NCBI GenBank assembly: GCA_013140605.1
Contig: JABFSL010000061.1
Span: 1-64,000, forward strand
Reading direction: 5' to 3'
Source: Anaerolineales bacterium
GTDB taxonomy: Bacteria > Chloroflexota > Anaerolineae > Anaerolineales > Villigracilaceae
DNA length: 64,000 bases
The position numbers were made by a program, and so were the translations under genes. Of the stretch, positions 1 to 64,000 are shown one piece after another; position 1 is the stretch's first letter, and every line of letters starts with the position of its first letter. The notes beneath the pieces were generated by a model. The model did no database searches. It had not been told where the DNA came from and saw only the letters and a program-made list of their open reading frames with translations.

Positions 1-53
1 GTATCCACAGGCCCTACTACTATTACGATTCCATATAAATATATATATACTAC

Positions 54-82
54 TTGAATCTATTAAGGGTATCTTGTACAAT
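54..82 (+). promoter_or_regulatory. Sigma70-type promoter of spoVS
   Basis: TTGAAT at 54-59 and TACAAT at 77-82 are separated by 17 bases. Transcription would start near 89, giving a leader of about 40 bases that carries the Shine-Dalgarno sequence GGGAGGT at 117-123. The stretch before it (1-53) is AT-rich and shows nothing else I can name. Confidence 0.6.
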
Positions 83-127
83 TCAATCTGTAAACGTGTC
101 CCCATTTATCAACCTTGGGAGGTTGCC

Positions 128-388
128 ATGGATATTATCAAAGTTTCAGCCAACTCCCGTACCTCTGCAGTCGCCGGGGCAATCGCGGGTGTTATTCGCG
201 AACATAAGCGGGCCGAAGTGCAAGCCATTGGCGCTGGCGCCGTGAACCAGGCTGTGAAGGCCTGGGTGCTCGCCACCGGATACCTCAAAGCAGATGGGAT
301 CGAAGTGGTTTGCGTCCCTGAGTTCGTTGAAGTTCAAATTGAGGATAAGGTGCGCACGGCCATCAAACTGGTGGTTGAGCCTCGCTAA
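128..388 (+). CDS. spoVS: Stage V sporulation protein S (SpoVS)
   Basis: An 86-residue protein of the SpoVS family, small Alba-like nucleic-acid-binding proteins that are widespread also in bacteria that do not sporulate. The whole chain matches the family pattern: an N-terminal IKVSANS motif, then an alanine-rich helix with AIAGVIREH, a GAGAVNQAVKA core and a C-terminal strand pair ending VVEPR. I chose the ATG at 128 because GGGAGGT lies four bases upstream and the protein then begins MDIIKVSA as in relatives; an in-frame ATG at 74 would add 18 residues unlike the family. The gene is alone, with its own promoter. Its cellular role here is unknown; a nucleoid or RNA-binding regulatory role is inferred from the family. 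Confidence 0.93.
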   Translation: MDIIKVSANSRTSAVAGAIAGVIREHKRAEVQAIGAGAVNQAVKAWVLATGYLKADGIEVVCVPEFVEVQIEDKVRTAIKLVVEPR

Positions 389-419
389 AGTTTCGCACGA
401 CGAATGATATGATTTTTAT

Positions 420-449
420 TGGACAAGCGAACGCAGGGTGGCGTATAAT
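420..449 (+). promoter_or_regulatory. Promoter of the lamin-tail-domain gene
   Basis: TGGACA at 420-425 and a perfect TATAAT at 444-449, spacer 18. The predicted start of transcription (about 456) lies only a few bases before the ATG at 461, so the mRNA may be nearly leaderless; no Shine-Dalgarno sequence precedes either candidate start codon. Confidence 0.55.
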
Positions 450-460
450 CTTCGCTGTGG

Positions 461-3400
461 ATGTTGCGCTTCGCGCGTACCGTTGATTTGGTTCACGCGC
501 CGGGCAGAGTCCACACTTTATTATTTCCTATGCAACATTGGAAGAGTTTCCCGCGCTTTTTTCTTTTAGCCGTCCTGCTGATCGGTTTGCTGGCGGGTAT
601 TTCCGCGCCTGCATTGGTAAATCAGAATGTGAAGGCGGCGCCGGTGCAACAAGCATCTTCTGGGGATGTGATTATCAGTGAATTTAGGTTTTTAGGGCCA
701 GCTGGGGCGGATGATGAGTTTATCGAATTATATAACCCGAAAAGCGTTCCGGCTATTGTCACAGTTTTGAATATTTCAGGTTCCAACAATACTGCCACAT
801 TCAGTAATCGCCCCTTAACCCCACTAGGTGGTATTACCTTACAAGCAGGTCAACATTATCTATTGGTGAACTCCGGCGCAAGTGCTGGGTTATTGGCTAT
901 TAAAGATGCTACTTATGCCAGTGGAATAACTGCAGACGGCGGAATTGCTTTAATTGAAGGGTCAACTTCAACTGTTATTGATGCCGTTGGCTTGAGCGCC
1001 GGTTCTAAGTATCTAGAAGGAGCACCATTAACTCCGCTCAGTGGTTCCGCAAATCAAAGCTATGAAAGAAAGAACTTTGGCTGTACCGATACAGATAATA
1101 ACTCCGCTGATTTTGTCTGGAATCAAACTTCAAGTAACCCACAGAATTCGACCAGTACTTTTGTTCCATGTCTAAGAGTGATTGGAGTTACATCCACTGC
1201 AATTGACGATACATATTTTACAGGGGATAGCATAGCAATAACTGTAACATTCAGTAATATTGTAGATGTTACTGGTTTTCCAACTTTGTTGCTCGAGACT
1301 GGGGTGACACATAGAAATGCGACCTATGTCAGCGGAACAGGTACATCTACATTAACATTTAACTACACTGTAGTTGTAGGGGACGTTTCCAGCGACTTGG
1401 ATTATGTAGCGACCAATTCATTGTCTTTGAACGGCGGTACGATCATTGGTGCCGCAGGAAACGCAAATTTAACTTTGCCAAGTCCGGGGACAACAGGTTC
1501 ACTTGGAAATAATAAAGCTATTGTGATTGATAATGGTATTGCCCCAAGTACCGTCTCTTTTACGCGCCAAACCCCTCTTACAACCCCAACTAATGCAAGT
1601 AGCCTGATTATCCGCGTTACCTTCAGCGAGCCTGTGACTGGTGTGAGTACGGATGATTTTGTTGTAACTGGTGCAACAGGAACTTCTATATCTATAACTA
1701 CTGTAAACAACAGTGTTTATGATGTAGCTATTTCAGGCGGGGATCTTACTACCTTGTTAACTGGTATTGTAGGATTAGACTTGAGCAACGCTCCGACAAT
1801 CACTGACTTAGTTTTTAATCCTTTACCCGCATCACAACCAGCCATTGATGAGACATACACCTTAGATAAAATTTCTCCAACAGTGACTGTGGAGCAGGCA
1901 ATTGGTCAGGCAGATCCCGCCAGCACAATCCCTGTAAACTTCACCGTCGTGTTTTCTGAAGCTATTAATGCCAGCACTTTTACAACAGGTGATATCACTC
2001 AAACTGGAACAATATCATCATCATTGATTACGTGGATTATTACAGATTCAGGTGATCACACAACTTTTAATCTGTCAGCGACAGCGGTGGCGGGGAATGG
2101 CACTCTGATTCCAATTCTTGCTGCTGGTAAGGTGACGGATGACGCAGGTAATAATAATGCTGCTAGCCCTACTCCTGGAGACTCTGTTACCTTCAACGAT
2201 AACGTCCTTCCGACAGTAACTATAAATCAGGCTGTTGGTCAGATAGACCCGTCGAGCACATTGCCAATTAATTTTTCAGTCGTTTTCTCTGAACCCATCA
2301 TCGCTAGTATATTCACCTCTTCAGATATTATCCAATCTGGAACGGCATTAGGAATTGTATGGAGCATTACAGACTCGGGGAATCACATGAACTTCACCCT
2401 GTCTGCAACAGCGGCGACTAGCAGGGGAACCATTGTCCCGTCTATTCCTGCAAATAGAGTGACGGATTTGGTTGGCAATACCAATACGGCAAGCATAAGC
2501 TCTGATAATTTTGTTTCTTATATAGTCGCATCAGGGCGAACCGCTACTCCAACAGCAACATCCATACCACAGCTAAATGTCATTATCAACGAAGTGGCTT
2601 GGTCTGGGACATTCGCATCTCCAAATGATGAATGGATCGAACTTTATAACCCTACTTCAAGCGATATAGATCTAACACAGTGGAAACTTACAACAGATAG
2701 TGGGTCTGTTGAAATTTTTTGGGCGCCTTTATCTACCAACGTAATCATAAGAGCGGGAGGGTATTACCTGATCGAACGCGGATCTGATAATTATGCCGTC
2801 AGTGATATTGCATACGATAAAGATTTTTCAGGCAGCCTTTCTGATGATGGCGAAGTTCTGCGTTTGGTCGATTCATCGAACCGCTTAATTGATATAGCCA
2901 ATAGCGACGGAGGCGTCTGGCCTGCAGGCAGCACCTCAACCAAAGGAAGCATGGAACGGGTCGGGAATGTTCAAGATGGACCAGCTTCATGGGCTACCAA
3001 TACCGGTGTTCTCAAAAATGGACTGGATGCAGGCACACCAAACGGCTGTACAATATTGGTGGTCACTTGTACCACTGCTCCAAGAGCAATATGGGGTACT
3101 CCCAAACAACCTAACTGGGCAAAGACTGTTACTCTTACTCCGTCACGGACACCTCCACCTACAAGCAGATTCCAACCCACTGCTACATTCCGTCCACGCA
3201 CAGCGACCCCCACTCCATTCGGAGGGCCAGTACCCGTTGGCCGTCCCTTCATCAATGAATTCCTCCCACGCCCCGGCTTCGACTGGAATCTGGATGGCAA
3301 AGTGGATACCTTCGATGAATTCATCGAACTCAAGAATGTCGGCAACGCAGATATGAACCTGAGCGGCTGGAGATTGGACGATTCAGCTGACTTTCCCGGC

Positions 3401-3874
3401 GCACCCAGTTCCGCTCCATACACGATCCCGGATCTTATCCTCAAGCCCGGTGAATACGCAGTCTTCTATGCATCACAAACCAATATCCTCCTCAGCGATG
3501 GCGGCGACAGTGTCCGCCTGTTTGACGCCAGCGGAGATATTATGGATGTTATAGACTTCACCATCGCCAAAGTTGAAGACGAATCTGTATGCCGCCTGCC
3601 GGATGGCAACGGCTTCGGCTCCTGGTTCAATGACTGCACACCCACGCCCAACCTCACCAATGCACGCGATGGACAAGTCCCGACCTTGCCGGAAGATAAT
3701 TCCGCAACACCCTTCTGCGCCCTGCCCGATACCCTCCCCGAAGATTTTCTCTTCGCAGAGTGCCGCGGCTATGGCGCGAACATTTGGGATAATTTCTACT
3801 GGGATGAATTCGGCTGGATGGGAGATCAGACCGTCCCAGACAATTTGAGCAAGTGGGAATCATTTGTTGAATAA
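461..3874 (+). CDS. Secreted multi-domain protein with three lamin-tail domains
   Basis: A 1137-residue exported protein. Residues about 24-58 form a signal peptide (MQHWKSFPRFF, a hydrophobic run, then an Ala-rich cleavage region). Three lamin-tail-domain (LTD) segments are visible: about 68-220 (VIISEFRF, then DEFIELYNP), about 705-860 (VIINEVAW, DEWIELYNP, DLTQWKL) and about 926-1060 (FINEFLPRP, DEFIELKN, NLSGWRL). Between the first two lie several Ig-like modules, including a tandem pair of about 110 residues that share TV-EQA-GQ-DP-ST and VVFSE. Thr/Pro-rich linkers separate the last LTDs. LTDs occur in bacterial surface proteins; binding partners are unknown. Start 461 follows the promoter closely; ATG 530 gives a more classical signal peptide and is the main alternative. 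A strong terminator follows. Confidence 0.75.
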   Translation: MLRFARTVDLVHAPGRVHTLLFPMQHWKSFPRFFLLAVLLIGLLAGISAPALVNQNVKAAPVQQASSGDVIISEFRFLGPAGADDEFIELYNPKSVPAIVTVLNISGSNNTATFSNRPLTPLGGITLQAGQHYLLVNSGASAGLLAIKDATYASGITADGGIALIEGSTSTVIDAVGLSAGSKYLEGAPLTPLSGSANQSYERKNFGCTDTDNNSADFVWNQTSSNPQNSTSTFVPCLRVIGVTSTAIDDTYFTGDSIAITVTFSNIVDVTGFPTLLLETGVTHRNATYVSGTGTSTLTFNYTVVVGDVSSDLDYVATNSLSLNGGTIIGAAGNANLTLPSPGTTGSLGNNKAIVIDNGIAPSTVSFTRQTPLTTPTNASSLIIRVTFSEPVTGVSTDDFVVTGATGTSISITTVNNSVYDVAISGGDLTTLLTGIVGLDLSNAPTITDLVFNPLPASQPAIDETYTLDKISPTVTVEQAIGQADPASTIPVNFTVVFSEAINASTFTTGDITQTGTISSSLITWIITDSGDHTTFNLSATAVAGNGTLIPILAAGKVTDDAGNNNAASPTPGDSVTFNDNVLPTVTINQAVGQIDPSSTLPINFSVVFSEPIIASIFTSSDIIQSGTALGIVWSITDSGNHMNFTLSATAATSRGTIVPSIPANRVTDLVGNTNTASISSDNFVSYIVASGRTATPTATSIPQLNVIINEVAWSGTFASPNDEWIELYNPTSSDIDLTQWKLTTDSGSVEIFWAPLSTNVIIRAGGYYLIERGSDNYAVSDIAYDKDFSGSLSDDGEVLRLVDSSNRLIDIANSDGGVWPAGSTSTKGSMERVGNVQDGPASWATNTGVLKNGLDAGTPNGCTILVVTCTTAPRAIWGTPKQPNWAKTVTLTPSRTPPPTSRFQPTATFRPRTATPTPFGGPVPVGRPFINEFLPRPGFDWNLDGKVDTFDEFIELKNVGNADMNLSGWRLDDSADFPGAPSSAPYTIPDLILKPGEYAVFYASQTNILLSDGGDSVRLFDASGDIMDVIDFTIAKVEDESVCRLPDGNGFGSWFNDCTPTPNLTNARDGQVPTLPEDNSATPFCALPDTLPEDFLFAECRGYGANIWDNFYWDEFGWMGDQTVPDNLSKWESFVE

Positions 3875-3879
3875 ATCAA

Positions 3880-3916
3880 ACCCTAAAGGTTTTCAAAACC
3901 TTTAGGGTCTTCTTTT
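3880..3916 (+). terminator. Intrinsic terminator after the lamin-tail gene
   Basis: Perfect 14-bp stem (arms 3880-3893 and 3895-3908, rich in CCTAAAGG/CCTTTAGG) followed by a T-rich run. It separates the surface-protein gene from pyrF. Confidence 0.8.
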
Positions 3917-3930
3917 GAATAGGATACTCC

Positions 3931-4749
3931 ATGGAAACCTTTTTTTCATTTTTGGAAAGACGAGTCGATGACTGCTCCTCCCTGCTCTGCATTGGACTCG
4001 ACCCGCACATTCCCGACCTTAAAGAAGCCAGCGCCGCATCTGCTCTGGACTTTTGCCTGACTCTGGTCAAGCAGACAGCCCCCTACGCTGCGGCATTCAA
4101 ACCCAACGCCGCGTTCTTTGAGATATTTGGCGCCGAGGGCTGGACCGCGCTCAAGCAGGTCATCGAAGCCATCAGCCAAGAATCAAAGCGACTCGGTTCG
4201 ATGATCCCCGTCATCCTGGATGCGAAGCGCGGAGACATTGCCTCAACCGCCGATGCGTACGCCCAATCCGCTTTTGAACATTTGGGCGCGCACTGCATTA
4301 CATTGAATCCGTATTTGGGAAAAGATTCCATAGACCCATTCATTAAGGATCATGAAAAAGGTGTTTTCCTGTTATGCAAAACATCCAACCCGGGTTCTGG
4401 CGACTTGCAAGATGTGCATCTTGAAAATGGATTAACGCTTTATGAGCATGTCGCAAAACTTGCGCAGACATGGAATACAAAAAATAATATAGGCCTCGTA
4501 GTTGGCGCTACCCATGTGGACTCAATGAGACGAGTCCGCGCCGCCGCGCCCGATTTGTGGTTCCTTGCCCCCGGCATCGGCGCGCAGGGCGGAGAACTGG
4601 AATCCGCTTTGAAAGCAGGCTTGCGGAAAGACGGCAAAGGAATTCTATTCCCTGTCTCGCGCGGAATTTCCCGCGCAACAAATCCCGCCAAAGCCGCCGC
4701 CGAACTTCGCGACCAGATTATGAATATCAAACGCGAATTAAAACATTAG
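3931..4749 (+). CDS. pyrF: Orotidine 5'-phosphate decarboxylase (subfamily 2)
   Basis: Decarboxylates OMP to UMP, the last step of de novo pyrimidine synthesis, in the cytosol. The 272-residue length and the N-terminal LCIGLDPH fit the longer subfamily 2 (mycobacterial/myxobacterial type). The catalytic signature DAKRGDIAST is at about residues 97-106, and the phosphate-binding end appears as ILFPVSRGISRA near residue 235. The ATG follows an AGGATA Shine-Dalgarno-like sequence. pyrE starts about 100 bases downstream on the same strand, and pyrD ends the same gene run at 9.3 kb, so the pathway genes are loosely grouped. Confidence 0.95.
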   Translation: METFFSFLERRVDDCSSLLCIGLDPHIPDLKEASAASALDFCLTLVKQTAPYAAAFKPNAAFFEIFGAEGWTALKQVIEAISQESKRLGSMIPVILDAKRGDIASTADAYAQSAFEHLGAHCITLNPYLGKDSIDPFIKDHEKGVFLLCKTSNPGSGDLQDVHLENGLTLYEHVAKLAQTWNTKNNIGLVVGATHVDSMRRVRAAAPDLWFLAPGIGAQGGELESALKAGLRKDGKGILFPVSRGISRATNPAKAAAELRDQIMNIKRELKH

Positions 4750-4765
4750 AACTCTTGCATAAGTA

Positions 4766-4833
4766 GCCACAGAGCGCGCAGAGACCTTTGAGAAAAGACG
4801 CTAAACCTCTTTTTTCTCTGCGGTCTCAGTGGC
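4766..4833. repeat. CACAGAG-type inverted repeat
   Basis: GCCAC-AGAG...GAGACC at the left pairs with GGTCTC-A-GTGGC at the right. A related copy lies at 46467-46535. It fills the gap between pyrF and pyrE and may end as a weak hairpin between the two genes. Confidence 0.5.
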
Positions 4834-4850
4834 AAAAAAAGGAATCAACC

Positions 4851-5453
4851 ATGACAAAACTCAACTCATCTCAATCTGCTCTCGCAGACGGACTCCTCAA
4901 CGCAGGCTGTATAAAATTCGGAGAATTCACTCTGAAATCTGGCCTCAGCTCTCCCATCTACATTGACTTGCGCCGCATTATTTCATTTCCAAAACTTTTG
5001 GCGCAAATTGGCGAAGCCTACCTGCCTCTTCTTCACAATTTGACATTTGACCGCCTCGCAGGTTTGCCTTATGCGGCCATTCCAATAGCGACCGCAGTTT
5101 CCCTGCAAGGTGACTATCCCATGATCTACCCGCGCAAGGAAGTCAAGACCTATGGCACAAAAGCCGAGATTGAAGGCGAGTTCCATGCTGGTGAAACCGC
5201 CCTTGTCATTGACGACCTCGCCACCACAGGCGGAAGCAAATTCGAAGCCATAGAAAAATTAACCGCAGTCGGACTGGTTGTAAAAGATATCGTCGTTTTG
5301 GTGGACCGCCAATCTGGCGCGAAAGAATCACTCGAACAGGCGGGATATTCCATGCACGCCGTTTTGACCATCACACAGTTGCTGGATTATTGGGAAGAGA
5401 CAGGGAATGTCGAGAAGGAAAAGATTGAGGCGACCAGGGAATTTTTGAAATAG
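4851..5453 (+). CDS. pyrE: Orotate phosphoribosyltransferase
   Basis: Transfers the phosphoribosyl group of PRPP to orotate, giving OMP for PyrF. At 200 residues it has the usual size. The PRPP-binding signature VIDDLATTGG is at about residues 119-128, and the N-terminal half has the type-I phosphoribosyltransferase pattern (GEFTLKSGLSSPIYIDLR). I start at the ATG at 4851, preceded by AAGGAA, because the 21 extra in-frame codons upstream run through the repeat at 4766-4833 and look non-coding. Co-directional with pyrF. Confidence 0.95.
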   Translation: MTKLNSSQSALADGLLNAGCIKFGEFTLKSGLSSPIYIDLRRIISFPKLLAQIGEAYLPLLHNLTFDRLAGLPYAAIPIATAVSLQGDYPMIYPRKEVKTYGTKAEIEGEFHAGETALVIDDLATTGGSKFEAIEKLTAVGLVVKDIVVLVDRQSGAKESLEQAGYSMHAVLTITQLLDYWEETGNVEKEKIEATREFLK

Positions 5454-5494
5454 TATCGTATTAAAAGAGTATCACCATAATTTAGGAGGATGAA

Positions 5495-6274
5495 TTGAAA
5501 AAAAGTATTCTGAAAAATAGTAAGAGAATTTGTGTGATATTGCCTCTGATGTTGTTTGCTATTAGTGCCTGCCAGACGAAGGTAGTTACTAATGCACCTG
5601 ATGATCAAATTTCTACCATTGTCGCATCCACTATGTCTGCATATTCGTCAGTAACTCCAGAACCAACAGAAATACATTCAGTTTCAAAGACTTACGCCAA
5701 CGAAGTTTACGGATTTGCCTTTGATTATCCTCAAACATGGAATGTCACAGAAACTATTGTTCCAAAAGGCACGCGTTTATTTGAAAGAAGCTTTCATAGA
5801 TTCGATGCAGGTTCTGACGATTATGATGAACTTATCGTAGAAGTTGCTAAAGGATCAGAATGGATTTTGGAAATAATTGCGAGAAAATCTATTCAAAACT
5901 GTGGGGGATACTCATCAGATTTTTTAGAAATTACAAGTCCAGTGCCTAATAGTAGCAATTATCAATCTATAGAAATCTTGGGACAAAATGCAGTTCGATT
6001 ACGTCCAGAAGATGGCTATGCTTGGAAAGTACCAGAACCGCGTGAGCCTTATCCTGTTATAGTAGTATTTCCAAACCGCATAGAGGAATGTCCAAATCAT
6101 GATGAGAAATGGCTTTTATTTGGCGTCAGTGATAATCAACGGCCACTATCACTTTCTATAACATACTATTCAAGTCAGTTTACGGATGTTAACCTTCAAA
6201 ACCGAGCAATAGACTACCTAGTAATTCAGGAAATGGATAGGATTGCTGAGAGTCTGAGATATTTGGATGAGTAA
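5495..6274 (+). CDS. Lipoprotein of unknown function
   Basis: A 259-residue predicted lipoprotein. It starts with TTG at 5495, set by an excellent AGGAGG at 5484-5489. The N-terminus KKSILKNSKR, a hydrophobic run and the lipobox ISAC (Cys about residue 26) give the export signal. A short Ser/Thr-rich tether is followed by a domain beginning YGFAFDYPQTWNVTE, a pattern seen in many secreted bacterial proteins of undefined role (PsbP-like fold suspected). Base composition is somewhat more AT-rich than the pyr genes. It begins 41 bases after pyrE and may be co-transcribed. I do not recognise a specific function. Confidence 0.75.
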   Translation: MKKSILKNSKRICVILPLMLFAISACQTKVVTNAPDDQISTIVASTMSAYSSVTPEPTEIHSVSKTYANEVYGFAFDYPQTWNVTETIVPKGTRLFERSFHRFDAGSDDYDELIVEVAKGSEWILEIIARKSIQNCGGYSSDFLEITSPVPNSSNYQSIEILGQNAVRLRPEDGYAWKVPEPREPYPVIVVFPNRIEECPNHDEKWLLFGVSDNQRPLSLSITYYSSQFTDVNLQNRAIDYLVIQEMDRIAESLRYLDE

Positions 6275-6309
6275 AGGATATTCATTAATCGAGAAGGAAT
6301 AATAACAAA

Positions 6310-7029
6310 ATGAAATGGATATCCATCTTTTTGGGAATTTTATTGATCGCGATACTGGCGTGTGGCCCGTCACCCAAGGATGTTAGCGTAAATATCACTA
6401 CATTTGTTGATGAGAGCGGGAAAGGAAAGTTGCCTGAGACCTACCAGCCTTTGCCCAACACTTTGGTTGTCGCAAAATGGAATATACATGGAGGTATGTT
6501 CCGGGAAGTTAAACTTACAGATCAAAAAGGGCAGGCGAATTTTTCAGTCAGTTACACACATCTTTTCGATGTCAGTGTGGTTCCTCCCTGCGGATATTAC
6601 TCCACCACTCCGCTTATTTGGGATATGACAGGCGCGGAAAAGGCCGAGTTTGGCTTCTGGCCCGCGGCCCCGGGCGGTCAGTTATCCCACGTAAAAGTCT
6701 TAGTGTGGGAAGACTTGAATTCGGATAGGACGCGCGATCCTCGGGAAGAGATCGTAAACGAAAAGATAGGTGTCGCGTTTAAAATCCCTAATGGTGTGGT
6801 GGGCAACGATTTCGCTGAAGATAATTTTGTCCAGGAATCTGAGAACGGCTGGTTTGATATCAACCTGGGAAATTCATGCGGTACCATATACCTGCTCTGG
6901 CTAAAAGGCGCTCTTGCAACCAATTCGGTCAGTGAGCCGGGAAAGATCAACGATGATGAACATGGACATGTCTCGATAGAAATCCCTTATACCCCTGGTG
7001 AAACCACAATTTATTGGGAAATAAAATAA
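6310..7029 (+). CDS. Lipoprotein with beta-sandwich (SdrD B-like) segment
   Basis: A 239-residue predicted lipoprotein: MKWISIFLGILLIAILAC with lipobox Cys about residue 18, preceded by AGAAGGAA. Two beta-rich segments are visible; the second contains VLVWEDLNSDRTRDPREE, which resembles the calcium-binding loop D-x-N-x-D of SdrD B-like or EF-hand-like repeats of surface proteins. The stop codon overlaps the ATG of the next gene in TAATG, implying translational coupling. Function unknown; calcium binding is only an inference from the acidic loop. Confidence 0.7.
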   Translation: MKWISIFLGILLIAILACGPSPKDVSVNITTFVDESGKGKLPETYQPLPNTLVVAKWNIHGGMFREVKLTDQKGQANFSVSYTHLFDVSVVPPCGYYSTTPLIWDMTGAEKAEFGFWPAAPGGQLSHVKVLVWEDLNSDRTRDPREEIVNEKIGVAFKIPNGVVGNDFAEDNFVQESENGWFDINLGNSCGTIYLLWLKGALATNSVSEPGKINDDEHGHVSIEIPYTPGETTIYWEIK

Positions 7030-7484
7030 TGAAAAATAAACACACATTCACAGCCACAATCCAAAACCCAGGCGGAGGCGGCGCTTTCGTGGAGATTCCC
7101 TTTGACGTGGAAAAGGAATTTGGCTCGAAGAGACCCAAGATCAAGGCTATGATCGAGGGAGTTCCCTATCGAGGCACCCTAGTGCGGATGGGCAGCGAAT
7201 GTCACATGCTGCTTATTCTTAAAGAGATTCGTGAGCAGATCGGAAAAACTTTCGGCGATGAAATTAAAGTCGTTGTTGAAGCAGATACCGATCCGCGTGT
7301 GGTTGAAATCCCTGCGGAATTGAAGAAGGCGTTCAAAACAGAAAAAGAAGCGAAGGCGTTTTTTGACAAACTAGCTTACACTCATCAGCGTGAATATGTG
7401 ATGTGGATCAATGAAGCCAAAAAAGAAGATACACGCCAGTCACGCATTGTCAAAACCATTGAAATGTTGAAAAAGGGAAGGTAA
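7029..7484 (+). CDS. DUF1905 / YdeI-OmpD-associated family protein
   Basis: A 151-residue cytosolic protein with two family segments: an N-terminal DUF1905-type beta barrel (about 1-90: FTATIQNPGGGGAFVEIPFDVEKEFG, cut here to its key stretch GGGGAFVEIPFDV) and a C-terminal YdeI/OmdA-type helical tail (about 95-151: AFFDKLAYTHQREYVMWI, then EDTRQSRI and the Lys-rich end). This family is usually called bacteriocin-protection or OmpD-associated, with no firm biochemical role. Start at 7029 is set by the TAATG overlap with the preceding stop; an in-frame ATG at 7014 lies inside the previous gene. Confidence 0.85.
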   Translation: MKNKHTFTATIQNPGGGGAFVEIPFDVEKEFGSKRPKIKAMIEGVPYRGTLVRMGSECHMLLILKEIREQIGKTFGDEIKVVVEADTDPRVVEIPAELKKAFKTEKEAKAFFDKLAYTHQREYVMWINEAKKEDTRQSRIVKTIEMLKKGR

Positions 7485-7491
7485 TTTTTAC

Positions 7492-8223
7492 ATGTCAAAA
7501 ATTAACACCGGCAGCTGTGAACTTTTCTTTTTACTTTATGGTCAAGGTTCTCCAACTGTGATCTTCGAAGCAGGGATTGGGGATACATCTGAAGTATGGA
7601 AGCAGGTTCAGCCTGCCATTGCCCAACTTACCCAAACGATCAGCTATGACCGTGCTGGTCTCGGACAGAGCGATCCTGCGCCGAAGCCGCGTACCTGTCA
7701 GAATATGGTGGATGATTTATCCGCCCTTTTGAATCGCGCTCATATCTCACCACCCTACATTCTCGTGGGGCATTCCTTCGGCGGCATGCTTGTCCGTTTG
7801 TTTGCCGCTCAACATCCCAAAGATGTTACGGGCATGGTTTTAGTGGACAGCACACATGAAGATCGGAACTCTGGGTTTGAGAAGGTTTTATCTGATGAGT
7901 TAATCGCCCGCAACCGCGCATCTCTCCTTGATCCTTCGCGTAATTCCGAATTTATCGACCGCATTCCATCTGAACAACAAGTGCGGAATGCCCGCAGGAA
8001 ATTTGATTTTCCACTGATTGTATTTACTCGCGGCCTGCCTGATGTACCGGATAAAGTCTGGCCAAGCGCCGAACTCCAGCGCGTCGAAACGGATTTGCAG
8101 CGCGAATTCCTCAAGTTGTCTCCAATCAGTTCACTTGTCATAGCTCAGCAAAGCGGACATTACATCCAACATGATCAGCCAGAATTGATTATAGAAGCGA
8201 TAAAAAAGATGATTGGCAAATAA
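7492..8223 (+). CDS. Alpha/beta-fold hydrolase
   Basis: A 243-residue serine hydrolase of the alpha/beta fold. The nucleophile elbow GHSFGG lies at about residues 90-95 and a C-terminal histidine in QSGHYIQHDQPE completes the expected triad; the oxyanion-side motif is in the N-terminal beta strands (VIFEAGIGDTS). No signal peptide is seen, so it is cytosolic. The substrate cannot be read from the sequence. Its stop codon overlaps the pyrD start in TAATG, so it is translationally coupled to pyrD. Confidence 0.85.
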   Translation: MSKINTGSCELFFLLYGQGSPTVIFEAGIGDTSEVWKQVQPAIAQLTQTISYDRAGLGQSDPAPKPRTCQNMVDDLSALLNRAHISPPYILVGHSFGGMLVRLFAAQHPKDVTGMVLVDSTHEDRNSGFEKVLSDELIARNRASLLDPSRNSEFIDRIPSEQQVRNARRKFDFPLIVFTRGLPDVPDKVWPSAELQRVETDLQREFLKLSPISSLVIAQQSGHYIQHDQPELIIEAIKKMIGK

Positions 8224-9305
8224 TGTATAACTTTTTTCGTTCTTATCTATTTCGCCTCGACCCTGAACGCGCTCATGCGCTTACGCTTCACGCATTGCGC
8301 ATCACGGGTAATTTCACTCCATCGCGCTGGCTTGTATCGCAACTATTCAAAGCTCCCTCAAAACCAGTGGAAGCCTTTGGGCTGACATTCAAAAATCCTG
8401 TTGGATTGGCTGCCGGCTATGACAAGGATGGCATTGCCATTCGTGGACTCTCCGCTTTGGGATTTGGTCACATTGAAATTGGAACGGTCACACCCCGGCC
8501 TCAAGCTGGGAATCCGTCCCCGCGCGTTTTTCGCCTTTTGGAAGATGAAGCTGTGATCAACCGCATGGGCTTTCCAAGCAAGGGTTCCGAGTTTGTTCAG
8601 CTCAAGTTGAATCCATCCTTGCGTTCTGGCTGGTTCGAGAATATTTATGGAATTCAGCCGCGCAATAAGAAAAAGAAGATCACATCCATTCATAAGGGCG
8701 GAGCGATTCTGGGGATCAACCTCGGCAAGAATAAAGAGACTCCCAACGAAGAAGCTGTGCTGGATTATTTGGAGTTACTGCAAAATTTTGCGGCCTATGC
8801 AGATTACCTGACGATCAATGTCAGTTCGCCGAATACGGTGGGCTTGCGTGAATTACAAGGACGTGCCGCGCTTGAAAGTTTATTGACTCATTTGCACCAA
8901 CAACGCGTGATCGAGGAAAAGAAATTTGAAAAACGAATTCCGATCCTTGTAAAACTTGCGCCTGATTTAACAACTTCGGAATTGGACGATTCTATCGATG
9001 CAATTTTACGCACAAAGATGGATGGAATTATTGTCACAAATACAACTCTTTCGCGCGAGGGATTGAGATCAAACCTAAAGGGAGAATCAGGCGGGTTGAG
9101 TGGGAGTCCGCTTGCGGCTGGGAGCGAAGCGGTTCTTCATCAAACATTAAAGCGTGTAAATGGAGAAGTCCCTGTGGTGAGTGTGGGCGGCATCATGGAT
9201 CCAGAAGATGCAAAACGCCGCCTCGATATGGGGGCGGCGCTGATTCAGATTTATACAGGTTTGATCTATCGCGGACCTGGGCTGGTCAGACAGATTTTAA
9301 AATAA
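8223..9305 (+). CDS. pyrD: Dihydroorotate dehydrogenase (quinone), class 2
   Basis: Oxidises dihydroorotate to orotate with FMN and passes electrons to quinone at the membrane. The class 2 N-terminal helix is visible (YNFFRSYLFRLDPERAHAL), followed by LAAGYDKDG, the substrate loop NRMGF and the active-site serine in NVSSPNT at about residues 199-205. At 360 residues it is slightly long: about 25 extra residues, rich in Lys, lie between NRMGF and GINLGKNKETP (about 130-157), where relatives have a short helix. Start overlaps the previous stop in TAATG. It converges with the kinase gene, with no space between the two stop codons. Confidence 0.95.
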   Translation: MYNFFRSYLFRLDPERAHALTLHALRITGNFTPSRWLVSQLFKAPSKPVEAFGLTFKNPVGLAAGYDKDGIAIRGLSALGFGHIEIGTVTPRPQAGNPSPRVFRLLEDEAVINRMGFPSKGSEFVQLKLNPSLRSGWFENIYGIQPRNKKKKITSIHKGGAILGINLGKNKETPNEEAVLDYLELLQNFAAYADYLTINVSSPNTVGLRELQGRAALESLLTHLHQQRVIEEKKFEKRIPILVKLAPDLTTSELDDSIDAILRTKMDGIIVTNTTLSREGLRSNLKGESGGLSGSPLAAGSEAVLHQTLKRVNGEVPVVSVGGIMDPEDAKRRLDMGAALIQIYTGLIYRGPGLVRQILK

Positions 9306-11384
9306 TTATTTTTGCACAGGGCGGAACGCGGGCATGGGGGCATCGTCGCGTTTGGTGAAGAAGTTTTCGGGCAAGGCCAGTGGGGTCAGTGTGCCGCCTG
9401 TTGTCAGTGAGTCTATGGAAACATAATAAAGAGAGATCGGATTGTTGACAAGGCGTATATCCTGGAACGCGAAAATAACATAGGTTCCGTCCGGGCTGAA
9501 GGTCGCATCACGATAACAGCAATTGCCTTCAAACGGGGCAAGGGTTTGGCCTTTATGCGTAAAGGAATTATAAAAAGCCAGATCGCCAAAACCGCCGTTT
9601 CGTTTATTGCTGTTCATCAGGAAAAGCAGGTCTCCATCCCAATCGAAATTGACAATGGAACTGCTAAACGCGAAGCGCCCCAGCGGGAATTCATCCACAC
9701 GCGAAGGCTCTGCTTCACTGCAGAGGTGAATATCAATGATGCGCAGGGTTTCAACCGCAATATTTCCAGAGGGCGCCAAATATTTTATTGTGATTTTCTG
9801 CCCATCGTCTGACCAGATGGCATCCATCGTTCCAAATTTCTTATAGAAAATACAACCTTTCATTTCGAGCAGCGAGCTCTTTTTGGTGACTGTTTTTAAT
9901 TTTTCCAAATCAAACGGGACCACATGCAGTTCGCGCCCAACGCTGATGGAGGCCTGCTTCCCATCTGGCGATACATGGAAAGACTCAAAATATTCAGAAG
10001 ATAAAAAGTTCGTGATAGTCTCTTCACGCAGCGTATCGATCTCGACTGTCTTAATGGTTTTGCCGGTAATATAAAGAACGGTGTTGTCATCCAGCCATTC
10101 AAGGTTGAATTTTTCGGCGCCGTCATTTGTGAGAGAGGTCAATTCCGTGCCGTCCACGTTCATGATCCAGATGTCGTTATTCTTAAGGAATGCGATCTTG
10201 TCCGCGCCGCCCAGCACGGGCAACAATGGAGCGGCAGGGGTATCTGTCAATGCAATCGGAGTTTCGGTTGCCGCTTCAGTGGCTGTGGATAACGCTTCTG
10301 TTGGTTTGATCTCGACCGTGGATGTTGCTGTGGGCGGCAGGGATGTGGGAGTATTCGTAGGCGCTTCGCCCACAAACGGAAGACTGTTCCCGTTCAATAA
10401 ATATACTCCACCCCCCGCCAGTGCGATAAGCACAACAGGTATGATCGCAAAAATGGGATTGAAACTTTTCTTCTTTATGGGTTTCTTCGCAACGAGGGTT
10501 TTATTAAATGGGGAAACCTTAAGGGTGGCTTTGTTACTGCTTTTATCTTTGGGTAAACGCGGTTGTTCCCCGCGTATAAACGCCTTGATGGTTTCCGTCA
10601 TTTCAACCGCGGTTGAAAAGCGGTCATTTCTATCTTTTGCCATTGCTGTGGAAATAACCTTCTCTATCCAGGGCGGCAGGCTGGGATTTGCATCCAGGAT
10701 ATGCGGCACGGGTTCTGTCACATGTTTGATGGCGATCCCCAGGGGAGTATCTGCCTCGTAGGGTTGTTTCCCTGTCAGCATTTCATAAAGGAGCACACCC
10801 AATGCGTAAATGTCCGAACGGGCATCAAGGGGTTCACCAGAGGCTTGCTCCGGGGCCATATAAGCCGGCGTGCCGATAATGCTGCTGCCCGTTACATCGA
10901 GAGTCTCGGCGTTTGTTACCTTGGCGATGCCAAAATCGGAAATTTTTGGAATATCGTTATTGTTGAACAGGATGTTACCGGGCTTGAGGTCGCGGTGAAT
11001 GATCCCTTTTGAGTGAGCTTCATCCAACCCCATCGCAATGTATTCAAGAATGCGCGTTGCTTCTTCAACGTTAAAGATTTTCTTTTTGATGCGGTCTGAG
11101 AGCGATCCTCCGCCCATATAACGCATGACGAAATAAGGCTGGCCGTTTTCCTCGCCCACATCATACACAGGAACGATGGAACTATGTTCAAGCTGGGCGA
11201 TGATCTTTGCCTCACGCTCGAAGCGCATCCTGAATTGAGGGTCTGCGTGAAGCATTTCGGGCGGCAGAACTTTGATGGCAACCTCGCGCTCGAAGCGTGG
11301 GTCATATCCGCGATAGACAGTTGCCATGCCGCCGCGTCCCAATTCAGATTTTATTTCGTAACGGCCGATTTTCTCAGGTTGCAT
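9306..11384 (-). CDS. Ser/Thr protein kinase with extracellular beta-propeller
   Basis: A 692-residue PknB-type membrane kinase. The cytosolic kinase domain (about 1-275) has the glycine loop GRGGMATV, the VAIK lysine (about 38), HRDLKPGN (about 131-138), DFGIAK and GTPAYMAPEQ. A single transmembrane helix (about 312-334) is followed by a Thr/Pro/Ala linker and a WD40/TolB-like propeller (about 395-690) with repeats such as DIWIMNVDG and FSPDGTYVIFAF. It should sense an external cue and phosphorylate cytosolic proteins. I start at the ATG at 11384 because the -10 box lies six bases upstream and the kinase domain begins at once; the in-frame ATG at 11423 would put the promoter inside the gene. 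Confidence 0.92.
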   Translation of the reverse strand: MQPEKIGRYEIKSELGRGGMATVYRGYDPRFEREVAIKVLPPEMLHADPQFRMRFEREAKIIAQLEHSSIVPVYDVGEENGQPYFVMRYMGGGSLSDRIKKKIFNVEEATRILEYIAMGLDEAHSKGIIHRDLKPGNILFNNNDIPKISDFGIAKVTNAETLDVTGSSIIGTPAYMAPEQASGEPLDARSDIYALGVLLYEMLTGKQPYEADTPLGIAIKHVTEPVPHILDANPSLPPWIEKVISTAMAKDRNDRFSTAVEMTETIKAFIRGEQPRLPKDKSSNKATLKVSPFNKTLVAKKPIKKKSFNPIFAIIPVVLIALAGGGVYLLNGNSLPFVGEAPTNTPTSLPPTATSTVEIKPTEALSTATEAATETPIALTDTPAAPLLPVLGGADKIAFLKNNDIWIMNVDGTELTSLTNDGAEKFNLEWLDDNTVLYITGKTIKTVEIDTLREETITNFLSSEYFESFHVSPDGKQASISVGRELHVVPFDLEKLKTVTKKSSLLEMKGCIFYKKFGTMDAIWSDDGQKITIKYLAPSGNIAVETLRIIDIHLCSEAEPSRVDEFPLGRFAFSSSIVNFDWDGDLLFLMNSNKRNGGFGDLAFYNSFTHKGQTLAPFEGNCCYRDATFSPDGTYVIFAFQDIRLVNNPISLYYVSIDSLTTGGTLTPLALPENFFTKRDDAPMPAFRPVQK

Positions 11385-11390
11385 GCGACT

Positions 11391-11419
11391 AGTATACCCA
11401 TCCAAAAATATGAGCGCAA
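11391..11419 (-). promoter_or_regulatory. Promoter giving a leaderless kinase mRNA
   Basis: Read on the minus strand: TTGCGC (11414-11419), 17-base spacer, TATACT (11391-11396), then six bases and the ATG. Transcription would start at or within a base or two of the start codon. No Shine-Dalgarno sequence is present. Confidence 0.65.
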
Positions 11420-11479
11420 GCATTAAGCCATTGCAGTTTTGTGATGCATTGGAAAACGCCAGGTCATCTTCGCGATGAA

Positions 11480-12106
11480 TTACGACATATACAACCCGCC
11501 TGTGGATTCCATCCAGTCCGCGATCTTCTCAGTGGCCGATTCAATGTTGTTGTCTGAAACATCCAGCTCAAGCATAGGCAGGATTGATTCGCTGGCAAGT
11601 CTGCGGATCAATTTTTGTTCCTCGATGAAAAGGTTCAAATCATCGTATTGCGATGGATTGCCTGAGACCTTGAGTCTTTCGGCGCGCGCGGCTTCAAAAG
11701 ATTCTGGCGAGCGCGTCAACAATACCAAACGGAAATTCAGCGGAAGCAGACGTTCCTCAAGCCAGCGAAAATCATAATCCTTTTGATAGGTGTTCAACTG
11801 ATACATGCGCGTGGATAAATGAAAGCGGTCCACGATCCATGAGTAATAGCGTTGCAGCTCGAAGAGTTTTACCCATGTGTCGTAGGTTTCCATGGCCAGC
11901 GCTTCCTCCTGCGGCTCAAAGTTGATCAGGCCGCGTCCCCAGGGATAATTAGTGAACGCGCACCATTCACCGGAGATAAGCGGCGAGTGGTATTTGTATT
12001 TTCGCGGCCCAACCACGCGCGGATGTTCATTGAGCGCAAAGGCGATATCAGTTTTGAAAGTCAGGCGTGTACCTTCGAGGATGATTTTGGGGGTCATTTT
12101 GGACAT
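11480..12106 (-). CDS. Uncharacterised protein with degenerate P-loop (nucleoside-kinase-like)
   Basis: A 208-residue cytosolic protein. The start IILEGTRLTFKTDIAFALN resembles the Walker A strand-loop-helix of thymidylate/deoxynucleoside kinases (E-G-x-x-G-S-G-K-T), but the central Gly residues are missing; only the K-T pair and following helix remain. Further on, FRLVLLTRSPESFEAARAER and a Leu-rich C-terminal helix resemble the LID and last strand of that fold. I therefore call it kinase-like with low confidence; loss of nucleotide binding is possible. The ATG lies six bases after a TATAAT box, indicating a leaderless message. It is transcribed toward, but separately from, the kinase gene. 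Confidence 0.6.
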   Translation of the reverse strand: MSKMTPKIILEGTRLTFKTDIAFALNEHPRVVGPRKYKYHSPLISGEWCAFTNYPWGRGLINFEPQEEALAMETYDTWVKLFELQRYYSWIVDRFHLSTRMYQLNTYQKDYDFRWLEERLLPLNFRLVLLTRSPESFEAARAERLKVSGNPSQYDDLNLFIEEQKLIRRLASESILPMLELDVSDNNIESATEKIADWMESTGGLYMS

Positions 12107-12112
12107 ACCCCA

Positions 12113-12118
12113 ATTATA
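12113..12118 (-). promoter_or_regulatory. -10 box of a leaderless promoter
   Basis: Perfect TATAAT on the minus strand, six bases before the ATG at 12106. No good -35 hexamer lies 16-18 bases upstream; that position falls inside the structured element at 12128-12204. Confidence 0.55.
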
Positions 12119-12127
12119 TAATACCCA

Positions 12128-12204
12128 CGGTCACAAATTGCGCTTTCCACCTTCAGAAAAAGCGCAATTCCCTGGCACCGCCCGCCAGGGCAGGTGTGTG
12201 ACCG
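12128..12204. repeat. Perfect three-way-junction element
   Basis: Three uninterrupted Watson-Crick stems are nested: an outer 8-bp stem CGGTCACA/TGTGACCG (12128-12135 with 12197-12204), an 11-bp hairpin AATTGCGCTTT/AAAGCGCAATT (12136-12146 with 12159-12169) that begins at once after it, and a 7-bp hairpin CCCTGGC/GCCAGGG (12170-12176 with 12184-12190) directly abutting the second. Six unpaired bases (12191-12196) close the junction. It may be a mobile palindromic repeat or a structured RNA; the strand is undecided because every pair is symmetric. Confidence 0.6.
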
Positions 12205-12221
12205 AGTGCGGTATATGACAG

Positions 12222-12265
12222 GAAAATGTTGCAGAAAAGTTCTAATAATATTCTGAAACATTTTC
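12222..12265. repeat. Long imperfect hairpin before the 121-residue gene
   Basis: GAAAATGTTGCAGAA (12222-12236) pairs with TTCTGAAACATTTTC (12251-12265) with one mismatch, loop 14. It may act as a terminator-like or leader structure for the gene at 12306, or belong to the neighbouring structured element. Confidence 0.45.
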
Positions 12266-12305
12266 ACACCATAGTTGTGGTATATTCCCGATTACAGGTA
12301 ACCCT

Positions 12306-12671
12306 ATGGAAGATAAAATCACGATCATCGAAGGTCCCCCGCCGATTTTTGAACACGTCAATGACGGCTGGGCATTGGGCTTGAACGAAAGCCCGAATCT
12401 CTCTGTCCCCGCGCTTACGCGGCTGCGCACATTTAATGGTCCCGCGCTTGTGGAAAGGTGCTATACCGCCTGGCATAACAAGGCATCCATTCACTTGCAT
12501 TACCGAAATGAAACCGGCCTGGAAGAAACCGCCCCCATCCTTGCCGCCCGCAATGTTGAAACTCCCGAAGGCCATGTTCTGCTCCTCTGGGTATACCTCG
12601 ACAGCGACGGTGTGGAATACGAGGTGGATGCAGGCGACGACGATCAAATAGATGACTATCCTGACGAATAG
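12306..12671 (+). CDS. Small conserved-looking protein of unknown function
   Basis: A 121-residue acidic cytosolic protein without signal peptide or membrane segment. It has PPPIFEHVNDGWALGLNE near the start, a single Cys, and a very acidic C-terminus (DAGDDDQIDDYPDE). Codon usage resembles the surrounding real genes and it ends just before a perfect terminator, which supports expression. I do not recognise the family. The start ATG has no clear Shine-Dalgarno sequence; a long hairpin lies 40-80 bases upstream. Confidence 0.7.
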   Translation: MEDKITIIEGPPPIFEHVNDGWALGLNESPNLSVPALTRLRTFNGPALVERCYTAWHNKASIHLHYRNETGLEETAPILAARNVETPEGHVLLLWVYLDSDGVEYEVDAGDDDQIDDYPDE

Positions 12672-12673
12672 TT

Positions 12674-12712
12674 AAAAGTGACAGTCACCCTTATAAGGTG
12701 ACTGTCACTTTT
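12674..12712 (+). terminator. Intrinsic terminator, 16-bp perfect stem
   Basis: AAAAGTGACAGTCACC (12674-12689) pairs perfectly with 12697-12712, loop 7, ending in TTTT. It lies three bases after the stop of the 121-residue gene and can work in both directions. GTGACAG-type sequence recurs weakly near 53726. Confidence 0.75.
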
Positions 12713-12728
12713 CTTATATTGAGGATTT

Positions 12729-13496
12729 ATGACAACGCTTCTTACATTGACCCAATCTGGTACAGCGGTTCTGACGCTGAATCGCCCCGAACGCGCCAAC
12801 TCCTTTAACTTTGAAATGGTCAGCGAATTGAGAAATGCCCTCGCTGAAGCGGAGAAGAATCCGCAGGTGCGTTGTATCGTGATCACTGGCGGCGGAAAAG
12901 TGTTCAGCGCCGGGCAGGATATTTCTGAAATGAAAAGAGGGACAGAAATTTCATACCGCGAGCATTTGGAGAAAACTTACAATCCATTGATCCTGCAAAT
13001 CCGCAACATGGGAAAGCCTGTTGTGGCGGCGGTCAATGGGCCATGCGCTGGCGCGGCTTTCGGCGTGGCGCTGGCCTGTGACTTGCGGATTGCAAAATCC
13101 ACCGCCTATTTTGTAGTCGGTTTCAGCGGTATTGCGCTGGCTCCGGATTCTGGTGTTTCACTATTGCTTCCAACTTATATTGGCCTGGGACGCGCGCAGG
13201 AATATTTCTATTCCAATAAACCCATCACGGCACATCAGGCTTATGAATGGGGTATGGTTAATCAAGTAGGTGGATTCAACTATCAGGCGCTGGTCAAGCA
13301 AATTGCGGACGAACTGGCCTCAGGTCCGAGTGAAGCGTTTGCCGCAGGGAAGAAAGCTTTCAATCACGCGGTTCTTCCTAATCTGGAAGAATCGCTCGAT
13401 TATGAAGGAATCCTACAAGAAGCAGCGGGAAAAACTGCCGAACATCACGAAGGCGTGGCTGCTTTTTTGGGGAAACGGAAGCCGAAGTATACGTAA
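12729..13496 (+). CDS. Enoyl-CoA hydratase/isomerase family protein
   Basis: A 255-residue crotonase-fold enzyme acting on acyl-CoA thioesters in the cytosol. The first oxyanion-hole segment is GGGKVFSAGQDISEM (about 56-70) and the second is NGPCAGAAFGVALACD (about 101-116). The C-terminus FLGKRKPKYT is typical of hydratases and of PaaG-like ring isomerases. An acidic residue is kept in APDSGVS, but the Glu seen in classical hydratases is not obvious, so an isomerase or a PaaG-type role is possible. The start has GAGGAT upstream. It lies before glutamate and glutaryl-CoA dehydrogenases, which suggests amino-acid or aromatic catabolism. Confidence 0.88.
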   Translation: MTTLLTLTQSGTAVLTLNRPERANSFNFEMVSELRNALAEAEKNPQVRCIVITGGGKVFSAGQDISEMKRGTEISYREHLEKTYNPLILQIRNMGKPVVAAVNGPCAGAAFGVALACDLRIAKSTAYFVVGFSGIALAPDSGVSLLLPTYIGLGRAQEYFYSNKPITAHQAYEWGMVNQVGGFNYQALVKQIADELASGPSEAFAAGKKAFNHAVLPNLEESLDYEGILQEAAGKTAEHHEGVAAFLGKRKPKYT

Positions 13497-13557
13497 ACAT
13501 GTTTGAAACGCTCAAAAATCATCAGTAGTAATCAAAATTGTGCTGATTTTTGTCATA

Positions 13558-13586
13558 TTGACGTCATTCTGATTTTCGTGTAAAGT
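13558..13586 (+). promoter_or_regulatory. Promoter of glutamate dehydrogenase
   Basis: TTGACG at 13558-13563, 17-base spacer, TAAAGT at 13581-13586. Transcription would begin near 13593, leaving a leader of about 125 bases that contains the hairpin at 13656-13681. Confidence 0.5.
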
Positions 13587-13655
13587 TTAGGCGTAATTGT
13601 GATTTAGCGGAATAAATATATATGGCTCACTGTATAAACATAAATTGTGCTTAGA

Positions 13656-13681
13656 GCGGGTACCCCGTCCGGGGTGCCCGC
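13656..13681 (+). promoter_or_regulatory. GC-rich hairpin in the gdhA leader
   Basis: GCGGGTACCCCG (13656-13667) pairs with CGGGGTGCCCGC (13670-13681) with one G-U pair and a two-base gap, followed by TTATATTTTT. It looks like an intrinsic terminator placed 35 bases before the gdhA start codon, so it may attenuate gdhA or end an upstream transcript. Confidence 0.5.
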
Positions 13682-13716
13682 TTATATTTTTCTCTATACC
13701 CTTTTAGGAGAACAAC

Positions 13717-15015
13717 ATGTCAGGACAAATCAATGCTTTTGAAATGGCACAGAAACAATTCGACGGCGTCGCCAAACAGCTCAAGCTCGACGATGGCGTA
13801 GCCGAAGTTTTGCGCTGGCCGATGCGTGAATTTTCCTTCCGCATTCCCGTACGTTTGGATGACGGTTCGCTCAAAGTCTTTCAAGGTTTTCGCGTTCAGC
13901 ACAACGATGCGCGCGGCCCCAACAAAGGCGGCATCCGTTTCGCCGCAAATGAAACCATGGACACCGTGCGCGCGCTCGCCACATGGATGACATGGAAATG
14001 CGCCGTGGCTGATATTCCACTCGGCGGCGGCAAAGGCGGCATCATCGTAGATCCGTCCACTCTTACCGTAAATGAAAAAGAAGAAATGTGCCGTGGTTGG
14101 GTACGTGCCATGTGGAAGAACATTGGCCCGCGCAACGATGTGCCCGCTCCGGATATTGGTACCACTCCGCAAATGATGGGCTGGATGATGGATGAATACT
14201 CCCGCCTCGTCGGTCAGTATACCCCCGGCGTATTCACTGGCAAACCTCTTGGCGGCGGCGGCTCTTTGGGTCGCACCGAAGCCACTGGCTATGGCGTGAT
14301 CTACACTGTGCGCGAAGCGATGAAGCACCTTAACATCGACGGCAAGAATTCTGTTGCGGCCATTCAAGGCTTCGGCAACGTATCACAATATGCATCTGTT
14401 GGCTTTGTTGAATTGCTTGGTGGAACTGTTGCCTGCGTCTCCTGCTGGGATCGCCATGACAAAAAGGCTTATACCTACAGCAAGAAGGGCGGCATTGACC
14501 CGCGCTTCCTGCTCACCATCGTGGACGAGTATGGCACGATTGACAAAGCCAAAGCTCAGGATGCCGGCTATACCGTTGAAGACGGCGATGCCTGGATCAC
14601 CAAGGAAGCCAATGTCTTGATCCCTGCAGCCATGGAAGGTCAGGTTACCGCTGATACCGTCAGCAAGATGTCCAAGAACATCAAGATCGTAGCTGAAGGC
14701 GCAAACGGCCCCTGCACGCCCGAAGCGGATGAATACTTCAAGAAGAATAATATCTTCAACATTCCTGACTTCCTTTGCAACGCCGGTGGCGTGACCACTT
14801 CCTATTTCGAACAGGTTCAGAACGATATGAACTTCTACTGGTCGAAGGATGAGGTTTTAGGCAGACTCGACGAGAAGATGACTTCCGCTTTCAACAGCGT
14901 TGTTGACCGCAGTGAGAAGGAAAAAGTCTACATGCGCGATGCGGCTTACATGGTAGCAATCGATCGCGTGGTGAAGGCCATGGATCTGCGCGGCTGGTTG
15001 ACTGGGAATGCGTAA
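13717..15015 (+). CDS. gdhA: Glu/Leu/Phe/Val dehydrogenase (glutamate dehydrogenase)
   Basis: A 432-residue NAD(P)-dependent amino-acid dehydrogenase that interconverts glutamate and 2-oxoglutarate plus ammonium. The signature PLGGGKGGIIVDP carries the catalytic lysine (about 108), preceded by NKGGIRF; the dinucleotide-binding domain starts at VAAIQGFGNVSQYA (about 212). The length and the SLGRTEATGYGV segment are characteristic of the hexameric group II GDH rather than leucine dehydrogenases. A strong AGGAGAA precedes the ATG. It has a dedicated promoter, a hairpin in its leader and a terminator downstream. Coenzyme preference cannot be read with confidence. Confidence 0.94.
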   Translation: MSGQINAFEMAQKQFDGVAKQLKLDDGVAEVLRWPMREFSFRIPVRLDDGSLKVFQGFRVQHNDARGPNKGGIRFAANETMDTVRALATWMTWKCAVADIPLGGGKGGIIVDPSTLTVNEKEEMCRGWVRAMWKNIGPRNDVPAPDIGTTPQMMGWMMDEYSRLVGQYTPGVFTGKPLGGGGSLGRTEATGYGVIYTVREAMKHLNIDGKNSVAAIQGFGNVSQYASVGFVELLGGTVACVSCWDRHDKKAYTYSKKGGIDPRFLLTIVDEYGTIDKAKAQDAGYTVEDGDAWITKEANVLIPAAMEGQVTADTVSKMSKNIKIVAEGANGPCTPEADEYFKKNNIFNIPDFLCNAGGVTTSYFEQVQNDMNFYWSKDEVLGRLDEKMTSAFNSVVDRSEKEKVYMRDAAYMVAIDRVVKAMDLRGWLTGNA

Positions 15016-15046
15016 AACAGCGATTAGCAGTTAGCTTTTAGCGATT

Positions 15047-15083
15047 AAGAGGATGTGCTTTGCGGCGCATCCTCTTTTTTTAT
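15047..15083 (+). terminator. Intrinsic terminator of gdhA
   Basis: AAGAGGATGTGC (15047-15058) pairs with 15065-15076 including one G-U pair, loop 6, then a run of eight T. Its stem is nearly the same sequence as the terminator after the next gene (16410-16447). Confidence 0.85.
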
Positions 15084-15213
15084 TTTTCGCTTCACAATTA
15101 ACTGAAAACTGATTCTGCTTTCTCGAACAGAATCTAATCCCTGAACATTTTGATACAATCATCACAAAGCTAATCGCTAACAGCTATTAGCTAATTGCTA
15201 AAAGTGAGGTCTT

Positions 15214-16407
15214 ATGTCAAAACAAACTTTCAAATGGGACGACCCTTTCCTGTTCAACGACCAGCTCACAGACGAAGAGCGCATGATCCGCGACACGGCG
15301 CGCAAATATTGTCAGGATAAGTTAATGCCGCGTATCCTTGAAGCGAATCGACACGAAACATTTGACCGAACCATCATGAATGAAATGGGCAGTATGGGGT
15401 TGTTAGGCTGTACTCTGCCCGAAGAATACGGCGGCTCGGAATTAAATTATGTCTCCTATGGCTTGATCGCCCGTGAAGTAGAGCGCGTGGACAGCGGCTA
15501 TCGCAGTGCAATGAGTGTGCAGAGTTCGCTGGTCATGCATCCCATTTACACCTATGGTTCCGAAGAACAACGCAAAAAATATTTGCCCAAACTCGCCAGC
15601 GGAGAGACTGTTGGCTGTTTCGGGTTGACCGAACCCAATCATGGCAGTGACCCTGGCAGTATGGAAACCCGCGCCAAAAAAGTGGATGGCGGCTGGATTC
15701 TGCAAGGCAACAAGATGTGGATCACCAATTCCCCAATTGCGGATGTGTTTATTATTTGGGCAAAAGTATATGGCGGCTCTGATAAAGATGGTGAAATTCG
15801 CGGCTTCATTCTCGATAAGGGAATGAAGGGACTCAGCGCTCCGAAGATACATGGCAAGTTTAGCCTGCGTGCCAGTTCAACGGGTGAGATCGTCATGGAA
15901 GAAGTCTTCGTACCAGATGAAAATATGCTTCCCAATGTCAGCGGCTTGAAGGGACCATTCGGCTGTTTGAATAAAGCGCGTTACGGAATTGCCTGGGGCG
16001 CATTAGGCGCAGCAGAATTCTGTTGGCACGCCGCGCGGCAATATACGTTGGATCGTCCGCAGTTTGGCAAGCCGCTTGCCGCGAATCAGATCATCCAACT
16101 GAAACTGGCAAATATGATGACAGAAATTACTTTGGGATTGCAAAGTGTTTTAAGAGTTGGAAGGTTGATGGATGAAGACAATTCCACGCCTGAGATGGTT
16201 TCATTAGTCAAGCGTAATTCATGTGGCAAGGCCTTGGAGATCGCACGAAACTCCCGTGACATGCACGGCGGCAACGGCATCTCCGATGAGTATCATGTCA
16301 TTCGGCATGTGATGAACTTGGAAGCGGTAAATACTTATGAAGGTACGCACGATATTCATGCTTTGATCTTGGGCAGAGCACAAACGGGAATACAGGCGTT
16401 TTCGTAA
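15214..16407 (+). CDS. gcdH: Glutaryl-CoA dehydrogenase-type acyl-CoA dehydrogenase
   Basis: A 397-residue FAD enzyme that oxidises an acyl-CoA to the enoyl-CoA; the glutaryl-CoA type also decarboxylates to crotonyl-CoA. Family signatures: [16 protein letters not shown] (FAD-binding, about 134-149), [16 protein letters not shown], and the catalytic base in [15 protein letters not shown] (Glu about 376). The Arg in [15 protein letters not shown] matches the residue that binds the substrate carboxylate in glutaryl-CoA dehydrogenases. Shine-Dalgarno GTGAGGT precedes the ATG. Together with the nearby crotonase it could serve lysine or aromatic degradation. Electron acceptor would be an electron-transfer flavoprotein, not encoded here. 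Confidence 0.9.
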
Positions 16408-16409
16408 AT

Positions 16410-16447
16410 AAAAAGAGGATGCGTTTTCAAATACGCATCCTCTTTTT
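16410..16447. terminator. Bidirectional terminator between gcdH and the rhodanese gene
   Basis: Perfect 15-bp stem (16410-16424 with 16433-16447), loop 8, A-rich on one side and T-rich on the other, so it can end both convergent genes. Confidence 0.85.
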
Positions 16448-16461
16448 GATTCTATTATGAA

Positions 16462-16962
16462 CTATGGCTCTATTGGATATCCTGCGTCTGCCCAGGCAGA
16501 TAACCCGCCAAGGATCGGGTTGACACGGGTAAAGCCATTTTGCAAAAGAAGGAACGCCGCACGGGCGCTCGTATGTTCATTTTGTCAGGTGCAGTAGGTG
16601 ATGATCCACTGGTCTTTTTCAAGGGTGATGTTACTGATATTAGTTTCAAATTCAGCCAGCGGAATGGAGATCGCGCCCGCAATGTGACCAGCCGCAAAAG
16701 ACTCCGCGCTGCGAACATCCACAATGACCGCTTCACTGCCATCGACTGCCGCTTTGGCATCTTCAACTGTAATGCGCGGCACATCCGCTTCTGTGAGCGG
16801 AATATCTGCCTGCCCCTGTGTTGGAGTCTGGTTTGGGTATGCCTGATTTGGGTAAGCCTGGTTTGGATATGCCTGGTTCGTTGACTCTGTTTGCGGCTTC
16901 GTAACAGTACAAGCGGATATGGAAAACAACAGAAGCAAAATTATAAGCAAGTTTTTTTTCAT
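16462..16962 (-). CDS. Rhodanese-like lipoprotein with in-frame TGA
   Basis: One reading frame of 166 codons interrupted by TGA at 16587-16585. The N-terminus MKKNLLIILLLLFSISAC is a lipoprotein signal; a linker with three YPNQA units follows, then a rhodanese domain (ITVEDAKAAV, VIVDVRSAESFAAGHIAGA, IPLAEF, WIITYCT). After the TGA the frame goes on as QNEHTSARAAFLLLQNGF and ends GGLSAWADAGYPIEP, i.e. an intact C-terminal half. In relatives as I recall them the active loop reads Y-C-x-C-P-x-E-x-T-S-A-R, so TGA falls on the second Cys. Selenocysteine, a nonsense mutation or a sequencing error are all possible. It would transfer sulfur at the outer membrane face. If TGA is a stop, the protein ends after 125 residues. 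Confidence 0.75.
16552..16570 (-). other. Candidate bacterial SECIS-like hairpin
   Basis: On the minus strand GAGCGCC pairs with GGCGTTC (7 bp, one G-U) around the loop CGTGC, starting 15 bases after the TGA; the loop G residues lie 23 and 25 bases after it, within the 16-37 bases reported for bacterial SECIS elements. The stem lies in GC-rich coding sequence, so chance is a serious alternative. Confidence 0.3.
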
Positions 16963-16979
16963 TAAGTGGCTCTCTTCAA

Positions 16980-17015
16980 AAATTCCGTCGCAGGAGCAAT
17001 CCTGCGACGGAATTT
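16980..17015 (-). terminator. Intrinsic terminator of pepF
   Basis: Perfect 16-bp stem (16980-16995 with 17000-17015), loop GCAA, followed on the minus strand by TTTTTGAAG. It separates pepF from the downstream rhodanese gene. Confidence 0.85.
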
Positions 17016-17021
17016 AGAAAA

Positions 17022-18824
17022 CTATAGTTCACAATATCTTTCAACACGCTTACCGATAATGGCGAGGCTATCAGCCCAGAACTTTTTGGTGCGGATGTTG
17101 ATGCCAAATCGGTCGGCAAGTTCTGCCGCGCGATCCTCACCTGTAGTGGCGAGCAAGTTCTTGTAATCTGGGACAAAGTCCGCGCCGCGTTTTTGGTAAA
17201 TGGCATATAAGCCAGTTGCGAAGAGCAGACCGAATGCGTAGGGATAATTGTAGAAGGATAGTCCACTGGAATAATAATGTGGCTTCCAGGTCCACATGAA
17301 CTTTTGCAGATATTTTTCATCGAGACCGTCACCATATGTGGCTTTTTGAGCGCGTTCCATGATGTCGTTCAAGTCATCGGCTGAAAGTTCAGATTGTTTG
17401 CGGCGTTCAAAGACTTCCTTTTCGAAGAGATAGCGCGAGTAAATATCCACGATCACACTGGAGGCATTGTTCATTTGTGCTTCGAGAATTGCCAACTCTT
17501 CCTGCGGATCAGTCACCTGCGCCAGTACGGCTTCGGTGACAATCGTCTCGCACATGATGGATGCGGTTTCCGCCAGAGTCATCGGCGTAAATTGTTGTAG
17601 TTCGGTCTTGCCTGCCTGATAAGCGCATTCATTATGGAAGGCGTGACCAAGTTCATGCGCCAACGTGCTGACCTGATCGAACGAGCCGTCAAAGTTGCTT
17701 AGGATGCGGCTCTCTTTTACGCCTGCAACACCCATGCAAAAAGCGCCGCCGCGTTTACCATCACGCTGTTCGGCATCGATCCAGTTGTTGTCGAAAGCGC
17801 GTTGGGCGAATGCGCCGAGTTCGGGAGAGAATTTGTTGAAATTGCTGACGATAAAATCGCGCGCTTCATCGAATGAATAAACTTTATCGGTCTTGCCCAT
17901 TGGGGCCATGATGTCCCACCAGGCGAGTTTTGCCTTGCCAATCAATTTGGCTTTATGTTTGAAATATTTCCTAAACATCGGGAAGGAATCTTTCATTGCG
18001 CCGAGCATGGCGTTGAGCGTTGCGCGATCCATGCGGGCAACGTCAATGGAGGCGTGGATTGCGTCTTCGCGGCCGCGTTTTTTGTCGAGAGTCAGCGTTT
18101 CACCCTTGACCCCGTTCATGCAGGCGGCCAATGTTTCCTTGACTCCCTCCCAGGCAATGTTCTCAGCCTCATACCCGCGGCGGCGGGTTGGTTCATCGGG
18201 ATGCGAGCGCAGGTTGATCAGCGCAGGCATGGGTAATTTCTCAGTTTTTCCACCCAGCTCAAAGTCGACGGAAAGCTGCGAGGTTAACGTCCCCTGTAAT
18301 TTGCCGAAGGCATTGCCCCCGCTCAAAGTCAGTTCGGCGGCGAGAATTTCCTCCGCTTCGCTCATCATGTATTTGGATTGGTCAACGCTTTCGTTGAGCG
18401 TGAATTCGTGTGCTTTGGCAGATGTATTTGTCTTTGCGGCTTTCTTCACTGCGGCCTTGCCGAGTTTGCCGACCCATGCCTGAAATTTTGTGTTGAGGAT
18501 GCTCGCCTGCACCGACATCTGTTCGAATTCCGAGAGGGCGCGCATCGCGTCTTTGTTGCGTGAGTCGGTGGTGACGTAGGAATAAATGAAAGGGTTGATG
18601 GTGTTGGAAAGTTCGAAGAGCGCATTGAAACGGTCCACAGATTCACCGAGTAGTTTGCCGAGTTTCTTCGGCTCGGTCTTGGAATCCGCTTTGCTGGCTT
18701 TCTTGAAAAAAACTTCCATTTCATCCAGTAAAGACTTGTATTTCTTTATGGCGGTCTTGAATTCTTTGGATTCGAGTGAGGGGTAGACGTTGGTCATATC
18801 CCAGCGAGATGCGGAAATGGTCAT
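17022..18824 (-). CDS. pepF: Oligoendopeptidase F (M3 family)
   Basis: A 600-residue cytosolic zinc metallopeptidase that degrades short peptides. The zinc motif HELGHAFHNE is at about residues 388-397, with the downstream Glu in LAETASIMCETIV; the N-terminal helical region and C-terminal PYAFGLLFATGLYAIYQ fit the M3B oligoendopeptidase F clan. Start at the ATG at 18824 is decided by AGGAGAA a few bases upstream; an in-frame ATG at 18869 would add 15 residues without support. A TATACT box on the minus strand (18860-18865) is a plausible -10. Divergent from the gene at 18945. Confidence 0.93.
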   Translation of the reverse strand: MTISASRWDMTNVYPSLESKEFKTAIKKYKSLLDEMEVFFKKASKADSKTEPKKLGKLLGESVDRFNALFELSNTINPFIYSYVTTDSRNKDAMRALSEFEQMSVQASILNTKFQAWVGKLGKAAVKKAAKTNTSAKAHEFTLNESVDQSKYMMSEAEEILAAELTLSGGNAFGKLQGTLTSQLSVDFELGGKTEKLPMPALINLRSHPDEPTRRRGYEAENIAWEGVKETLAACMNGVKGETLTLDKKRGREDAIHASIDVARMDRATLNAMLGAMKDSFPMFRKYFKHKAKLIGKAKLAWWDIMAPMGKTDKVYSFDEARDFIVSNFNKFSPELGAFAQRAFDNNWIDAEQRDGKRGGAFCMGVAGVKESRILSNFDGSFDQVSTLAHELGHAFHNECAYQAGKTELQQFTPMTLAETASIMCETIVTEAVLAQVTDPQEELAILEAQMNNASSVIVDIYSRYLFEKEVFERRKQSELSADDLNDIMERAQKATYGDGLDEKYLQKFMWTWKPHYYSSGLSFYNYPYAFGLLFATGLYAIYQKRGADFVPDYKNLLATTGEDRAAELADRFGINIRTKKFWADSLAIIGKRVERYCEL

Positions 18825-18891
18825 GGTTATTCTCCTAAAAGTAATGTTGAGGTAGGGGTAGTATACCAAAGGCCTGGGGGAACTTCTTTGC

Positions 18892-18920
18892 TTGCTATTT
18901 CATCTCTAACCTTATACAAT
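18892..18920 (+). promoter_or_regulatory. Promoter of the 157-residue membrane-anchored protein
   Basis: TTGCTA (18892-18897), 17-base spacer, TACAAT (18915-18920). A leader of about 18 bases carries GGAGGTG before the ATG at 18945. Confidence 0.55.
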
Positions 18921-18944
18921 CAATTCATACTCGGAGGTGTTTTT

Positions 18945-19418
18945 ATGAAACAAGATAAGTTTCTCACAGGCATATTGATCGGCATTGGCGCGCTGATCCT
19001 GATCGCACTTGTACTGTTCTTCACTCGACAGGAGAAGAAGGAATATCTAACTGAAAGATCCCCATACGCCGCCACATACAATTATGTGCTGGCTATTACT
19101 AACAAGGATTACAAAACCGCCTATACATATCTCGCGGATAAAGACAACAAGCCCGCTTATGATCAGTTTCGACAGGCTTTCTTTAACGGGAGTGTCAGTG
19201 CAAATAATGTCGGCGTGGATGTAGGCGAGGCTGAAGTGAATGAAGATGAAGCCTTTGTGGATCTGACTTTGATCTATTCCTCCAGTGACCCGTTTTCCGG
19301 CGGCTATAATAACACTGACCGCGCGCAGCTCGTCAAACAAAATGGCGATTGGAAGCTGGTTTATATGCCCTATAACTTCTGGGCTTATGACTGGTATCAG
19401 GAACCGATCAAGCCGTAA
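18945..19418 (+). CDS. Membrane-anchored protein with NTF2-like (DUF4878-type) domain
   Basis: A 157-residue protein with one N-terminal transmembrane helix (about 7-25: GILIGIGALILIALVLFF) and a short basic segment, then an extracytoplasmic domain whose helix YAATYNYVLAITNKDYKTAY followed by a curved beta sheet resembles DUF4878/NTF2-like domains that often accompany secreted or stress proteins. No catalytic residues are recognised. The start is the ATG with GGAGGTG upstream; the in-frame ATG at 18888 would put the promoter inside the gene. Monocistronic as far as can be seen. Confidence 0.7.
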   Translation: MKQDKFLTGILIGIGALILIALVLFFTRQEKKEYLTERSPYAATYNYVLAITNKDYKTAYTYLADKDNKPAYDQFRQAFFNGSVSANNVGVDVGEAEVNEDEAFVDLTLIYSSSDPFSGGYNNTDRAQLVKQNGDWKLVYMPYNFWAYDWYQEPIKP

Positions 19419-19426
19419 CCACAGTA

Positions 19427-19463
19427 CGTCATTGCATGGCGTTCTTTTGCCTTCTCAATGACG
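19427..19463. repeat. CGTCATTG-type inverted repeat
   Basis: CGTCATTG (19427-19434) pairs with CAATGACG (19456-19463). It is a short member of the family also seen at 27688-27745 and 52754-52848, and it ends directly at the GGGAGGAA ribosome binding site of the next gene. Confidence 0.5.
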
Positions 19464-19476
19464 GGAGGAAATAATC

Positions 19477-21393
19477 ATGAAAACGATTCGAAGACTTTAT
19501 TTTTACGCGGTAGCCTTTATCAGTTTTGAAGTGGTGCTGTGGGGGCTGATCGGTCTGATCCGTTCCATTGTCAACCCCGATCTCATCACAAATAGTGCGC
19601 AGACATTGGCGCAGGCGCTTTCGCTTATTTTGGTGGGAGTGCCAATTTTTCTGATTCACTGGTTGTGGGCGCAGCGCGCATCTGCCCGGGAAGAGGATGA
19701 AAAGAATGCCACCCTGCGCGCCGTCTTTTTATATGGCGCGCTTTTTGCCACGCTTATCCCAGTTGTACAAAATTTGATCGCGCTGATCAACCGTACATTT
19801 CTTGGCGCTGTGCGGATTTCGTATGAACGAGCTTTGGTGGGCGGCACGCAAAGCTGGCCTGACAATTTGATCGCGATCGCGCTTAACCTGTTGCTTGCCT
19901 CTTATTTCTGGAGCATTTTACGCGCTGACTGGTCCACCCTGACGGACGCCGAAAACTTCAAAGACATCCGCCGCCTCTATCGTTTTCTGTGGGTGCTTTA
20001 CGGCTTGTTGATGGTCATCTTTGGCGCACAGCAAATCTTGCACTACATTTTCTATATCCCAACCGGCGTGATCGGAACGATGGGGCGCGAGACATTTATC
20101 AACGCGACGGCCTTGCTCGTGATCGGCGCTCCAATTTGGTTCTTCTCCTGGCGCATCTTACAGGACGCGTTAGCTGATTCCGATGAAAAGGAGTCTTTGC
20201 TGCGCCTTGGCATTCTCTATTTGCTTTCGTTGAGCGGAGTCATTGTCGTGCTCACGGCTGGCGGAAATTTGTTTTATATGCTGCTCAACCGCTTATTCGG
20301 CGAAGACATGGCATGGAGTGAATTCATCCAGAAAATCGGCGGTCCCATTTCATTGGGATTGCCATTCGGTATGATGTGGGCTTATTACGGGAAATGGTTG
20401 GCCTTGCAAATTGGTTTTGAGGAACAAGCTCCGCGCCGCGCGGGAAAGAAGCGCATCTATTTTTACATTCTCTCCATTATTGGCGTGACTGCGGCCTTTG
20501 TTGGTCTGTCTTCCTTGTTTTCATTCCTGATCGACTTTGGAGTAGTTGATTCATCTCTAAGTAGTGAAGGAATTCGCCAGTCGCTGACGAGTGCGCTCGC
20601 CATCCTTGCGGTTGGATTACCTCTCTGGTTGATGACATGGCGTTCCATGCAAGCTGAGGCGTTGGCGGATGGTGATGTTGGAGACCATGCGCGGCGTTCC
20701 ATTGTCCGCAAGACATATTTGTACCTTGTCTTGTTTGTGGCCGTGATTGGCGGAATGGCTTCGGCTGGCGGATTGGTCTTTACGCTGATCAATGCTTTAT
20801 TAGGCGGCGATAATCCGAATTTTGTAAATTCAATCCTTAATACACTACAAGTTTTGGTTTTGTTTGTTGTCTTGTTGCTATACCATCTTTCTGCTTTGCG
20901 AAAAGATGGCGTGGCACGCGCTGATGCGCTCGAAGCCAAACAGGAACAATTTGGCGTATTGGTCTTTGACAATAACAATGGCAAATTTGGTGAATCTGTA
21001 AAATCTGCGTTTATGAAACATGCGCCAAAAGTCCCTGTGACGGTGGTGAATGTAAATGAAAAAATTCCTGACGATATGAAGCCAAGCGCTGTTGTTTTTC
21101 CTGGGTCGCTGGCTGTGAATACGCCTGAAAATGTCGAAGTGTGGATGCGCTCCTTTAACGGGAGCAGGCTCATCGTCGCGGATGATGCGGTGGGCATTTT
21201 CTGGATGAATGATTTTGGGCAGGCGGCTCAGTTCGCGCGGGCTTTGGCTGAAGGACAGGAGATCCGCCCGCGATCCGCAACAAAGACTACATCAGTGTGG
21301 ACGACAGTTGCGTATGTTTTTGCGGTATTGTTCGCTTTGCAATTGGTATTCATCCTGCTTATGCTTGGCGTGTCAATGGTCACTGGTTTTTAA
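19477..21393 (+). CDS. DUF5671-like multi-pass membrane protein
   Basis: A 638-residue membrane protein. Four copies of a module of about 120-130 residues can be seen, each with a basic start (IRRLYFYAV, IRRLYRFLW, KKRIYFYIL, RKTYLYLVL), three hydrophobic helices and a motif like GVPIFLIHWLW, GAPIWFFSWR or GLPLWLMTWR; this is the DUF5671 pattern. A soluble C-terminal domain (about 490-600: FGVLVFDNNNGKFG, then PSAVVFPGS and SRLIVADDA) looks flavodoxin- or Rossmann-like and is followed by a last transmembrane helix. GGGAGGAA precedes the ATG. Function unknown. dnaN follows 43 bases downstream. Confidence 0.75.
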   Translation: MKTIRRLYFYAVAFISFEVVLWGLIGLIRSIVNPDLITNSAQTLAQALSLILVGVPIFLIHWLWAQRASAREEDEKNATLRAVFLYGALFATLIPVVQNLIALINRTFLGAVRISYERALVGGTQSWPDNLIAIALNLLLASYFWSILRADWSTLTDAENFKDIRRLYRFLWVLYGLLMVIFGAQQILHYIFYIPTGVIGTMGRETFINATALLVIGAPIWFFSWRILQDALADSDEKESLLRLGILYLLSLSGVIVVLTAGGNLFYMLLNRLFGEDMAWSEFIQKIGGPISLGLPFGMMWAYYGKWLALQIGFEEQAPRRAGKKRIYFYILSIIGVTAAFVGLSSLFSFLIDFGVVDSSLSSEGIRQSLTSALAILAVGLPLWLMTWRSMQAEALADGDVGDHARRSIVRKTYLYLVLFVAVIGGMASAGGLVFTLINALLGGDNPNFVNSILNTLQVLVLFVVLLLYHLSALRKDGVARADALEAKQEQFGVLVFDNNNGKFGESVKSAFMKHAPKVPVTVVNVNEKIPDDMKPSAVVFPGSLAVNTPENVEVWMRSFNGSRLIVADDAVGIFWMNDFGQAAQFARALAEGQEIRPRSATKTTSVWTTVAYVFAVLFALQLVFILLMLGVSMVTGF

Positions 21394-21436
21394 TGATATA
21401 CTTTTGAAAAAATTCAATTATCGAGGGCGATAACCT

Positions 21437-22570
21437 ATGAAAGTAACAGTTCTTCAAGAGAACCTAGCACGCGGCCTGAGTATTGTGTCCCGCGCTGTTT
21501 CGCCGCGCAGTACGCTTCCAGTTCTTTCAAATATTTTGATCGCGACCGACGAAGGTCGCTTGCGGCTTTCTGCCACTAATCTTGAGTTGGGTATTACTTG
21601 TTGGATCGCCGCGCGTATTGATGAAGAAGGTTCAACAACCGTGCCATCGCGCACGTTCGGAGACCTGGTAAATACTTTGCCCGGCGATCAGGTGCAGTTG
21701 ACCCTCGATGTAAAAACGCAAAGCCTGCATGTTAAGGGTGGCACGTCAAACAATGATATTAAATGTATTGATGCGCAAGAATTCCCTCCGCTGCCTGTTC
21801 CCGAAATGGACGGTGCCGTGCAGTTGAATGTGGCCGATTTCAAAGAGATGATCCAGCAGGTTGCATTTGCCGCTTCAACAGATGAATCCCGCCCGGTATT
21901 GATGGGTGTTTTATTGCATGTTGAAAAAGATAAAGTCACGATGGCCGCGGCAGACGGTTTCCGTCTTTCAGTCCGCAAGGCTCAACTCTCACAAGCTGTG
22001 CCGCAACCCATCAACGTAATTATCCCTGCGCGCGCGTTGAACGAGTTGGCACGCGTGGCTTCCGACAGTGAAGAACCCATTTATATGGTTGTTCCAAAAA
22101 ATCGCGGACAAGTTCTATTCCGCGTGAAAGATGTGGAAGTCGTTTCGCAATTGATCGATGGAACATTCCCCGATTACCAACAGATCATTCCGCGCAATTA
22201 TAAATCGCGCACATTGGTGTCCACCGCATCCTTGCTCAAGGCATGCAAGCAGGCTGAGATCTTTGCCCGCGAAGGCTCGAATGTTGCCCGCTTTGATATC
22301 AAACAATCCAACGGCGAAATGCAGCCGAGCGAAGTTGAAATCTCAGCGACTTCTGAAGAGACTGGCAAGAACGAGACCATCGTTGAAGCCACAGTAGATG
22401 GTGGTAGTGTCTTGATCGCGTTCAATGTGAAATTCTTGCGCGAAGCTTTGGAAGTTATCAAGACTCCAAATGTTGCGCTTGAAACTTCTGCGGCGAATGC
22501 GCCTGGTGTGGTTAGACCAGTGGGTGATGATAATTTCCTACATGTCATCATGCCGATGCATTTGGGGTAG
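21437..22570 (+). CDS. dnaN: DNA polymerase III beta subunit (sliding clamp)
   Basis: The 377-residue processivity clamp of chromosomal replication; it forms a ring on DNA and binds the polymerase. The three repeated clamp domains are visible (starts near 1, 128 and 250), with conserved pieces LPVLSNILI, EFPPLP, AADGFRLS and the C-terminal HVIMPMHL that contributes to the protein-binding pocket. Normal length. GAGGG upstream of ATG. dnaA is not next to it in this window. A strong terminator follows. Confidence 0.96.
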   Translation: MKVTVLQENLARGLSIVSRAVSPRSTLPVLSNILIATDEGRLRLSATNLELGITCWIAARIDEEGSTTVPSRTFGDLVNTLPGDQVQLTLDVKTQSLHVKGGTSNNDIKCIDAQEFPPLPVPEMDGAVQLNVADFKEMIQQVAFAASTDESRPVLMGVLLHVEKDKVTMAAADGFRLSVRKAQLSQAVPQPINVIIPARALNELARVASDSEEPIYMVVPKNRGQVLFRVKDVEVVSQLIDGTFPDYQQIIPRNYKSRTLVSTASLLKACKQAEIFAREGSNVARFDIKQSNGEMQPSEVEISATSEETGKNETIVEATVDGGSVLIAFNVKFLREALEVIKTPNVALETSAANAPGVVRPVGDDNFLHVIMPMHLG

Positions 22571-22606
22571 TGAGCAAAGAGAAGCTGACAACTGAATATA
22601 AAATTG

Positions 22607-22638
22607 AAAACGTCGAGCCAAAAAACTCGACGTTTTTT
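22607..22638. terminator. Terminator between dnaN and the CPBP protease gene
   Basis: AAAACGTCGAG (22607-22617) pairs with CTCGACGTTTT (22626-22636), loop 8, then TT. It sits between convergent genes and can serve both. Confidence 0.85.
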
Positions 22639-22668
22639 GTTGATTTTCCAAAAGAACAAATGTTCTAT

Positions 22669-23457
22669 TTATAGCGCCAATAAAACATGCAGAACTATAT
22701 CAGCTGAGAAATGTGCAACCATTGCGGATTCAAGTCCATGTTTTTGATAAAGCCAGCCGAACATGATTCCACCTATTGCATTCAGCAACACAATCCGAAT
22801 AATAACAAGCGTTGTAAGTGGAATGACCAATGCGACTGCTGGCAAATGCCCAATGCCAAACAAGATTGCCGCAAGAATGTTTGCTATCCAAAATATTATG
22901 TTTGTTGGTTTTCCATCTCTTGTTTTGTTGACGAATGATCCAAGCCATGCCAGTAATGACATTGCAAATAATCGCAAGAGTATCTCCTCTGCAATACCGC
23001 CATAGAAGGAGGCAAGGAGACCTTTCCACGCAGCTGGTTGAGCAGTTAGATTAAGAGCATTTGCTTTCTCTCCGAGTTCTTGAATTAATGCGGGTTGAAA
23101 AATATATAAATCAAGTCCAATAATAAGCAAAGACGCAAGAACACCAAACCCAATACTGATTGGTAAAAACGCGCGTACTTTGTTAAATACTGATTCGCCT
23201 CGAGTAACAGAATCCAGAATGGGAGTCCCAAGTCCGATGCGCTTTGCAAGAAGCATTCCTAAAAATATACAGACTGCGAAAAACAATCCATTTTGAATGA
23301 CCTGTAGTGTAATAATAACGGGAAGTGGAATAGGTAAATCCAGTTGTTCAAGCGCGCCAGATTGAAGTTCAAGTGTATATGGCAGAATTGCGATGATTGC
23401 AATAGTTGATGCAATCCAAAGGATAAAAAACACACGCCAATTAATAATGGTTTTCAT
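22669..23457 (-). CDS. CPBP-family intramembrane glutamic endopeptidase
   Basis: A 262-residue membrane protein of the CPBP/Abi (CAAX-protease and bacteriocin-processing) family. About seven hydrophobic helices are visible. Motif 1 is EEILLRL (about 156-162), motif 2 the FGIGHLPAV segment and motif 3 the HFSADIV end, which together give the conserved Glu-Glu-Arg and His residues. Members process peptides or serve as immunity proteins. AGGAG precedes the ATG. It is the last gene of a minus-strand run that starts with a GntR regulator and includes an SdpI homologue, a context that fits envelope-stress or bacteriocin immunity. Confidence 0.82.
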   Translation of the reverse strand: MKTIINWRVFFILWIASTIAIIAILPYTLELQSGALEQLDLPIPLPVIITLQVIQNGLFFAVCIFLGMLLAKRIGLGTPILDSVTRGESVFNKVRAFLPISIGFGVLASLLIIGLDLYIFQPALIQELGEKANALNLTAQPAAWKGLLASFYGGIAEEILLRLFAMSLLAWLGSFVNKTRDGKPTNIIFWIANILAAILFGIGHLPAVALVIPLTTLVIIRIVLLNAIGGIMFGWLYQKHGLESAMVAHFSADIVLHVLLAL

Positions 23458-23507
23458 TTTGCTCCTGTTCTATTTTGTGCGGCTTGTACAGCAAGGTGTG
23501 GTAATTG

Positions 23508-23726
23508 TTATGTAGGCATCGAGCGAGATCGTCTTATCTCGCGTGTCAATGGGCGTTTGGCAACGATGGTTACCTTGCCGCTTCCTTCGGGAGTGTAAAC
23601 GTGAGTTACTTCCCAGCCTTCATTTCCCCAGTCATTCAACATTGCTTCGATGTTCTCGTCTTTTGTTCCGAAAATACTGCCAATGGTCTGTACACGATAC
23701 TCCCATTGTTTAAACTCTTCAGTCAT
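23508..23726 (-). CDS. Small DUF4177-type protein
   Basis: A 72-residue cytosolic protein with the DUF4177 pattern: WEYRVQTIGSIFG, then NDWGNEGWEVTHVY and a final strand VTIVAKRP. Domains of this kind have a small alpha-beta fold with no known activity. The start is the ATG at 23726 with AAGGAGA upstream; a longer in-frame ATG at 23834 would translate through the terminator hairpin and the parS site, so I reject it. Confidence 0.75.
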   Translation of the reverse strand: MTEEFKQWEYRVQTIGSIFGTKDENIEAMLNDWGNEGWEVTHVYTPEGSGKVTIVAKRPLTREIRRSRSMPT

Positions 23727-23771
23727 TTTAGTCTCCTTATTTGTTGACGAAACTTTCTGGCTATTATCGTC

Positions 23772-23787
23772 AGTTTCACGTGAAACA
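23772..23787. promoter_or_regulatory. parS site 1 (ParB-binding palindrome)
   Basis: AGTTTCACGTGAAACA matches the bacterial parS consensus (T-GTTNCACGTGAAAC-A) at 15 of 16 positions, including the complete 14-base palindrome GTTTCACGTGAAAC. It lies between the sdpI-like gene and the DUF4177 gene. ParB itself is not encoded in the window. Confidence 0.85.
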
Positions 23788-23788
23788 A

Positions 23789-23826
23789 AATGCGTGACCC
23801 GTTTTACGAATTGCGGATCACGCATT
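23789..23826 (-). terminator. Terminator-like hairpin after the SdpI-family gene
   Basis: Arms 23789-23801 and 23814-23826 (13 bp, one mismatch), loop 12; on the minus strand it ends in TTTTG and runs directly into parS site 1. It may partly end transcription before the DUF4177 gene. Confidence 0.5.
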
Positions 23827-23830
23827 ACTT

Positions 23831-24481
23831 TCACGACTTTGTTTCACCTCGATACAATACATATGAATAGGCCACTAGAAATATAGTGGATCCCATCAAA
23901 GGAACGAACAGGAACCAGAATGCAATCACGCTGCCAAAGAAACTGCCAATGATGGCGAGTGCGCCTGATGCCATGAACAGGGTCGCGCCCAGTTGATGGG
24001 TTTTGTTCCACACATAATCGCTGGATAACGTCCACGGGGTTCGAATGCCGATGAAGAAATTGCGCTTCGCCTTTCGCAGCAGGGAGCCAATGGCGATGAA
24101 CAGCACTCCCATGAATGGCAGCATAGCCGCGCTCATCTTGAAGTCCGTAAATCCGAGGCTCCAAGCCAAGGTCAACCCATGAATGTAAAGCATAAAGGCG
24201 ATGATCAGCACGATGAAGACATTGAACGTTTCGCGGAATTGCGCGATGTTGGCCTTCAGCGGGTCAATGCCTGGAACGACCAGGAAAAGCACCATCATTC
24301 CCAACGTAATAAGCGGCATCAAGAAAACGCCCCAAAATTTGGGCATGGTTCCGTCCACTTCATCATTGGCATTCCAGTGAGAGGCCATTTGATCAGGCAG
24401 TTGATTCCACAGCACAGCGCCAGCGACGATCGCAATGACGATTAAAATGATTGAAATGATGGTTGTAGTTTTAGTAGTCAT
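23831..24481 (-). CDS. SdpI-family membrane protein
   Basis: A 216-residue polytopic protein with about six helices. The N-terminal DUF1648 segment contains the signature WNQLPDQMASHWN, and the C-terminal SdpI segment contains FIGIRTPWTLSSDYVWNKTH, the most conserved stretch of the family. In Bacillus subtilis SdpI gives immunity to the SdpC toxin and also signals to its repressor; many relatives have no known toxin partner. No SdpC-like gene is seen here. AGGAG precedes the ATG. Between it and the slipin gene upstream lies parS site 2. Confidence 0.88.
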   Translation of the reverse strand: MTTKTTTIISIILIVIAIVAGAVLWNQLPDQMASHWNANDEVDGTMPKFWGVFLMPLITLGMMVLFLVVPGIDPLKANIAQFRETFNVFIVLIIAFMLYIHGLTLAWSLGFTDFKMSAAMLPFMGVLFIAIGSLLRKAKRNFFIGIRTPWTLSSDYVWNKTHQLGATLFMASGALAIIGSFFGSVIAFWFLFVPLMGSTIFLVAYSYVLYRGETKS

Positions 24482-24500
24482 TTTATTTCTCCTATTTCTT

Positions 24501-24520
24501 CCCGTTTCACGTGAAACGGG
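24501..24520. promoter_or_regulatory. parS site 2 (ParB-binding palindrome)
   Basis: The same 14-base core GTTTCACGTGAAAC (24504-24517) extended by CCC and GGG to a perfect 20-base palindrome, 0.73 kb from site 1. It matches parS at 14 of 16 positions. It sits in the 40-base gap between the slipin and sdpI-like genes. Confidence 0.8.
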
Positions 24521-24521
24521 C

Positions 24522-25463
24522 TTACTTTTCCTTGGGTAAATTATTCTGCGCCAGTGAGACCATTCCGCTCATGCCGCCGAGATTCATTGAGTCAACTGCG
24601 GAGGAAGGAACGATCACGAGCGCGCCTTTTTCTTTCAAACCTTCAAATAACATATTCATCGCGCGCAGGTGTAATGCGGTGGGATTGTTGATGTAAGCTT
24701 TCGAAGCTTCTGCAAATGAGGCCGCAATCTGTAGTTCTGATTCGCCCAAAATCACGCGAGACTGTCGTTCGCGCTCAGCTTGTGCCTGACGGGACATTGC
24801 GTTTTCAAGATCAGGCGGGATGATCACGTCGCGGATCTCGACAGATTGCACGGTCACACCCCAAGGAGTTGTGCGTTCGTCAATGATCTTTTGTAGGTCC
24901 GCGTCCATCTTTCCGCGGCCAACCAAAATATCCGCCAGCGTCATTTGACCGATGATCTCGCGTAGCGCGGTCTGTGCCGCCCATGAGATCGCTGAGTTGT
25001 AATCGGTAACTTCCAGCGCGGCCTTCTCGGCATCCCACACGACCCAGAACAAAACAGCATCCACATCTACAGGAACTGTATCTTTTGTTAGTGTCTTTTC
25101 AGCTGAGAACGAAGTCACTGCCACGCGATGATCGATCCACATCACGGCGGTGTCAATGATCGGCATAACCCAGAACAAACCAGGGCCTTTTAATCCAATG
25201 AACTTGCCCAGGCGCAGTACCACCACTTTTTCCCATTGTGATGCGACTTTCATCGCGAATAAAAAGTAGGTGCCGATCAAGGTCCAACCGAGTACCCAGG
25301 TGCCGAGTAACGCATCAGGAAAACGGCCATCTCCCATGATTGCGCCTATAACCGCAATGATCAGGAATACTCCAAATAATGCCCCTGCAATTGGCGAGAT
25401 ATGCTGATCGTCTTTTTTTGTAAAGCTTCTTTCGAGTGCGGACTTAATAAACTTTGTATTCAT
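24522..25463 (-). CDS. Slipin / SPFH-domain (stomatin-like) membrane protein
   Basis: A 313-residue protein with two N-terminal membrane helices (about 20-70) followed by the SPFH/band-7 domain (about 75-250: VVVLRLGKFIGLKGPGLFWV, then WGVTVQSVEIRDVIIPPDL) and a coiled-coil-rich C-terminus (AQAERERQSRVILGES). SPFH proteins form oligomeric microdomains in membranes and often pair with an NfeD-type protease, which is absent here. Start at ATG 25463 is chosen because AGGAGA precedes it; a TTG seven codons upstream overlaps that ribosome binding site. It follows gntR by 23 bases, so it is in the same transcript. Confidence 0.88.
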   Translation of the reverse strand: MNTKFIKSALERSFTKKDDQHISPIAGALFGVFLIIAVIGAIMGDGRFPDALLGTWVLGWTLIGTYFLFAMKVASQWEKVVVLRLGKFIGLKGPGLFWVMPIIDTAVMWIDHRVAVTSFSAEKTLTKDTVPVDVDAVLFWVVWDAEKAALEVTDYNSAISWAAQTALREIIGQMTLADILVGRGKMDADLQKIIDERTTPWGVTVQSVEIRDVIIPPDLENAMSRQAQAERERQSRVILGESELQIAASFAEASKAYINNPTALHLRAMNMLFEGLKEKGALVIVPSSAVDSMNLGGMSGMVSLAQNNLPKEK

Positions 25464-25486
25464 TTTTACATTCTCCTGTTTCAAGA

Positions 25487-25906
25487 TTATTCATTATCGT
25501 TGATTATCGCTTCTTTCATTGACTTCAAACTGTCTCTCACCATTTGGCTGATTACTTTCTCTGAGAATCCCAACCGAAAAGCTTCGTTGATAAATCTCTG
25601 CGTGAGAGCCTCAAGCGATTCGTGCCGTAGCCTTTCGCTTACTTCTGGTGGAGGTATTTCTGTGATGTAAGTGCCGCGCCCTTGTTGCGTTGAGATGATA
25701 CGCTCTTTATCAAGAATACGATACGCCCGAGCCACTGTGTTGAAGTTGACTCGCAGTTCCTGCGCCAACGCGCGGACTGTTGGTAACTGGTCTCCGGGTT
25801 TGATGTTCCCATTTACCAATTGGCTTTGGATTTGATTCACGATCTGTGTGTAGATCGGCAAACCGGATCGAATATCTAAGTTAAGGGTGAGTTTTTTTTC
25901 TTCCAT
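25487..25906 (-). CDS. GntR-family transcriptional regulator (YtrA type)
   Basis: A 139-residue regulator: the winged helix-turn-helix of the GntR family at about 12-80 (GLPIYTQIVNQIQSQLVNG, PGDQLPTVRALAQELRVN, GRGTYI) and only a short helical tail instead of a large effector domain, which is the YtrA subfamily. YtrA-type repressors usually control their own operon, often with membrane protein genes, as here (slipin, SdpI, DUF4177, CPBP). The start is ATG 25906 with AAAGGG upstream. Its promoter carries four phased ATTGTA repeats that look like the binding site for this protein. Confidence 0.9.
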   Translation of the reverse strand: MEEKKLTLNLDIRSGLPIYTQIVNQIQSQLVNGNIKPGDQLPTVRALAQELRVNFNTVARAYRILDKERIISTQQGRGTYITEIPPPEVSERLRHESLEALTQRFINEAFRLGFSEKVISQMVRDSLKSMKEAIINDNE

Positions 25907-25918
25907 ATGTTACCCTTT

Positions 25919-25972
25919 ATTGTACTAATTGTATCATTGTAACAATTGTATCCTTTTCCCTTCTTTTGTCAA
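25919..25972 (-). promoter_or_regulatory. gntR operon promoter with four phased ATTGTA repeats
   Basis: On the minus strand TTGACA (25967-25972), 16-base spacer and TACAAT (25945-25950) form a strong promoter. Reading the plus strand, ATTGTA occurs at 25919, 25928, 25936 and 25945, that is every 8-9 bases, and ATTGTAACAAT (25936-25946) is a perfect dyad. The repeats cover the -10 box and the start of transcription, a good place for a self-repressing GntR protein. Confidence 0.6.
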
Positions 25973-26172
25973 GAGTGTGATTCTGCCTGTTGAGCAGAAT
26001 CAACTTTCAGGTTATGTAATGAAGCGATATCTGTTTACAGTCCTCTTATAATTTAAAGATTATCCGCATGGTAGAATTCATCCGCAATTACAGCGCCGCA
26101 TAAAAAAACAAATCAGAATTATGACTTTTACTCGTAATTTCTGCAACTAGCGGTAATAAAGGAGTCGATAAA

Positions 26173-27060
26173 ATGGAAACAAAAACTGGAACATGGATCG
26201 AGAAGAAGGGTTTAGCCCAAATGTTAAAAGGCGGCGTCATCATGGATGTAGTGAATGCTGAGCAGGCCAAGATCGCAGAGGAAGCTGGCGCTTGTGCTGT
26301 GATGGCTTTGGAACGCGTGCCTGCGGACATCCGCGCTGATGGCGGCGTTGCCCGCATGTCTGATCCGGATATGATCTTGAAAATTATTGATGCGGTCAGC
26401 ATTCCCGTGATGGCGAAGTGCCGTATTGGTCATTTTGTGGAAGCGCAAATCCTCGAAGCAATTGGCGTTGACTATATTGACGAGTCGGAAGTGCTTACGC
26501 CTGCTGATGAAGAACATCATATTTTGAAGCACAATTTCAAAGTGCCTTTTGTTTGCGGATGCCGAAATATTGGTGAAGCGCTGCGCCGCATTGGTGAAGG
26601 CGCGGCGATGATCCGTACCAAAGGTGAAGCTGGCACTGGTGATGTTGTGGAAGCTGTCCGCCACGCACGAACTGTGATCGGCGCGATTCGTCAGTTGCAA
26701 ACAATGGGCGATGAAGAGTTGATGACCTTCGCCAAGAATAATGGCGCGCCGTATGAACTTGTTGTGGAAGTAAAACAAACTGGGCGAATGCCCGTTGTGA
26801 ACTTCGCGGCAGGTGGAGTTGCGACTCCCGCTGATGCGGCTTTGATGATGCAACTCGGTGTAGACGGCGTCTTCGTTGGTTCTGGCATTTTCAAGAGTGG
26901 CGATCCTGCTCGTCGTGCCGCAGCCATTGTGAAAGCAGTGACCCATTATCAGGATGCTTCTATTCTTGCGGAAGTAAGCAAGAATCTTGGCGAGGCCATG
27001 GTGGGACGCAATGTCTCACAGATGCCTGAAGGCGAGAAGATGGCAGGGCGTGGTTGGTAA
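26173..27060 (+). CDS. pdxS: Pyridoxal 5'-phosphate synthase, synthase subunit PdxS
   Basis: Condenses ribose 5-phosphate, glyceraldehyde 3-phosphate and ammonia to PLP. The 295-residue chain carries the family blocks [41 protein letters not shown] (with the active lysine) and the C-terminal VGSGIFKSG phosphate-binding loop. AAAGGAG precedes the ATG. The amidotransferase subunit gene pdxT follows after a 48-base gap holding a strong hairpin. The 266-base region upstream (25907-26172) has a TATAAT near 26043 but no clear -35 partner; no MocR-type PdxR regulator is nearby. Confidence 0.97.
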
Positions 27061-27070
27061 ATATATTATT

Positions 27071-27097
27071 GTAGGGGCGGGGTAACCCCGCCCCTAC
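27071..27097. repeat. GC-rich hairpin repeat between pdxS and pdxT
   Basis: GTAGGGGCGGGGT (27071-27083) pairs perfectly with 27085-27097 around a single base. There is no T run, so it is more likely a mobile palindromic repeat or an mRNA-stability hairpin than a terminator. Confidence 0.65.
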
Positions 27098-27108
27098 GTT
27101 GAATGATT

Positions 27109-27687
27109 ATGAAAATCGGAGTCCTCGCCTTACAAGGCGATTTTGCAGAACATATCTCCATGCTGAAACGACTTGGTGTGGATACAGCTGAAGTACGTTT
27201 GCCTAAACATCTCGATGGATTGGATGGATTGATCATTCCCGGCGGTGAGTCCACCACGATTGGAAAACTTGCTGTTGCGTATGAATTGCTTGAGCCGTTA
27301 AAGCAATTTGGCAGGGAACATGCAATTTGGGGAACTTGTGCCGGCGCGATCTTTCTTTCGAAAGATGTCAGCCGTGACCAGCCCTTGCTTGGCTTGATGG
27401 ACATCAAAGTCCAGCGCAATGCTTTTGGCCGTCAGGTTGATTCGTTTGAGACTGATCTTGAAATTGATGAATTGATGCGAGTTACCGGTACGGAGCATCT
27501 TTATCATGCAGTCTTCATTCGTGCACCGTTGATCGAGTCTGTGCATGGAGATGCGAAGATTCTCTCCGCGCTTGATGATGGTCGTATTGTTGCAGCGCAG
27601 GAAGGTCATTTGCTCGCCACATCTTTTCATCCTGAATTGACGAATGACACGCGTTTTCATGAGTATTTTATTTCTTTGGCAAGTTGA
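27109..27687 (+). CDS. pdxT: Pyridoxal 5'-phosphate synthase, glutaminase subunit PdxT
   Basis: Hydrolyses glutamine and channels ammonia to PdxS. Visible catalytic elements: GVLALQGDFAEH at the start, GGESTTIGKL, the nucleophile Cys in WGTCAGAIF (about residue 77) and the His-Glu pair in SFHPELTND near residue 170. Length 192 is normal. Two ATGs (27103 and 27109) are possible; the second gives MKIGVLALQGDF as in relatives. No clear Shine-Dalgarno sequence precedes either, so translation may rely on pdxS. Confidence 0.95.
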   Translation: MKIGVLALQGDFAEHISMLKRLGVDTAEVRLPKHLDGLDGLIIPGGESTTIGKLAVAYELLEPLKQFGREHAIWGTCAGAIFLSKDVSRDQPLLGLMDIKVQRNAFGRQVDSFETDLEIDELMRVTGTEHLYHAVFIRAPLIESVHGDAKILSALDDGRIVAAQEGHLLATSFHPELTNDTRFHEYFISLAS

Positions 27688-27745
27688 TCCCTCTTCGTCA
27701 CAATGTTAGAGATTGCTTCGTTGGGGAGAGCACCCTCCTCGCAAT
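27688..27745. repeat. Degenerate CGTCATTGC-type repeat
   Basis: The 72-base gap after pdxT contains CGTCACAATG, GAGATTGCTTCG and CTCGCAATAAC, the same order of motifs as in the repeat at 52754-52848 but with more mismatches. Confidence 0.4.
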
Positions 27746-27759
27746 AACATAAACATAAA

Positions 27760-28680
27760 ATGTCCATTCGCTCCCTTGACCTGTTAGATATTCCCGTTAT
27801 TACACGTTATCGAAATGACGTCATTACACTCGATAGCGCGCGTGCCCTCACGCGTGGGCATCCACTCGGGGCAATGGGATTATTGGCATATGTGAATCCG
27901 ACGCGGCATTTATATGCGGCGATTGCCAATGGTGGAGATGCTGCATTGCTGGGTGGAGTCATTCACACGCGTGGAGAAACATTTGCAAAGTTGTTGTATC
28001 TTGCGCCATCCTCGCGTTTGGATGATCCCGAGTTGCCCGCTTTGTTGGAACATCTTGTGGTTCAAGCAGGCGAATGGAAGGCGTTTCATGTAATGGCTGA
28101 GGTTGAAGAATCGAGTCACATCTTCCCTGCATTGCGCGCAACAGGATTCTCTGTCTATGCATGGCAAAGACTCTGGGATGTGAGTCAGATCGAGAAAACA
28201 GGATCAACATCCAATTTAAGTTGGAGGCGTGTGCAGTCAGTGGATATGCCTGCGGTGCAGAGTCTGCATTATCAAATTGTCCCGCCGTTGATGCATCCAG
28301 TTGAGCCTGCGCCAAAACGTGCGCTTGGTTTTATACATTCTGAGAACATGAAATGTTATGCGAGTATCACTGCGGGAATGTATGGCATCGTGTTGACTCC
28401 GCTCATTCATCCCGATGAACATAATGTCAGTGAAAAAATTGCGTCGCTTGTGGCGAACCTGCCAGACCGCCGCGGACGAAAAGTATATTTAAATGTTCGT
28501 TCATATCAAACCTGGCTTGAGCCAGTGTTGGAAGACCTCGGCGCGCAGGCATCGCCGCGTCAGGCAGTGATGGTAAAACACCTCGCACGTTTAATACAGG
28601 AAGGTCAATTGGCGCGCACTGTTCCAGCGAATGTCAACATTCAACCTTCACGCATCAGCAGAATGGACACTGACGAGTAA
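27760..28680 (+). CDS. Uncharacterised protein, possibly GNAT-like
   Basis: A 306-residue cytosolic protein of unknown function. The N-terminus SIRSLDLLDIPVITRYRND and the middle segment LSWRRVQSVDMPAVQSLHYQ both look like the first strand and helix of an acetyltransferase fold, suggesting two GNAT-like halves, but the acetyl-CoA loop (R/Q-x-x-G-x-G/A) is not seen. The stop codon abuts the start of the next gene, so the two are co-transcribed. No Shine-Dalgarno sequence is evident before the ATG. Confidence 0.65.
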   Translation: MSIRSLDLLDIPVITRYRNDVITLDSARALTRGHPLGAMGLLAYVNPTRHLYAAIANGGDAALLGGVIHTRGETFAKLLYLAPSSRLDDPELPALLEHLVVQAGEWKAFHVMAEVEESSHIFPALRATGFSVYAWQRLWDVSQIEKTGSTSNLSWRRVQSVDMPAVQSLHYQIVPPLMHPVEPAPKRALGFIHSENMKCYASITAGMYGIVLTPLIHPDEHNVSEKIASLVANLPDRRGRKVYLNVRSYQTWLEPVLEDLGAQASPRQAVMVKHLARLIQEGQLARTVPANVNIQPSRISRMDTDE

Positions 28681-29358
28681 ATGCTAAAAGCCCTGATATT
28701 TGATTTTGATGGATTGATCCTCGATACTGAGACACCCGAGGTTTTGGTTTGGCAATCCATTTATAAAGAACATGGATTTGAATTGCCTGTGGATGAATGG
28801 GAGAAAACCATTGGCGGATACGGACTCTCGAATTTTGATCCTGCGCAACATCTCTCGCTTCTCACTTCGGGACGGCTGGATTCTGCTTCGTTACGCATTC
28901 GCTACCGAAAAGAATCGGATGCCATCATTCATTCCAATCCCATTTTGCCCGGCGTGATCAATATGATCGAACAGGCGAAAGAAGCAGGGTTGCAGGTTTC
29001 CATTGGTTCCAGTTCTCCGCATTCATGGGTGGATGCGCACGCAAAACGTCTGGGGATATTCGATTATTTTGACCAAATCATTTGTCAAGATGACGTTCTG
29101 CCGGGCAGGACAAAACCCAACCCGGATATCTACTTGAAGGCGCTGGAGCAGCTCAACGTTAAGAAAGATGCGGCTGTGGTTTTCGAAGATTCTCCCAATG
29201 GAGTGCTGGCAGCCCGTCGCGCGGAAATCTTTGTGGTGGCAGTCCCAAATCCATTGACTGTTAAGATGGGGGTGTCTGGTGATGCTACCGTGTCGTCGCT
29301 GGCAGAATTATCCTTGCAGGAATTATCGGAAAAGGTATCTCGAAAGACTGAAGGATGA
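28681..29358 (+). CDS. HAD-superfamily phosphatase (beta-phosphoglucomutase-like)
   Basis: A 225-residue HAD enzyme. Motif I is FDFDGLILDTE (about 8-18, nucleophile Asp and acid Asp), motif II is SIGSSS (about 107), motif III the Lys in GRTKPNPDIY and motif IV FEDSPNGV. The four-helix cap after motif I places it in the subclass of beta-phosphoglucomutases and GS1-like sugar or nucleotide phosphatases; substrate unknown. It starts directly after the previous stop (28678-28680) and lies three bases before the next gene, whose ribosome binding site is inside its 3' end. Confidence 0.9.
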   Translation: MLKALIFDFDGLILDTETPEVLVWQSIYKEHGFELPVDEWEKTIGGYGLSNFDPAQHLSLLTSGRLDSASLRIRYRKESDAIIHSNPILPGVINMIEQAKEAGLQVSIGSSSPHSWVDAHAKRLGIFDYFDQIICQDDVLPGRTKPNPDIYLKALEQLNVKKDAAVVFEDSPNGVLAARRAEIFVVAVPNPLTVKMGVSGDATVSSLAELSLQELSEKVSRKTEG

Positions 29359-29361
29359 TGC

Positions 29362-30591
29362 ATGTCTTCAATTTCTAAAAAATATTTTCTGCTTTTTCTA
29401 CTTGCGCTTTTATCCATAAGCGCAATATTTTTTAAAATGAAAGGCGATTCACCCGTGATACCTGTCATTCCCACGGTTGTGGTAACACCTTCTCCTACAT
29501 TCACCCCTGCCCGCATCCCCGAAACAATTTCAATTGAAGATGGTACACTGAAAGATTCGATCATCGCGGCTGGTGATTATTTGGTGCGCCAGCAGCTTGC
29601 GAATGGAGAACTTCCCTATCAGGTTGATTTTATGAGCGGGGAAAGAGCATACTCTCCATCTTATATTCGTTTGGTCGCGGGGACGGGTTCCATTTATACA
29701 GTTTGCAGAGTTTCAGGCGATTCAAAATATTGCAATGCCGGAGATTCTGCGCTTGACCATTATCTTGAATTTCTTGTGAGCGAACCCGAAAAATTTAAAG
29801 GGATATGCCTTTATACGGAAGGCAGTTGTCAATTAAGCGGTTCCGCGCTGACTGTGGACGCTATTTACAAACGCTGGCAGGGAACCGGCAATTTTTTTCT
29901 TAAGGATATTAATTTATTGGATACCGCGGTTGATCTCGGTCTTTTCATTATTTCCATGAGAAAACCTGAAGGCGATTTCTATCATTCGTTTGATCCTCAC
30001 TTCGCAGGCACAGTAAACCCCGATTATTTTTCGGCTTTTTCCTCTGGCGAAGCGTTGCTCGCGCTCATGGAACTTTATGAAATGACAGGCAATGATTTTT
30101 GGCTGACACAGGCGCGCGAGGTCAATGCTTACATGATCACACAGCCCGTCACTGAAGATCATTGGCACAGCTATGCGTTCAGTATGCTTGCGCGGTTGAG
30201 TTCATTGACAAGCGAGGATAAAGAATACGCGGTTGGCATTGCGAATACGGTTATTAACGGGCAGGTCCGTTCGCTTGACCCCAGGAATACAAGCATCGCA
30301 ACTGCCACAAAGGTGGAATCGCTTGCGGCGCTTGCCCAGGCTTTTTATCTTTCAGGCGGGGAATATGAATGGCTTGACTCTGATCTGCGCGCTTTCACAA
30401 CATTTGTTCAGGCGCGTCAGTTACCGGCCAACAACTGTAACTGGGAAATCACCAAAGACATAACGACTAAATATGGCGGGGGAATTTTCAGCAGTTGTGA
30501 TGATGCCTCGATCCGCATTGACGGCATCCAGCATTGGGTCAACGGAGTGACCGCATATTTGGAATATCAGAGTATGATTAAGGTCAAGTAG
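29362..30591 (+). CDS. Secreted helical (alpha/alpha-toroid-like) protein
   Basis: A 409-residue exported protein: hydrophobic N-terminal segment (about 8-27), a Thr/Pro-rich tether, then a helix-rich domain (about 60-405) with repeated pattern such as GDYLVRQQLANGELPY, LALMELYEMTGNDFWL and WHSYAFSMLARLS, as in six-hairpin or terpenoid-cyclase-like toroids of glycosidases and lyases. No catalytic acid pair can be assigned. Four cysteines may form disulfides. It is the last of the pdxS-pdxT-GNAT-HAD gene run. Confidence 0.7.
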   Translation: MSSISKKYFLLFLLALLSISAIFFKMKGDSPVIPVIPTVVVTPSPTFTPARIPETISIEDGTLKDSIIAAGDYLVRQQLANGELPYQVDFMSGERAYSPSYIRLVAGTGSIYTVCRVSGDSKYCNAGDSALDHYLEFLVSEPEKFKGICLYTEGSCQLSGSALTVDAIYKRWQGTGNFFLKDINLLDTAVDLGLFIISMRKPEGDFYHSFDPHFAGTVNPDYFSAFSSGEALLALMELYEMTGNDFWLTQAREVNAYMITQPVTEDHWHSYAFSMLARLSSLTSEDKEYAVGIANTVINGQVRSLDPRNTSIATATKVESLAALAQAFYLSGGEYEWLDSDLRAFTTFVQARQLPANNCNWEITKDITTKYGGGIFSSCDDASIRIDGIQHWVNGVTAYLEYQSMIKVK

Positions 30592-30722
30592 TGTACGGCT
30601 GAGAAAACGTAGTGTGGGACTTTGTTCCATAAACCATCTGCGGAAGTTTAGTGGTTTAGGCTGTATCAGAAAAAGGCAGATACCCGATTCTGCCTGATGA
30701 AGTTTTAATAAGGAGATTAAAA

Positions 30723-31736
30723 ATGAGTATCGGAAAAATAAAATGGCAATCCATTGTTTCCCAATATGCCTACCCGGAAACATGGAGAAGCCTGTGGCAG
30801 GTTGTTAATTCAGTCATTCCATTCTTTGTGCTGTGGTATCTGGCATATCGCAGTCTTGAAGTTGGATATTGGCTTACGCTCCTGATCACCATTCCCGCCG
30901 CGGGATTCATGGTGCGTATGTTCATCATCTTCCATGATTGTTGTCACGGTTCATTCTTCAAAACTCCGCTTGCCAACGATCGTTTGGGACTGTTGATTGG
31001 CGCCGCGGTTTGGACTCCGTATTTCGAGTGGAAACACAGTCACGCCATCCACCACGCCACGGCCGGCGATCTCGATCGTCGCGGGATTGGCGATGTATAC
31101 ACAATGACAGTGGAAGAATATCTCGTTGCCCCCTGGTATAAAAAAGTCGGTTATCGGATCATGCGAAGTCCGATGATTTTATTTACAATTGGTGCGACGA
31201 TCGTCTTTGTGCTTACACATCGTTTTTGGACGGCCAAGTCCGGTAAGCGCGAACGCAACAGTGTAGTGTGGACAAATATGGCGCTGTTCGCTTTTGTCGG
31301 TTGGACGATCTATCACATTGGCTGGCAGGCTTATGTTTTGGTTGAATTGCCCATCTTGTTAATGGCTTGCGGCGCAGGCGTGTGGCTGTTCTATGTTCAG
31401 CATAACTTTGACCCGACTTATTGGGAACGCCATAAGGATTGGGAATTCTTCAAAGCCGGCATGGACGGCAGTTCCTTCTATAAACTTCCCAAAGTTTTGC
31501 AGTGGTTCACCGGCAATATTGGGTTTCACCACATCCATCATTTGAGCCCGAAGATTCCCAATTACAAATTGGAACAATGTCACAAGGAGAATCCGATCTT
31601 CCAGATTGAGCCGATCACCATTCGTGATAGTCTGAAATCTTTATATTTCCGATTGTGGGATGAAAAGGAAAAAATGCTAGTGGGTTGGCGCGCACTCAAA
31701 AAGTATAAAATGAATACTCAAATGGATAAGATGTAA
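30723..31736 (+). CDS. Membrane fatty acid desaturase
   Basis: A 337-residue integral-membrane di-iron desaturase of the omega-6/delta-12 type. The three histidine boxes are HDCCHGS (about 71), HSHAIHH (about 104) and HHIHH (about 269), with paired hydrophobic helices between them. It inserts a double bond in acyl chains of membrane lipids and needs a ferredoxin or similar donor, not encoded here. AAGGAG precedes the ATG, and a small AGGCAGA hairpin lies at 30674-30695. A terminator follows at 31784. Confidence 0.92.
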   Translation: MSIGKIKWQSIVSQYAYPETWRSLWQVVNSVIPFFVLWYLAYRSLEVGYWLTLLITIPAAGFMVRMFIIFHDCCHGSFFKTPLANDRLGLLIGAAVWTPYFEWKHSHAIHHATAGDLDRRGIGDVYTMTVEEYLVAPWYKKVGYRIMRSPMILFTIGATIVFVLTHRFWTAKSGKRERNSVVWTNMALFAFVGWTIYHIGWQAYVLVELPILLMACGAGVWLFYVQHNFDPTYWERHKDWEFFKAGMDGSSFYKLPKVLQWFTGNIGFHHIHHLSPKIPNYKLEQCHKENPIFQIEPITIRDSLKSLYFRLWDEKEKMLVGWRALKKYKMNTQMDKM

Positions 31737-32097
31737 ATAAAAAGGGACTGGCTTTTGAGCTGAACCTTAAAAGTAAAGACAGGAAAGTACCTCGTGTGAG
31801 AAAGAAGAGCATGGGGTACTTTTTCATATCAGGATAAGAATGAATGGATTATTCCCCAATGGGAATGAAACTAAAGCAGTGTGATTGTTCATGGAAGAAG
31901 AACAAACCCGAGCATATCGTCGATGATAATGTTTGGTTCTACAATTATGAAAGGATGAAATTGAAAACAAAACAGACACCCTTTGAAACCAGGTGTCTGT
32001 CCAGTTGACTCGCAGGGACTTTCTTTTATATCCGCTTTTATGGGTTTGGTTCATTTTCCGCGAGAGTTTTTATTTATAAAAGCCTTCTGCCTTTGCC
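31737..32097. other. Gene-free stretch with two hairpins
   Basis: No convincing gene. Besides the terminator at 31784-31824 it has a second hairpin, ACAGACACC/GGTGTCTGT (31972-31980 with 31992-32000, loop 11), about 100 bases after the kbl stop. The region between (31825-31970) is AT-rich and may hold remnants; a 76-codon minus-strand reading frame across it has no family features. Confidence 0.6.
31784..31824 (+). terminator. Terminator after the desaturase gene
   Basis: AAAGTACC (31784-31791) pairs with GGTACTTT (31815-31822) around a 23-base loop, followed by more T. The loop is long, so it is weaker than the others in the window. Confidence 0.5.
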
Positions 32098-33276
32098 TTA
32101 AATCACGCCCAACTTCTTACCCACATTCTTGAACGCTTCCAGTCCTTTATCGAGATCATCTTTCGCATGAGCAGCGGAAATCATCACGCGGATTCTCGCC
32201 TTGCCTTGCGGGACAGTCGGGAATCCTAAAGCCATGGCAAACACACCTGCGTCAAATAATTCACGGCTGAATTGCTGCGCAAGCGGAGCTTCGCCTAGCA
32301 TGACGGGAGTGATGGGAGTTTCAGTGACGCCAGTATTGAATCCGAGAGTCATCATTTCAGCTTTGAAGTATTTTGCGTTCTCCCAAAGTTTATCCACCAG
32401 TTGAGTTGAATCTTCGAGCAAGTCCACTGCCGCGAGACAGGCCGCAGCATCAGGCACTGTGACCGCTGACGAGAACAGGAACGGGCGTCCGCGCTGACGC
32501 AGCCAGTCAATGATGACCGCTTTGCCCGCGACGATTCCGCCCACCACGCCGAACGCCTTCGACATCGTGCCGACTTCCACATCCACTTTGCCGTGCAGAC
32601 CGAAATGATCGACGATGCCGCGTCCGCCTTTGCCGAGCACACCTTCACCGTGCGCGTCATCCACCATCAACAGAATATCGTACTTCTTCGCCACTTCATA
32701 AATATCAGGCAATGGCGCAATGTCACCATCCATGCTAAAAACGCCATCGGTCACGATCAACGCGCGGCGGTATTGACTAAGGTTTGCGTTAATCTGTTCT
32801 TCCAATGATTTCACATCGTTGTGTTCATAAGGGATAATTTTCGCGCCAGACAAACGCGCGCCGTCAATGATCGAAGCGTGATTCAATCTATCAGAGAAGA
32901 TCACATCTTCTTTTCCAACCAACGCCGGAATGGTCGCCAGATTTGCGGTGAAGCCCGATTGAAAAGTGATCGCGGCTTCCACGCCTTTGAACTGCGCGAG
33001 TCGTTTTTCGAGTTCAACATGCAGGGTCATTGTCCCAGCAATGGAACGCACAGCGGCGGGGCCTACACCCATTTCATCCGTCGCCTTTTTTGCGGCAGCT
33101 ACCAGCGCGGGATGATTCGCCAATCCCAAATAATTGTTTGAGCAAAAGTTCAAAACCTTTTTTCCATCCACCACCAGCCACGCGCCTTGCGGCGAGCCGA
33201 TGGTGCGGATACGGTTATACAATCCTGCATTTTGCAGGGCTTCGATTTCCTGTTGGATCCAATCAGTTTTTGACAT
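32098..33276 (-). CDS. kbl: Glycine C-acetyltransferase (2-amino-3-ketobutyrate CoA ligase)
   Basis: A 392-residue PLP enzyme of the alpha-oxoamine synthase family. It splits 2-amino-3-ketobutyrate with CoA into glycine and acetyl-CoA (threonine catabolism). Visible: the N-terminal block [28 protein letters not shown], the Asp-Ala-His stretch [11 protein letters not shown] and the PLP lysine in [12 protein letters not shown]. BioF is the nearest alternative, but the N-terminal block fits Kbl better. Threonine dehydrogenase is not adjacent. Start at ATG 33276 has AAGGAG upstream; the 36 in-frame codons before it lie in intergenic sequence. Confidence 0.88.
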
Positions 33277-33313
33277 TGTGAACTCCTTGTTTTTATTATA
33301 GCGATGGAATAAA

Positions 33314-33348
33314 AAATGGATGTCACGATTTAACCGTGACATCCATTT
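33314..33348 (-). terminator. Terminator of the 529-residue gene
   Basis: Perfect 14-bp stem (33314-33327 with 33335-33348), loop 7, followed on the minus strand by TTTTTTATT. One arm overlaps the stop codon by two bases. Confidence 0.85.
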
Positions 33349-34936
33349 AAGTTTCGATCTCCGATAACAGCCCCAGCTCTGCAAGCGTTGCCAACACTTT
33401 GGATTCCGCTCCGCTTTTGATAATGACTGCGGTTGGACTTAATATCTCGCCCAGGAATTTGCTTGCCTTTGACTTGCGCATCTCTTCCAAAATCTCTGGC
33501 CTGTTGACTCTTAGCACAAGCAGTTTCTCCACCCGGGCTTCGGTGCCGTGCGCATCCCATTGTTTGAGCGCCTTCACCAACGCAGGCGGGACAGTTCCAT
33601 TTGTGTATTTCACCAGCAAGGATAATAACTGTTCAGCTTTCAATCCCTGCTCTTTGGCATGTCTCAAAGATTGTGCTGTAACTTGATATTGATATTCGTC
33701 AGAATGTTCTTCGCCCCATTCGCAGAAGCGAGAAATTTGATAGCGAACTGCCCGTGAGAAGAATCTGGAGATCGTAATTTTTCCATTTGAAGCAACTACG
33801 ATCTTTCCGTCAACATTTGACGTTGAACGTTCAACGTTCAACGTCAAACGAAACGCCGTCGCCTCTTTCCCTTCTTCCGGGCTTGCCAAATCGACCATGC
33901 CAAGCCAGTGCAATATTTGAATGAAGTACTTTACCAGCGTGCCATCCACTTGATCCCAATAGGCGAACCCGCGCAGGAACTGTCCATCGGATGTGCGTTT
34001 GATGAACCACGAATCATAGTCACCTGCGGGACGTTGATAATCCGGGAATTTTTCTTTGATCGCGCGGATGAATGCAGGGATGCTCCACCATTTATTTTGC
34101 GGGATGGAGTTAACCAAATCCAACAGGAATTCACGCGTGACCAGCGGCTGATTCATCCACTCGCCTTCGCAGACGATGGTTGGGATGAAGCGCAATTCGT
34201 CAAATGTCTGCGAGGATTTCCATGCTTCAAGGAGCGACTTCAACGCATCCGCGCGTGAGGCTTCAAGGAAGGATTTTACTTTCTCGGCCTGAGGTGCGCC
34301 TTTTTTTAATATTTCGGCTGTTGCCAGGAGAGTCGTGAGTTGCGTGTCGGGTTGAAAACCCGACCTACTCAGGCGCAAAGCTGCAAGCAAGGTTGTTGCA
34401 TCATCTAAGATGCGGTCTGATGCGGGGATTTCAAATGCTTTTTCGACAGGAGTCGCGGGACGGCCAAGAGGTTCAGTGGAATTCCCACCTCTTTCCTCTT
34501 TCGTTACTTCGTCAATGATCTCAAACAGGTCTTCGGGAATATATGCAAATTCCTGCGCGCCTTTGTCGGTATCGAAAAAAGCTTTGGCAAGGATGCCGCG
34601 ATAGAAAAGATTCTCAGCGATGGAAATCGGTTTGAGGTGCGGGCGTTCACGGTCACGGCGGCCTTCGCCCATTTCGCGGATTTCGCCGAATTTGCGGGCG
34701 AATGCGGCCCATTCGATTTTGCCGTTTGATTCAAGAAGTGCGGTCAACGCGGAGCGTGCATCAGCGGGGAGAATTTCCATTGTTTCAGTAACAGCTTCCA
34801 GGTCCAGGAAAGAGGCGCAAAGTTCCTCGGTGGCCGAATCCACTTCGCTCGTTTCCAATTCAAGTCCCCATGATCCTGCTATGATGCGGAGATGTCCAAT
34901 ATCGTATTTGAGAAGGGTGTGGAATAAGTCAGGCAT
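33347..34936 (-). CDS. Uncharacterised 529-residue protein (helicase-associated-like)
   Basis: A cytosolic protein without membrane segments. The helical N-terminal part ([20 protein letters not shown], then [20 protein letters not shown]) and the C-terminal end ([27 protein letters not shown]) resemble the XPB/Ssl2-like helicase-associated proteins of Actinobacteria and Chloroflexota, but no helicase motifs are present, so this is a weak assignment. Two palindromic elements of intergenic type interrupt the coding sequence in frame, adding residues around 191-197 and 363-374. The ATG lacks a clear Shine-Dalgarno sequence, and a 17-bp inverted repeat lies just upstream. Confidence 0.6.
33816..33848. 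repeat. In-frame palindromic element in the 529-residue gene
   Basis: TTTGACGTTGAACGTT (33816-33831) and its exact complement (33833-33848) are separated by one base. They are translated as part of [13 protein letters not shown] second, smaller element GTCGGGTT/AACCCGAC is at 34346-34353/34357-34364. Confidence 0.75.
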
Positions 34937-34940
34937 AATT

Positions 34941-34983
34941 ACGGAACACGTAACACGAATTATAAACGTGTTGCGTGTTCCGT
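34941..34983. repeat. 17-bp inverted repeat between two minus-strand genes
   Basis: ACGGAACACGTAACACG (34941-34957) pairs with 34967-34983 with one G-U pair. It has no strong T run on the minus strand, so it may be a repeat element or a weak terminator of the lipid kinase gene. Confidence 0.55.
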
Positions 34984-34986
34984 GTT

Positions 34987-35910
34987 TTACCCACTAACAA
35001 CGCGCAATGCCCGCGGCAAAATTTCAAAATTTGCTTTGCGAAGATTGCTTCCGAAACTTGTGAATATCTCGCCATCGGCATGAATGTAAAGCGGCAGGTC
35101 GGATGTGAGCGAGAATTTTTTAAATTCTCCCATGCGGATTTGTTTGAAGCGCATGTGCGTGCCTTTCATGAATTCAGGCACGAGGCGGAACATCATGCCA
35201 CGTGAGACTTTATTGACGGTGAGAAATTCCATTTTGCCATCGTCATTTTTTGAGTTGGGCGAGAGCATGAACCCGCCGCCTTCACGCGGACCGTTGCACA
35301 GAGTGAGCATGATGACGCTTTCTTCCCACTTTTCGTTTTCTGTTTCGATCTGCATTTTTGCCGGGTTATGATTCAAAATGATGGTTTGAATCACCGCCGT
35401 GAGATACATGAGAAAACCTTTGACGATGGGGAGCTTGTGCGAACGAATGGTGACAACGGCGTCAAAACCAATGCCGAGGGTGTTGTCGAAATATTCCTTG
35501 CGCCCATGTTCGTCGGTCATCAAGCCGATATCCACTGGATGAATATTTTCGCCTTTTAGCGCGTGGGCAAGCGCGTGCGCTGATCTTTGAGTGATTCCCA
35601 TTGAGTAGGCAAAATCATTACCTGAGCCGATTGGTACGATGCCCATGACCGGTCGTTTCTCTTCAGGGATTTGCATGAGACCGTTCATTACTTCGTGGAC
35701 TGTCCCGTCTCCTCCCATTGCGACAACCATGTCACAGCCTTCTTCGGCGGCTTGTTTGGCGAGTTCGATGGCGTGGGTCGGGTAGACCGTTCCGCTCCAC
35801 GTGAGATCGCCTTGGAATTCCTGCGCGATGGGGCGCAGGTCGTTGGCTGTTTTCCAGGCACGTCCCATGTCTGCCATGGGGTTGAGGATGAGCTTTACTT
35901 TGCGGGGCAT
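34987..35910 (-). CDS. Diacylglycerol/lipid kinase family protein
   Basis: A 307-residue enzyme of the DagK/YegS/BmrU family, which phosphorylates diacylglycerol or related lipids with ATP at the membrane. The nucleotide-binding signature VVAMGGDGTVHEVMNGL is at about residues 63-80, followed by GIVPIGSGNDFAYSMGI. The C-terminal beta-sandwich ends in DLPLYIHADGEIF, as in family members. AGGAG precedes the ATG. Substrate specificity is open. Confidence 0.9.
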   Translation of the reverse strand: MPRKVKLILNPMADMGRAWKTANDLRPIAQEFQGDLTWSGTVYPTHAIELAKQAAEEGCDMVVAMGGDGTVHEVMNGLMQIPEEKRPVMGIVPIGSGNDFAYSMGITQRSAHALAHALKGENIHPVDIGLMTDEHGRKEYFDNTLGIGFDAVVTIRSHKLPIVKGFLMYLTAVIQTIILNHNPAKMQIETENEKWEESVIMLTLCNGPREGGGFMLSPNSKNDDGKMEFLTVNKVSRGMMFRLVPEFMKGTHMRFKQIRMGEFKKFSLTSDLPLYIHADGEIFTSFGSNLRKANFEILPRALRVVSG

Positions 35911-36002
35911 GGGAATCTCCTAATGATGAATTTGAATCTTACAACCCCGTGCGTGGTAATTTGGTTTCCATGGCTTCGTTGGTTCAAATATCATTTTAGC
36001 AG

Positions 36003-36113
36003 CTGGTGTTACGCAGTGTCGTTCTGAGCGCGCCAGTGCGGTGAGAATCTTTACAATTATCTCAGAGACCCTTCGCTTCGCTCAAGGAATCACAATTAAG
36101 TGCGTAACATCAG
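36003..36113. repeat. MITE-like element with imperfect terminal inverted repeats
   Basis: The ends CTGGTGTTACGCA (36003-36015) and its complement at 36101-36113 match at 12 of 13 positions. The 85 bases inside contain GTTCTGAGCG and CCTTCGCTTCGCTCAAGG. No coding sequence and no obvious target-site duplication are seen. It fills most of the 269-base gap 35911-36179. Confidence 0.45.
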
Positions 36114-36130
36114 TCAGTAGTTAAAAAAGA

Positions 36131-36162
36131 AAATCACCCTGAAAATAATTTCAGGGTGATTT
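36131..36162 (-). terminator. Terminator of the GAF-GGDEF gene
   Basis: Perfect 14-bp stem (36131-36144 with 36149-36162), loop ATAA; on the minus strand it is followed by TTCTTTTTT. Confidence 0.85.
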
Positions 36163-36179
36163 GGTTCATCGAAACATTC

Positions 36180-37442
36180 TTAATCCTGCGAAGGCAATGT
36201 GAGCGGATTTAGCGGGCCTGTCGCGCCATTGGCAACTATAAATGATCCACGCTTATGTTTCTTCGCCTGATATAAGGCCATATCTGCCGCGCGCAAAAGA
36301 TCTCCAGCTGTGCGTGAATGGATCGGGTAAACCGCCAGCCCAGCTGATATGCCCAGTTGGATCTGAGTTGTTCCGGGAAACGGGAATTTATATTCCTTCA
36401 TTAACTCAAAAATTTTGAGTGTGACCGCTTCGGCAGCTTCCAGGCCGGCGTCTCGAATCACCAGAGTTAACTCATCGCCGCCATAACGGGCGAGAAAATC
36501 TGTGTTGCGCATATTCTCGGCAAGGTAATTAAAAAGTGAGTGCAGAACTTCATCGCCGACCACATGGCCATACACATCGTTCACGCCCTTAAACCCATCA
36601 AGATCCATCATCACGACCGAGAACGTAGAATTCATCTGTTTGGCATAACGCATCTCATCTTGAATACGCTCATCCAATGCACGGCGGTTTGGCAAGCCAG
36701 TAACACTGTCTGTATTGGCAAGATCGGTGATCTGTTTATGCAGGCTTGCATTGTAGATCGCCACTGCGGCCTGGTCAGCCAGCAGGCCGATCAGGCGCAA
36801 TTCAGCGTCTGAAAAACCTCCCATTGTTGACCTGGAGAGGTTTATCACTCCAACGATGGAATCCTTAAATTTGAGTGGGAAGCCCACGATCGAACCAGAC
36901 CAGCCATAGGGAATTTTTTTATAAAGGGGATGGCTGGCAATATCCTCAACAATGATCTGTTCCCCGCTCCTGACCACAGAGTATGTAAGTCCGTCTGTTC
37001 GGGGCATGGCAAGCGGTTTGTTCCTTACGCCTTCCGCGGTCAATGAAGACCCAAACTCCAGCTTGTTGTGTGAGTACAAAAAGATATGTGCCGCGCGCGC
37101 ATTCCGAACCAGCCTCATGGCCTCGGTAACGACAGCATCCAACACAGTCTGAAGATCAAGACTGGATGTTAAATTCAGGCTAAGACTCTTCAACGCATCG
37201 AGTTCATCTATCTGTTGTTTCACCAATGTCATCAGTGAATGCTTGGAGATGATCTCTTGCGTAAAGGTTTTAACCTGGTTATTCTTTTCGCGCGGATATG
37301 GGGACGATTCAGCAGCTTCAATCAACACCTTGATTAATTTTAAGATTGACTCCCTTTCTTCAAGAGGAATGGTGTTGTCTTTTTCAATAATTTCCCATGC
37401 ACGTAGGAATAGGCCCGCCCGTGATTGGTCTTCAACTTTCAT
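36180..37442 (-). CDS. GAF-GGDEF diguanylate cyclase
   Basis: A 420-residue cytosolic signalling protein. A helical N-terminus is followed by a GAF domain (about 85-235: LQTVLDAVVTEAMRLVRNA, then VGFPLKFKDSIVGVINLSR) and a GGDEF domain (about 250-410). The active loop reads RYGGDEL (about 320-326), which differs from the common GGDEF/GGEEF by a final Leu, so activity is likely but not certain. The inhibitory I-site RxxD upstream is not obvious. It would make cyclic di-GMP in answer to a GAF ligand. No Shine-Dalgarno sequence is clear. Confidence 0.9.
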   Translation of the reverse strand: MKVEDQSRAGLFLRAWEIIEKDNTIPLEERESILKLIKVLIEAAESSPYPREKNNQVKTFTQEIISKHSLMTLVKQQIDELDALKSLSLNLTSSLDLQTVLDAVVTEAMRLVRNARAAHIFLYSHNKLEFGSSLTAEGVRNKPLAMPRTDGLTYSVVRSGEQIIVEDIASHPLYKKIPYGWSGSIVGFPLKFKDSIVGVINLSRSTMGGFSDAELRLIGLLADQAAVAIYNASLHKQITDLANTDSVTGLPNRRALDERIQDEMRYAKQMNSTFSVVMMDLDGFKGVNDVYGHVVGDEVLHSLFNYLAENMRNTDFLARYGGDELTLVIRDAGLEAAEAVTLKIFELMKEYKFPFPGTTQIQLGISAGLAVYPIHSRTAGDLLRAADMALYQAKKHKRGSFIVANGATGPLNPLTLPSQD

Positions 37443-37563
37443 TTTATCTTTTTACCACGTTTCCCAAGGAAAAAACATTGACCGTTTGTACTGTCTGGCA
37501 CAACTGAATTGCCTCAATTATACTGTGTTAGAATGAAAAATATCATTTCAATAAGAGGTTTAC

Positions 37564-38352
37564 GTGTCTGACTCACCCAAGCCTGCTCAAGCAACACCAT
37601 TGAATCCGCGCCGACGGGGAATCATCATAGGCGCATCAGATGGGATGGGCGCCGCCCTTGCCCGCAAACTTGCAAAAGAGGGGTTTACATTGGCCCTGCT
37701 TGCGCGTCGAAAAGATAAGCTCAACGAATTATGCGCAGAGATCAACTCCTCTGCAAATGAAACCCGTGCGCTGTCTTATGTGCATGATGTTATAAATTAC
37801 GATGAAATCCCCACCCTGCTGAACAAGATCATTGCCGACCTTGGCGGGCTGGATCTGGTGGTTTTCATGGCGGGGGTAAATTTCCCGCCCGGCCTGACCA
37901 GCTACAACTTCGAAGGTGACCGCAAAATGATCGAGGTTAACCTGATCGGCGCAATGGCATGGCTCACTCCCGTTTCTGAAATGTTCCAAAATGCCAAAGC
38001 GGGACAGATCGTTGGCATCTCATCTGTCGCCGGCGACCGCGGACGCATTGGCAACCCCGGTTACAACACATCCAAAGCTGCGCTCAGCACATACCTTGAA
38101 GCGCTGCGCAACAGGCTCACACGTCACGGCGTAAATGTGTTGACCGTAAAACCCGGCTTCGTAAAAACTGAAATGCTCAAAGCCGCGCAAGGCGCCACTC
38201 CTTTTGCTGTTACTCCTGAAAAAGTCGCGGATGATATTTACAAGGCCATGCTCAAGCGCAAACAATTGATCTACACCGCATCCATCTGGCGCTGGATCAT
38301 GCTGCTTATCCAACATATCCCCTCGGTGATCTTCCGCCGCATGTCGTTCTAG
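37564..38352 (+). CDS. DprE2-like short-chain dehydrogenase
   Basis: A 262-residue SDR enzyme starting with GTG after AAGAGGT. The NAD(P) motif GIIIGASDGMGAALA (about 19-33) and the catalytic Ser and Y-x-x-x-K (SSVAG, then YNTSKAA) are intact. The C-terminal segment WRWIMLLIQHIPSVIFRR is a membrane-associated helix like that of DprE2, the reductase half of the decaprenylphosphoryl-ribose 2'-epimerase. The next gene encodes a DprE1-like oxidase, which makes this pairing the main reason for the call. Other SDR roles cannot be excluded. Confidence 0.8.
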   Translation: MSDSPKPAQATPLNPRRRGIIIGASDGMGAALARKLAKEGFTLALLARRKDKLNELCAEINSSANETRALSYVHDVINYDEIPTLLNKIIADLGGLDLVVFMAGVNFPPGLTSYNFEGDRKMIEVNLIGAMAWLTPVSEMFQNAKAGQIVGISSVAGDRGRIGNPGYNTSKAALSTYLEALRNRLTRHGVNVLTVKPGFVKTEMLKAAQGATPFAVTPEKVADDIYKAMLKRKQLIYTASIWRWIMLLIQHIPSVIFRRMSF

Positions 38353-38359
38353 TTCAATT

Positions 38360-38389
38360 AAACCAAAGGTCTTTAAGACCTTTAGGTTT
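38360..38389 (+). terminator. Hairpin between the DprE2- and DprE1-like genes
   Basis: AAACCAAAGGTCTT (38360-38373) pairs with 38375-38389 apart from one bulged A, followed by CTTTCC. It is related in sequence to the terminator at 3880 (CCTAAAGG family) and may only partly stop transcription. Confidence 0.5.
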
Positions 38390-38404
38390 CTTTCCAAAAA
38401 TCCT

Positions 38405-39802
38405 ATGCAAAAAACTTTCACACAACTCGAAAACTTCGGCCACTCACTCAGCGCGCCCGCTTACCTCATCAAACCCGCCAGCAACGAGGAAATTTATTCG
38501 GCCTTCCAGCTCGCTAAAAAAATGGAGTTGACCGTTACGGCGCGCGGCGCAGGACGCAGTTATAACGACGCTGCCCTCACGGGCGGCGGCATCGTGCTCG
38601 ACATGCGCGGCATGAACACAATTACAAGCTGGGACAAATCCACTGGTCTCATCACCGCCCAACCCGGCACAACTCTCGAACAAATTTGGCAAAAAGTGGA
38701 ACCTGATGGCTGGTGGCCGCCCGTTGTATCCGGCACAATGAAAACAACTTTGGGGGGATGTCTTAGCGCGAACATTCACGGAAAAAATAATTTCAAAATG
38801 GGACCCATTGGCGAACACGTTGTGGAATTCACCGCCATTCTTCCGACAGGCGCGCAGATCACCTGTACTCCCAAAAAGAATGCGGATTTGTTTTATTCGA
38901 TGATCAGCGGATTGGGAATGCTGGGCATCTTCACCTCAGTCACAATGCAAATGAAGCGCATCCATTCTGGACTTTTGACTGTGGATGCGTTCCCCGTACA
39001 GAATCTACACGGACAGCTCTCCAGCCTGCTCGATGGCGCTCCCAACTACGATTACATCGTCGGCTGGATGGATTGTATCGCAAGCGGAAAGTCCCTCGGC
39101 CGCGGACAGATCCACGCTGCGCGGTATCTGCAAGAAGGCGAAGACCCAAACCCGCGCGAGACGATGCAGATCAAGAATCAAATTCTGCCGCCGCGGATTT
39201 TTGGTGTCTTTCCAAAATCACTATTGCATTATTTCATGTCACCGTTCATGAACAATTTTGGAACCTGGGGAATCAATACTGCGAAATATATCGTGTCATT
39301 ACGCAAGCACACCTTCCGTCAATCTCACGCGGGATTTCACTTTCTGCTGGATTATGTTCCCAATTGGGAATTCTCCTATGGCCGCAGTGGGTTGATCCAG
39401 TATCAATCCTTTATTCCAAAGGAAACCGCCGAAGCTGCCTGGACGGAAATGCTCAAGCTCTCACACAAGTATGGCCTGCCATCCTACCTCGGTGTGACCA
39501 AACGACACCGCCCCGACAAATTTTTACTCACCCACGCTGTGGATGGTTTCTCGCTGGCAATGGATTTCAAAGTGACCGATAAAAACCGTATGCGTCTTGG
39601 CGCCATGCTGCAGGAATTCGACAAGATCGTTTTGCAGGCTGGTGGAAGATTTTATTTTGCCAAGAACAGTGAGACCAGCGCTGAAACCACAAAGAGTTTT
39701 TATGGTGAAGAAACGATTGCCAAATTCAAAAAATTGAAAAAACGCTGTGACCCGAACGGCTTGTTGGAATCAGACTTGTATCGCAGGATTTTCGGATATT
39801 GA
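38405..39802 (+). CDS. DprE1-like FAD-linked oxidoreductase
   Basis: A 465-residue flavoprotein of the vanillyl-alcohol-oxidase type. The FAD-binding part (about 15-190) has ARGAGRSYNDAALTGGGIVL and VSGTMKTTLGGCLSANIHGK; the C-terminal cap contains YIVGWMDCIASGKSLGRGQ, which follows the DprE1 pattern, and ends CDPNGLLESDLYRRIFGY. DprE1 oxidises decaprenylphosphoryl-ribose to the 2-keto form that DprE2 reduces to the arabinose form. The mycobacterial drug-target Cys cannot be placed with confidence. The start ATG lacks a good ribosome binding site. Confidence 0.82.
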   Translation: MQKTFTQLENFGHSLSAPAYLIKPASNEEIYSAFQLAKKMELTVTARGAGRSYNDAALTGGGIVLDMRGMNTITSWDKSTGLITAQPGTTLEQIWQKVEPDGWWPPVVSGTMKTTLGGCLSANIHGKNNFKMGPIGEHVVEFTAILPTGAQITCTPKKNADLFYSMISGLGMLGIFTSVTMQMKRIHSGLLTVDAFPVQNLHGQLSSLLDGAPNYDYIVGWMDCIASGKSLGRGQIHAARYLQEGEDPNPRETMQIKNQILPPRIFGVFPKSLLHYFMSPFMNNFGTWGINTAKYIVSLRKHTFRQSHAGFHFLLDYVPNWEFSYGRSGLIQYQSFIPKETAEAAWTEMLKLSHKYGLPSYLGVTKRHRPDKFLLTHAVDGFSLAMDFKVTDKNRMRLGAMLQEFDKIVLQAGGRFYFAKNSETSAETTKSFYGEETIAKFKKLKKRCDPNGLLESDLYRRIFGY

Positions 39803-39838
39803 ATATTGGGGTGACCCTGCCCTGCAAAATTTAATGAT

Positions 39839-40573
39839 ATGAATCTTAATGTTATCGACCTTGGCCTGATCGAATACGAAACCGCCTGGAAATTACAGGA
39901 TGAATATGCAGCGGAGATCGCAGAGGGAAAACGCCTACCGACATTGTTGCTGCTTGAACATCCCCATGTTTACACATTTGGAAGAAAAGGTCATGCTGAA
40001 AATCTGCTTTGGAATGAAGAGCAATTAAAGCAAAAGGGGATTTCCATCCACTGGGTGGATCGCGGCGGTGACGTGACCTATCATGGTCCTGGACAATTGG
40101 TGGGGTATCCGCTGCTGCCGCTTACCCCTATCAGACCTGACAGGTTTCAGAATGAGTCTTCTGATTTGGAGAACGAATCAGTAAAACCTGTCAGGTCTGA
40201 TATAAAGGCTGATTACGTTGGTTATGTCCGCAAGTTGGAGCAGACTCTTATCACGGCGCTGAGTCGTTTGGGAGTTGAATCAGGTCAACGGTCAGGCTTG
40301 ACCGGGGTTTGGATCCAGAAGAAAAAGCCCGCCAAGATCGCCGCGATCGGCGTCAAGGTAGATGTGCATGGCGTCTCGCGTCACGGCTTCGCATTGAATG
40401 TAAATCCAGATATGGAATATTGGGAGGGCATTATTGCTTGTGGATTGAGCGAGCCTGTTGTTTCGTTGGCAGACCTGCTCCCATCTGTTCCGTCCATGGA
40501 GCGAGTCAAGCAGGAAATAAGCGCCGCATTTTGTGAAATGTTTTGGGAAAATAACAGCAAAGAATTTGCTTGA
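39839..40573 (+). CDS. lipB: Lipoyl(octanoyl) transferase
   Basis: Transfers octanoyl groups from acyl carrier protein to lipoyl domains of 2-oxoacid dehydrogenases and the glycine cleavage system. Signatures: LLLEHPHVYTFGRKG, RGGDVTYHGPGQLVGYPLL (about 74-92) and IAAIGVKVDVHGVSRHGFAL, with the catalytic Lys in the last; the Cys in IIACGLSEP follows. At 244 residues it is about 25 longer than usual because an inverted-repeat element (40130-40201) is translated in frame. No clear Shine-Dalgarno sequence. Confidence 0.93.
   Translation: MNLNVIDLGLIEYETAWKLQDEYAAEIAEGKRLPTLLLLEHPHVYTFGRKGHAENLLWNEEQLKQKGISIHWVDRGGDVTYHGPGQLVGYPLLPLTPIRPDRFQNESSDLENESVKPVRSDIKADYVGYVRKLEQTLITALSRLGVESGQRSGLTGVWIQKKKPAKIAAIGVKVDVHGVSRHGFALNVNPDMEYWEGIIACGLSEPVVSLADLLPSVPSMERVKQEISAAFCEMFWENNSKEFA
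40130..40201. repeat. In-frame inverted-repeat element inside lipB
   Basis: ATCAGACCTGACAGGTTT (40130-40147) is complemented exactly by 40184-40201, with 36 bases between. It encodes about residues 97-121, between the GPGQLVGYPLL motif and the helix DYVGYVRKLEQ, where LipB proteins usually have a short loop. Confidence 0.8.
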
Positions 40574-40585
40574 AATAGTTCAATA

Positions 40586-40614
40586 AAAACTCCCGCGATT
40601 TCCGCGGGAGTTTT
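40586..40614. terminator. Bidirectional terminator between lipB and the second GGDEF gene
   Basis: Perfect 12-bp stem AAAACTCCCGCG (40586-40597) with 40603-40614, loop 5, directly abutting the minus-strand stop codon. Confidence 0.85.
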
Positions 40615-41580
40615 CTAATTTGCCACCACCCAACAATCGCGGCCTTTATTTTTTGCTTCGTACATGGCATTATCGGCGCGGTTTAGAAGGGTATCCCAGG
40701 TATCCACTCCCAATTTAAGTTGCGCAATACCAATACTAACAGTGACCTTCAACTTGTATTCTTTTATCGCCACCACCATCTCGCGGATTTCCTTGCCCAA
40801 ACGGATCGCCTGTTCGGTTGCGGCTTTCGCATCTGAATTTGGCAAAAGAATGAGAAATTCCTCGCCGCCATATCGTCCAACAGAATCGGGGTGGCGGATA
40901 TGATCACGCAATTGACAGGCAACCTGCTTTAGAACTTCATCCCCTACCGGGTGACCATAGGTATCGTTCACCAATTTGAATTTATCCACATCGATGATGG
41001 AGATCGAAAGCGTGTTTTTATATCGTTCAGCGCGCAGCACTTCATCTTGAAGTTCCCGCACGATCATACGGCGGTTGAGTAGAAAAGTCAGCGCATCAAT
41101 TTGCGCTACTTCCCTGGCCTGGATCATGACCGATTCCATCTCGATCTGTTTGTTGCGGGCGATCTTTTTGGCAGACTCACTCTCGATCTTGAACATCTTT
41201 ACCTGTCGGTTCAATCTCTCAATCGTCTGTTGGATTGCGGGGTCTGAATCGATTTTTTCAGCAATAAAGAGTGAATTGCCGTTCGCCAGTGGGATCAGCG
41301 TACAATCACAGATAACAGAGTCGGCTTCGTTAAGAACGACTTCAGCGATCCAATTTTCATGAGAAGCAAAGACTAATTTTGAAATGACAAGGTGCTTATC
41401 TTTTTCAGAAAAAATATTCTCCAGTGTAGTGATCGCTGAAGACGGGCCTTTTATTTCTTCAAAAGCATGGTTCCATGAGATCAGAACGCCGTCGCTTTCC
41501 ACCAGCGCGATCATGGCATGGATATTATCAAATAGCCCCACAAGATTGTTTGGAGAGATCAATTGCTCCAATTTTTTCAT
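40615..41580 (-). CDS. PAS-like GGDEF diguanylate cyclase
   Basis: A 321-residue cytosolic protein: a PAS-like sensor segment (about 10-115: LVGLFDNIHAMIALVESDG, SWNHAFEEI), a coiled-coil linker (about 120-165, rich in Glu/Lys/Arg) and a GGDEF domain (about 165-318) with an intact RYGGEEFLILLPN loop. It should make cyclic di-GMP. The ATG lies exactly six bases after TAAAAT, so the message is predicted to be leaderless. With the GAF-GGDEF protein at 36-37 kb this is the second cyclase in the window; no EAL or PilZ protein is present. Confidence 0.9.
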   Translation of the reverse strand: MKKLEQLISPNNLVGLFDNIHAMIALVESDGVLISWNHAFEEIKGPSSAITTLENIFSEKDKHLVISKLVFASHENWIAEVVLNEADSVICDCTLIPLANGNSLFIAEKIDSDPAIQQTIERLNRQVKMFKIESESAKKIARNKQIEMESVMIQAREVAQIDALTFLLNRRMIVRELQDEVLRAERYKNTLSISIIDVDKFKLVNDTYGHPVGDEVLKQVACQLRDHIRHPDSVGRYGGEEFLILLPNSDAKAATEQAIRLGKEIREMVVAIKEYKLKVTVSIGIAQLKLGVDTWDTLLNRADNAMYEAKNKGRDCWVVAN

Positions 41581-41586
41581 ATCATC

Positions 41587-41592
41587 ATTTTA
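41587..41592 (-). promoter_or_regulatory. -10 box of a leaderless promoter
   Basis: TAAAAT on the minus strand, six bases before the ATG of the GGDEF gene. The -35 region is not recognisable. Confidence 0.5.
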
Positions 41593-41650
41593 GTCCATTC
41601 ATGAGGCTTTTTTACCCACCTTACAATTCTAAAAACCACCCATTTGTACG

Positions 41651-43429
41651 CTAGCGCGGACCTCTCCTGCCAAATTGACGCTCCAACGAATCCACAGACA
41701 AATGGATCATGGTCGGCCTGCCGTGCGGACAGGTGCGCGGAGAGGCGCAGGCTTCGAGGTCATTCAACAATGCGCGCTGTTCCTCGCTCGTCAGAGTCTG
41801 CCCGCCTTTGACAGCCAGCCGCTTGCAGACACGCGCCGCAAGTTTCGCCTCGACTTCAGCCTGCAGCGGCGCTTCATCCTCTTCGAAATCTTCAACCAAC
41901 GCACGCAGCGCGGACGATGGATCACCGCCCGCAAACAAGACAGGCATGGCGCGCACCTGGAATGTATTGGTGCCGAACTCTTCCACTTCAAAGCCAAAAT
42001 GATTCAAGAATGGCAATTGAGCCATCAACGCCTTCGCAGACTGCGGCGGCAGAGTCACAACTTCGGGGGAAAGCAAGGCCTGCGACGGAATCACTTTCTT
42101 ATCATGCTGTGCCATCAACTTCTCAAATAACACCCGTTCATGCGCCGCATGTTGGTCAATGAGATATAAGCCATCGGGACCTTCGGCAACGATATATGTT
42201 GAACCAATTTGACCGATGAGGCGTAATAAAGGAACACTTGCGAAAGATGAGGTGACGGTTGACGGTTGACCGTTGACCGTTTCTTCCGCCTTCTGCATTC
42301 CGCCTTCTGCATTCTGCAACTGATCACTGTCCACCGATAACTGATCACTGCTGTGCCCCACACTCCAATCAATCCCCACTTCACGAGGTTCTGTCGAGGC
42401 AGGCCGTGAACCCCACAGCTGCGGTGAGACAGACGCCACGGGCGTATATGCCAGTAATGCCTTGCGCGCCGACCTTTGCACAAAACTGAATATCCTGTCC
42501 TGACTTCTAAATCGCACTTCCGCTTTTGTGGGGTGAACATTCACATCCACATCTTCGGGAGCAACATCCAAAAACAAAGCCGTGAGCGGATAACGTCCCA
42601 CCATCAACAATGTGTGATACGCCTGCAACAAGGCTGTCGTCAAAGAGAATTCCTGCACCCAGCGCCCGTTGACAAAGAACGTGATCTCTTTTCGATTGGA
42701 ACGCGTCAGCGATGTGGGGCTGATGAAACCAGTGAGTGACAGCCCTTCCTCAATCGCCATCACTTCGAGCATTTGCTTTGCGACATCCACACCGTATAAA
42801 GCCGCGAGGATCGAGCGCCTGTCGCCATCGCCAGCGGTCTGCAATGTAGCTTGCTTGCCATCGGTCACTTTGAAACGCACATTCGGATACGCCAGTGCGT
42901 AACGCGTGATCAACGAATCAATTGCGCGTCTTTCGGTGACATCGGTTTTCAAGAATTTCAAACGCGCGGGCACGTTATAAAATAAATTCTCCACACGCAG
43001 AACTGTCCCAACGGGCGCGCCAATTTTTTCAACTTTGCCCGCAGTACCGCCGTCCACTTTTAAACGCGCGCCTTCTTTTGCAGATTGCACACGCGAAACA
43101 ATCGTCATATTTGAAACGGAGCCGATCGAAGCGAGAGCTTCGCCTCGGAAGCCCAATGTCGAAATGTGGAACAAGTCATCGGACTGAATCAGCTTCGAGG
43201 TCGCATGACGCGCGGCGGCCAATTCCAACTCGTCGGCGGGAATCCCGTGCCCGTCATCCGCCACTTCGATCAGAGTCCGCCCTGCATCCACAATTGAAAT
43301 GGAAATATTTTTCGCGCCCGCATCCAGCGCGTTCTCGGTCAACTCTTTTACAACAGAAGCGGGGCGTTCAACAACTTCACCCGCCGCAATTTGCGAAGAG
43401 ACTTCGGAAGATAAAAGACGAATAGGCAT
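41651..43429 (-). CDS. mutL: DNA mismatch repair protein MutL
   Basis: A 592-residue mismatch-repair ATPase. The N-terminal GHKL domain has ELTENALDAGA, DDGHGI and TLGFRGEAL. The C-terminal domain has the endonuclease motif DQHAAHERVLFE (about 425) and CPHGRP near the end, so this MutL should nick DNA itself, as in bacteria without MutH. The linker (about 360-394) is coded by tandem short repeats. The start is ATG 43429, six bases after a -10 box shared with the divergent gene; an in-frame ATG at 43450 would overlap that gene's start. mutS is not in the window. Confidence 0.95.
   Translation of the reverse strand: MPIRLLSSEVSSQIAAGEVVERPASVVKELTENALDAGAKNISISIVDAGRTLIEVADDGHGIPADELELAAARHATSKLIQSDDLFHISTLGFRGEALASIGSVSNMTIVSRVQSAKEGARLKVDGGTAGKVEKIGAPVGTVLRVENLFYNVPARLKFLKTDVTERRAIDSLITRYALAYPNVRFKVTDGKQATLQTAGDGDRRSILAALYGVDVAKQMLEVMAIEEGLSLTGFISPTSLTRSNRKEITFFVNGRWVQEFSLTTALLQAYHTLLMVGRYPLTALFLDVAPEDVDVNVHPTKAEVRFRSQDRIFSFVQRSARKALLAYTPVASVSPQLWGSRPASTEPREVGIDWSVGHSSDQLSVDSDQLQNAEGGMQKAEETVNGQPSTVTSSFASVPLLRLIGQIGSTYIVAEGPDGLYLIDQHAAHERVLFEKLMAQHDKKVIPSQALLSPEVVTLPPQSAKALMAQLPFLNHFGFEVEEFGTNTFQVRAMPVLFAGGDPSSALRALVEDFEEDEAPLQAEVEAKLAARVCKRLAVKGGQTLTSEEQRALLNDLEACASPRTCPHGRPTMIHLSVDSLERQFGRRGPR
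42254..42356. repeat. Cluster of short repeats inside the mutL linker
   Basis: Three sorts follow each other: GGTTGAC repeats (42254-42280), CCTTCTGCATTC repeats (42289-42317) and ACTGATCACTG twice (42319-42329 and 42340-42350). Such short repeats normally occur between genes; here they stay in frame and encode the flexible linker. Confidence 0.65.
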
Positions 43430-43434
43430 TGGCA

Positions 43435-43444
43435 GATTATAATC
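43435..43444. promoter_or_regulatory. Bidirectional palindromic -10 box for mutL and the divergent HAD gene
   Basis: GATTATAATC is its own complement. On the plus strand TATAAT (43438-43443) is followed by six bases and ATG 43450; on the minus strand TATAAT (43441-43436) is followed by six bases and ATG 43429. Both messages would be leaderless. Confidence 0.65.
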
Positions 43445-43449
43445 GCGCA

Positions 43450-44085
43450 ATGAAATTTACTACCATCTTTTTCGACCTCGACGATACGCTTTACCCATCC
43501 AGCACAAATTTGTGGCTGGCCATCAAAGAGCGCATGAACGAATTCATGCGCGACCGTTTGAATATTCCAACTGATGAAATTCCAGCGCTGCGTGAAAAAT
43601 ACTATATGCAGTATGGCACAACATTGAAAGGTTTGGAGAAGCACCACCAAATCAATGTGGATGATTTCCTCGCTTATGTGCATGACCTGCCCCTCGGCAG
43701 TTACCTGACCCCAGACCCCGTGCAGCGCGAAATCCTCGCCTCGCTCCCGACCCGCAACCTGATCTTTACCAACGCAGACAGTTCCCACGCTGAAAGAGTC
43801 CTCGCCGCGCTCAACCTGCGCGATCTCTTCCTCAATATTGTGGATGTAAATGCAGTCACGCCGTATTGCAAACCCATGCCCGAGGCATTCGAGATCGCCA
43901 TGAAACTGGCCGGCGAAACCGACCCATCGCGCTGTGTCATGATCGACGATCTTACACGCACCACCCGCGCCGCAAAAGAAGCGGGCATGTCCAGCATCTT
44001 GTTCGGTGAGACAGCCGCCAGCGAAGATGCACACGCGAGTCTTTCAAACTGGAACGAATTGACAGATATTTTAGAGAGGCTGTAA
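43450..44085 (+). CDS. HAD hydrolase, pyrimidine 5'-nucleotidase (Sdt1-like)
   Basis: A 211-residue HAD phosphatase. Motif I FFDLDDTLYPSS (about 5-16), motif II in NLIFTNADSSHA, motif III in YCKPMPEAFEIA and motif IV CVMIDDLTRTT match the yeast Ssm1/Sdt1 group that dephosphorylates pyrimidine nucleotides. Start is ATG 43450, six bases after the shared -10 box; an ATG at 43429 seven codons earlier would overlap the mutL start. The stop overlaps the next ATG in TAATG, so a small membrane-protein gene is coupled to it. Confidence 0.88.
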   Translation: MKFTTIFFDLDDTLYPSSTNLWLAIKERMNEFMRDRLNIPTDEIPALREKYYMQYGTTLKGLEKHHQINVDDFLAYVHDLPLGSYLTPDPVQREILASLPTRNLIFTNADSSHAERVLAALNLRDLFLNIVDVNAVTPYCKPMPEAFEIAMKLAGETDPSRCVMIDDLTRTTRAAKEAGMSSILFGETAASEDAHASLSNWNELTDILERL

Positions 44086-44327
44086 TGGAAAACACCCGCG
44101 CATTTTGGGGCGCCTTGTTATTCATTTTGATCATCGTCGGCGCAAATTTCGTCATGTACGGCATTGCGCGCGGCGCGGCAAAATCGAATCAAAAAGGCTT
44201 TCTGGAAACCATAAGCAAGTCCCTGAATACATCCAACCAGAAAAAGGATAATTCCATGGCTGAGCTCCGTCAAAAAATGGAGGAGCTGGAAAAGGGTAAG
44301 AAAGAGGATTCGGGGGAATCTGAATAA
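44085..44327 (+). CDS. Small membrane protein with charged tail
   Basis: An 80-residue protein: one transmembrane helix (about 8-28: WGALLFILIIVGANFVMYGI) and a highly charged, probably coiled-coil C-terminus (MAELRQKMEELEKGKKED). Start overlaps the preceding stop in TAATG. No family recognised; the size and form suggest a membrane anchor or regulator of a neighbouring protein, which is inference. Confidence 0.65.
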   Translation: MENTRAFWGALLFILIIVGANFVMYGIARGAAKSNQKGFLETISKSLNTSNQKKDNSMAELRQKMEELEKGKKEDSGESE

Positions 44328-44433
44328 TAGCTCCATCCTGCCTCATTCTTACACAAATCGTACAAAGGATTCAGCAAACATTAATCCCTGAATGGTATCT
44401 TTACCTTTATTCGGCCAAAAATTGGAGGCTATT

Positions 44434-45735
44434 TTGAATAACACTTTAAAGAATGTTTTACTTATACTGGTCGTGATCGTACTCGCGCTTGGCTCCTTTG
44501 CCGGCGGTTTTGTGACGGGGCATCTCGTCCAAATTCCAGGTATTTCCGGGTTGCAGGATCCGAATGCCTCCGCGCCATCCACAACATCCCCGGAACAACA
44601 ATCGGTCACTCCCGCGGAATTTCAAACTCTCTTCGCGCCATTTTGGGAAGCATGGACTTTAGTCCATGAGAATTACGTGGAACAACCCGTTGATGATCTG
44701 ACTTTGATGCGGGGCGCCATTAACGGCATGATGGATACGCTTAAAGTCGGGCGCAACTATTATTATGACCCCAAGACCCTCGAAGAGCAAAATTCATTTT
44801 TGAACGGCAAGGATTATGAAGGCATCGGCGCGTATGTTGATGTGGATTCAGAATACCTGACCGTCATCAGTCCCATCAAAGGTTCGCCTGCTGAAAAGGC
44901 CGGCCTGCGCTCCGGTGACCAGATCATTGCCATTAACGGGGAAGACATGACCGGTGTTTCCCCGGAAGATGCGCGCCAGAAAGTGCTTGGACCTGGCGGC
45001 ACAGAAGTCATATTGACCATCTTCCGCGAAGGCACAGACGCGCCTTTTGATGTGAAGATCATACGCGCCAAGATCATCACCCCGCTCGTTGAATTTGAAA
45101 TGCGCTCCGACGGCATCGCCTATGTCCGCTTGAACACATTCGGCGAAACCGCAGACGCGGAAATGCGTAAAGCTATTGAAGAGATGCTCGCACAGAATCC
45201 GAAAGGTCTGATCCTTGACCTGCGCAACAATGGCGGCGGTTACCTTGATCAGGGCATCGCAGTCTCCTCCGCCTTCATGCCCAAAGATCAGGTTGTTGTC
45301 CTCGAAAAATTCGGGGATGGAGAACTCAAAACATACAAATCGCTTGGCAACGGCATCGTTACAGACATTCCCATGGTGGTGCTGGTCAATGAAGGCTCCG
45401 CATCCGCTTCAGAGATCGTGGCCGGCGCGTTACAGGATTATGGTCGCGCACAATTGGTTGGAACAACCACCTTTGGTAAAGGATCGGTGCAAAGCTTTAT
45501 CGTGCTCGACAATGAACAGGGCGCTGTCGGTATAACGGTCGCATTATGGCTCACGCCAAAGGAACGCTCGATTGACAAGACCGGCCTAATCCCCGATATC
45601 TATGTGGAGATCACTCAGGCAGATTTTGACGCAGACCGTGACCCACAATTGGATGCGGCAGTGGAAACAGTATTGGCGCTGCTCAATAAGACCCCGGTTC
45701 CAACTTCCATGCCAACACCCGTGACAAAACCGTAA
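44434..45735 (+). CDS. S41-family carboxy-terminal processing protease
   Basis: A 433-residue exported serine protease of the CtpA type. TTG at 44434 is chosen because GGAGG lies five bases upstream and an N-terminal signal or anchor helix follows (NVLLILVVIVLALGSFAGG). A PDZ domain (about 125-210: PIKGSPAEKAGLRSGDQI) precedes the catalytic domain with NEGSASASEIVAGAL (Ser about 322) and TTFGKGSVQ (Lys about 348). It cuts C-terminal tails of envelope proteins. An upstream in-frame start at 44392 is less supported. YugP-like protease gene follows. Confidence 0.92.
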   Translation: MNNTLKNVLLILVVIVLALGSFAGGFVTGHLVQIPGISGLQDPNASAPSTTSPEQQSVTPAEFQTLFAPFWEAWTLVHENYVEQPVDDLTLMRGAINGMMDTLKVGRNYYYDPKTLEEQNSFLNGKDYEGIGAYVDVDSEYLTVISPIKGSPAEKAGLRSGDQIIAINGEDMTGVSPEDARQKVLGPGGTEVILTIFREGTDAPFDVKIIRAKIITPLVEFEMRSDGIAYVRLNTFGETADAEMRKAIEEMLAQNPKGLILDLRNNGGGYLDQGIAVSSAFMPKDQVVVLEKFGDGELKTYKSLGNGIVTDIPMVVLVNEGSASASEIVAGALQDYGRAQLVGTTTFGKGSVQSFIVLDNEQGAVGITVALWLTPKERSIDKTGLIPDIYVEITQADFDADRDPQLDAAVETVLALLNKTPVPTSMPTPVTKP

Positions 45736-45769
45736 ATTTTTAAATTAATATAAAGAAAGGAAAATAAAA

Positions 45770-46456
45770 ATGTTCTTTAGCCCAACCTACCTGATATATA
45801 TGATCCCCGCGTTCATCCTCATGGGGCTTACATCATGGTATGTAAAATCATCTTATAACAAATGGAGCCGTGTCCAGGCCTCAAGCAGGCTGACCGGCGC
45901 GCAAGCCGCGCAAAGATTACTCTCCACTGGCAGCATGTACGGTGTGAAGATCCAGGGCGTGGCCGGCAACTTGACCGATCACTACGACCCGCGCGATAAA
46001 ACTCTTTATCTTTCGCCGGGCGTTGCGAATGTTGCATCGGTCGCGTCGGTTGCCATCGCGGCACATGAACTTGGTCACGCCATGCAGGATGCGGAGGATT
46101 ACTTCCCTCTGCGTTTCCGTTCCGCGCTGGTGCCGGTGGTCAACATCGGGTCGAACCTCGGCTGGATTTTGATCATGATCGGCTTGTTCCTTCGTTTTAC
46201 CGAGATCGCCTGGCTGGGGATTCTTATCTTCGCTGGCGGTGCGGTCTTCGCTTTGGCAACTCTGCCCGTGGAATTTAACGCATCAGCCCGCGCGAAGCAG
46301 CTGCTCGTGCAAACCGGCATCATCCAAACTGACGAAGAGCAGCGCGGCGTCAACGCCGTGTTGAACGCGGCCGCATTGACCTATGTAGCGGGTCTGGTGA
46401 CCGCCGTTTTGCAATTGCTGTATTACGTGTCGCTGGTGGGCGGCAGACGCAGATAA
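45770..46456 (+). CDS. Zinc metallopeptidase of the YugP family
   Basis: A 228-residue membrane metalloprotease. An N-terminal helix is followed by the zinc motif AAHELGHAMQD (HELGH at about 99-103), then three more hydrophobic helices, with the third zinc ligand likely in LPVEFNASARAKQLL. The length and layout match Bacillus YugP. Substrate unknown. AAAGGAAAA precedes the ATG. Immediately after the S41 protease gene, so the two may act together on membrane or secreted proteins. Confidence 0.9.
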   Translation: MFFSPTYLIYMIPAFILMGLTSWYVKSSYNKWSRVQASSRLTGAQAAQRLLSTGSMYGVKIQGVAGNLTDHYDPRDKTLYLSPGVANVASVASVAIAAHELGHAMQDAEDYFPLRFRSALVPVVNIGSNLGWILIMIGLFLRFTEIAWLGILIFAGGAVFALATLPVEFNASARAKQLLVQTGIIQTDEEQRGVNAVLNAAALTYVAGLVTAVLQLLYYVSLVGGRRR

Positions 46457-46466
46457 TAAAACCTCT

Positions 46467-46535
46467 ACCACAGAGCGCACAGAGTCCACTGAGTTTTTTA
46501 AAGGTTTTCTCCGTGATCTTTGTGGTCTCTGTGGT
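46467..46535. repeat. CACAGAG-type inverted repeat
   Basis: ACCACAGAG (46467-46475) pairs exactly with CTCTGTGGT (46527-46535); inside are CACAGAG and TGTGGTCT. Second copy of the family at 4766-4833. Confidence 0.6.
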
Positions 46536-46570
46536 TAAATCTTTGGCAAGCCCACGAGATTAGTAGTCGC

Positions 46571-46604
46571 AAAAAGGAGCAGGTGCAAACCCGCTCCTTT
46601 TTTT
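46571..46604 (+). terminator. Terminator before the flippase-like gene
   Basis: AAAAAGGAGC (46571-46580) pairs with GCTCCTTTTT (46593-46602), loop 12, with more T. A TATAAT at 46610-46615, eleven bases before the next ATG, marks the following promoter. Confidence 0.8.
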
Positions 46605-46626
46605 ATGTGTATAATCAATCATTGAA

Positions 46627-47646
46627 ATGAAAAAATTATTTCTTGTGGTTGTATTGTTTCTTGGCATTGCAGTGGTGGCGATCAGTTTCAGTGAATTGGA
46701 AACGATCATGCAAACCCTGCAAAAGGCGCATCTGACATTTTTTATTCTTGCCATTATCGTGCAGTTAATATGGTTTGTTACCACTGCACGCATGTATCAA
46801 TCCATTTTTCATTTGCTGGGAGTTCACGAATCCACGCTGACGTTGAGCCGAATTGCCACAGCGGCGAACTTCATCAACGTAGTGGCACCCACTGCCGGCG
46901 TGGGCGGGATCGCTCTCTTCGCGTCCGAAGCGCGCAGGCGTGGACATCCCGCCGGTAAAGTGACCGTTGCCGCGGCATTATTCCTTCTGCTCGATCAAGC
47001 GGCGTTTTTAGTTGTCCTGTCCTTGGGGTTGATCGTATTGGTGCGCCGCAATGACTTGAGAGCGGGCGAGATCTCGGCCTCGCTGCTACTGCTTGGGACA
47101 GCCATCACTTACGCGTTCGTGCTTTATCTTGGTTATCGTTCGGAAGAAAAATTGGGCAGCCTGTTGGGGAAAATTGCGAGAGGTATTAACCGCATTGTAA
47201 AATTCTTCCGCAAGGAGCAATACCTGAGCGAAGTCCGCGCGCATGAATTCGCGCATGAAATTTCGGAAGGTTTTGCCGGGCTTACTGAGAAGCCAACCAG
47301 TTTGGTCAGGCCGATCTTGTGGGGAATTTTAAACAAGGGGTTATTGATGCTTGTGCTGGTCTGCGCGTTTTTATCTTTTGAAGTCCCCTTCTCGCCCGGC
47401 ACCATCATCGCAGGATTTTCGATAGCATATCTTTTTCTGATCGTTTCGCCCACACCCTCAGGCATTGGAATTGTGGAGGGCCTGATGCCCATTGCGCTCA
47501 CATCCCTAAATGTGAATTGGAGTCAGGCTGTGGTGATTACGCTCACTTATCGCACGGTTACTTTTTGGGTCCCGTTCGGGATCGGCGCGTTGGCGTTCCG
47601 CACGCTGCATACGCTTGGCGAGGAACCGTCAGCGAGCGGGGCGTAA
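46627..47646 (+). CDS. Flippase-like (UPF0104/AglD-type) membrane protein
   Basis: A 339-residue protein with about eight hydrophobic helices, of the lysylphosphatidylglycerol-synthase transmembrane (LPG_synthase_TM, UPF0104) family. The diagnostic block is SPTPSGIGIVEGLMPIAL near residue 280, with APTAGVGGIALFASEARRRG near 85. Related proteins (AglD, YbhN) are linked to lipid-linked glycan or lipid handling; no enzymatic domain is attached. Its 3' end overlaps the 3' end of the convergent glycosyltransferase gene by 18 bases. Confidence 0.85.
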   Translation: MKKLFLVVVLFLGIAVVAISFSELETIMQTLQKAHLTFFILAIIVQLIWFVTTARMYQSIFHLLGVHESTLTLSRIATAANFINVVAPTAGVGGIALFASEARRRGHPAGKVTVAAALFLLLDQAAFLVVLSLGLIVLVRRNDLRAGEISASLLLLGTAITYAFVLYLGYRSEEKLGSLLGKIARGINRIVKFFRKEQYLSEVRAHEFAHEISEGFAGLTEKPTSLVRPILWGILNKGLLMLVLVCAFLSFEVPFSPGTIIAGFSIAYLFLIVSPTPSGIGIVEGLMPIALTSLNVNWSQAVVITLTYRTVTFWVPFGIGALAFRTLHTLGEEPSASGA

Positions 47647-49167
47647 CAAATATATCCCGCCATCTTCATTTTCGATAATAACTTCGATTTGCGCAATGGG
47701 GGCAAGTTCATGCGGAAGATAAACATGTTCATAAGTATTTGGTTCGATCCATATCAGGTAGACATCCCTGTCACCTGAAAAAAGGTAACTCTCATAGCTT
47801 TCGAGCGGAATGATGGTTTCATCATACACGCCCGACTTGCGCGGCGATCTGTCTGTGTCGTGCCGGGTATGAAAGGCGACCAGCGCGGTATAGTTTGCAA
47901 ATAAACGGAATTCTCCTGCGGGCGGATTTTCCTTCCAGTATTGCATAACGGAATTCTCGTAGATCTCGCGGGTGTTCACGCCATTCTCAGGGATGAAAGT
48001 TTCATAAGCATCCCTCATCAGCCCGATGGTTCTGTTGAATTGCAGTATGCCCGTGACAACAAGAAACATAACGCCCACAGCTGCCATAGGATGATAGGCG
48101 CGTGAATTATTCCGGCGTAAATAACGCAACCCCAAGCCGATCACAACCAGAAACAATATAACCAGTGGAAAATAAAACGGTAATTGGAATCTTCCCCATA
48201 AACGGTTGAAATATGAGATCAACGCGTTGCCGAATAATGCGAGTGTATAGATCAAACCAAAGCCGAGTGTTGGGGCAATAAGCGGAGAAAACACGCGCGC
48301 TTTTCGTGCAAGCAAAAATAATAAAATGATCGCAAGGGCAACGAAACCCCAAATGGATAAATAATGCAAAGTGGTCAGGTCACGGGCGCGCGGCAGATTG
48401 GATGTAAACCATCCCATCATACCCAATGTGAATTGGGAAAAATATTCTTCGAATGTAAGCGGAGCGCGGCGTCCATCGGCGGTGGCAGACCATGTTTGGA
48501 GCATCCACAAAAATGGGGGAATGGAAAATAATCCTACGTATGCGGCGCGCAGAATCCGCTTGGGGGCTGATCCTTTTGAATAGACAAGAACAGCCATCAG
48601 CGCGGTGAGAACGAGCGCATATCCCAAATATCGAGTCAACATGGCGAGAGATACGGTCAACGCGATCAGAGTCAGAGTCGTCCACTTTTGTTTTTCCGCA
48701 TAATCATGGATCAGCAATGCAAAGAGAATGGGAAAGAGCGAGAACAGATAATCCGTGCTGACCATATGGAAAGTGGAAATAACCGCTCCGCCTGTGTCGA
48801 GCAGGAATGCACCAAGTAATGCGAATAAAAAATCCTCGTCAAAAATTTTGAGAAAAAATATCGAAGAGAAATATGCGATCAATACGAATGCTGCGAACTG
48901 GATTACAGTCGCGGCAGCGAATGCACTCATGCCAGTCAGGTGCAAAAAACCGATCAACATCGGATACAGCGGCGGCCATAAAATATATTGCGCGCCGCTG
49001 TAATCAACAAGGCCGTTCCCCTCGATCCAATTGACACCCGTGAACATATAAGCGGTCGAGTCGGTGGAAACGCCGAGACCGTATTTTGATATACTCAGCC
49101 ACAACGCAATGCCCCAACACGCGTGGAAGATAAGCAGGATTTTTAGTTTACGTGAGTATGTCAGCAT
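47629..49167 (-). CDS. GT-C-type membrane glycosyltransferase (ArnT/GT39-like)
   Basis: A 512-residue protein with 11-12 hydrophobic helices and a short C-terminal soluble part. The first extracytoplasmic loop carries GLGVSTDSTAYMFTGVNW, the usual place of the acidic catalytic residue(s) of polyprenyl-phosphate-sugar dependent transferases, although the classical Asp-Asp pair is reduced to D-S-T. It is likely to move a sugar from a lipid-phosphate donor to a cell-surface acceptor. Start at ATG 49167; the upstream in-frame ATG at 49215 has no membrane signal and overlaps the helicase start. It converges with the flippase-like gene. Confidence 0.78.
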   Translation of the reverse strand: MLTYSRKLKILLIFHACWGIALWLSISKYGLGVSTDSTAYMFTGVNWIEGNGLVDYSGAQYILWPPLYPMLIGFLHLTGMSAFAAATVIQFAAFVLIAYFSSIFFLKIFDEDFLFALLGAFLLDTGGAVISTFHMVSTDYLFSLFPILFALLIHDYAEKQKWTTLTLIALTVSLAMLTRYLGYALVLTALMAVLVYSKGSAPKRILRAAYVGLFSIPPFLWMLQTWSATADGRRAPLTFEEYFSQFTLGMMGWFTSNLPRARDLTTLHYLSIWGFVALAIILLFLLARKARVFSPLIAPTLGFGLIYTLALFGNALISYFNRLWGRFQLPFYFPLVILFLVVIGLGLRYLRRNNSRAYHPMAAVGVMFLVVTGILQFNRTIGLMRDAYETFIPENGVNTREIYENSVMQYWKENPPAGEFRLFANYTALVAFHTRHDTDRSPRKSGVYDETIIPLESYESYLFSGDRDVYLIWIEPNTYEHVYLPHELAPIAQIEVIIENEDGGIYLLRPAR

Positions 49168-49207
49168 AAGATGATTCCATCTTAGCAAACATAGGTTAAA
49201 GCAACCT

Positions 49208-51730
49208 TTGAACAATTCCCAACTTCAGCAATTACTTGACCATTGGAAACAGGATGAAAATACCGCGCCGAATTTTTCTGCGTGGAAAACGACCCCGCCG
49301 CGCGCAGCGCAGACGCATCCCTTCCCGACCGATCTGCCTGCTCCGCTTCGAGAGACATTATCCACCCGCGGCATTGACCGCCTTTACTCGCACCAACTCT
49401 CCGCATGGACAAATGCTCGCGCAGGAAAAAATATCATCCTCGCCACCAGCACCGCCAGCGGAAAGACTCTCGCCTACAACCTGCCAGTACTCGCGCAGAT
49501 GCTTCAAAACCCCGAAACGCGCGCACTTTATCTTTTCCCAACCAAAGCCTTGGCTCAGGATCAACAATCCAATCTTCAGTCTTTTCAATCGAAAATCGAA
49601 AATCTAAAATCGTCAATCTACGACGGTGACACTCCTCAATCCTCCCGTTCATCCATCCGCAAGAACGCGCGCATTGTGCTTTCAAATCCAGATATGCTGC
49701 ACACGGGGATTCTGCCTCATCACTCCAACTGGAGCGATTTTTTCAGCAACCTGAAATTCATCGTCATTGACGAAGCCCACACCTATCGCGGAGTCTTCGG
49801 CTCGCATGTCGCAAACGTCATCCGCAGACTCAAACGTGTGGCGAATTTTTATGGAGCACATCCGCAATTCATCCTTGCCTCTGCGACCATCGGAAACCCA
49901 AAGCAACTTGCTGAAAATTTAATTGAAGAACAAGTTGAATTAATAGATAACGATGGCTCGTCGCGCGGCGAACGTCATTTCATCATCTACAATCCGCCGG
50001 TCACAGACCATTCGTTAGGTTTAAGAAAAAGCAGTTTATTGGAAAGTGTGCGGCTGGCAAATGACCTGTTCACTCACAATGTTCAATCAGTTGTATTTGC
50101 GCGAACAAGGCGAAGTGTGGAAATTCTGCTCACGTACCTTCAATCGTCAATCGTCAATCATCAATCGTCAATCAGAGGCTATCGCTCCGGCTACCTCCCT
50201 CACCAACGCCGTGAGATTGAGCAGGGATTACGCGACGGCTCTGTTAAAACTGTCGTAGCCACTAACGCGCTTGAATTGGGGATCGACATCGGCGGGCTGG
50301 GCGCGGCAATCCTCGTCGGGTATCCGGGCACCATTGCAAGCGCGAGACAGCAATCGGGTCGGGCGGGGCGCGGGGATGATCCAGCCGTGTCCGTGCTGGT
50401 CGCGTCGCCGAATCCGCTTGACCAATTCCTCGCGCATCATCCTGAATATTTCTTCGGCAGTTCGCCGGAGCAGGCATTGGTCAACCCGAATCATTTATTG
50501 ATTCTGTTGGAGCATTTACGTTGTGCCATGTTCGAACTCCCATTTAAAAAAGGCGATGGCTTCGGAAGCATCTCTGATGAATTGCTCGATGAATATCTCG
50601 AATTCCTGGTTGCGAATCAAGACGCGCATTTCTCGAACGAAAAATATTTTTGGATGAAAGATCAATATCCCGCCGCGAACATTTCACTGCGCTCCGCATC
50701 CGCGCAAAGCATTGTTCTGCAAACCGTGACCGAAGACGGCAGACCGTGGACGGTGGGAACAGTCGATGGCGAAAGCGCGGCATGGATGGTTCACCCCGGC
50801 GCGATCTACATGCACGAAGGTCAGCAGTATTTTGTGCAGGAATTCAATCTCGAACATCAACTCGCGCAGCTTATTCCCGTCGGCCTTGATTACTACACCG
50901 AAGCGCAAAGAAGCTCAGAGATCGAAGTGTTATCTCAACAGGATCAAGCCGCCGTCCCCGGCGGCGAAAAATCTTATGGTGAAATTCAAGTGACGACTCA
51001 AGTCGTTGGCTTCAAAAAGATCCGCTGGTTCACTTATGAAAATTTGGGGGAAGAAACACTGGACATGCCTCCGTCCGAATTGCAGACAACTGGCTACTGG
51101 CTTTCTCTTTCCGAAGAGACAGTCTCGCATCTGCGCGACGCTGGGAACTGGTCCAACGACCCAAACAATTACGGCCCCGACTGGGTGAAGATCCGCGACC
51201 GTGTGCGCGCTCGTGACCAATATCAATGTCAAGTCTGCGGCACAGTCGAAAGCGGACGCCAGCATGATGTGCATCATAAGATTCCATTCCGCGCTTTCGT
51301 GCGTGAAGGTGCATTGGACCGTGACCAGGCCAATCGTTTGGAGAATCTCACCACCCTCTGCCCGACCTGTCATAAAAAAGTGGAGCAGAACGTCCGCATC
51401 CGCAGCGGACTTGCCGGCCTGGGATTCGTCCTCGGCAACCTCGCGCCGCTCTTCCTCATGTGCGATCCGCGTGACCTGGGAATCCATACCGACCCGGTTT
51501 GGAAACCCGCCAACAACATGCCGTCTGTAGTCTTATATGACCATGTTCCCGCGGGGATCGGCTTCAGTCAAAAGTTGTTTGAAATTCATGATGAATTAAT
51601 TAAACGCGCATACGAATTGGTCAGCGAATGTGAATGTGAAGATGGATGTCCATCTTGTGTAGGTCCCGGCGGGGAAAATGGAATTGGCGGAAAAGTTGAA
51701 ACTTTGGAGATTCTGAAACAATTGCAATGA
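49208..51730 (+). CDS. DEAD/DEAH-box helicase with inserted HNH domain (MrfA/YprA-like)
   Basis: An 840-residue protein starting with TTG. RecA-like helicase motifs: TASGKT (82-87), VIDEAHTYRG, ASATIGN, VVATNALELGIDIGG, QQSGRAGRGDD. The C-terminus has the zinc cluster CECEDGCPSC (808-817) and the DUF1998-like block of MrfA/YprA DNA-repair helicases. Between them sits a complete HNH fold: CQVC (674-677), VHHKIPF (His 689-690), NRLENLTTLC, then CPTCHKK (718-724). Such a domain cuts or binds DNA, so this is a helicase-nuclease fusion. Two short repeats are translated in frame (residues about 126-137 and 312-323). Divergent from the glycosyltransferase gene; no RBS is obvious. Confidence 0.88.
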   Translation: MNNSQLQQLLDHWKQDENTAPNFSAWKTTPPRAAQTHPFPTDLPAPLRETLSTRGIDRLYSHQLSAWTNARAGKNIILATSTASGKTLAYNLPVLAQMLQNPETRALYLFPTKALAQDQQSNLQSFQSKIENLKSSIYDGDTPQSSRSSIRKNARIVLSNPDMLHTGILPHHSNWSDFFSNLKFIVIDEAHTYRGVFGSHVANVIRRLKRVANFYGAHPQFILASATIGNPKQLAENLIEEQVELIDNDGSSRGERHFIIYNPPVTDHSLGLRKSSLLESVRLANDLFTHNVQSVVFARTRRSVEILLTYLQSSIVNHQSSIRGYRSGYLPHQRREIEQGLRDGSVKTVVATNALELGIDIGGLGAAILVGYPGTIASARQQSGRAGRGDDPAVSVLVASPNPLDQFLAHHPEYFFGSSPEQALVNPNHLLILLEHLRCAMFELPFKKGDGFGSISDELLDEYLEFLVANQDAHFSNEKYFWMKDQYPAANISLRSASAQSIVLQTVTEDGRPWTVGTVDGESAAWMVHPGAIYMHEGQQYFVQEFNLEHQLAQLIPVGLDYYTEAQRSSEIEVLSQQDQAAVPGGEKSYGEIQVTTQVVGFKKIRWFTYENLGEETLDMPPSELQTTGYWLSLSEETVSHLRDAGNWSNDPNNYGPDWVKIRDRVRARDQYQCQVCGTVESGRQHDVHHKIPFRAFVREGALDRDQANRLENLTTLCPTCHKKVEQNVRIRSGLAGLGFVLGNLAPLFLMCDPRDLGIHTDPVWKPANNMPSVVLYDHVPAGIGFSQKLFEIHDELIKRAYELVSECECEDGCPSCVGPGGENGIGGKVETLEILKQLQ
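49584..49618. repeat. AATCGAAAATC-type repeat inside the helicase gene
   Basis: Tandem pieces TCAATCGAAAATCGAAAATC and AAAATCGTCAATC are translated as SKIENLKSS. A second stretch (50141-50174) of CAATCGT/CAATCAT units encodes SSIVNHQSSI. Both lie in loops between helicase motifs. Confidence 0.6.
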
Positions 51731-51770
51731 GCTATCTGCTCTTGAAATTGATAAAAAAGGAGAAGCTAAA

Positions 51771-52286
51771 ATGTCAGACAAAATTCTTGTTACGTATGCC
51801 AGCCGGGCGGGTTCCACTGCGGGCGTGGCAGAAGCCATCGGTAAGACTCTCGCCGAAAATGGCGCGTCGGTGGATGTGCTCCCAATGAATGAGGTGAAAG
51901 ATATTTCTCCCTATCAAGCAGTCGTTGCGGGCAGCGCCATTCGCGGCTCAAAATGGCTTCCGGAGGCCATGCAATTCATCCAGACTCATCGGGCAGAATT
52001 GGCACAGAAAAGATTCGCGGAGTTTACTGTCTGCATCACATTGGCAATGTCAAACAGCGACCAATACCGCTCCGCAGTGGCAAAATGGGTTGCGCCCGTA
52101 CGCGAACAAGTGAAACCGCTCAGCGAAGGTCTCTTTGCCGGGATGCTGGATTTCAGCAAACTACCGTTCAATTGGGATACACTTATGTTGCGTCTCACCG
52201 TTGCCCTTGGCATTTTCCCGCGCGGAGACCATCGAGATTGGAACGCCATCCATGCCTGGGCGAAGAGTTTGAAGACCATTTTGTAA
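51771..52286 (+). CDS. Flavodoxin-domain protein (HemG-like)
   Basis: A 171-residue FMN protein. The phosphate-binding loop is TYASRAGSTAGVAEAIG (about 8-24), and the central strand VVAGSAIRGSKWLPEAM with the Trp fits the flavodoxin_5/menaquinone-dependent protoporphyrinogen oxidase group. It may oxidise protoporphyrinogen or act as a redox protein; the heme pathway is not in the window. AAGGAGAAG precedes the ATG. It is followed 23 bases later by a ChrB-like gene. Confidence 0.85.
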   Translation: MSDKILVTYASRAGSTAGVAEAIGKTLAENGASVDVLPMNEVKDISPYQAVVAGSAIRGSKWLPEAMQFIQTHRAELAQKRFAEFTVCITLAMSNSDQYRSAVAKWVAPVREQVKPLSEGLFAGMLDFSKLPFNWDTLMLRLTVALGIFPRGDHRDWNAIHAWAKSLKTIL

Positions 52287-52309
52287 ACAATTTACAAAAG
52301 GAGAACCTC

Positions 52310-52744
52310 ATGCAATGGATCACTCGTTCCCATGTCCACGTCGACCGGGTCGCCTGTCCCTGGCTCATCACCCGCTTCATAGACAGCGAAGCGGAATTTT
52401 TATTCGTGCCTGCCAATCAAATCGAAAAAGTCGTCAAAGAGACCGGCGCAATTCCTTATGATGCACCTGGCGTCGAGCTTGGTCATGTGGATGGACGCTG
52501 CTCATTCGAGTCCATCATCGTCAAATATGGGCTCAAGGAACCGGGGCTTTTGCGTCTGGCGAAGATCGTCCACGCGGCGGATGTGGCAGAGGATATTGAC
52601 GCCGATCCCATCGCACGCGGACTCGAAGCCATCGCCAGCGGATATAGTTTGCGCTTCCCCGAAGACCTCGAAAATATCGAAAAACAATTTGAAGTCTACG
52701 ATGCCTTGTATGCCTGGTGTCGTTTGGATGTGGCGAGGAAATAA
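52310..52744 (+). CDS. Chromate-resistance ChrB C-terminal-type protein
   Basis: A 144-residue protein that corresponds to the ChrB catalytic/C-terminal domain alone: WITRSHVHVDRVACPWLITRFID at the start, then PYDAPGVELGHVDGRCSFESI and a helical end. The conserved His, Arg, Cys and Trp of VDRVACPWLI are all present. In proteobacterial chr operons ChrB assists chromate resistance; here no ChrA transporter lies nearby, so the function may be different. AAAGGAGAACC precedes ATG 52310; the longer frame upstream overlaps the flavodoxin gene and is not used. Confidence 0.85.
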   Translation: MQWITRSHVHVDRVACPWLITRFIDSEAEFLFVPANQIEKVVKETGAIPYDAPGVELGHVDGRCSFESIIVKYGLKEPGLLRLAKIVHAADVAEDIDADPIARGLEAIASGYSLRFPEDLENIEKQFEVYDALYAWCRLDVARK

Positions 52745-52753
52745 AAAAATATT

Positions 52754-52848
52754 ATGTCGTTGCGAGGCGTTCCTGACCTTCGCCCGAAGCAGCCTCCCGC
52801 TTAATTGGAGATTGCTTCGGGCAGAAGAAACTGCCTTCGCAACGACAT
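52754..52848. repeat. CGTTGCGAGG-type nested inverted repeat
   Basis: Outer arms ATGTCGTTGCGA (52754-52765) and its complement (52837-52848); inner arms GCCCGAAGCA (52782-52791) and TGCTTCGGGC (52813-52822). The double hairpin with GAAGCA/TGCTTC and CGTTGCGA/TCGCAACG is a common bacterial repeat type. Shorter relatives are at 19427 and 27688. Confidence 0.75.
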
Positions 52849-52863
52849 GCCACAGGAGTTGTT

Positions 52864-53721
52864 ATGAAAACAAATAATCCATTCTTGTTAATCGTTCTTT
52901 TGATATTCACACTTGCGTGCAGTGTTTCAGGAGTTGGTATTACGGAACCACCCGATTTCCTGCCCATATCTGCAACTGCGCCTGCATCCACTACAGTTCC
53001 AACATTCACCCCAATTCCCACCCTCACTCCTGCCGCGCCGACGAATCCGCCGCCAACGCCCATGTTGAGTCAGACCGTATCCATGCAGTCAACGCCATTC
53101 AACGAATCGAGCGCTGCGCCTGTATACACGATCACGGCGCAAATCCCCAACCTGCAAGGGTCAAGCGACCCACGCGTCACGAACTTTAATTCACTCTTGA
53201 ATCAGATCGTTCATGATCAGATCGATCAATTTAGAAGTGACACGCTTGCCTTTGCGTCCAATCCTCCCATTGCGGCAGGCAGCAGTTTTGATGTGCAATA
53301 TTCCATCCTCGGTCAGCGCGGAGATGTTTGGAGCATCAAGTTTGACATCTCTTACTATGCGGACGGCGCCGCGCACCCCGGCCATTACAGCACCACATTG
53401 ACTTATGATCTTTCAAACGGAAGTGAAATCCACCTGGATCAGCTTTTCTTCCCCGGCTCTCCTTACCTTCAAGTGATCTCCGACAACTGTAAAGCACAAC
53501 TTGCCGCCCGCGACATTGCCTTTGATATGTTCTCGTCAGGCGCGGACCCGCTCCCTGAAAATTACCAGCGTTGGAATATTTCAAACGAAGGATTGGTAAT
53601 CACATTTGATGAATATCAGGTTGCGGCTTATGCGGCGGGACCGCAAATTGTAACGATACCATTCTCTGAGTTGCAAGGTACTATCAATCCGCAAAGCGCG
53701 GCTGGGTTATTTGTTCAATAA
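52864..53721 (+). CDS. Lipoprotein with DUF3298/RsiV-like domain
   Basis: A 285-residue predicted lipoprotein: a hydrophobic signal ending in the lipobox FTLAC (Cys about residue 19), a long Thr/Pro/Ala tether (about 25-75) and a domain (about 85-280) with VYTITAQIPNLQG and SIKFDISYYADGAAHPGHY, then a Glu/Ile/His-Leu-Asp-Gln-Leu stretch EIHLDQLFFPG, as in RsiV and PdaC-like proteins that bind lysozyme or peptidoglycan. A sigma factor partner is not seen. CAGGAG precedes the ATG. Confidence 0.8.
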   Translation: MKTNNPFLLIVLLIFTLACSVSGVGITEPPDFLPISATAPASTTVPTFTPIPTLTPAAPTNPPPTPMLSQTVSMQSTPFNESSAAPVYTITAQIPNLQGSSDPRVTNFNSLLNQIVHDQIDQFRSDTLAFASNPPIAAGSSFDVQYSILGQRGDVWSIKFDISYYADGAAHPGHYSTTLTYDLSNGSEIHLDQLFFPGSPYLQVISDNCKAQLAARDIAFDMFSSGADPLPENYQRWNISNEGLVITFDEYQVAAYAAGPQIVTIPFSELQGTINPQSAAGLFVQ

Positions 53722-53758
53722 CTAAAGGTGACAGCCACCTATTCATAGGATATTCATC

Positions 53759-54979
53759 ATGACGCATCAACGTGACATCACCCTGCTTTTTTCCACCCGC
53801 ATCATCCGCCTGTTCTGCTACGGATTTCTTTCCGTTGTGCTCGCGCTCTATCTTGCCGAAACAGGCTTCGACGAAAAGCTGATCGGCCTGCTCTTTACGC
53901 TCACGCTGGCGGGCGACGCTGGCATCACATTATGGCTCACCACGCACGCAGATCAGCTCGGGCGTAGAAAAACCCTTTTGATCGGAGCCCTGCTCATGGT
54001 CGGGGCGGGAGGCGTGTTCGTCATCACACATAATATTATTCTGCTTATGGCGGCTGCCATCATCGGCGTCATCAGCCCAAGCGGAAATGAGATCGGACCG
54101 TTTCTCTCGGTGGAACAGGCGGGCTTGACGCAATTAATTCCAAACGAAAGACGCACAAAAATTTTCGCGTGGTACAACATGGTTGGCTCGTTTGCAACTG
54201 CAACAGGCGCGCTCGCGGGCGGATGGCTCGCGAAGATTTTACAAAGCTACGGCTGGACTCAACTGGAATCGTATCGCATTGTATTGATGGGCTATGGTCT
54301 TGGCGGAATTTTGCTTTTGATTTTATTTATGGGAGTATCGTCTGCCATCGAAGTGACGGACATAAAAAATAACGTTAAAAAAACTCTCGGCCTGCACCGC
54401 TCGCGCAAGGTTGTTTTCAAATTAAGTGCGCTCTTTGCGCTGGATGCATTCGCTGGCGGCCTGGTTGTGCAAAGCATGATCGCGTATTGGTTCCACGTTA
54501 AATTTGGTGTGGACTCTGGAACGCTAGGCAGTATCTTTTTTGGCGCAAATGTTCTCGCGGGAATTTCCGCATTGCTGGCCGTACCGCTCGCCGCAAGAAT
54601 CGGGTTGATCAACACGATGGTCTTCACGCACATTCCATCGAATATTTTATTGATGCTCGTCCCATTGATGCCAAGCCTGCCGCTCGCCATTGGACTTTTA
54701 CTTCTACGATTCAGCATCTCGCAAATGGATGTGCCCACGCGTCAATCGTACACGATGGCTGTTGTTGCCCCCGACGAACGGTCCGCCGCTTCGGGTGTGA
54801 CCGCCATAGCCCGCTCCGTTGGTGCCGCCATCTCCCCGATGCTGACAGGCTTCTTCTTTAGCATTCCATTCTTATTCAACGCGCCGCTTTTCCTCGCAGG
54901 CGGACTTAAGATCGTCTATGACCTTTTATTGTTCAGGGAATTTCGGGCTGTCAAACCACCGGAAGAAAGCGCGAAGTAG
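53759..54979 (+). CDS. Major facilitator superfamily transporter
   Basis: A 406-residue membrane protein with 12 hydrophobic helices in two halves. The A-motif-like loop LTTHADQLGRRKTLLIG is in the first half (about 60-77) and a conserved PTRQSYTMAVVAPDERSAA in the second. It exports or imports a small solute; no substrate can be given. It starts 37 bases after the RsiV-like lipoprotein gene and ends at a strong terminator. Confidence 0.88.
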   Translation: MTHQRDITLLFSTRIIRLFCYGFLSVVLALYLAETGFDEKLIGLLFTLTLAGDAGITLWLTTHADQLGRRKTLLIGALLMVGAGGVFVITHNIILLMAAAIIGVISPSGNEIGPFLSVEQAGLTQLIPNERRTKIFAWYNMVGSFATATGALAGGWLAKILQSYGWTQLESYRIVLMGYGLGGILLLILFMGVSSAIEVTDIKNNVKKTLGLHRSRKVVFKLSALFALDAFAGGLVVQSMIAYWFHVKFGVDSGTLGSIFFGANVLAGISALLAVPLAARIGLINTMVFTHIPSNILLMLVPLMPSLPLAIGLLLLRFSISQMDVPTRQSYTMAVVAPDERSAASGVTAIARSVGAAISPMLTGFFFSIPFLFNAPLFLAGGLKIVYDLLLFREFRAVKPPEESAK

Positions 54980-54992
54980 TAAAGTAACAACC

Positions 54993-55029
54993 AAACCTCG
55001 GATGTCTTGAAGACCTCCGAGGTTTTTTT
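54993..55029. terminator. Bidirectional terminator after the MFS gene
   Basis: AAACCTCGGA-T-GTCTT (54993-55008) pairs with 55010-55025 with one mismatch, then TTTT. It abuts the minus-strand stop codon at 55031, so it serves both convergent genes. Confidence 0.8.
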
Positions 55030-55030
55030 A

Positions 55031-55804
55031 TTATTTTCGATGCAACAAATTCAATATCAACAACGATGAGCCTTGAATAATCAATGCCGTCAATACCGCC
55101 GCTCCAAAAGAAACGGCCAGGCTTGTCTTTTCGATCAATAGACTCAACACAATAAAAAATCCCGTGAACGCGAACATCCCATAAAGCAGTCCACGCAAAA
55201 CATGCGCCGCCGCGGCTGGACCTTGATGCTGATGTGCAAAGATCGTCAGAATGGTGATGTATAAGGGAATGGTGGTCAGCAGTCCCGTCAGGCGTGAACC
55301 GATCAGCGGTGCAATGCCTGTCAACAAAAGAATAAAACTTGTCCCGATCAAAATGCGGAATGGAATATCCCATTTGCCTGGCTTTTCTTCACTCTCCTTT
55401 ATTACCGTATCGTTGGGCATGAACCACAGGCCAAGAACAATCGCAATACAAACCAGCACAAAGATCGGCAGGAGCGGAAAAGTAAAGTTTTGCAAAATCG
55501 TGGTGCTGGTCGCAAAAACAAGCAAACTTCCCGTAATCGCAATCTGCCAGCGGAATTTCACAGCCAGCCATGAATAAGTTAAAGCATAAGCCACGAGCGA
55601 AAGTCCGCCGCTCAACACGCCCAATGCAGCGTTCGCCGCAAAAGATGAACTGTGACTGAGCGCAACAAAAAATATCACCGGGCCTGATGTCAACGGCATG
55701 CCAACGATCCAGCCGCTGACGGCGGGTCCCCACTTTCGGCCCGCCAGACTGGCAGAGCCGATGATGATGGGGGCCAGAATCAATTTCAGGACAAGAATAT
55801 CCAT
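55031..55804 (-). CDS. Multi-pass membrane protein of unknown function
   Basis: A 257-residue protein with about eight hydrophobic segments and a short basic start (LVLKLILAPIIIGSASLAGRKWG). The GWIVGMPLTSGPVIFFVAL segment is conserved-looking, but I cannot name the family. It starts directly after the stop of the CPBP gene, so the two are transcribed and probably translated together. Confidence 0.65.
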   Translation of the reverse strand: MDILVLKLILAPIIIGSASLAGRKWGPAVSGWIVGMPLTSGPVIFFVALSHSSSFAANAALGVLSGGLSLVAYALTYSWLAVKFRWQIAITGSLLVFATSTTILQNFTFPLLPIFVLVCIAIVLGLWFMPNDTVIKESEEKPGKWDIPFRILIGTSFILLLTGIAPLIGSRLTGLLTTIPLYITILTIFAHQHQGPAAAAHVLRGLLYGMFAFTGFFIVLSLLIEKTSLAVSFGAAVLTALIIQGSSLLILNLLHRK

Positions 55805-56410
55805 TTACGTACACATCCAGTAGACGGTCAATAATATCGAAAGATCGGCAGCCATGTGACACAACACAGGCGCCAGCAGACCGTTTTCCACCCGCGCGAC
55901 CTGCCGCCAAAACCAGCCCGTCGCGGTCAGCACGATAACAGCAAACAGAATGGATAGCGGATGCACCTTGCCCCACAAAATCATAGCATGATAGCCAGCG
56001 AATAGTGGGTCAACGAAATGCAATTGTTTTGTGTCACTAGCAAGAACGCCGCGCCAAAAATATTCCTCGAGAAACGGGTTGACCAATACAAAATAGACAC
56101 TGAACATCAGCCATGCTGATGAAGTCAAACCGATGGATCGAAGTTGTGCGGGGAGATCGCCTGCAATGCCAAACTTGTCCCAAAGAAAATACAAACCAAA
56201 TCCGCTGGCGCTGCCAATCAAAACATTGGCAAGAACCCAGCTAATATTTTTGCTTTTGAATAATATATTGACTGGGACGTTTCTTCTTGCGATCAGAATG
56301 GATATTACGATGGCAATGTGAAACCCCATCAAGGCTCCCCACGCGCTGTGAAACAAGAAAAATCCCGCCCACACGGCGAGATAAGGAAGTATGAAAACGA
56401 GGATATTCAT
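55805..56410 (-). CDS. CPBP-family intramembrane protease
   Basis: A 201-residue CPBP/CAAX-type membrane protein, smaller than the one at 22669. Motif 1 is FLEEYFWRGVLAS (Glu-Glu-x-x-x-Arg, about 112-124), motif 2 the FAGYHAMIL His and motif 3 the LCHMAADLS end. It may cleave membrane peptides. It forms an operon with the downstream unknown membrane protein: the next ATG directly follows its stop. Confidence 0.78.
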   Translation of the reverse strand: MNILVFILPYLAVWAGFFLFHSAWGALMGFHIAIVISILIARRNVPVNILFKSKNISWVLANVLIGSASGFGLYFLWDKFGIAGDLPAQLRSIGLTSSAWLMFSVYFVLVNPFLEEYFWRGVLASDTKQLHFVDPLFAGYHAMILWGKVHPLSILFAVIVLTATGWFWRQVARVENGLLAPVLCHMAADLSILLTVYWMCT

Positions 56411-56436
56411 ATCATTGAACCAATGGTTATGGAATG

Positions 56437-56471
56437 AAAAATCGGGAAACCGGATTGGTCTCCCGATTTTT
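56437..56471 (-). terminator. Terminator of the frameshifted WD40 gene
   Basis: AAAAATCGGGA (56437-56447) pairs with TCCCGATTTTT (56461-56471), with AACC/GGT extending the stem, and a T run on the minus strand. Confidence 0.8.
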
Positions 56472-56490
56472 CAAACAATTGTACTCCGCT

Positions 56491-57609
56491 TTACGGAGCG
56501 GGAAACAATACTGTCGAAAACACATCCAAGACATCCTGCGGCGGAGTTTCCACCCGCTCAACGGACAGGAAGGTCTGCGTGAATAAAATATTTTCAGTTC
56601 CGTCAGGTATTTGTTGGGATGTCTGTATTTTAACCTGCTGTCCCGTCTCGATATTGATCCATATACGGCGGGCAACGTTTGTGTCGACTACAGTAATCAA
56701 CAGACAGGGTGATCCGTCTTCGCAGGTGGTTTCCTCACGCGACGCGGTCTGACCGTGACTCAATGCGTAATCCAACTCTGGGGGAATCCAATCGAGCGAG
56801 AGGCGGTATGTGGGAAACTCTCCTGCTTCGCCAGTGGTCAAGTTCATATTATGCTTACCAACCGAAACGCTTCGCTGGAGGATGTTTTTATCAACATCCC
56901 AATGCGTGAGAAGACCCCGCGTAACCCAGCCTTCAGGGTCAATTTCAATCCATTGCTCTTCCTGATAATATGGCGGCGGATAAGTCTGTCCTTCCTGCAT
57001 GGTTTCGGTGGTGTTCTCGCTGACCATATGCACCCAGCCCGGACCTTGAACAATGGAATCGGTAAACTTTTCTGAAAACGCCAGCGCCTCCAGAAAGAGC
57101 GGATCTTGTGAAGTAAAGGTCGGCGCTGCCGGTGCGACAGGGGCTGGTGTAGGATTGGCGGCAGGCAGGTTGGCGAACATGGATTCAGCCACATGAAACT
57201 CCAAAGACCAGGGACCGGAGGCGTTGTAATACAACCTTGTAATTTCAACTTCAATCTGGTCGTTCGGCATTTCAGAAAACAAGAGGGAAGCCGTAAAGCT
57301 GTCATCTTTCACAACGCCGGCAGATGTGCCGTTTGATGTGGAGGAGTGTAACATCGCGCCATTCAGATACCCATCTGATTTAAATTCAAAGTGTAATTCA
57401 TTGGAAGAAATCTTCCGCGCGCCAACAAGATGCACAACATAACCGTTGGCCTCAATTTCTTCGTTGAGTTTAACAGACTCCCCAATTTGCAAGGCTCCTG
57501 GATCGAAGGTGAACCTGCCGGGGTTTTCAGGGAAATCCATCATAAGGGGCATCTGTCCAGTTTGCGGGAAACCACTCAGGTCCAGAATGACGCGTTCACC
57601 TTTCTGCAC
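56491..57609 (-). CDS. 3' part of a frameshifted WD40 / DUF5643-like gene
   Basis: A 372-residue frame that has no start of its own: it opens with a GTG inside the coding end of the upstream frame (57576-58946). The first residues VQKGERVILDLSGFP continue without a gap the strand IYQTVP of the upstream frame, so one domain is split. The rest resembles the second half of DUF5643/anti-sigma C-terminal beta domains plus a LolA-like or outer-membrane-like module (HVAESMF, then EPPPYYQEEQ and IWINIETGQQVKIQTSQQ). A one-base deletion in a run of C (GGG at 57610-57612 on the plus strand) would explain the break. Confidence 0.7.
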   Translation of the reverse strand: MQKGERVILDLSGFPQTGQMPLMMDFPENPGRFTFDPGALQIGESVKLNEEIEANGYVVHLVGARKISSNELHFEFKSDGYLNGAMLHSSTSNGTSAGVVKDDSFTASLLFSEMPNDQIEVEITRLYYNASGPWSLEFHVAESMFANLPAANPTPAPVAPAAPTFTSQDPLFLEALAFSEKFTDSIVQGPGWVHMVSENTTETMQEGQTYPPPYYQEEQWIEIDPEGWVTRGLLTHWDVDKNILQRSVSVGKHNMNLTTGEAGEFPTYRLSLDWIPPELDYALSHGQTASREETTCEDGSPCLLITVVDTNVARRIWINIETGQQVKIQTSQQIPDGTENILFTQTFLSVERVETPPQDVLDVFSTVLFPAP

Positions 57610-58946
57610 GGGACGGTTTGATATATGCGCGCCACACCCATATCCATTGTCTCCGGTGTGATGTCTGTCAGAGGATAGATTCTGCCTTTGGAATCGGTCA
57701 TCGTTATATTCCAGTCGCCAGCAGTGAAAGTATACGATGTGTCAAAATGAAGTGAGACCTGCACGATCGTACGATCTGAAGAAATTTGCACATTGCCCAA
57801 CTCCAATGCCACCCCGCCGGTATTCTGGCCTTGAATGTTATCCCAGCCGCGAAATGCAAGTTTTACATCTCCAGTGGAAACATCCCAAAAGCGGATGGTG
57901 GAAGGCATGAATTGAACATAGCTGGTTTCGAGCGTGGCAATGGTTTGCGAATTGAACCAACGCAAGTATTCATAGTTAATGCCATCGTAAAAACCAAACG
58001 AAGATTTTTGTTCTCCTGTGTGCGAATCCCAAATGCGAATCGCGCCGCTGGCAGTGGCGATCTGCCCGCTGTCTGGCGACCAATCCAGCGCATTCACCGA
58101 GTTGAAATGCGCTTTGATAAATCCTTCGCACTGGTTGTTCGCCACGTTCCACACACAGACCGTGCCTCCGAAATGTCCGGAAGCAATCTGCTTTCCATCC
58201 GGTGACCAGCTCACCTGCATGGCAGGCTGTGAGCGGGCGTCAAACAAACGCACCCACTTATTGGCATCCACCCGCCAGCGGCGCAAACCATATCCCAAAT
58301 CTCCAGTGGAGATCAGGCGCAGTCCATCCGGTGACCATGAAAGATCGAGGGGCGAAACTATAAAATCATCCAGCGCGGCAACAGGTTTTCCAGCATTGAC
58401 ATCGATGACCGATAAGCCGCGTTCCGGAATCGAAAATGTAATCCGCTTGCCATCTGGCGACCAGGCCAGAGCGCCAGAGAAACCGCTCCCATCCGAGTCA
58501 CTGGTGTATTCGTATTGGACATTCCATGAGGCGGCATCCCACACTACGACATGCAGAGGTCCGCTTTCCACGTATTTATTGATGAAACCGCTGACAGCAA
58601 GTTTTTTTCCATCGGGGGAAAATGTGGTTTGATAAACCTCCTCACGCAAAGGCAGACGGTAAATTTCATCCAATGTTTTCAGATCATATAAAATCAATTC
58701 CCTCGAGGTGGCTATTGCAATCAACTTTTCATCCGGGCTGATATCAAAAGATCGGATGAAACCTGGCACTTCCACAACATCCTTCGGCTCGCCTTTGGGC
58801 ATCAGACTGGGGTCGGGAAAATCCTGATAGGATGTGGAAAAGCTTGCAGATGAGATTGAAGGATTGGCAAAATACATGACGCCAATCACCAGGAATATCA
58901 GAACGAACAAAATGGATATTGCTTTAAGATGTGGTTTTGAATTCAA
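57576..58946 (-). CDS. 5' part of a frameshifted WD40-repeat membrane protein
   Basis: A 456-residue frame with TTG start and AGGAGG ribosome binding site. An N-terminal signal or anchor helix (about 9-27) is followed by a WD40-type propeller (about 60-380) with repeats such as LAWSPDGKRITFS, VSWSPDGKQIASG and LDWSPDSGQIATA. The last segment (QVSLHFDTSYTFTAGDWN, then MTDSKGRIYPLTD) is the first half of a DUF5643-type beta domain, continued in the overlapping frame 56491-57609. Read through, the product would have about 818 residues. Probably an extracytoplasmic sensor or binding protein. Confidence 0.78.
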   Translation of the reverse strand: MNSKPHLKAISILFVLIFLVIGVMYFANPSISSASFSTSYQDFPDPSLMPKGEPKDVVEVPGFIRSFDISPDEKLIAIATSRELILYDLKTLDEIYRLPLREEVYQTTFSPDGKKLAVSGFINKYVESGPLHVVVWDAASWNVQYEYTSDSDGSGFSGALAWSPDGKRITFSIPERGLSVIDVNAGKPVAALDDFIVSPLDLSWSPDGLRLISTGDLGYGLRRWRVDANKWVRLFDARSQPAMQVSWSPDGKQIASGHFGGTVCVWNVANNQCEGFIKAHFNSVNALDWSPDSGQIATASGAIRIWDSHTGEQKSSFGFYDGINYEYLRWFNSQTIATLETSYVQFMPSTIRFWDVSTGDVKLAFRGWDNIQGQNTGGVALELGNVQISSDRTIVQVSLHFDTSYTFTAGDWNITMTDSKGRIYPLTDITPETMDMGVARIYQTVPCRKVNASFWT

Positions 58947-59073
58947 GTGAAACCTCCTGACCTTGGAGCATGATACACGGAAAAGATTAATCCCACCCGT
59001 CGCTTCCCCAACGGTTTCCCCACGAAATACGATTGTGCACTTTAAAAGAGATTTTTCGGATTTAATGCGCCCC

Positions 59074-60021
59074 CTACCGAACTTCTGTGATGATTGTTCG
59101 TTTGGCGCCGGCGGATATTAATGCCTGCGCAACAGACTCCGCCCCGGCTTGATCCACCAAAGCGATCATATTGCCGCCCCGTCCGCCGCCGCTTAGTTTT
59201 GCGCCGAGCGCGCCAGCGTTGCGCGCGGCACCCACTAATTTATCCAACTCGGGAGAGGAAACTGTCAGGCTTTGTAATATTGAATGGTTATGATCCATGA
59301 GTTCGCCGAGCAATTCAGGTCTTCCGTGTTCAATGGAGCGGCGCGCGATCAATGCGATCTGCGCGATCTCGTTGAAATAATTTTCGAAATTGGATGTGTC
59401 TCTTAACCACAACAGGCGCACATCGCCAACCGATTCTTTTGTGGGCGCGGAGATGCCTGTATCGCCAACAACAATTGTGAACGGCTTGCCCACTTTGAAC
59501 GTTTCCATTGGTTGTCCCTTTATGAAATAAACAGGCTTGTTATAGGTGATGACGGTGTTGTCAATTCCCGAGGGTGTGCCGTGATGGAGTTTTTCGATCT
59601 CGAAGGCGAGCGTATTAACCTCTTCGTCTAATAGTGGGTGAGAGATGAAAGAGGAAAGAGCACGGATCAATGCAACGGAAACCGCCGCGCCGGAGCCGAG
59701 TCCCGATGCGACGGGAATACTGGAGGTAATGGAGATTTCAACCCCGCCCTCATCCCCAGCCCTTCTCCCGGTGGGAGAAGGGAGTCTAAGCGTAGAAAAA
59801 ACTTTCAGAATAACCGAAGCAATTGGATGGTCGGGGGGAAGCGAATTAAGCTCGGCGTGCAGGTCAATGCCGGGGGCGTGGATAAATATCCCTGCGCGGG
59901 GCGAATCCAAAACTTCGACATCCGCATGAACCTGCGTGACGGGGACGGCCAGCGCGGGGCGGTTGTACACCACCGCGTGTTCGCCAAAGAGGATGATCTT
60001 GCCGGGCGCGGATGATTTCAC
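59074..60021 (-). CDS. mvk: Mevalonate kinase
   Basis: A 315-residue GHMP kinase that phosphorylates mevalonate in isoprenoid synthesis. Motif 1 SSAPGKIILFGEHAVVYNRP (about 2-21), motif 2 PVASGLGSGAAVSVAL (about 103-118) and motif 3 KLSGGGRGGNMIALV (about 275) are intact. It starts with GTG 60021, overlapping the ubiA stop in GTGA; a TTG start at 60057 inside ubiA is less likely. About 18 residues (77-94, LRLPSPTGRRAGDEGGV) are coded by a palindromic repeat of intergenic type. Confidence 0.92.
   Translation of the reverse strand: MKSSAPGKIILFGEHAVVYNRPALAVPVTQVHADVEVLDSPRAGIFIHAPGIDLHAELNSLPPDHPIASVILKVFSTLRLPSPTGRRAGDEGGVEISITSSIPVASGLGSGAAVSVALIRALSSFISHPLLDEEVNTLAFEIEKLHHGTPSGIDNTVITYNKPVYFIKGQPMETFKVGKPFTIVVGDTGISAPTKESVGDVRLLWLRDTSNFENYFNEIAQIALIARRSIEHGRPELLGELMDHNHSILQSLTVSSPELDKLVGAARNAGALGAKLSGGGRGGNMIALVDQAGAESVAQALISAGAKRTIITEVR
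59745..59787. repeat. In-frame CCCTTCTCCC palindrome inside mevalonate kinase
   Basis: CCCTTCTCCC (59760-59769) pairs with GGGAGAAGGG (59773-59782), preceded by CCCTCATCCCCAG. This is a very common intergenic repeat type in Gram-negative and chloroflexal genomes, here translated inside an enzyme. Confidence 0.7.
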
Positions 60022-60890
60022 AGGAGATAAAAGATTGCGATTACAGTGGCTCCCCAAAGGAACATCGCAATTTGGAATGGACGGTCTGATAATAATATTT
60101 CTTCCGGCGCGCCGCCCGCGTGTTTGACTTCGATGAGATAGAGATAACGGAAGATGGTGTAAACCACAAATGGAATGGTCAGCATCATGCTGTGGTTTTC
60201 AGGGACGTTGGGCGCGGAAAATGTATAAAGTGAATAGGCGACGATGGTTGTGCCTGAAACGATCATGATGTATTGATCGAGAAGCGGAAGGGTATAGCCG
60301 TCCAGCACTTTGCGGTGCGAGCCTGCGCCTTGTAGGAGCAGGGCAAGTTCGGCGCGGCGTTTGCCAAAACCGAGGAAAAGGGAAAGCAGGGTCATGACAA
60401 CATATAGCCACGGCGAGAATCGTTCCACTTGAATTAGCGTAACACCAGCGCCGACTCGCAAAACAAAGCCCGCTGAAATCACAAGCACATCAACGATGGG
60501 AATATGCTTAAGCCATTTTGAATAAACCATGATGAGCAAAAAATACAAACCCATCACATACCCAAAAGACGGGGCAAGCAAATAACCAGCCCCAAGTGTG
60601 ACAGCCGCCAATAAAACGCCAGCGGTCCATGCGGCTGGCATGGGAAGTTTTCCCGATGGGATCGGGCGATTCTTCTTTTCAGGGTGTTGACGGTCTGCCT
60701 CAACATCGGCAATGTCGTTGAAAATGTAGACACTGGATGAGATGAGACAAAATAACGCGAAGCCCGCGAGAGTTCGCAGGAAGGAATCGAGAACAAATAA
60801 TTGTTTGTCGAATACGATTGCGGCAAAAATAAAGATGTTTTTTGTCACCCACTGACGCGGCCGCATGGTTTTTAGCAGGGCATTTAACAT
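60018..60890 (-). CDS. UbiA-type polyprenyl-phosphate phosphoribosyltransferase
   Basis: A 290-residue membrane prenyltransferase-fold protein with about nine helices. The first Asp-rich motif is NDIADVEADRQHPEKKNRP (about 58-76), which is the version (N-D-x-x-D-x-x-x-D-x-x-H-P-x-K-x-x-R-P) of decaprenyl-phosphate phosphoribosyltransferases (Rv3806c-like), and the start MRPRQWVTKNIFIFA fits them too. It would make polyprenyl-phospho-5-phosphoribose, the first committed step toward polyprenyl-phospho-arabinose. The ATG follows a TAAAAT box by six bases. Mevalonate kinase is coupled to its 3' end. Confidence 0.87.
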   Translation of the reverse strand: MLNALLKTMRPRQWVTKNIFIFAAIVFDKQLFVLDSFLRTLAGFALFCLISSSVYIFNDIADVEADRQHPEKKNRPIPSGKLPMPAAWTAGVLLAAVTLGAGYLLAPSFGYVMGLYFLLIMVYSKWLKHIPIVDVLVISAGFVLRVGAGVTLIQVERFSPWLYVVMTLLSLFLGFGKRRAELALLLQGAGSHRKVLDGYTLPLLDQYIMIVSGTTIVAYSLYTFSAPNVPENHSMMLTIPFVVYTIFRYLYLIEVKHAGGAPEEILLSDRPFQIAMFLWGATVIAIFYLL

Positions 60891-60896
60891 GGGGAT

Positions 60897-60902
60897 ATTT
60901 TA
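60897..60902 (-). promoter_or_regulatory. -10 box of a leaderless promoter (ubiA-mvk operon)
   Basis: TAAAAT on the minus strand, six bases before the ATG of the UbiA gene. No Shine-Dalgarno sequence and no clear -35 box are seen. Confidence 0.5.
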
Positions 60903-60938
60903 CCTGTATTTGTCACACTGGCGGAGACCTGTCATTAT

Positions 60939-61018
60939 GGCGTCCAAGGTTGTAGCAAAGTCAGCAAAACCTTAACGCGAAATACGCGATTTTGCAACAA
61001 CCGTATTAAGGCGTCCAA
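60939..61018. repeat. Inverted repeat flanked by 9-base direct repeats
   Basis: GGCGTCCAA occurs at 60939-60947 and 61010-61018. Between them GGTTGTAGCAAA (60948-60959) pairs with TTTGCAACAACC (60991-61002) with one mismatch. The right copy lies in the last codons of the GH8 gene. It may be a small insertion with a duplicated target, or the GH8 terminator. Confidence 0.4.
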
Positions 61019-62268
61019 AAATTTCCCGTCATTGCCAGCAGACAAAGCAATGTGACTGAATCTTCGTAATAATCTTCATGCGTATCATGAACTGAATCAT
61101 AAATCGCATTCAACCAATCCTGCTGGGCAGGGTCATTCATGGCGGCTACGCCCATTGGCGCAACAAAAAATGTAGTGAAGTAGTCGCTATTCGGCAATGG
61201 AGAGCCGTTCAATTCGTAGCCTGCCCAAATATTGCGCGGATCATTTTTTGCGCTTGTTTCGATCCAACGTGAAATCTTTTGTACAATGGAACGCGAGGTC
61301 GAATCATCGTAAAGCAAAGCATCCAAGCCAATGCGCCAGGGAACGCGGCCTGCATTGTAGTTATACGCTCCATCTGTTGAATTCTCCAAAAAATAAGGCG
61401 GGGCTGGTTGTGGAAATTGCCCGTTAATCACAATGAAATCTGGAAGCAAGCCAGTTTCCGGGCTGTGATTCGTTTGAATCCCCATCATCACGTTTTGACT
61501 CTGCGCCACAACATCATCCCAAATTAAATTATTGGTCGCTTTTCCAAACGCGCGGAAATTGACCAGCATGAAATCTGACGAGCGCGGTGTGTATTGAGTG
61601 TATTGTGGATCCCCGACATTGACCCAGTCACCCAGCATGGGCAAATGACTTTCAGACCCGATGGTTGATTCTAAAATTCCACCGATCATCTTTTCAGCTT
61701 CCGCCTTGTAGTCCACGCGCCCGGCGCTGCCCCACTGGGCATCGGCCAATAACAGACCGAAGGCAATATCGGCGTCGCCGTCAAACGCGCTGGCATTGCC
61801 TTCAGGGTCGGGCACTTTCCAATCCATCAAGCGCGGGTCAATTTTACTTGGATGTGTCTTTACAAATTCCCACAACCCGTCAAAGATGACCCGCGCCTCA
61901 GGGTCATATCCGGCCATCAGCGGCACGATCATCATGCCGTAGCCTTGTCCCTCTGATACGGTCGTCACACGCGCATCTTCGCTTTTTCCAAACGCCACAC
62001 GATAAAGCGGAAAACCATCTTCAACCAGATATTCCGATTTCCAATAATCATAAAAGGCGCGCACATCCTGATCAAGTTCCTCCTGTGTGCGGGGGTTTGG
62101 CAAAATACCACCCGGCGCATACTCCACATGCTGAGGAAATGGACGCGCATCCAAAGCGATAACACTCTGTTCTGTTGGAACAGGCAATACATTTTGGGTG
62201 GCAGTAACATTGGGCGCACATGCCGCCAGCATAAAAGTCAAGGCAATACTCGGGAACTGTTTTTTCAT
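61006..62268 (-). CDS. Secreted GH8 glycosidase (endoglucanase-like lipoprotein)
   Basis: A 420-residue family 8 glycoside hydrolase. The signal peptide ends in the lipobox FMLAAC (Cys about 17). The catalytic acid Glu is in VTTVSEGQGYGMMIV (about 105), and the Asp block AFDGDADIAFGLLLADAQWG (about 160-180) is also typical. Members cut beta-1,4-glucans, xylan or chitosan outside the cell. AAGGAAA precedes the ATG. Monocistronic. Confidence 0.92.
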   Translation of the reverse strand: MKKQFPSIALTFMLAACAPNVTATQNVLPVPTEQSVIALDARPFPQHVEYAPGGILPNPRTQEELDQDVRAFYDYWKSEYLVEDGFPLYRVAFGKSEDARVTTVSEGQGYGMMIVPLMAGYDPEARVIFDGLWEFVKTHPSKIDPRLMDWKVPDPEGNASAFDGDADIAFGLLLADAQWGSAGRVDYKAEAEKMIGGILESTIGSESHLPMLGDWVNVGDPQYTQYTPRSSDFMLVNFRAFGKATNNLIWDDVVAQSQNVMMGIQTNHSPETGLLPDFIVINGQFPQPAPPYFLENSTDGAYNYNAGRVPWRIGLDALLYDDSTSRSIVQKISRWIETSAKNDPRNIWAGYELNGSPLPNSDYFTTFFVAPMGVAAMNDPAQQDWLNAIYDSVHDTHEDYYEDSVTLLCLLAMTGNFWTP

Positions 62269-62306
62269 GAAGTTTCCAAATTTCCTTTTTATATCATTAC
62301 TCGCAG

Positions 62307-62312
62307 TAAAAT
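62307..62312 (+). promoter_or_regulatory. -10 box of a leaderless promoter (tlyA)
   Basis: TAAAAT six bases before the ATG at 62319, with no Shine-Dalgarno sequence between. Confidence 0.5.
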
Positions 62313-62318
62313 AGAACC

Positions 62319-63146
62319 ATGCCTAAAATTCGATTGGATGTTTTACTGCTGGAACGCGGATTGGCCGAATCGCGCGCGAAGGCGCAAGCCTTGATCATGG
62401 CGGGACAGGTGCGGGTAAACGATCAGGTCGCGCTCAAGCCTGCCACTGCAATTGATCCAAAATCCACGCTGACAGTTGACCACGGTCCGCGCTTCGTCTC
62501 ACGCGGCGGCGAAAAGCTGGATGCGGCGCTGGAGGCTTTTGGCATCAACGTCAAAGATCTTGTGTGTGCCGACGTTGGCGCATCCACAGGCGGATTTACT
62601 GATTGCATGTTACAGCGCGGCGCGGCAAAAGTATACGCCATCGATGTCGGCAAAGGGATTCTGCACTGGAAGCTGCGGAATTATGCGCGCGTCATCGTCA
62701 TGGAAGAAACCAACGCGCGGCATGTTGAGTCACTGCCGGAGAAGGTTTCGTTTGTAACTGTTGATGCTTCTTTTATTTCGTTGAAAATATTATTGCCAGT
62801 AACGAAAAACTGGCTGACTGAAAATGCCCAGCTGCTATGCCTGATCAAACCGCAATTCGAAGCAGGCAAAAAAGATGTCGCGCGCGGCGACGGCGTGATC
62901 CGCGACCCTGAAATCCATAGGCAGGTATTACTGGATGTGCTCGCATTTGCAAAACAGGAAGGCTTTGGTCTGCTGGGATTGATCAAATCGCCTTTGCTGG
63001 GTCCAAAGGGGAATACGGAATTCCTGGTTTGGCTTGATCTTCATGGAGAAGGCAAATCGGTTGAAGAGTTGGTAAATCATGTAATGGAACAGGAGATTGC
63101 GCCGGGCAAAGAACCAGAAAGCCCTCGCAATGACATCAAATTATGA
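62319..63146 (+). CDS. tlyA: TlyA-family rRNA (cytidine-2'-O)-methyltransferase
   Basis: A 275-residue protein with an N-terminal S4 RNA-binding domain (about 1-60: RLDVLLLERGLAESRAKAQ) and a Rossmann-type methyltransferase domain with VCADVGASTGGFTDCMLQRG (SAM-binding, about 84-103) and VTVDASFISLK and IKPQFEAGKKDV. It methylates 16S and 23S rRNA cytidines; the older name hemolysin refers to the same family. Predicted leaderless. Its stop overlaps the next ATG in ATGA. Confidence 0.95.
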   Translation: MPKIRLDVLLLERGLAESRAKAQALIMAGQVRVNDQVALKPATAIDPKSTLTVDHGPRFVSRGGEKLDAALEAFGINVKDLVCADVGASTGGFTDCMLQRGAAKVYAIDVGKGILHWKLRNYARVIVMEETNARHVESLPEKVSFVTVDASFISLKILLPVTKNWLTENAQLLCLIKPQFEAGKKDVARGDGVIRDPEIHRQVLLDVLAFAKQEGFGLLGLIKSPLLGPKGNTEFLVWLDLHGEGKSVEELVNHVMEQEIAPGKEPESPRNDIKL

Positions 63147-63565
63147 ACTGTCCAAAATGCAACACTGACCTGGTAAAAAAATATTATAAAGGCACGATCG
63201 AAGTGGACTCTTGCCCCAACTGCCGCGGCATGTGGCTGGATTCGCTTGAACTGGATAAATTGGAAGACATGATCTTCGACGATGACACGCACAAAGGTTC
63301 ACTGGTGCATTTCCAGTCAAAAACAAATTATCCCTGCCCGCACTGCGGCACAGGGATGGATGAATTCCAATATCGTTTATATGATCTCAAATTGGATTAC
63401 TGCGCCGAAAACAACCACGGCTTCTGGCTGGATGCAGAAGAAGATGAGCGCGTAATGAAGTTCATGCGCCAGCGCGCGGAGGATGTTCAACGCAAAGTGG
63501 ATGCCGAATCCACATGGAAGCAAACGCTAAAGGAAATGCACCTGTTCCTGAAAAAAAGAAAATAA
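63143..63565 (+). CDS. zf-TFIIB-type zinc-ribbon protein
   Basis: A 140-residue cytosolic protein with a zinc-ribbon pair: CPKCNTDL and CPNCRGMWLD (about 3-6 and 24-33) and CPHCGTGMDE and YCAENNHGFWLDAEED further on. The repeated C-x-x-C...W-L-D pattern is that of the zf-TFIIB (DUF) family. The helical, charged C-terminus is without features. Start ATG overlaps the tlyA stop in ATGA, so it is translationally coupled; a role in RNA or ribosome handling is only a guess from that. Confidence 0.85.
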   Translation: MNCPKCNTDLVKKYYKGTIEVDSCPNCRGMWLDSLELDKLEDMIFDDDTHKGSLVHFQSKTNYPCPHCGTGMDEFQYRLYDLKLDYCAENNHGFWLDAEEDERVMKFMRQRAEDVQRKVDAESTWKQTLKEMHLFLKKRK

Positions 63566-63578
63566 CCCGGCGCTCCAG

Positions 63579-64000
63579 TTAGTCATAAAACTCAGGGTTA
63601 TATGGCGAGGTACGCTTGTGTGACTCGCCAAGAATATCATCGATCGTCATATTCTCATGGCGCTTTATCGCGGGGTGATAATGGACATGCACCCGTCTTA
63701 AATTAGGGATTGAGCTGAGCAGTTTCTCCTCCACACGGCTGGCAATCACATTGCCTTTGCGAACGCTGATATCGCCCTCAACGCCAATCGTCAAATTGAT
63801 CACAATGTGCGGCCCAAAACGATGCGCCTGCAATTCCTCCAATTGTTTTACGCCTGATACGGTTTTCAACAAGGCAGCAATACGTTCCGCCAGATCGCGG
63901 TTGGGAACAACCCCCATCAGGTCAGTGGAAGATTCGCGCAAGACAAAGATTCCCGTCCGCATGATCAGGAACGCCACAAATGCGCCAGCAAGCGGATCCA
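63579..64000 (-). CDS. Cation diffusion facilitator transporter (C-terminal part)
   Basis: The coding sequence runs off the right end of the window; about 140 C-terminal residues are seen. The start of the visible part, DPLAGAFVAFLIMRTGIFVL, is the last transmembrane pair of CDF metal exporters, followed by the soluble dimerisation domain (GVKQLEELQAHRFGPHIVIN, ISVRKGNVIASRVEEKL, VHVHYHP). CDF proteins export Zn, Fe, Mn or other divalent ions by proton antiport. The 5' end, its metal site and start lie outside. Confidence 0.85.
   Translation of the reverse strand, partial: DPLAGAFVAFLIMRTGIFVLRESSTDLMGVVPNRDLAERIAALLKTVSGVKQLEELQAHRFGPHIVINLTIGVEGDISVRKGNVIASRVEEKLLSSIPNLRRVHVHYHPAIKRHENMTIDDILGESHKRTSPYNPEFYD

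Follow-up and report, generated by a model that had tools for sequence, protein, structure and literature searches.

The in-frame TGA codon in a rhodanese lipoprotein gene of an Anaerolineales bacterium very probably encodes selenocysteine (Sec), and the gene product would be, as judged from its sequence, a lipid-anchored, extracytoplasmic selenoprotein of the rhodanese fold with a Cys-Thr-Sec (CxU) active site. The gene lies at positions 16462..16962 on the minus strand of the window, the whole stretch of 64,000 nucleotides that was analysed. One intact frame leads from the ATG at 16962 to a TAG stop at 16462 and contains a single internal TGA at 16587-16585 (Sec126; 16585..16587, minus strand), giving a protein of 166 aa when this codon is read as Sec. 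The translation around the TGA is ..WIITYCT(TGA)QNEHTSARAAFLLLQNGFTRVNPILGGLSAWADAGYPIEP, and the active site reads YC-T-TGA-QNEHTSARAA, in which the TGC codon at 16591..16593 (minus strand) specifies Cys124, the partner of Sec126 in the CxU motif. The protein begins with the lipoprotein signal MKKNLLIILLLLFSISAC. The predicted signal peptide (16909..16962, minus strand) has the lipobox ISAC at its end, with Cys18 assigned by the pattern of PROSITE PS51257, and the lipobox pattern recurs in 28 of the 30 loci of the same type, our own included. A short repeat-rich linker, NQAYPNQAYPNQ, lies between the signal and the rhodanese domain (16486..16770, minus strand). The Pfam Rhodanese model (PF00581) matched residues 65-159 with 59.4 bits against a gathering cut-off of 22.2 and spans both sides of the TGA, in agreement with the original prediction of a rhodanese frame continuing across this codon. 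That prediction had offered a selenoprotein, a nonsense mutation or an error; the selenoprotein is favoured, since every one of the 69 homologous places has the TGA, a hairpin of the SECIS type follows it and the genome contains the sel genes.

The conservation of the codon was examined in a near-relative set of 101 genomes, consisting of our own and 100 relatives, 84 of which contained some rhodanese match at E <= 1e-8. Each of the top 69 places (E <= 6.9e-24), distributed over 47 of the 101 genomes, had exactly one internal stop, a TGA, and once the sequences were extracted this TGA was found at the identical codon in all 69. These places, own included, share 42-99% identity, and Cys124 is likewise conserved in 69 of 69. 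Two loci without the CxU motif (L097 and L098) were dropped from this work. The first TGA-free row of the search (G045, 1.1e-18) covered query residues 2-64 only, stopping short of the TGA codon, and the next one followed at 9.5e-16. The residue after the TGA was Pro in 46 of the 69 sequences, Gln in 17, Leu in four and another residue in two; the Gln of the window protein, previously counted against Sec, is therefore a natural variant. Cys occupies the Sec position in the CxC homologues L307 and L308 (codons TGC and TGT) and also in L137, L138 and L186. Among plasmid homologues (265 records matched), seven from the best 30 were examined solely to see whether Cys stands at the Sec position, and two of the seven showed the CxC motif. 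Thus, the combination by which a selenoprotein is recognized, a UGA conserved in orthologues and Cys in other homologues, is present in this family.

The occurrence of the gene also follows that of selA, which was detected in 45 of the 47 gene-bearing genomes as opposed to 39 of the 54 without it (two-sided Fisher p=0.0025). Within a class set of 396 genomes, 91 matched a second Sec rhodanese of our genome, described below, at E <= 1e-14, and a TGA-containing rhodanese match was read by eye from the table for 69. Here, selA was found in 64 of the 69 TGA-rhodanese genomes versus 256 of the 327 others (one-sided Fisher p=0.0026). The TGA-gene genomes with no selA match, two of 47 and five of 69, are all draft assemblies of at least 180 contigs. 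In our own genus, 15 of 57 genomes (own included) lacked a TGA rhodanese, so that the gene is either dispensable or was missed there. Some class members depart from the common motif: in L170, L175 and L177 it is shifted, with Sec directly after Cys (RCU, YCSDCU and YCGRCU), and L182 of genome G159, which was set aside, is another rhodanese type, of the YCxxxHxGxS..ERAA kind, in which only the first of the two positions is TGA (YU).

The original prediction had made the Sec reading depend on selA, selB, selC and selD being found in the genome, their absence being taken as refutation. The window genome is a draft of 3.93 Mb in 132 contigs, 96.2% complete, and contains the whole set by which a selenoprotein-making bacterium is recognized: selA (554.8 bits, cut-off 267.9), selB (296.6 bits, cut-off 242.25, its frame ending at a contig end after 460 aa), selD (354.3 bits) and a tRNA-Sec with the anticodon TCA (66.3 bits, gathering score 47). 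The sel genes sit on other contigs; their absence from the window, raised earlier as a counter-argument, is therefore uninformative. The selD gene carries one in-frame TGA of its own (..SACAG(TGA)ASK..). At this locus (L018 1402-2463, minus strand), the TGA is found together with a SECIS-like hairpin at the N-terminal motif, and the hairpin following the TGA is of the same design as that of the rhodanese gene (AGCGC-CGAU-GCGCU, -9.2 kcal/mol by the bSECIS rule). SelD is a further selenoprotein of the window genome and serves as an internal control.

The candidate SECIS element is a hairpin of 7 bp with a conserved 5-bp core at 16552..16570 (minus strand), within the coding region. It covers positions 18-36 counted from the T of the TGA, corresponding to 15-33 bases after the TGA, and bears the loop CGUGC at 16563-16559, 21 nt from the UGA. 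A 7-bp hairpin with G in its loop at 15-33 bases past the TGA, the position of bacterial SECIS elements, had been predicted, and both its presence and its position stood. According to the passages of PMC13188914 cited here, the bSECIS rule prescribes a stem of 4-16 bp, a loop of 3-9 nt with G in the first two loop positions, a distance of 16-37 nt from the UGA and a minimum free energy of -7.5 kcal/mol or lower (PMC13188914). The window hairpin lies within all of these limits, with 7 bp, a 5-nt loop having G second, 21 nt and -10.0 kcal/mol. When the segment was recoded synonymously 5,000 times using the codon usage of the window, 2.2% of the recodings had any SECIS-type element and 0.76% an equally stable one. 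A simple hairpin rule was applied to 130 sequences, among them both genes of our genome and a few genes that occur twice; 93 reached -7.5 kcal/mol and 126 reached -5 kcal/mol, with 37 and four, respectively, missing these values. Compared with dinucleotide shuffles, the 48-nt piece is only moderately stable (z -1.87; 10 of 200 shuffles as stable). An Rfam search returned no SECIS; it gave seven hits at E <= 1, all of them below their gathering scores and judged to be chance matches. A simple terminator scan also lists the hairpin at 16552..16570, as terminator-like.

Codon choice in the 69 sequences provides a further view of this region. Codons +7 (GCC) and +9 (GCG) are the single codon used wherever the majority residue is encoded, and +6 (AGC 63, AGT 6), +8 (CGT 66, CGG 2), +10 (GCG 62, GCA 7) and +11 (TTC 41, TTT 1) are nearly frozen. 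Further 3', the codons for Leu, Gly, Val and Pro each vary, with four to six codons in use, so that the block of frozen codons 3' of the TGA and the hairpin occupy the same place. The codons 5' of the TGA are uniform too, with ACC for 68 of 68 Thr at -1 and mostly ATC and TAC at -6, -5 and -3, so that the hairpin explains only part of the codon uniformity. Among 117 unique homology-found sequences (L175, one codon shorter, was omitted), the 5-bp core stem, comprising pairs 20-34 to 24-30, is 98-100% paired, and the second loop base is G in all 117. The core pairs show exchanges of C-G to U-A at pair 21-33 in 14 sequences and at pair 24-30 in two, as well as A-U at 21-33 in one sequence and C-G to U-G at 23-31 in three. 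In the 69-sequence alignment, none of 500 shuffles matched the number of cells changed on both sides (11) or the covariation score, whereas 176 of the 500 had at least as many pairs changed on both sides (two) and all 500 at least as many pair types (three). A control slid by +3 had a covariation score of 0.107 versus 0.099 for the actual structure; 92.5% of cells were paired in the actual structure versus at most 57.8% in slid versions.

How else might the TGA be explained? An internal TGA usually signals a nonsense mutation, which would have left a rhodanese pseudogene truncated at 125 aa, and the frame analysis alone cannot distinguish the two. However, the frame beyond the TGA remains rhodanese-like in 69 places, each with TGA. 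The internal stops among the matches listed in the near-relative and class sets are all TGA and never TAA or TAG, the upstream peptidase gene is syntenic in 29 of 30 loci, and both the TGA and the downstream protein are conserved across the class, all of which makes a decaying gene extremely improbable. A sequencing or assembly error converting TGC or TGT into TGA could be suspected in a window taken from a draft genome of 132 contigs, but the same TGA appears in separately assembled genomes, namely the 47 of 101 near relatives and 69 of 396 of the class set, and in named records of several phyla; we give an error hardly any credence. A frame that is open under TGA=X would look identical if UGA had been reassigned in this lineage and stood for an amino acid such as Trp or Cys instead of Sec. 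Yet TGA ends nine of the 49 ORFs of at least 200 aa in the window and is hence still a stop codon, it is accompanied here by a SECIS-type hairpin and the Sec machinery, and the other TGA genes of our own genome met in the rhodanese and sel searches are the second rhodanese and SelD, leaving reassignment with next to no probability. On these grounds, all three rival readings were discarded.

With Sec insertion as the preferred reading, SelB carrying Sec-tRNA(Sec) would bind the SECIS hairpin 15-33 nt downstream of the UGA, and we propose that the UGA at 16587-16585 is read as Sec because of this binding. Translation would otherwise end after 125 residues. Since Sec decoding at a UGA competes with termination, the two products could also be a programmed dual output, a selenium-dependent switch that yields a 125-aa lipoprotein under selenium shortage and the complete selenoprotein under ample supply. 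The truncated product would retain its lipobox and the beginning of the rhodanese domain, but in the structural model it is devoid of the active-site helix and everything beyond, and it is therefore unlikely to fold or work. We consider such a switch improbable, albeit less so than the three readings rejected above.

The AlphaFold2 model of residues 53-166, computed with a 49-sequence alignment, has a mean pLDDT of 96.5, and the solved structures closest to it are rhodaneses (6mxv, 3tp9 and GlpE 1gmx). In the model, the strand preceding the active site stops at the residue just before Cys124, and the active-site helix begins one residue after Sec126. The equivalent of the classical catalytic Cys would be C72 of the model by strand position but U74 by the distance to the following Ser. 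Sec126 would be located at the N-terminus of the active-site helix and may act as a helix-capped selenolate nucleophile, with Cys124 as its putative resolving partner through a selenenylsulfide. The persulfide loop of classical rhodaneses is CxxGx(R/S), and the loop of the window protein, CTUQNEHTS, does not fit this pattern. Because the usual loop is replaced, classical cyanide/thiosulfate rhodanese activity is disfavoured, and the likely work of the protein would be sulfane-sulfur, thiol-disulfide or peroxide redox chemistry at the cell surface.

The conserved neighbours of the window gene give no pointer to its substrate. Upstream lies a gene that by resemblance encodes an oligoendopeptidase F-like (M3) protein (17022..18869, minus strand), and an M3 peptidase-like gene holds this place in 29 of 30 window-type loci, own included. 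The convergent downstream neighbour is acyl-CoA dehydrogenase-like by resemblance (15214..16407, plus strand) and recurs in 26 of these 30 loci; of the four loci that miss it, two are cut short by a contig end. No sigma-70-type promoter was found in 16380-17100. A very stable palindrome at 16963-17022 (minus strand; -32.6 kcal/mol), terminator-like by eye and absent from the terminator scan, sits between the stop of the upstream peptidase gene and the rhodanese start. As it leaves scant room for a separate promoter, attenuation of the Sec gene is possible.

Nine rhodanese matches were found in the window genome, two of them with an internal TGA, namely the window gene and a second one located on contig 30. 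The latter reads WIITYCT(TGA)PNEESSARAA; its N-terminus is hydrophobic but, as judged by eye, lacks the Cys of a lipobox. It is flanked by an ArsR-type regulator and a gene resembling cation efflux (CDF) genes, and the locus (L004 454-3272) forms a cluster with FeoB-like and CDF-like genes, assigned by resemblance, and the ArsR-type regulator. This gene content suggests a context of metal homeostasis for the second Sec rhodanese. A family search with 20 selected neighbour proteins of Sec-rhodanese loci gave no clear function; DinB_2 occurred in three loci (two of them UxU), an ArsR-type regulator in two and a second rhodanese in one, and the rest belonged to unrelated families or none. The DinB_2 gene starts 1-10 nt after the Sec rhodanese in L269, L291 and L197, and the DinB_2 proteins of L291 and L197 also match the mycothiol-isomerase N-domain. 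This adjacency is a hint of thiol chemistry.

At least 20 distinct relatives carry TGA at both active-site Cys positions (UxU), including the codon equivalent to Cys124 (L129-L135, L199, L230, L269, L280, L291, L303 and L314-L320). Seven of them are class members found by homology, with both TGAs in the active site (YUTU), and all seven genomes have selA; six others are among the database stretches described below. When TGA was fixed at both positions, a scan of 400 genomes of our own phylum gave seven matches, and the same scan with TAA or TAG at the first position gave none in the 400 genomes. The 20 UxU sequences are mutually distinct and match a CxU-family profile at E <= 1.3e-25, the profile having been built partly from five UxU sequences (L129-L133). 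A motif-pattern count of 61 is an undercount that missed L167 and L183, in which CxU follows another residue. A tree of 88 of 185 sequences was made by a quick method and left 48 of 85 inner branches open. On it, no fewer than ten changes are required for the UxU label, just two of which are forced by well-supported branches, and when the labels were shuffled 500 times, eight shuffles were clustered as strongly as UxU. A repeated origin of UxU is likely, the number of origins being uncertain.

The codons of the UxU motif are UGA-ACN-UGA or UGA-GCN-UGA, which places the two UGAs 6 nt apart, and the Cys codons TGC and TGT are one change away from TGA. The first UGA is 27 nt and the second 21 nt from the loop; each distance falls within the published range of 16-37 nt, and one SECIS could thus serve both. 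The CxU rhodaneses, the group of the window gene, have probably become double selenoproteins, likely more than once, which would use one SECIS and possibly form a diselenide active site. Whether Sec can be inserted twice at so short a spacing under the direction of a single bacterial SECIS, and what the second Sec contributes to the active site, are questions for which the UxU relatives offer a natural test. UxU rhodaneses are new here; they have no mention in the tables consulted from two reviews (PMC9312934, PMC13188914) or in an open-licence literature search.

Named near relatives place the window in the class Anaerolineae of the phylum Chloroflexota. Relatives of the Sec rhodanese are found throughout this class, and a DNA pattern that includes the SECIS detects them in several phyla. 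The pattern consisted of the two active-site codons, the TGA and the SECIS core, and it matched at least 118 stretches in GTDB genomes, six of them UxU; as it is partly dictated by the protein motif S-A-R-A-A, this was not a pure RNA search. Eighty of these stretches all encode a rhodanese with CxU or UxU, and for another 38 this motif was recognized from the translation alone. By organism name, 115 of these loci were assigned to Acidobacteriota (44), Chloroflexota (35), Myxococcota (10, in records named Deltaproteobacteria), Gemmatimonadota (6), Pseudomonadota (6), Rokubacteria (5), Thermodesulfobacteriota (3), Thermomicrobiota (2) and Nitrospirota (1), with three unplaced. The pattern had no match in IMG/VR viral contigs.

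Standard annotation takes the TGA as a stop and would cut the window gene there. Because the family is common in the class and occurs in several phyla, surface selenoenzymes may be overlooked or wrongly truncated in considerable number. Furthermore, a Sec rhodanese with a lipid anchor suggests that redox or sulfur chemistry dependent on selenium takes place outside the cytoplasm.

Rhodaneses with Sec have been on record since the Sargasso Sea survey of 2005 (PMC1088965), and selenoproteins of the CxU type are given in the consulted parts of two reviews (PMC9312934, PMC13188914). The same parts of PMC13188914 describe forms 1, 2 and 4 of rhodanese-like selenoproteins as UxxS or UxxG; these have the Sec rhodanese domain in common with the window gene, whose motif is CxU instead. 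TsoB (NF045694), described there as a rhodanese/DsbD fusion-like selenoprotein with the motif UxxxxU and two Sec (PMC13188914), shares a Sec rhodanese domain and, with the UxU relatives, the number of Sec residues, but its model is a fusion of 572 positions to which the window protein scored 27.4 bits against a cut-off of 805. The single-domain rhodaneses GlpE (1gmx), PspE and Alr3790 share the fold (VIA-align Z 16.4 and rmsd 2.3 over 105 residues for GlpE 1gmx against the model), whereas they have the classical CxxGx(R/S) loop where the window protein has CTUxxExxS.

The closest known system is the CxU form, which the cited parts of PMC13188914 list as rhodanese-like selenoprotein form 3, tie to the NCBIfam family NF041203 (rhodanese_LYCAU) and credit to Zhang and Gladyshev 2005. 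The likeness comprises the rhodanese domain, the CxU motif (YCTU here) and E.xSAR after Sec, and NF041203 is the best NCBIfam match of both proteins of our genome (E 3.7e-23 and 4.1e-23). Both miss its cut-off of 115 bits, the window protein with 81.6 and the second rhodanese with 81.4 bits. Among ten relatives, four pass (three deltaproteobacterial ones with 172-181 bits and one with 116.6) and six fail (72-110). In comparison with NF041203, the window protein is a lipoprotein with YCTU from a set spread over its class, and in view of its score of 81.6 bits against 115, we call it a divergent, surface-anchored variant rather than filing it as a member. The window protein nevertheless shares the NF041203 motif and, by this resemblance, probably works like that family.
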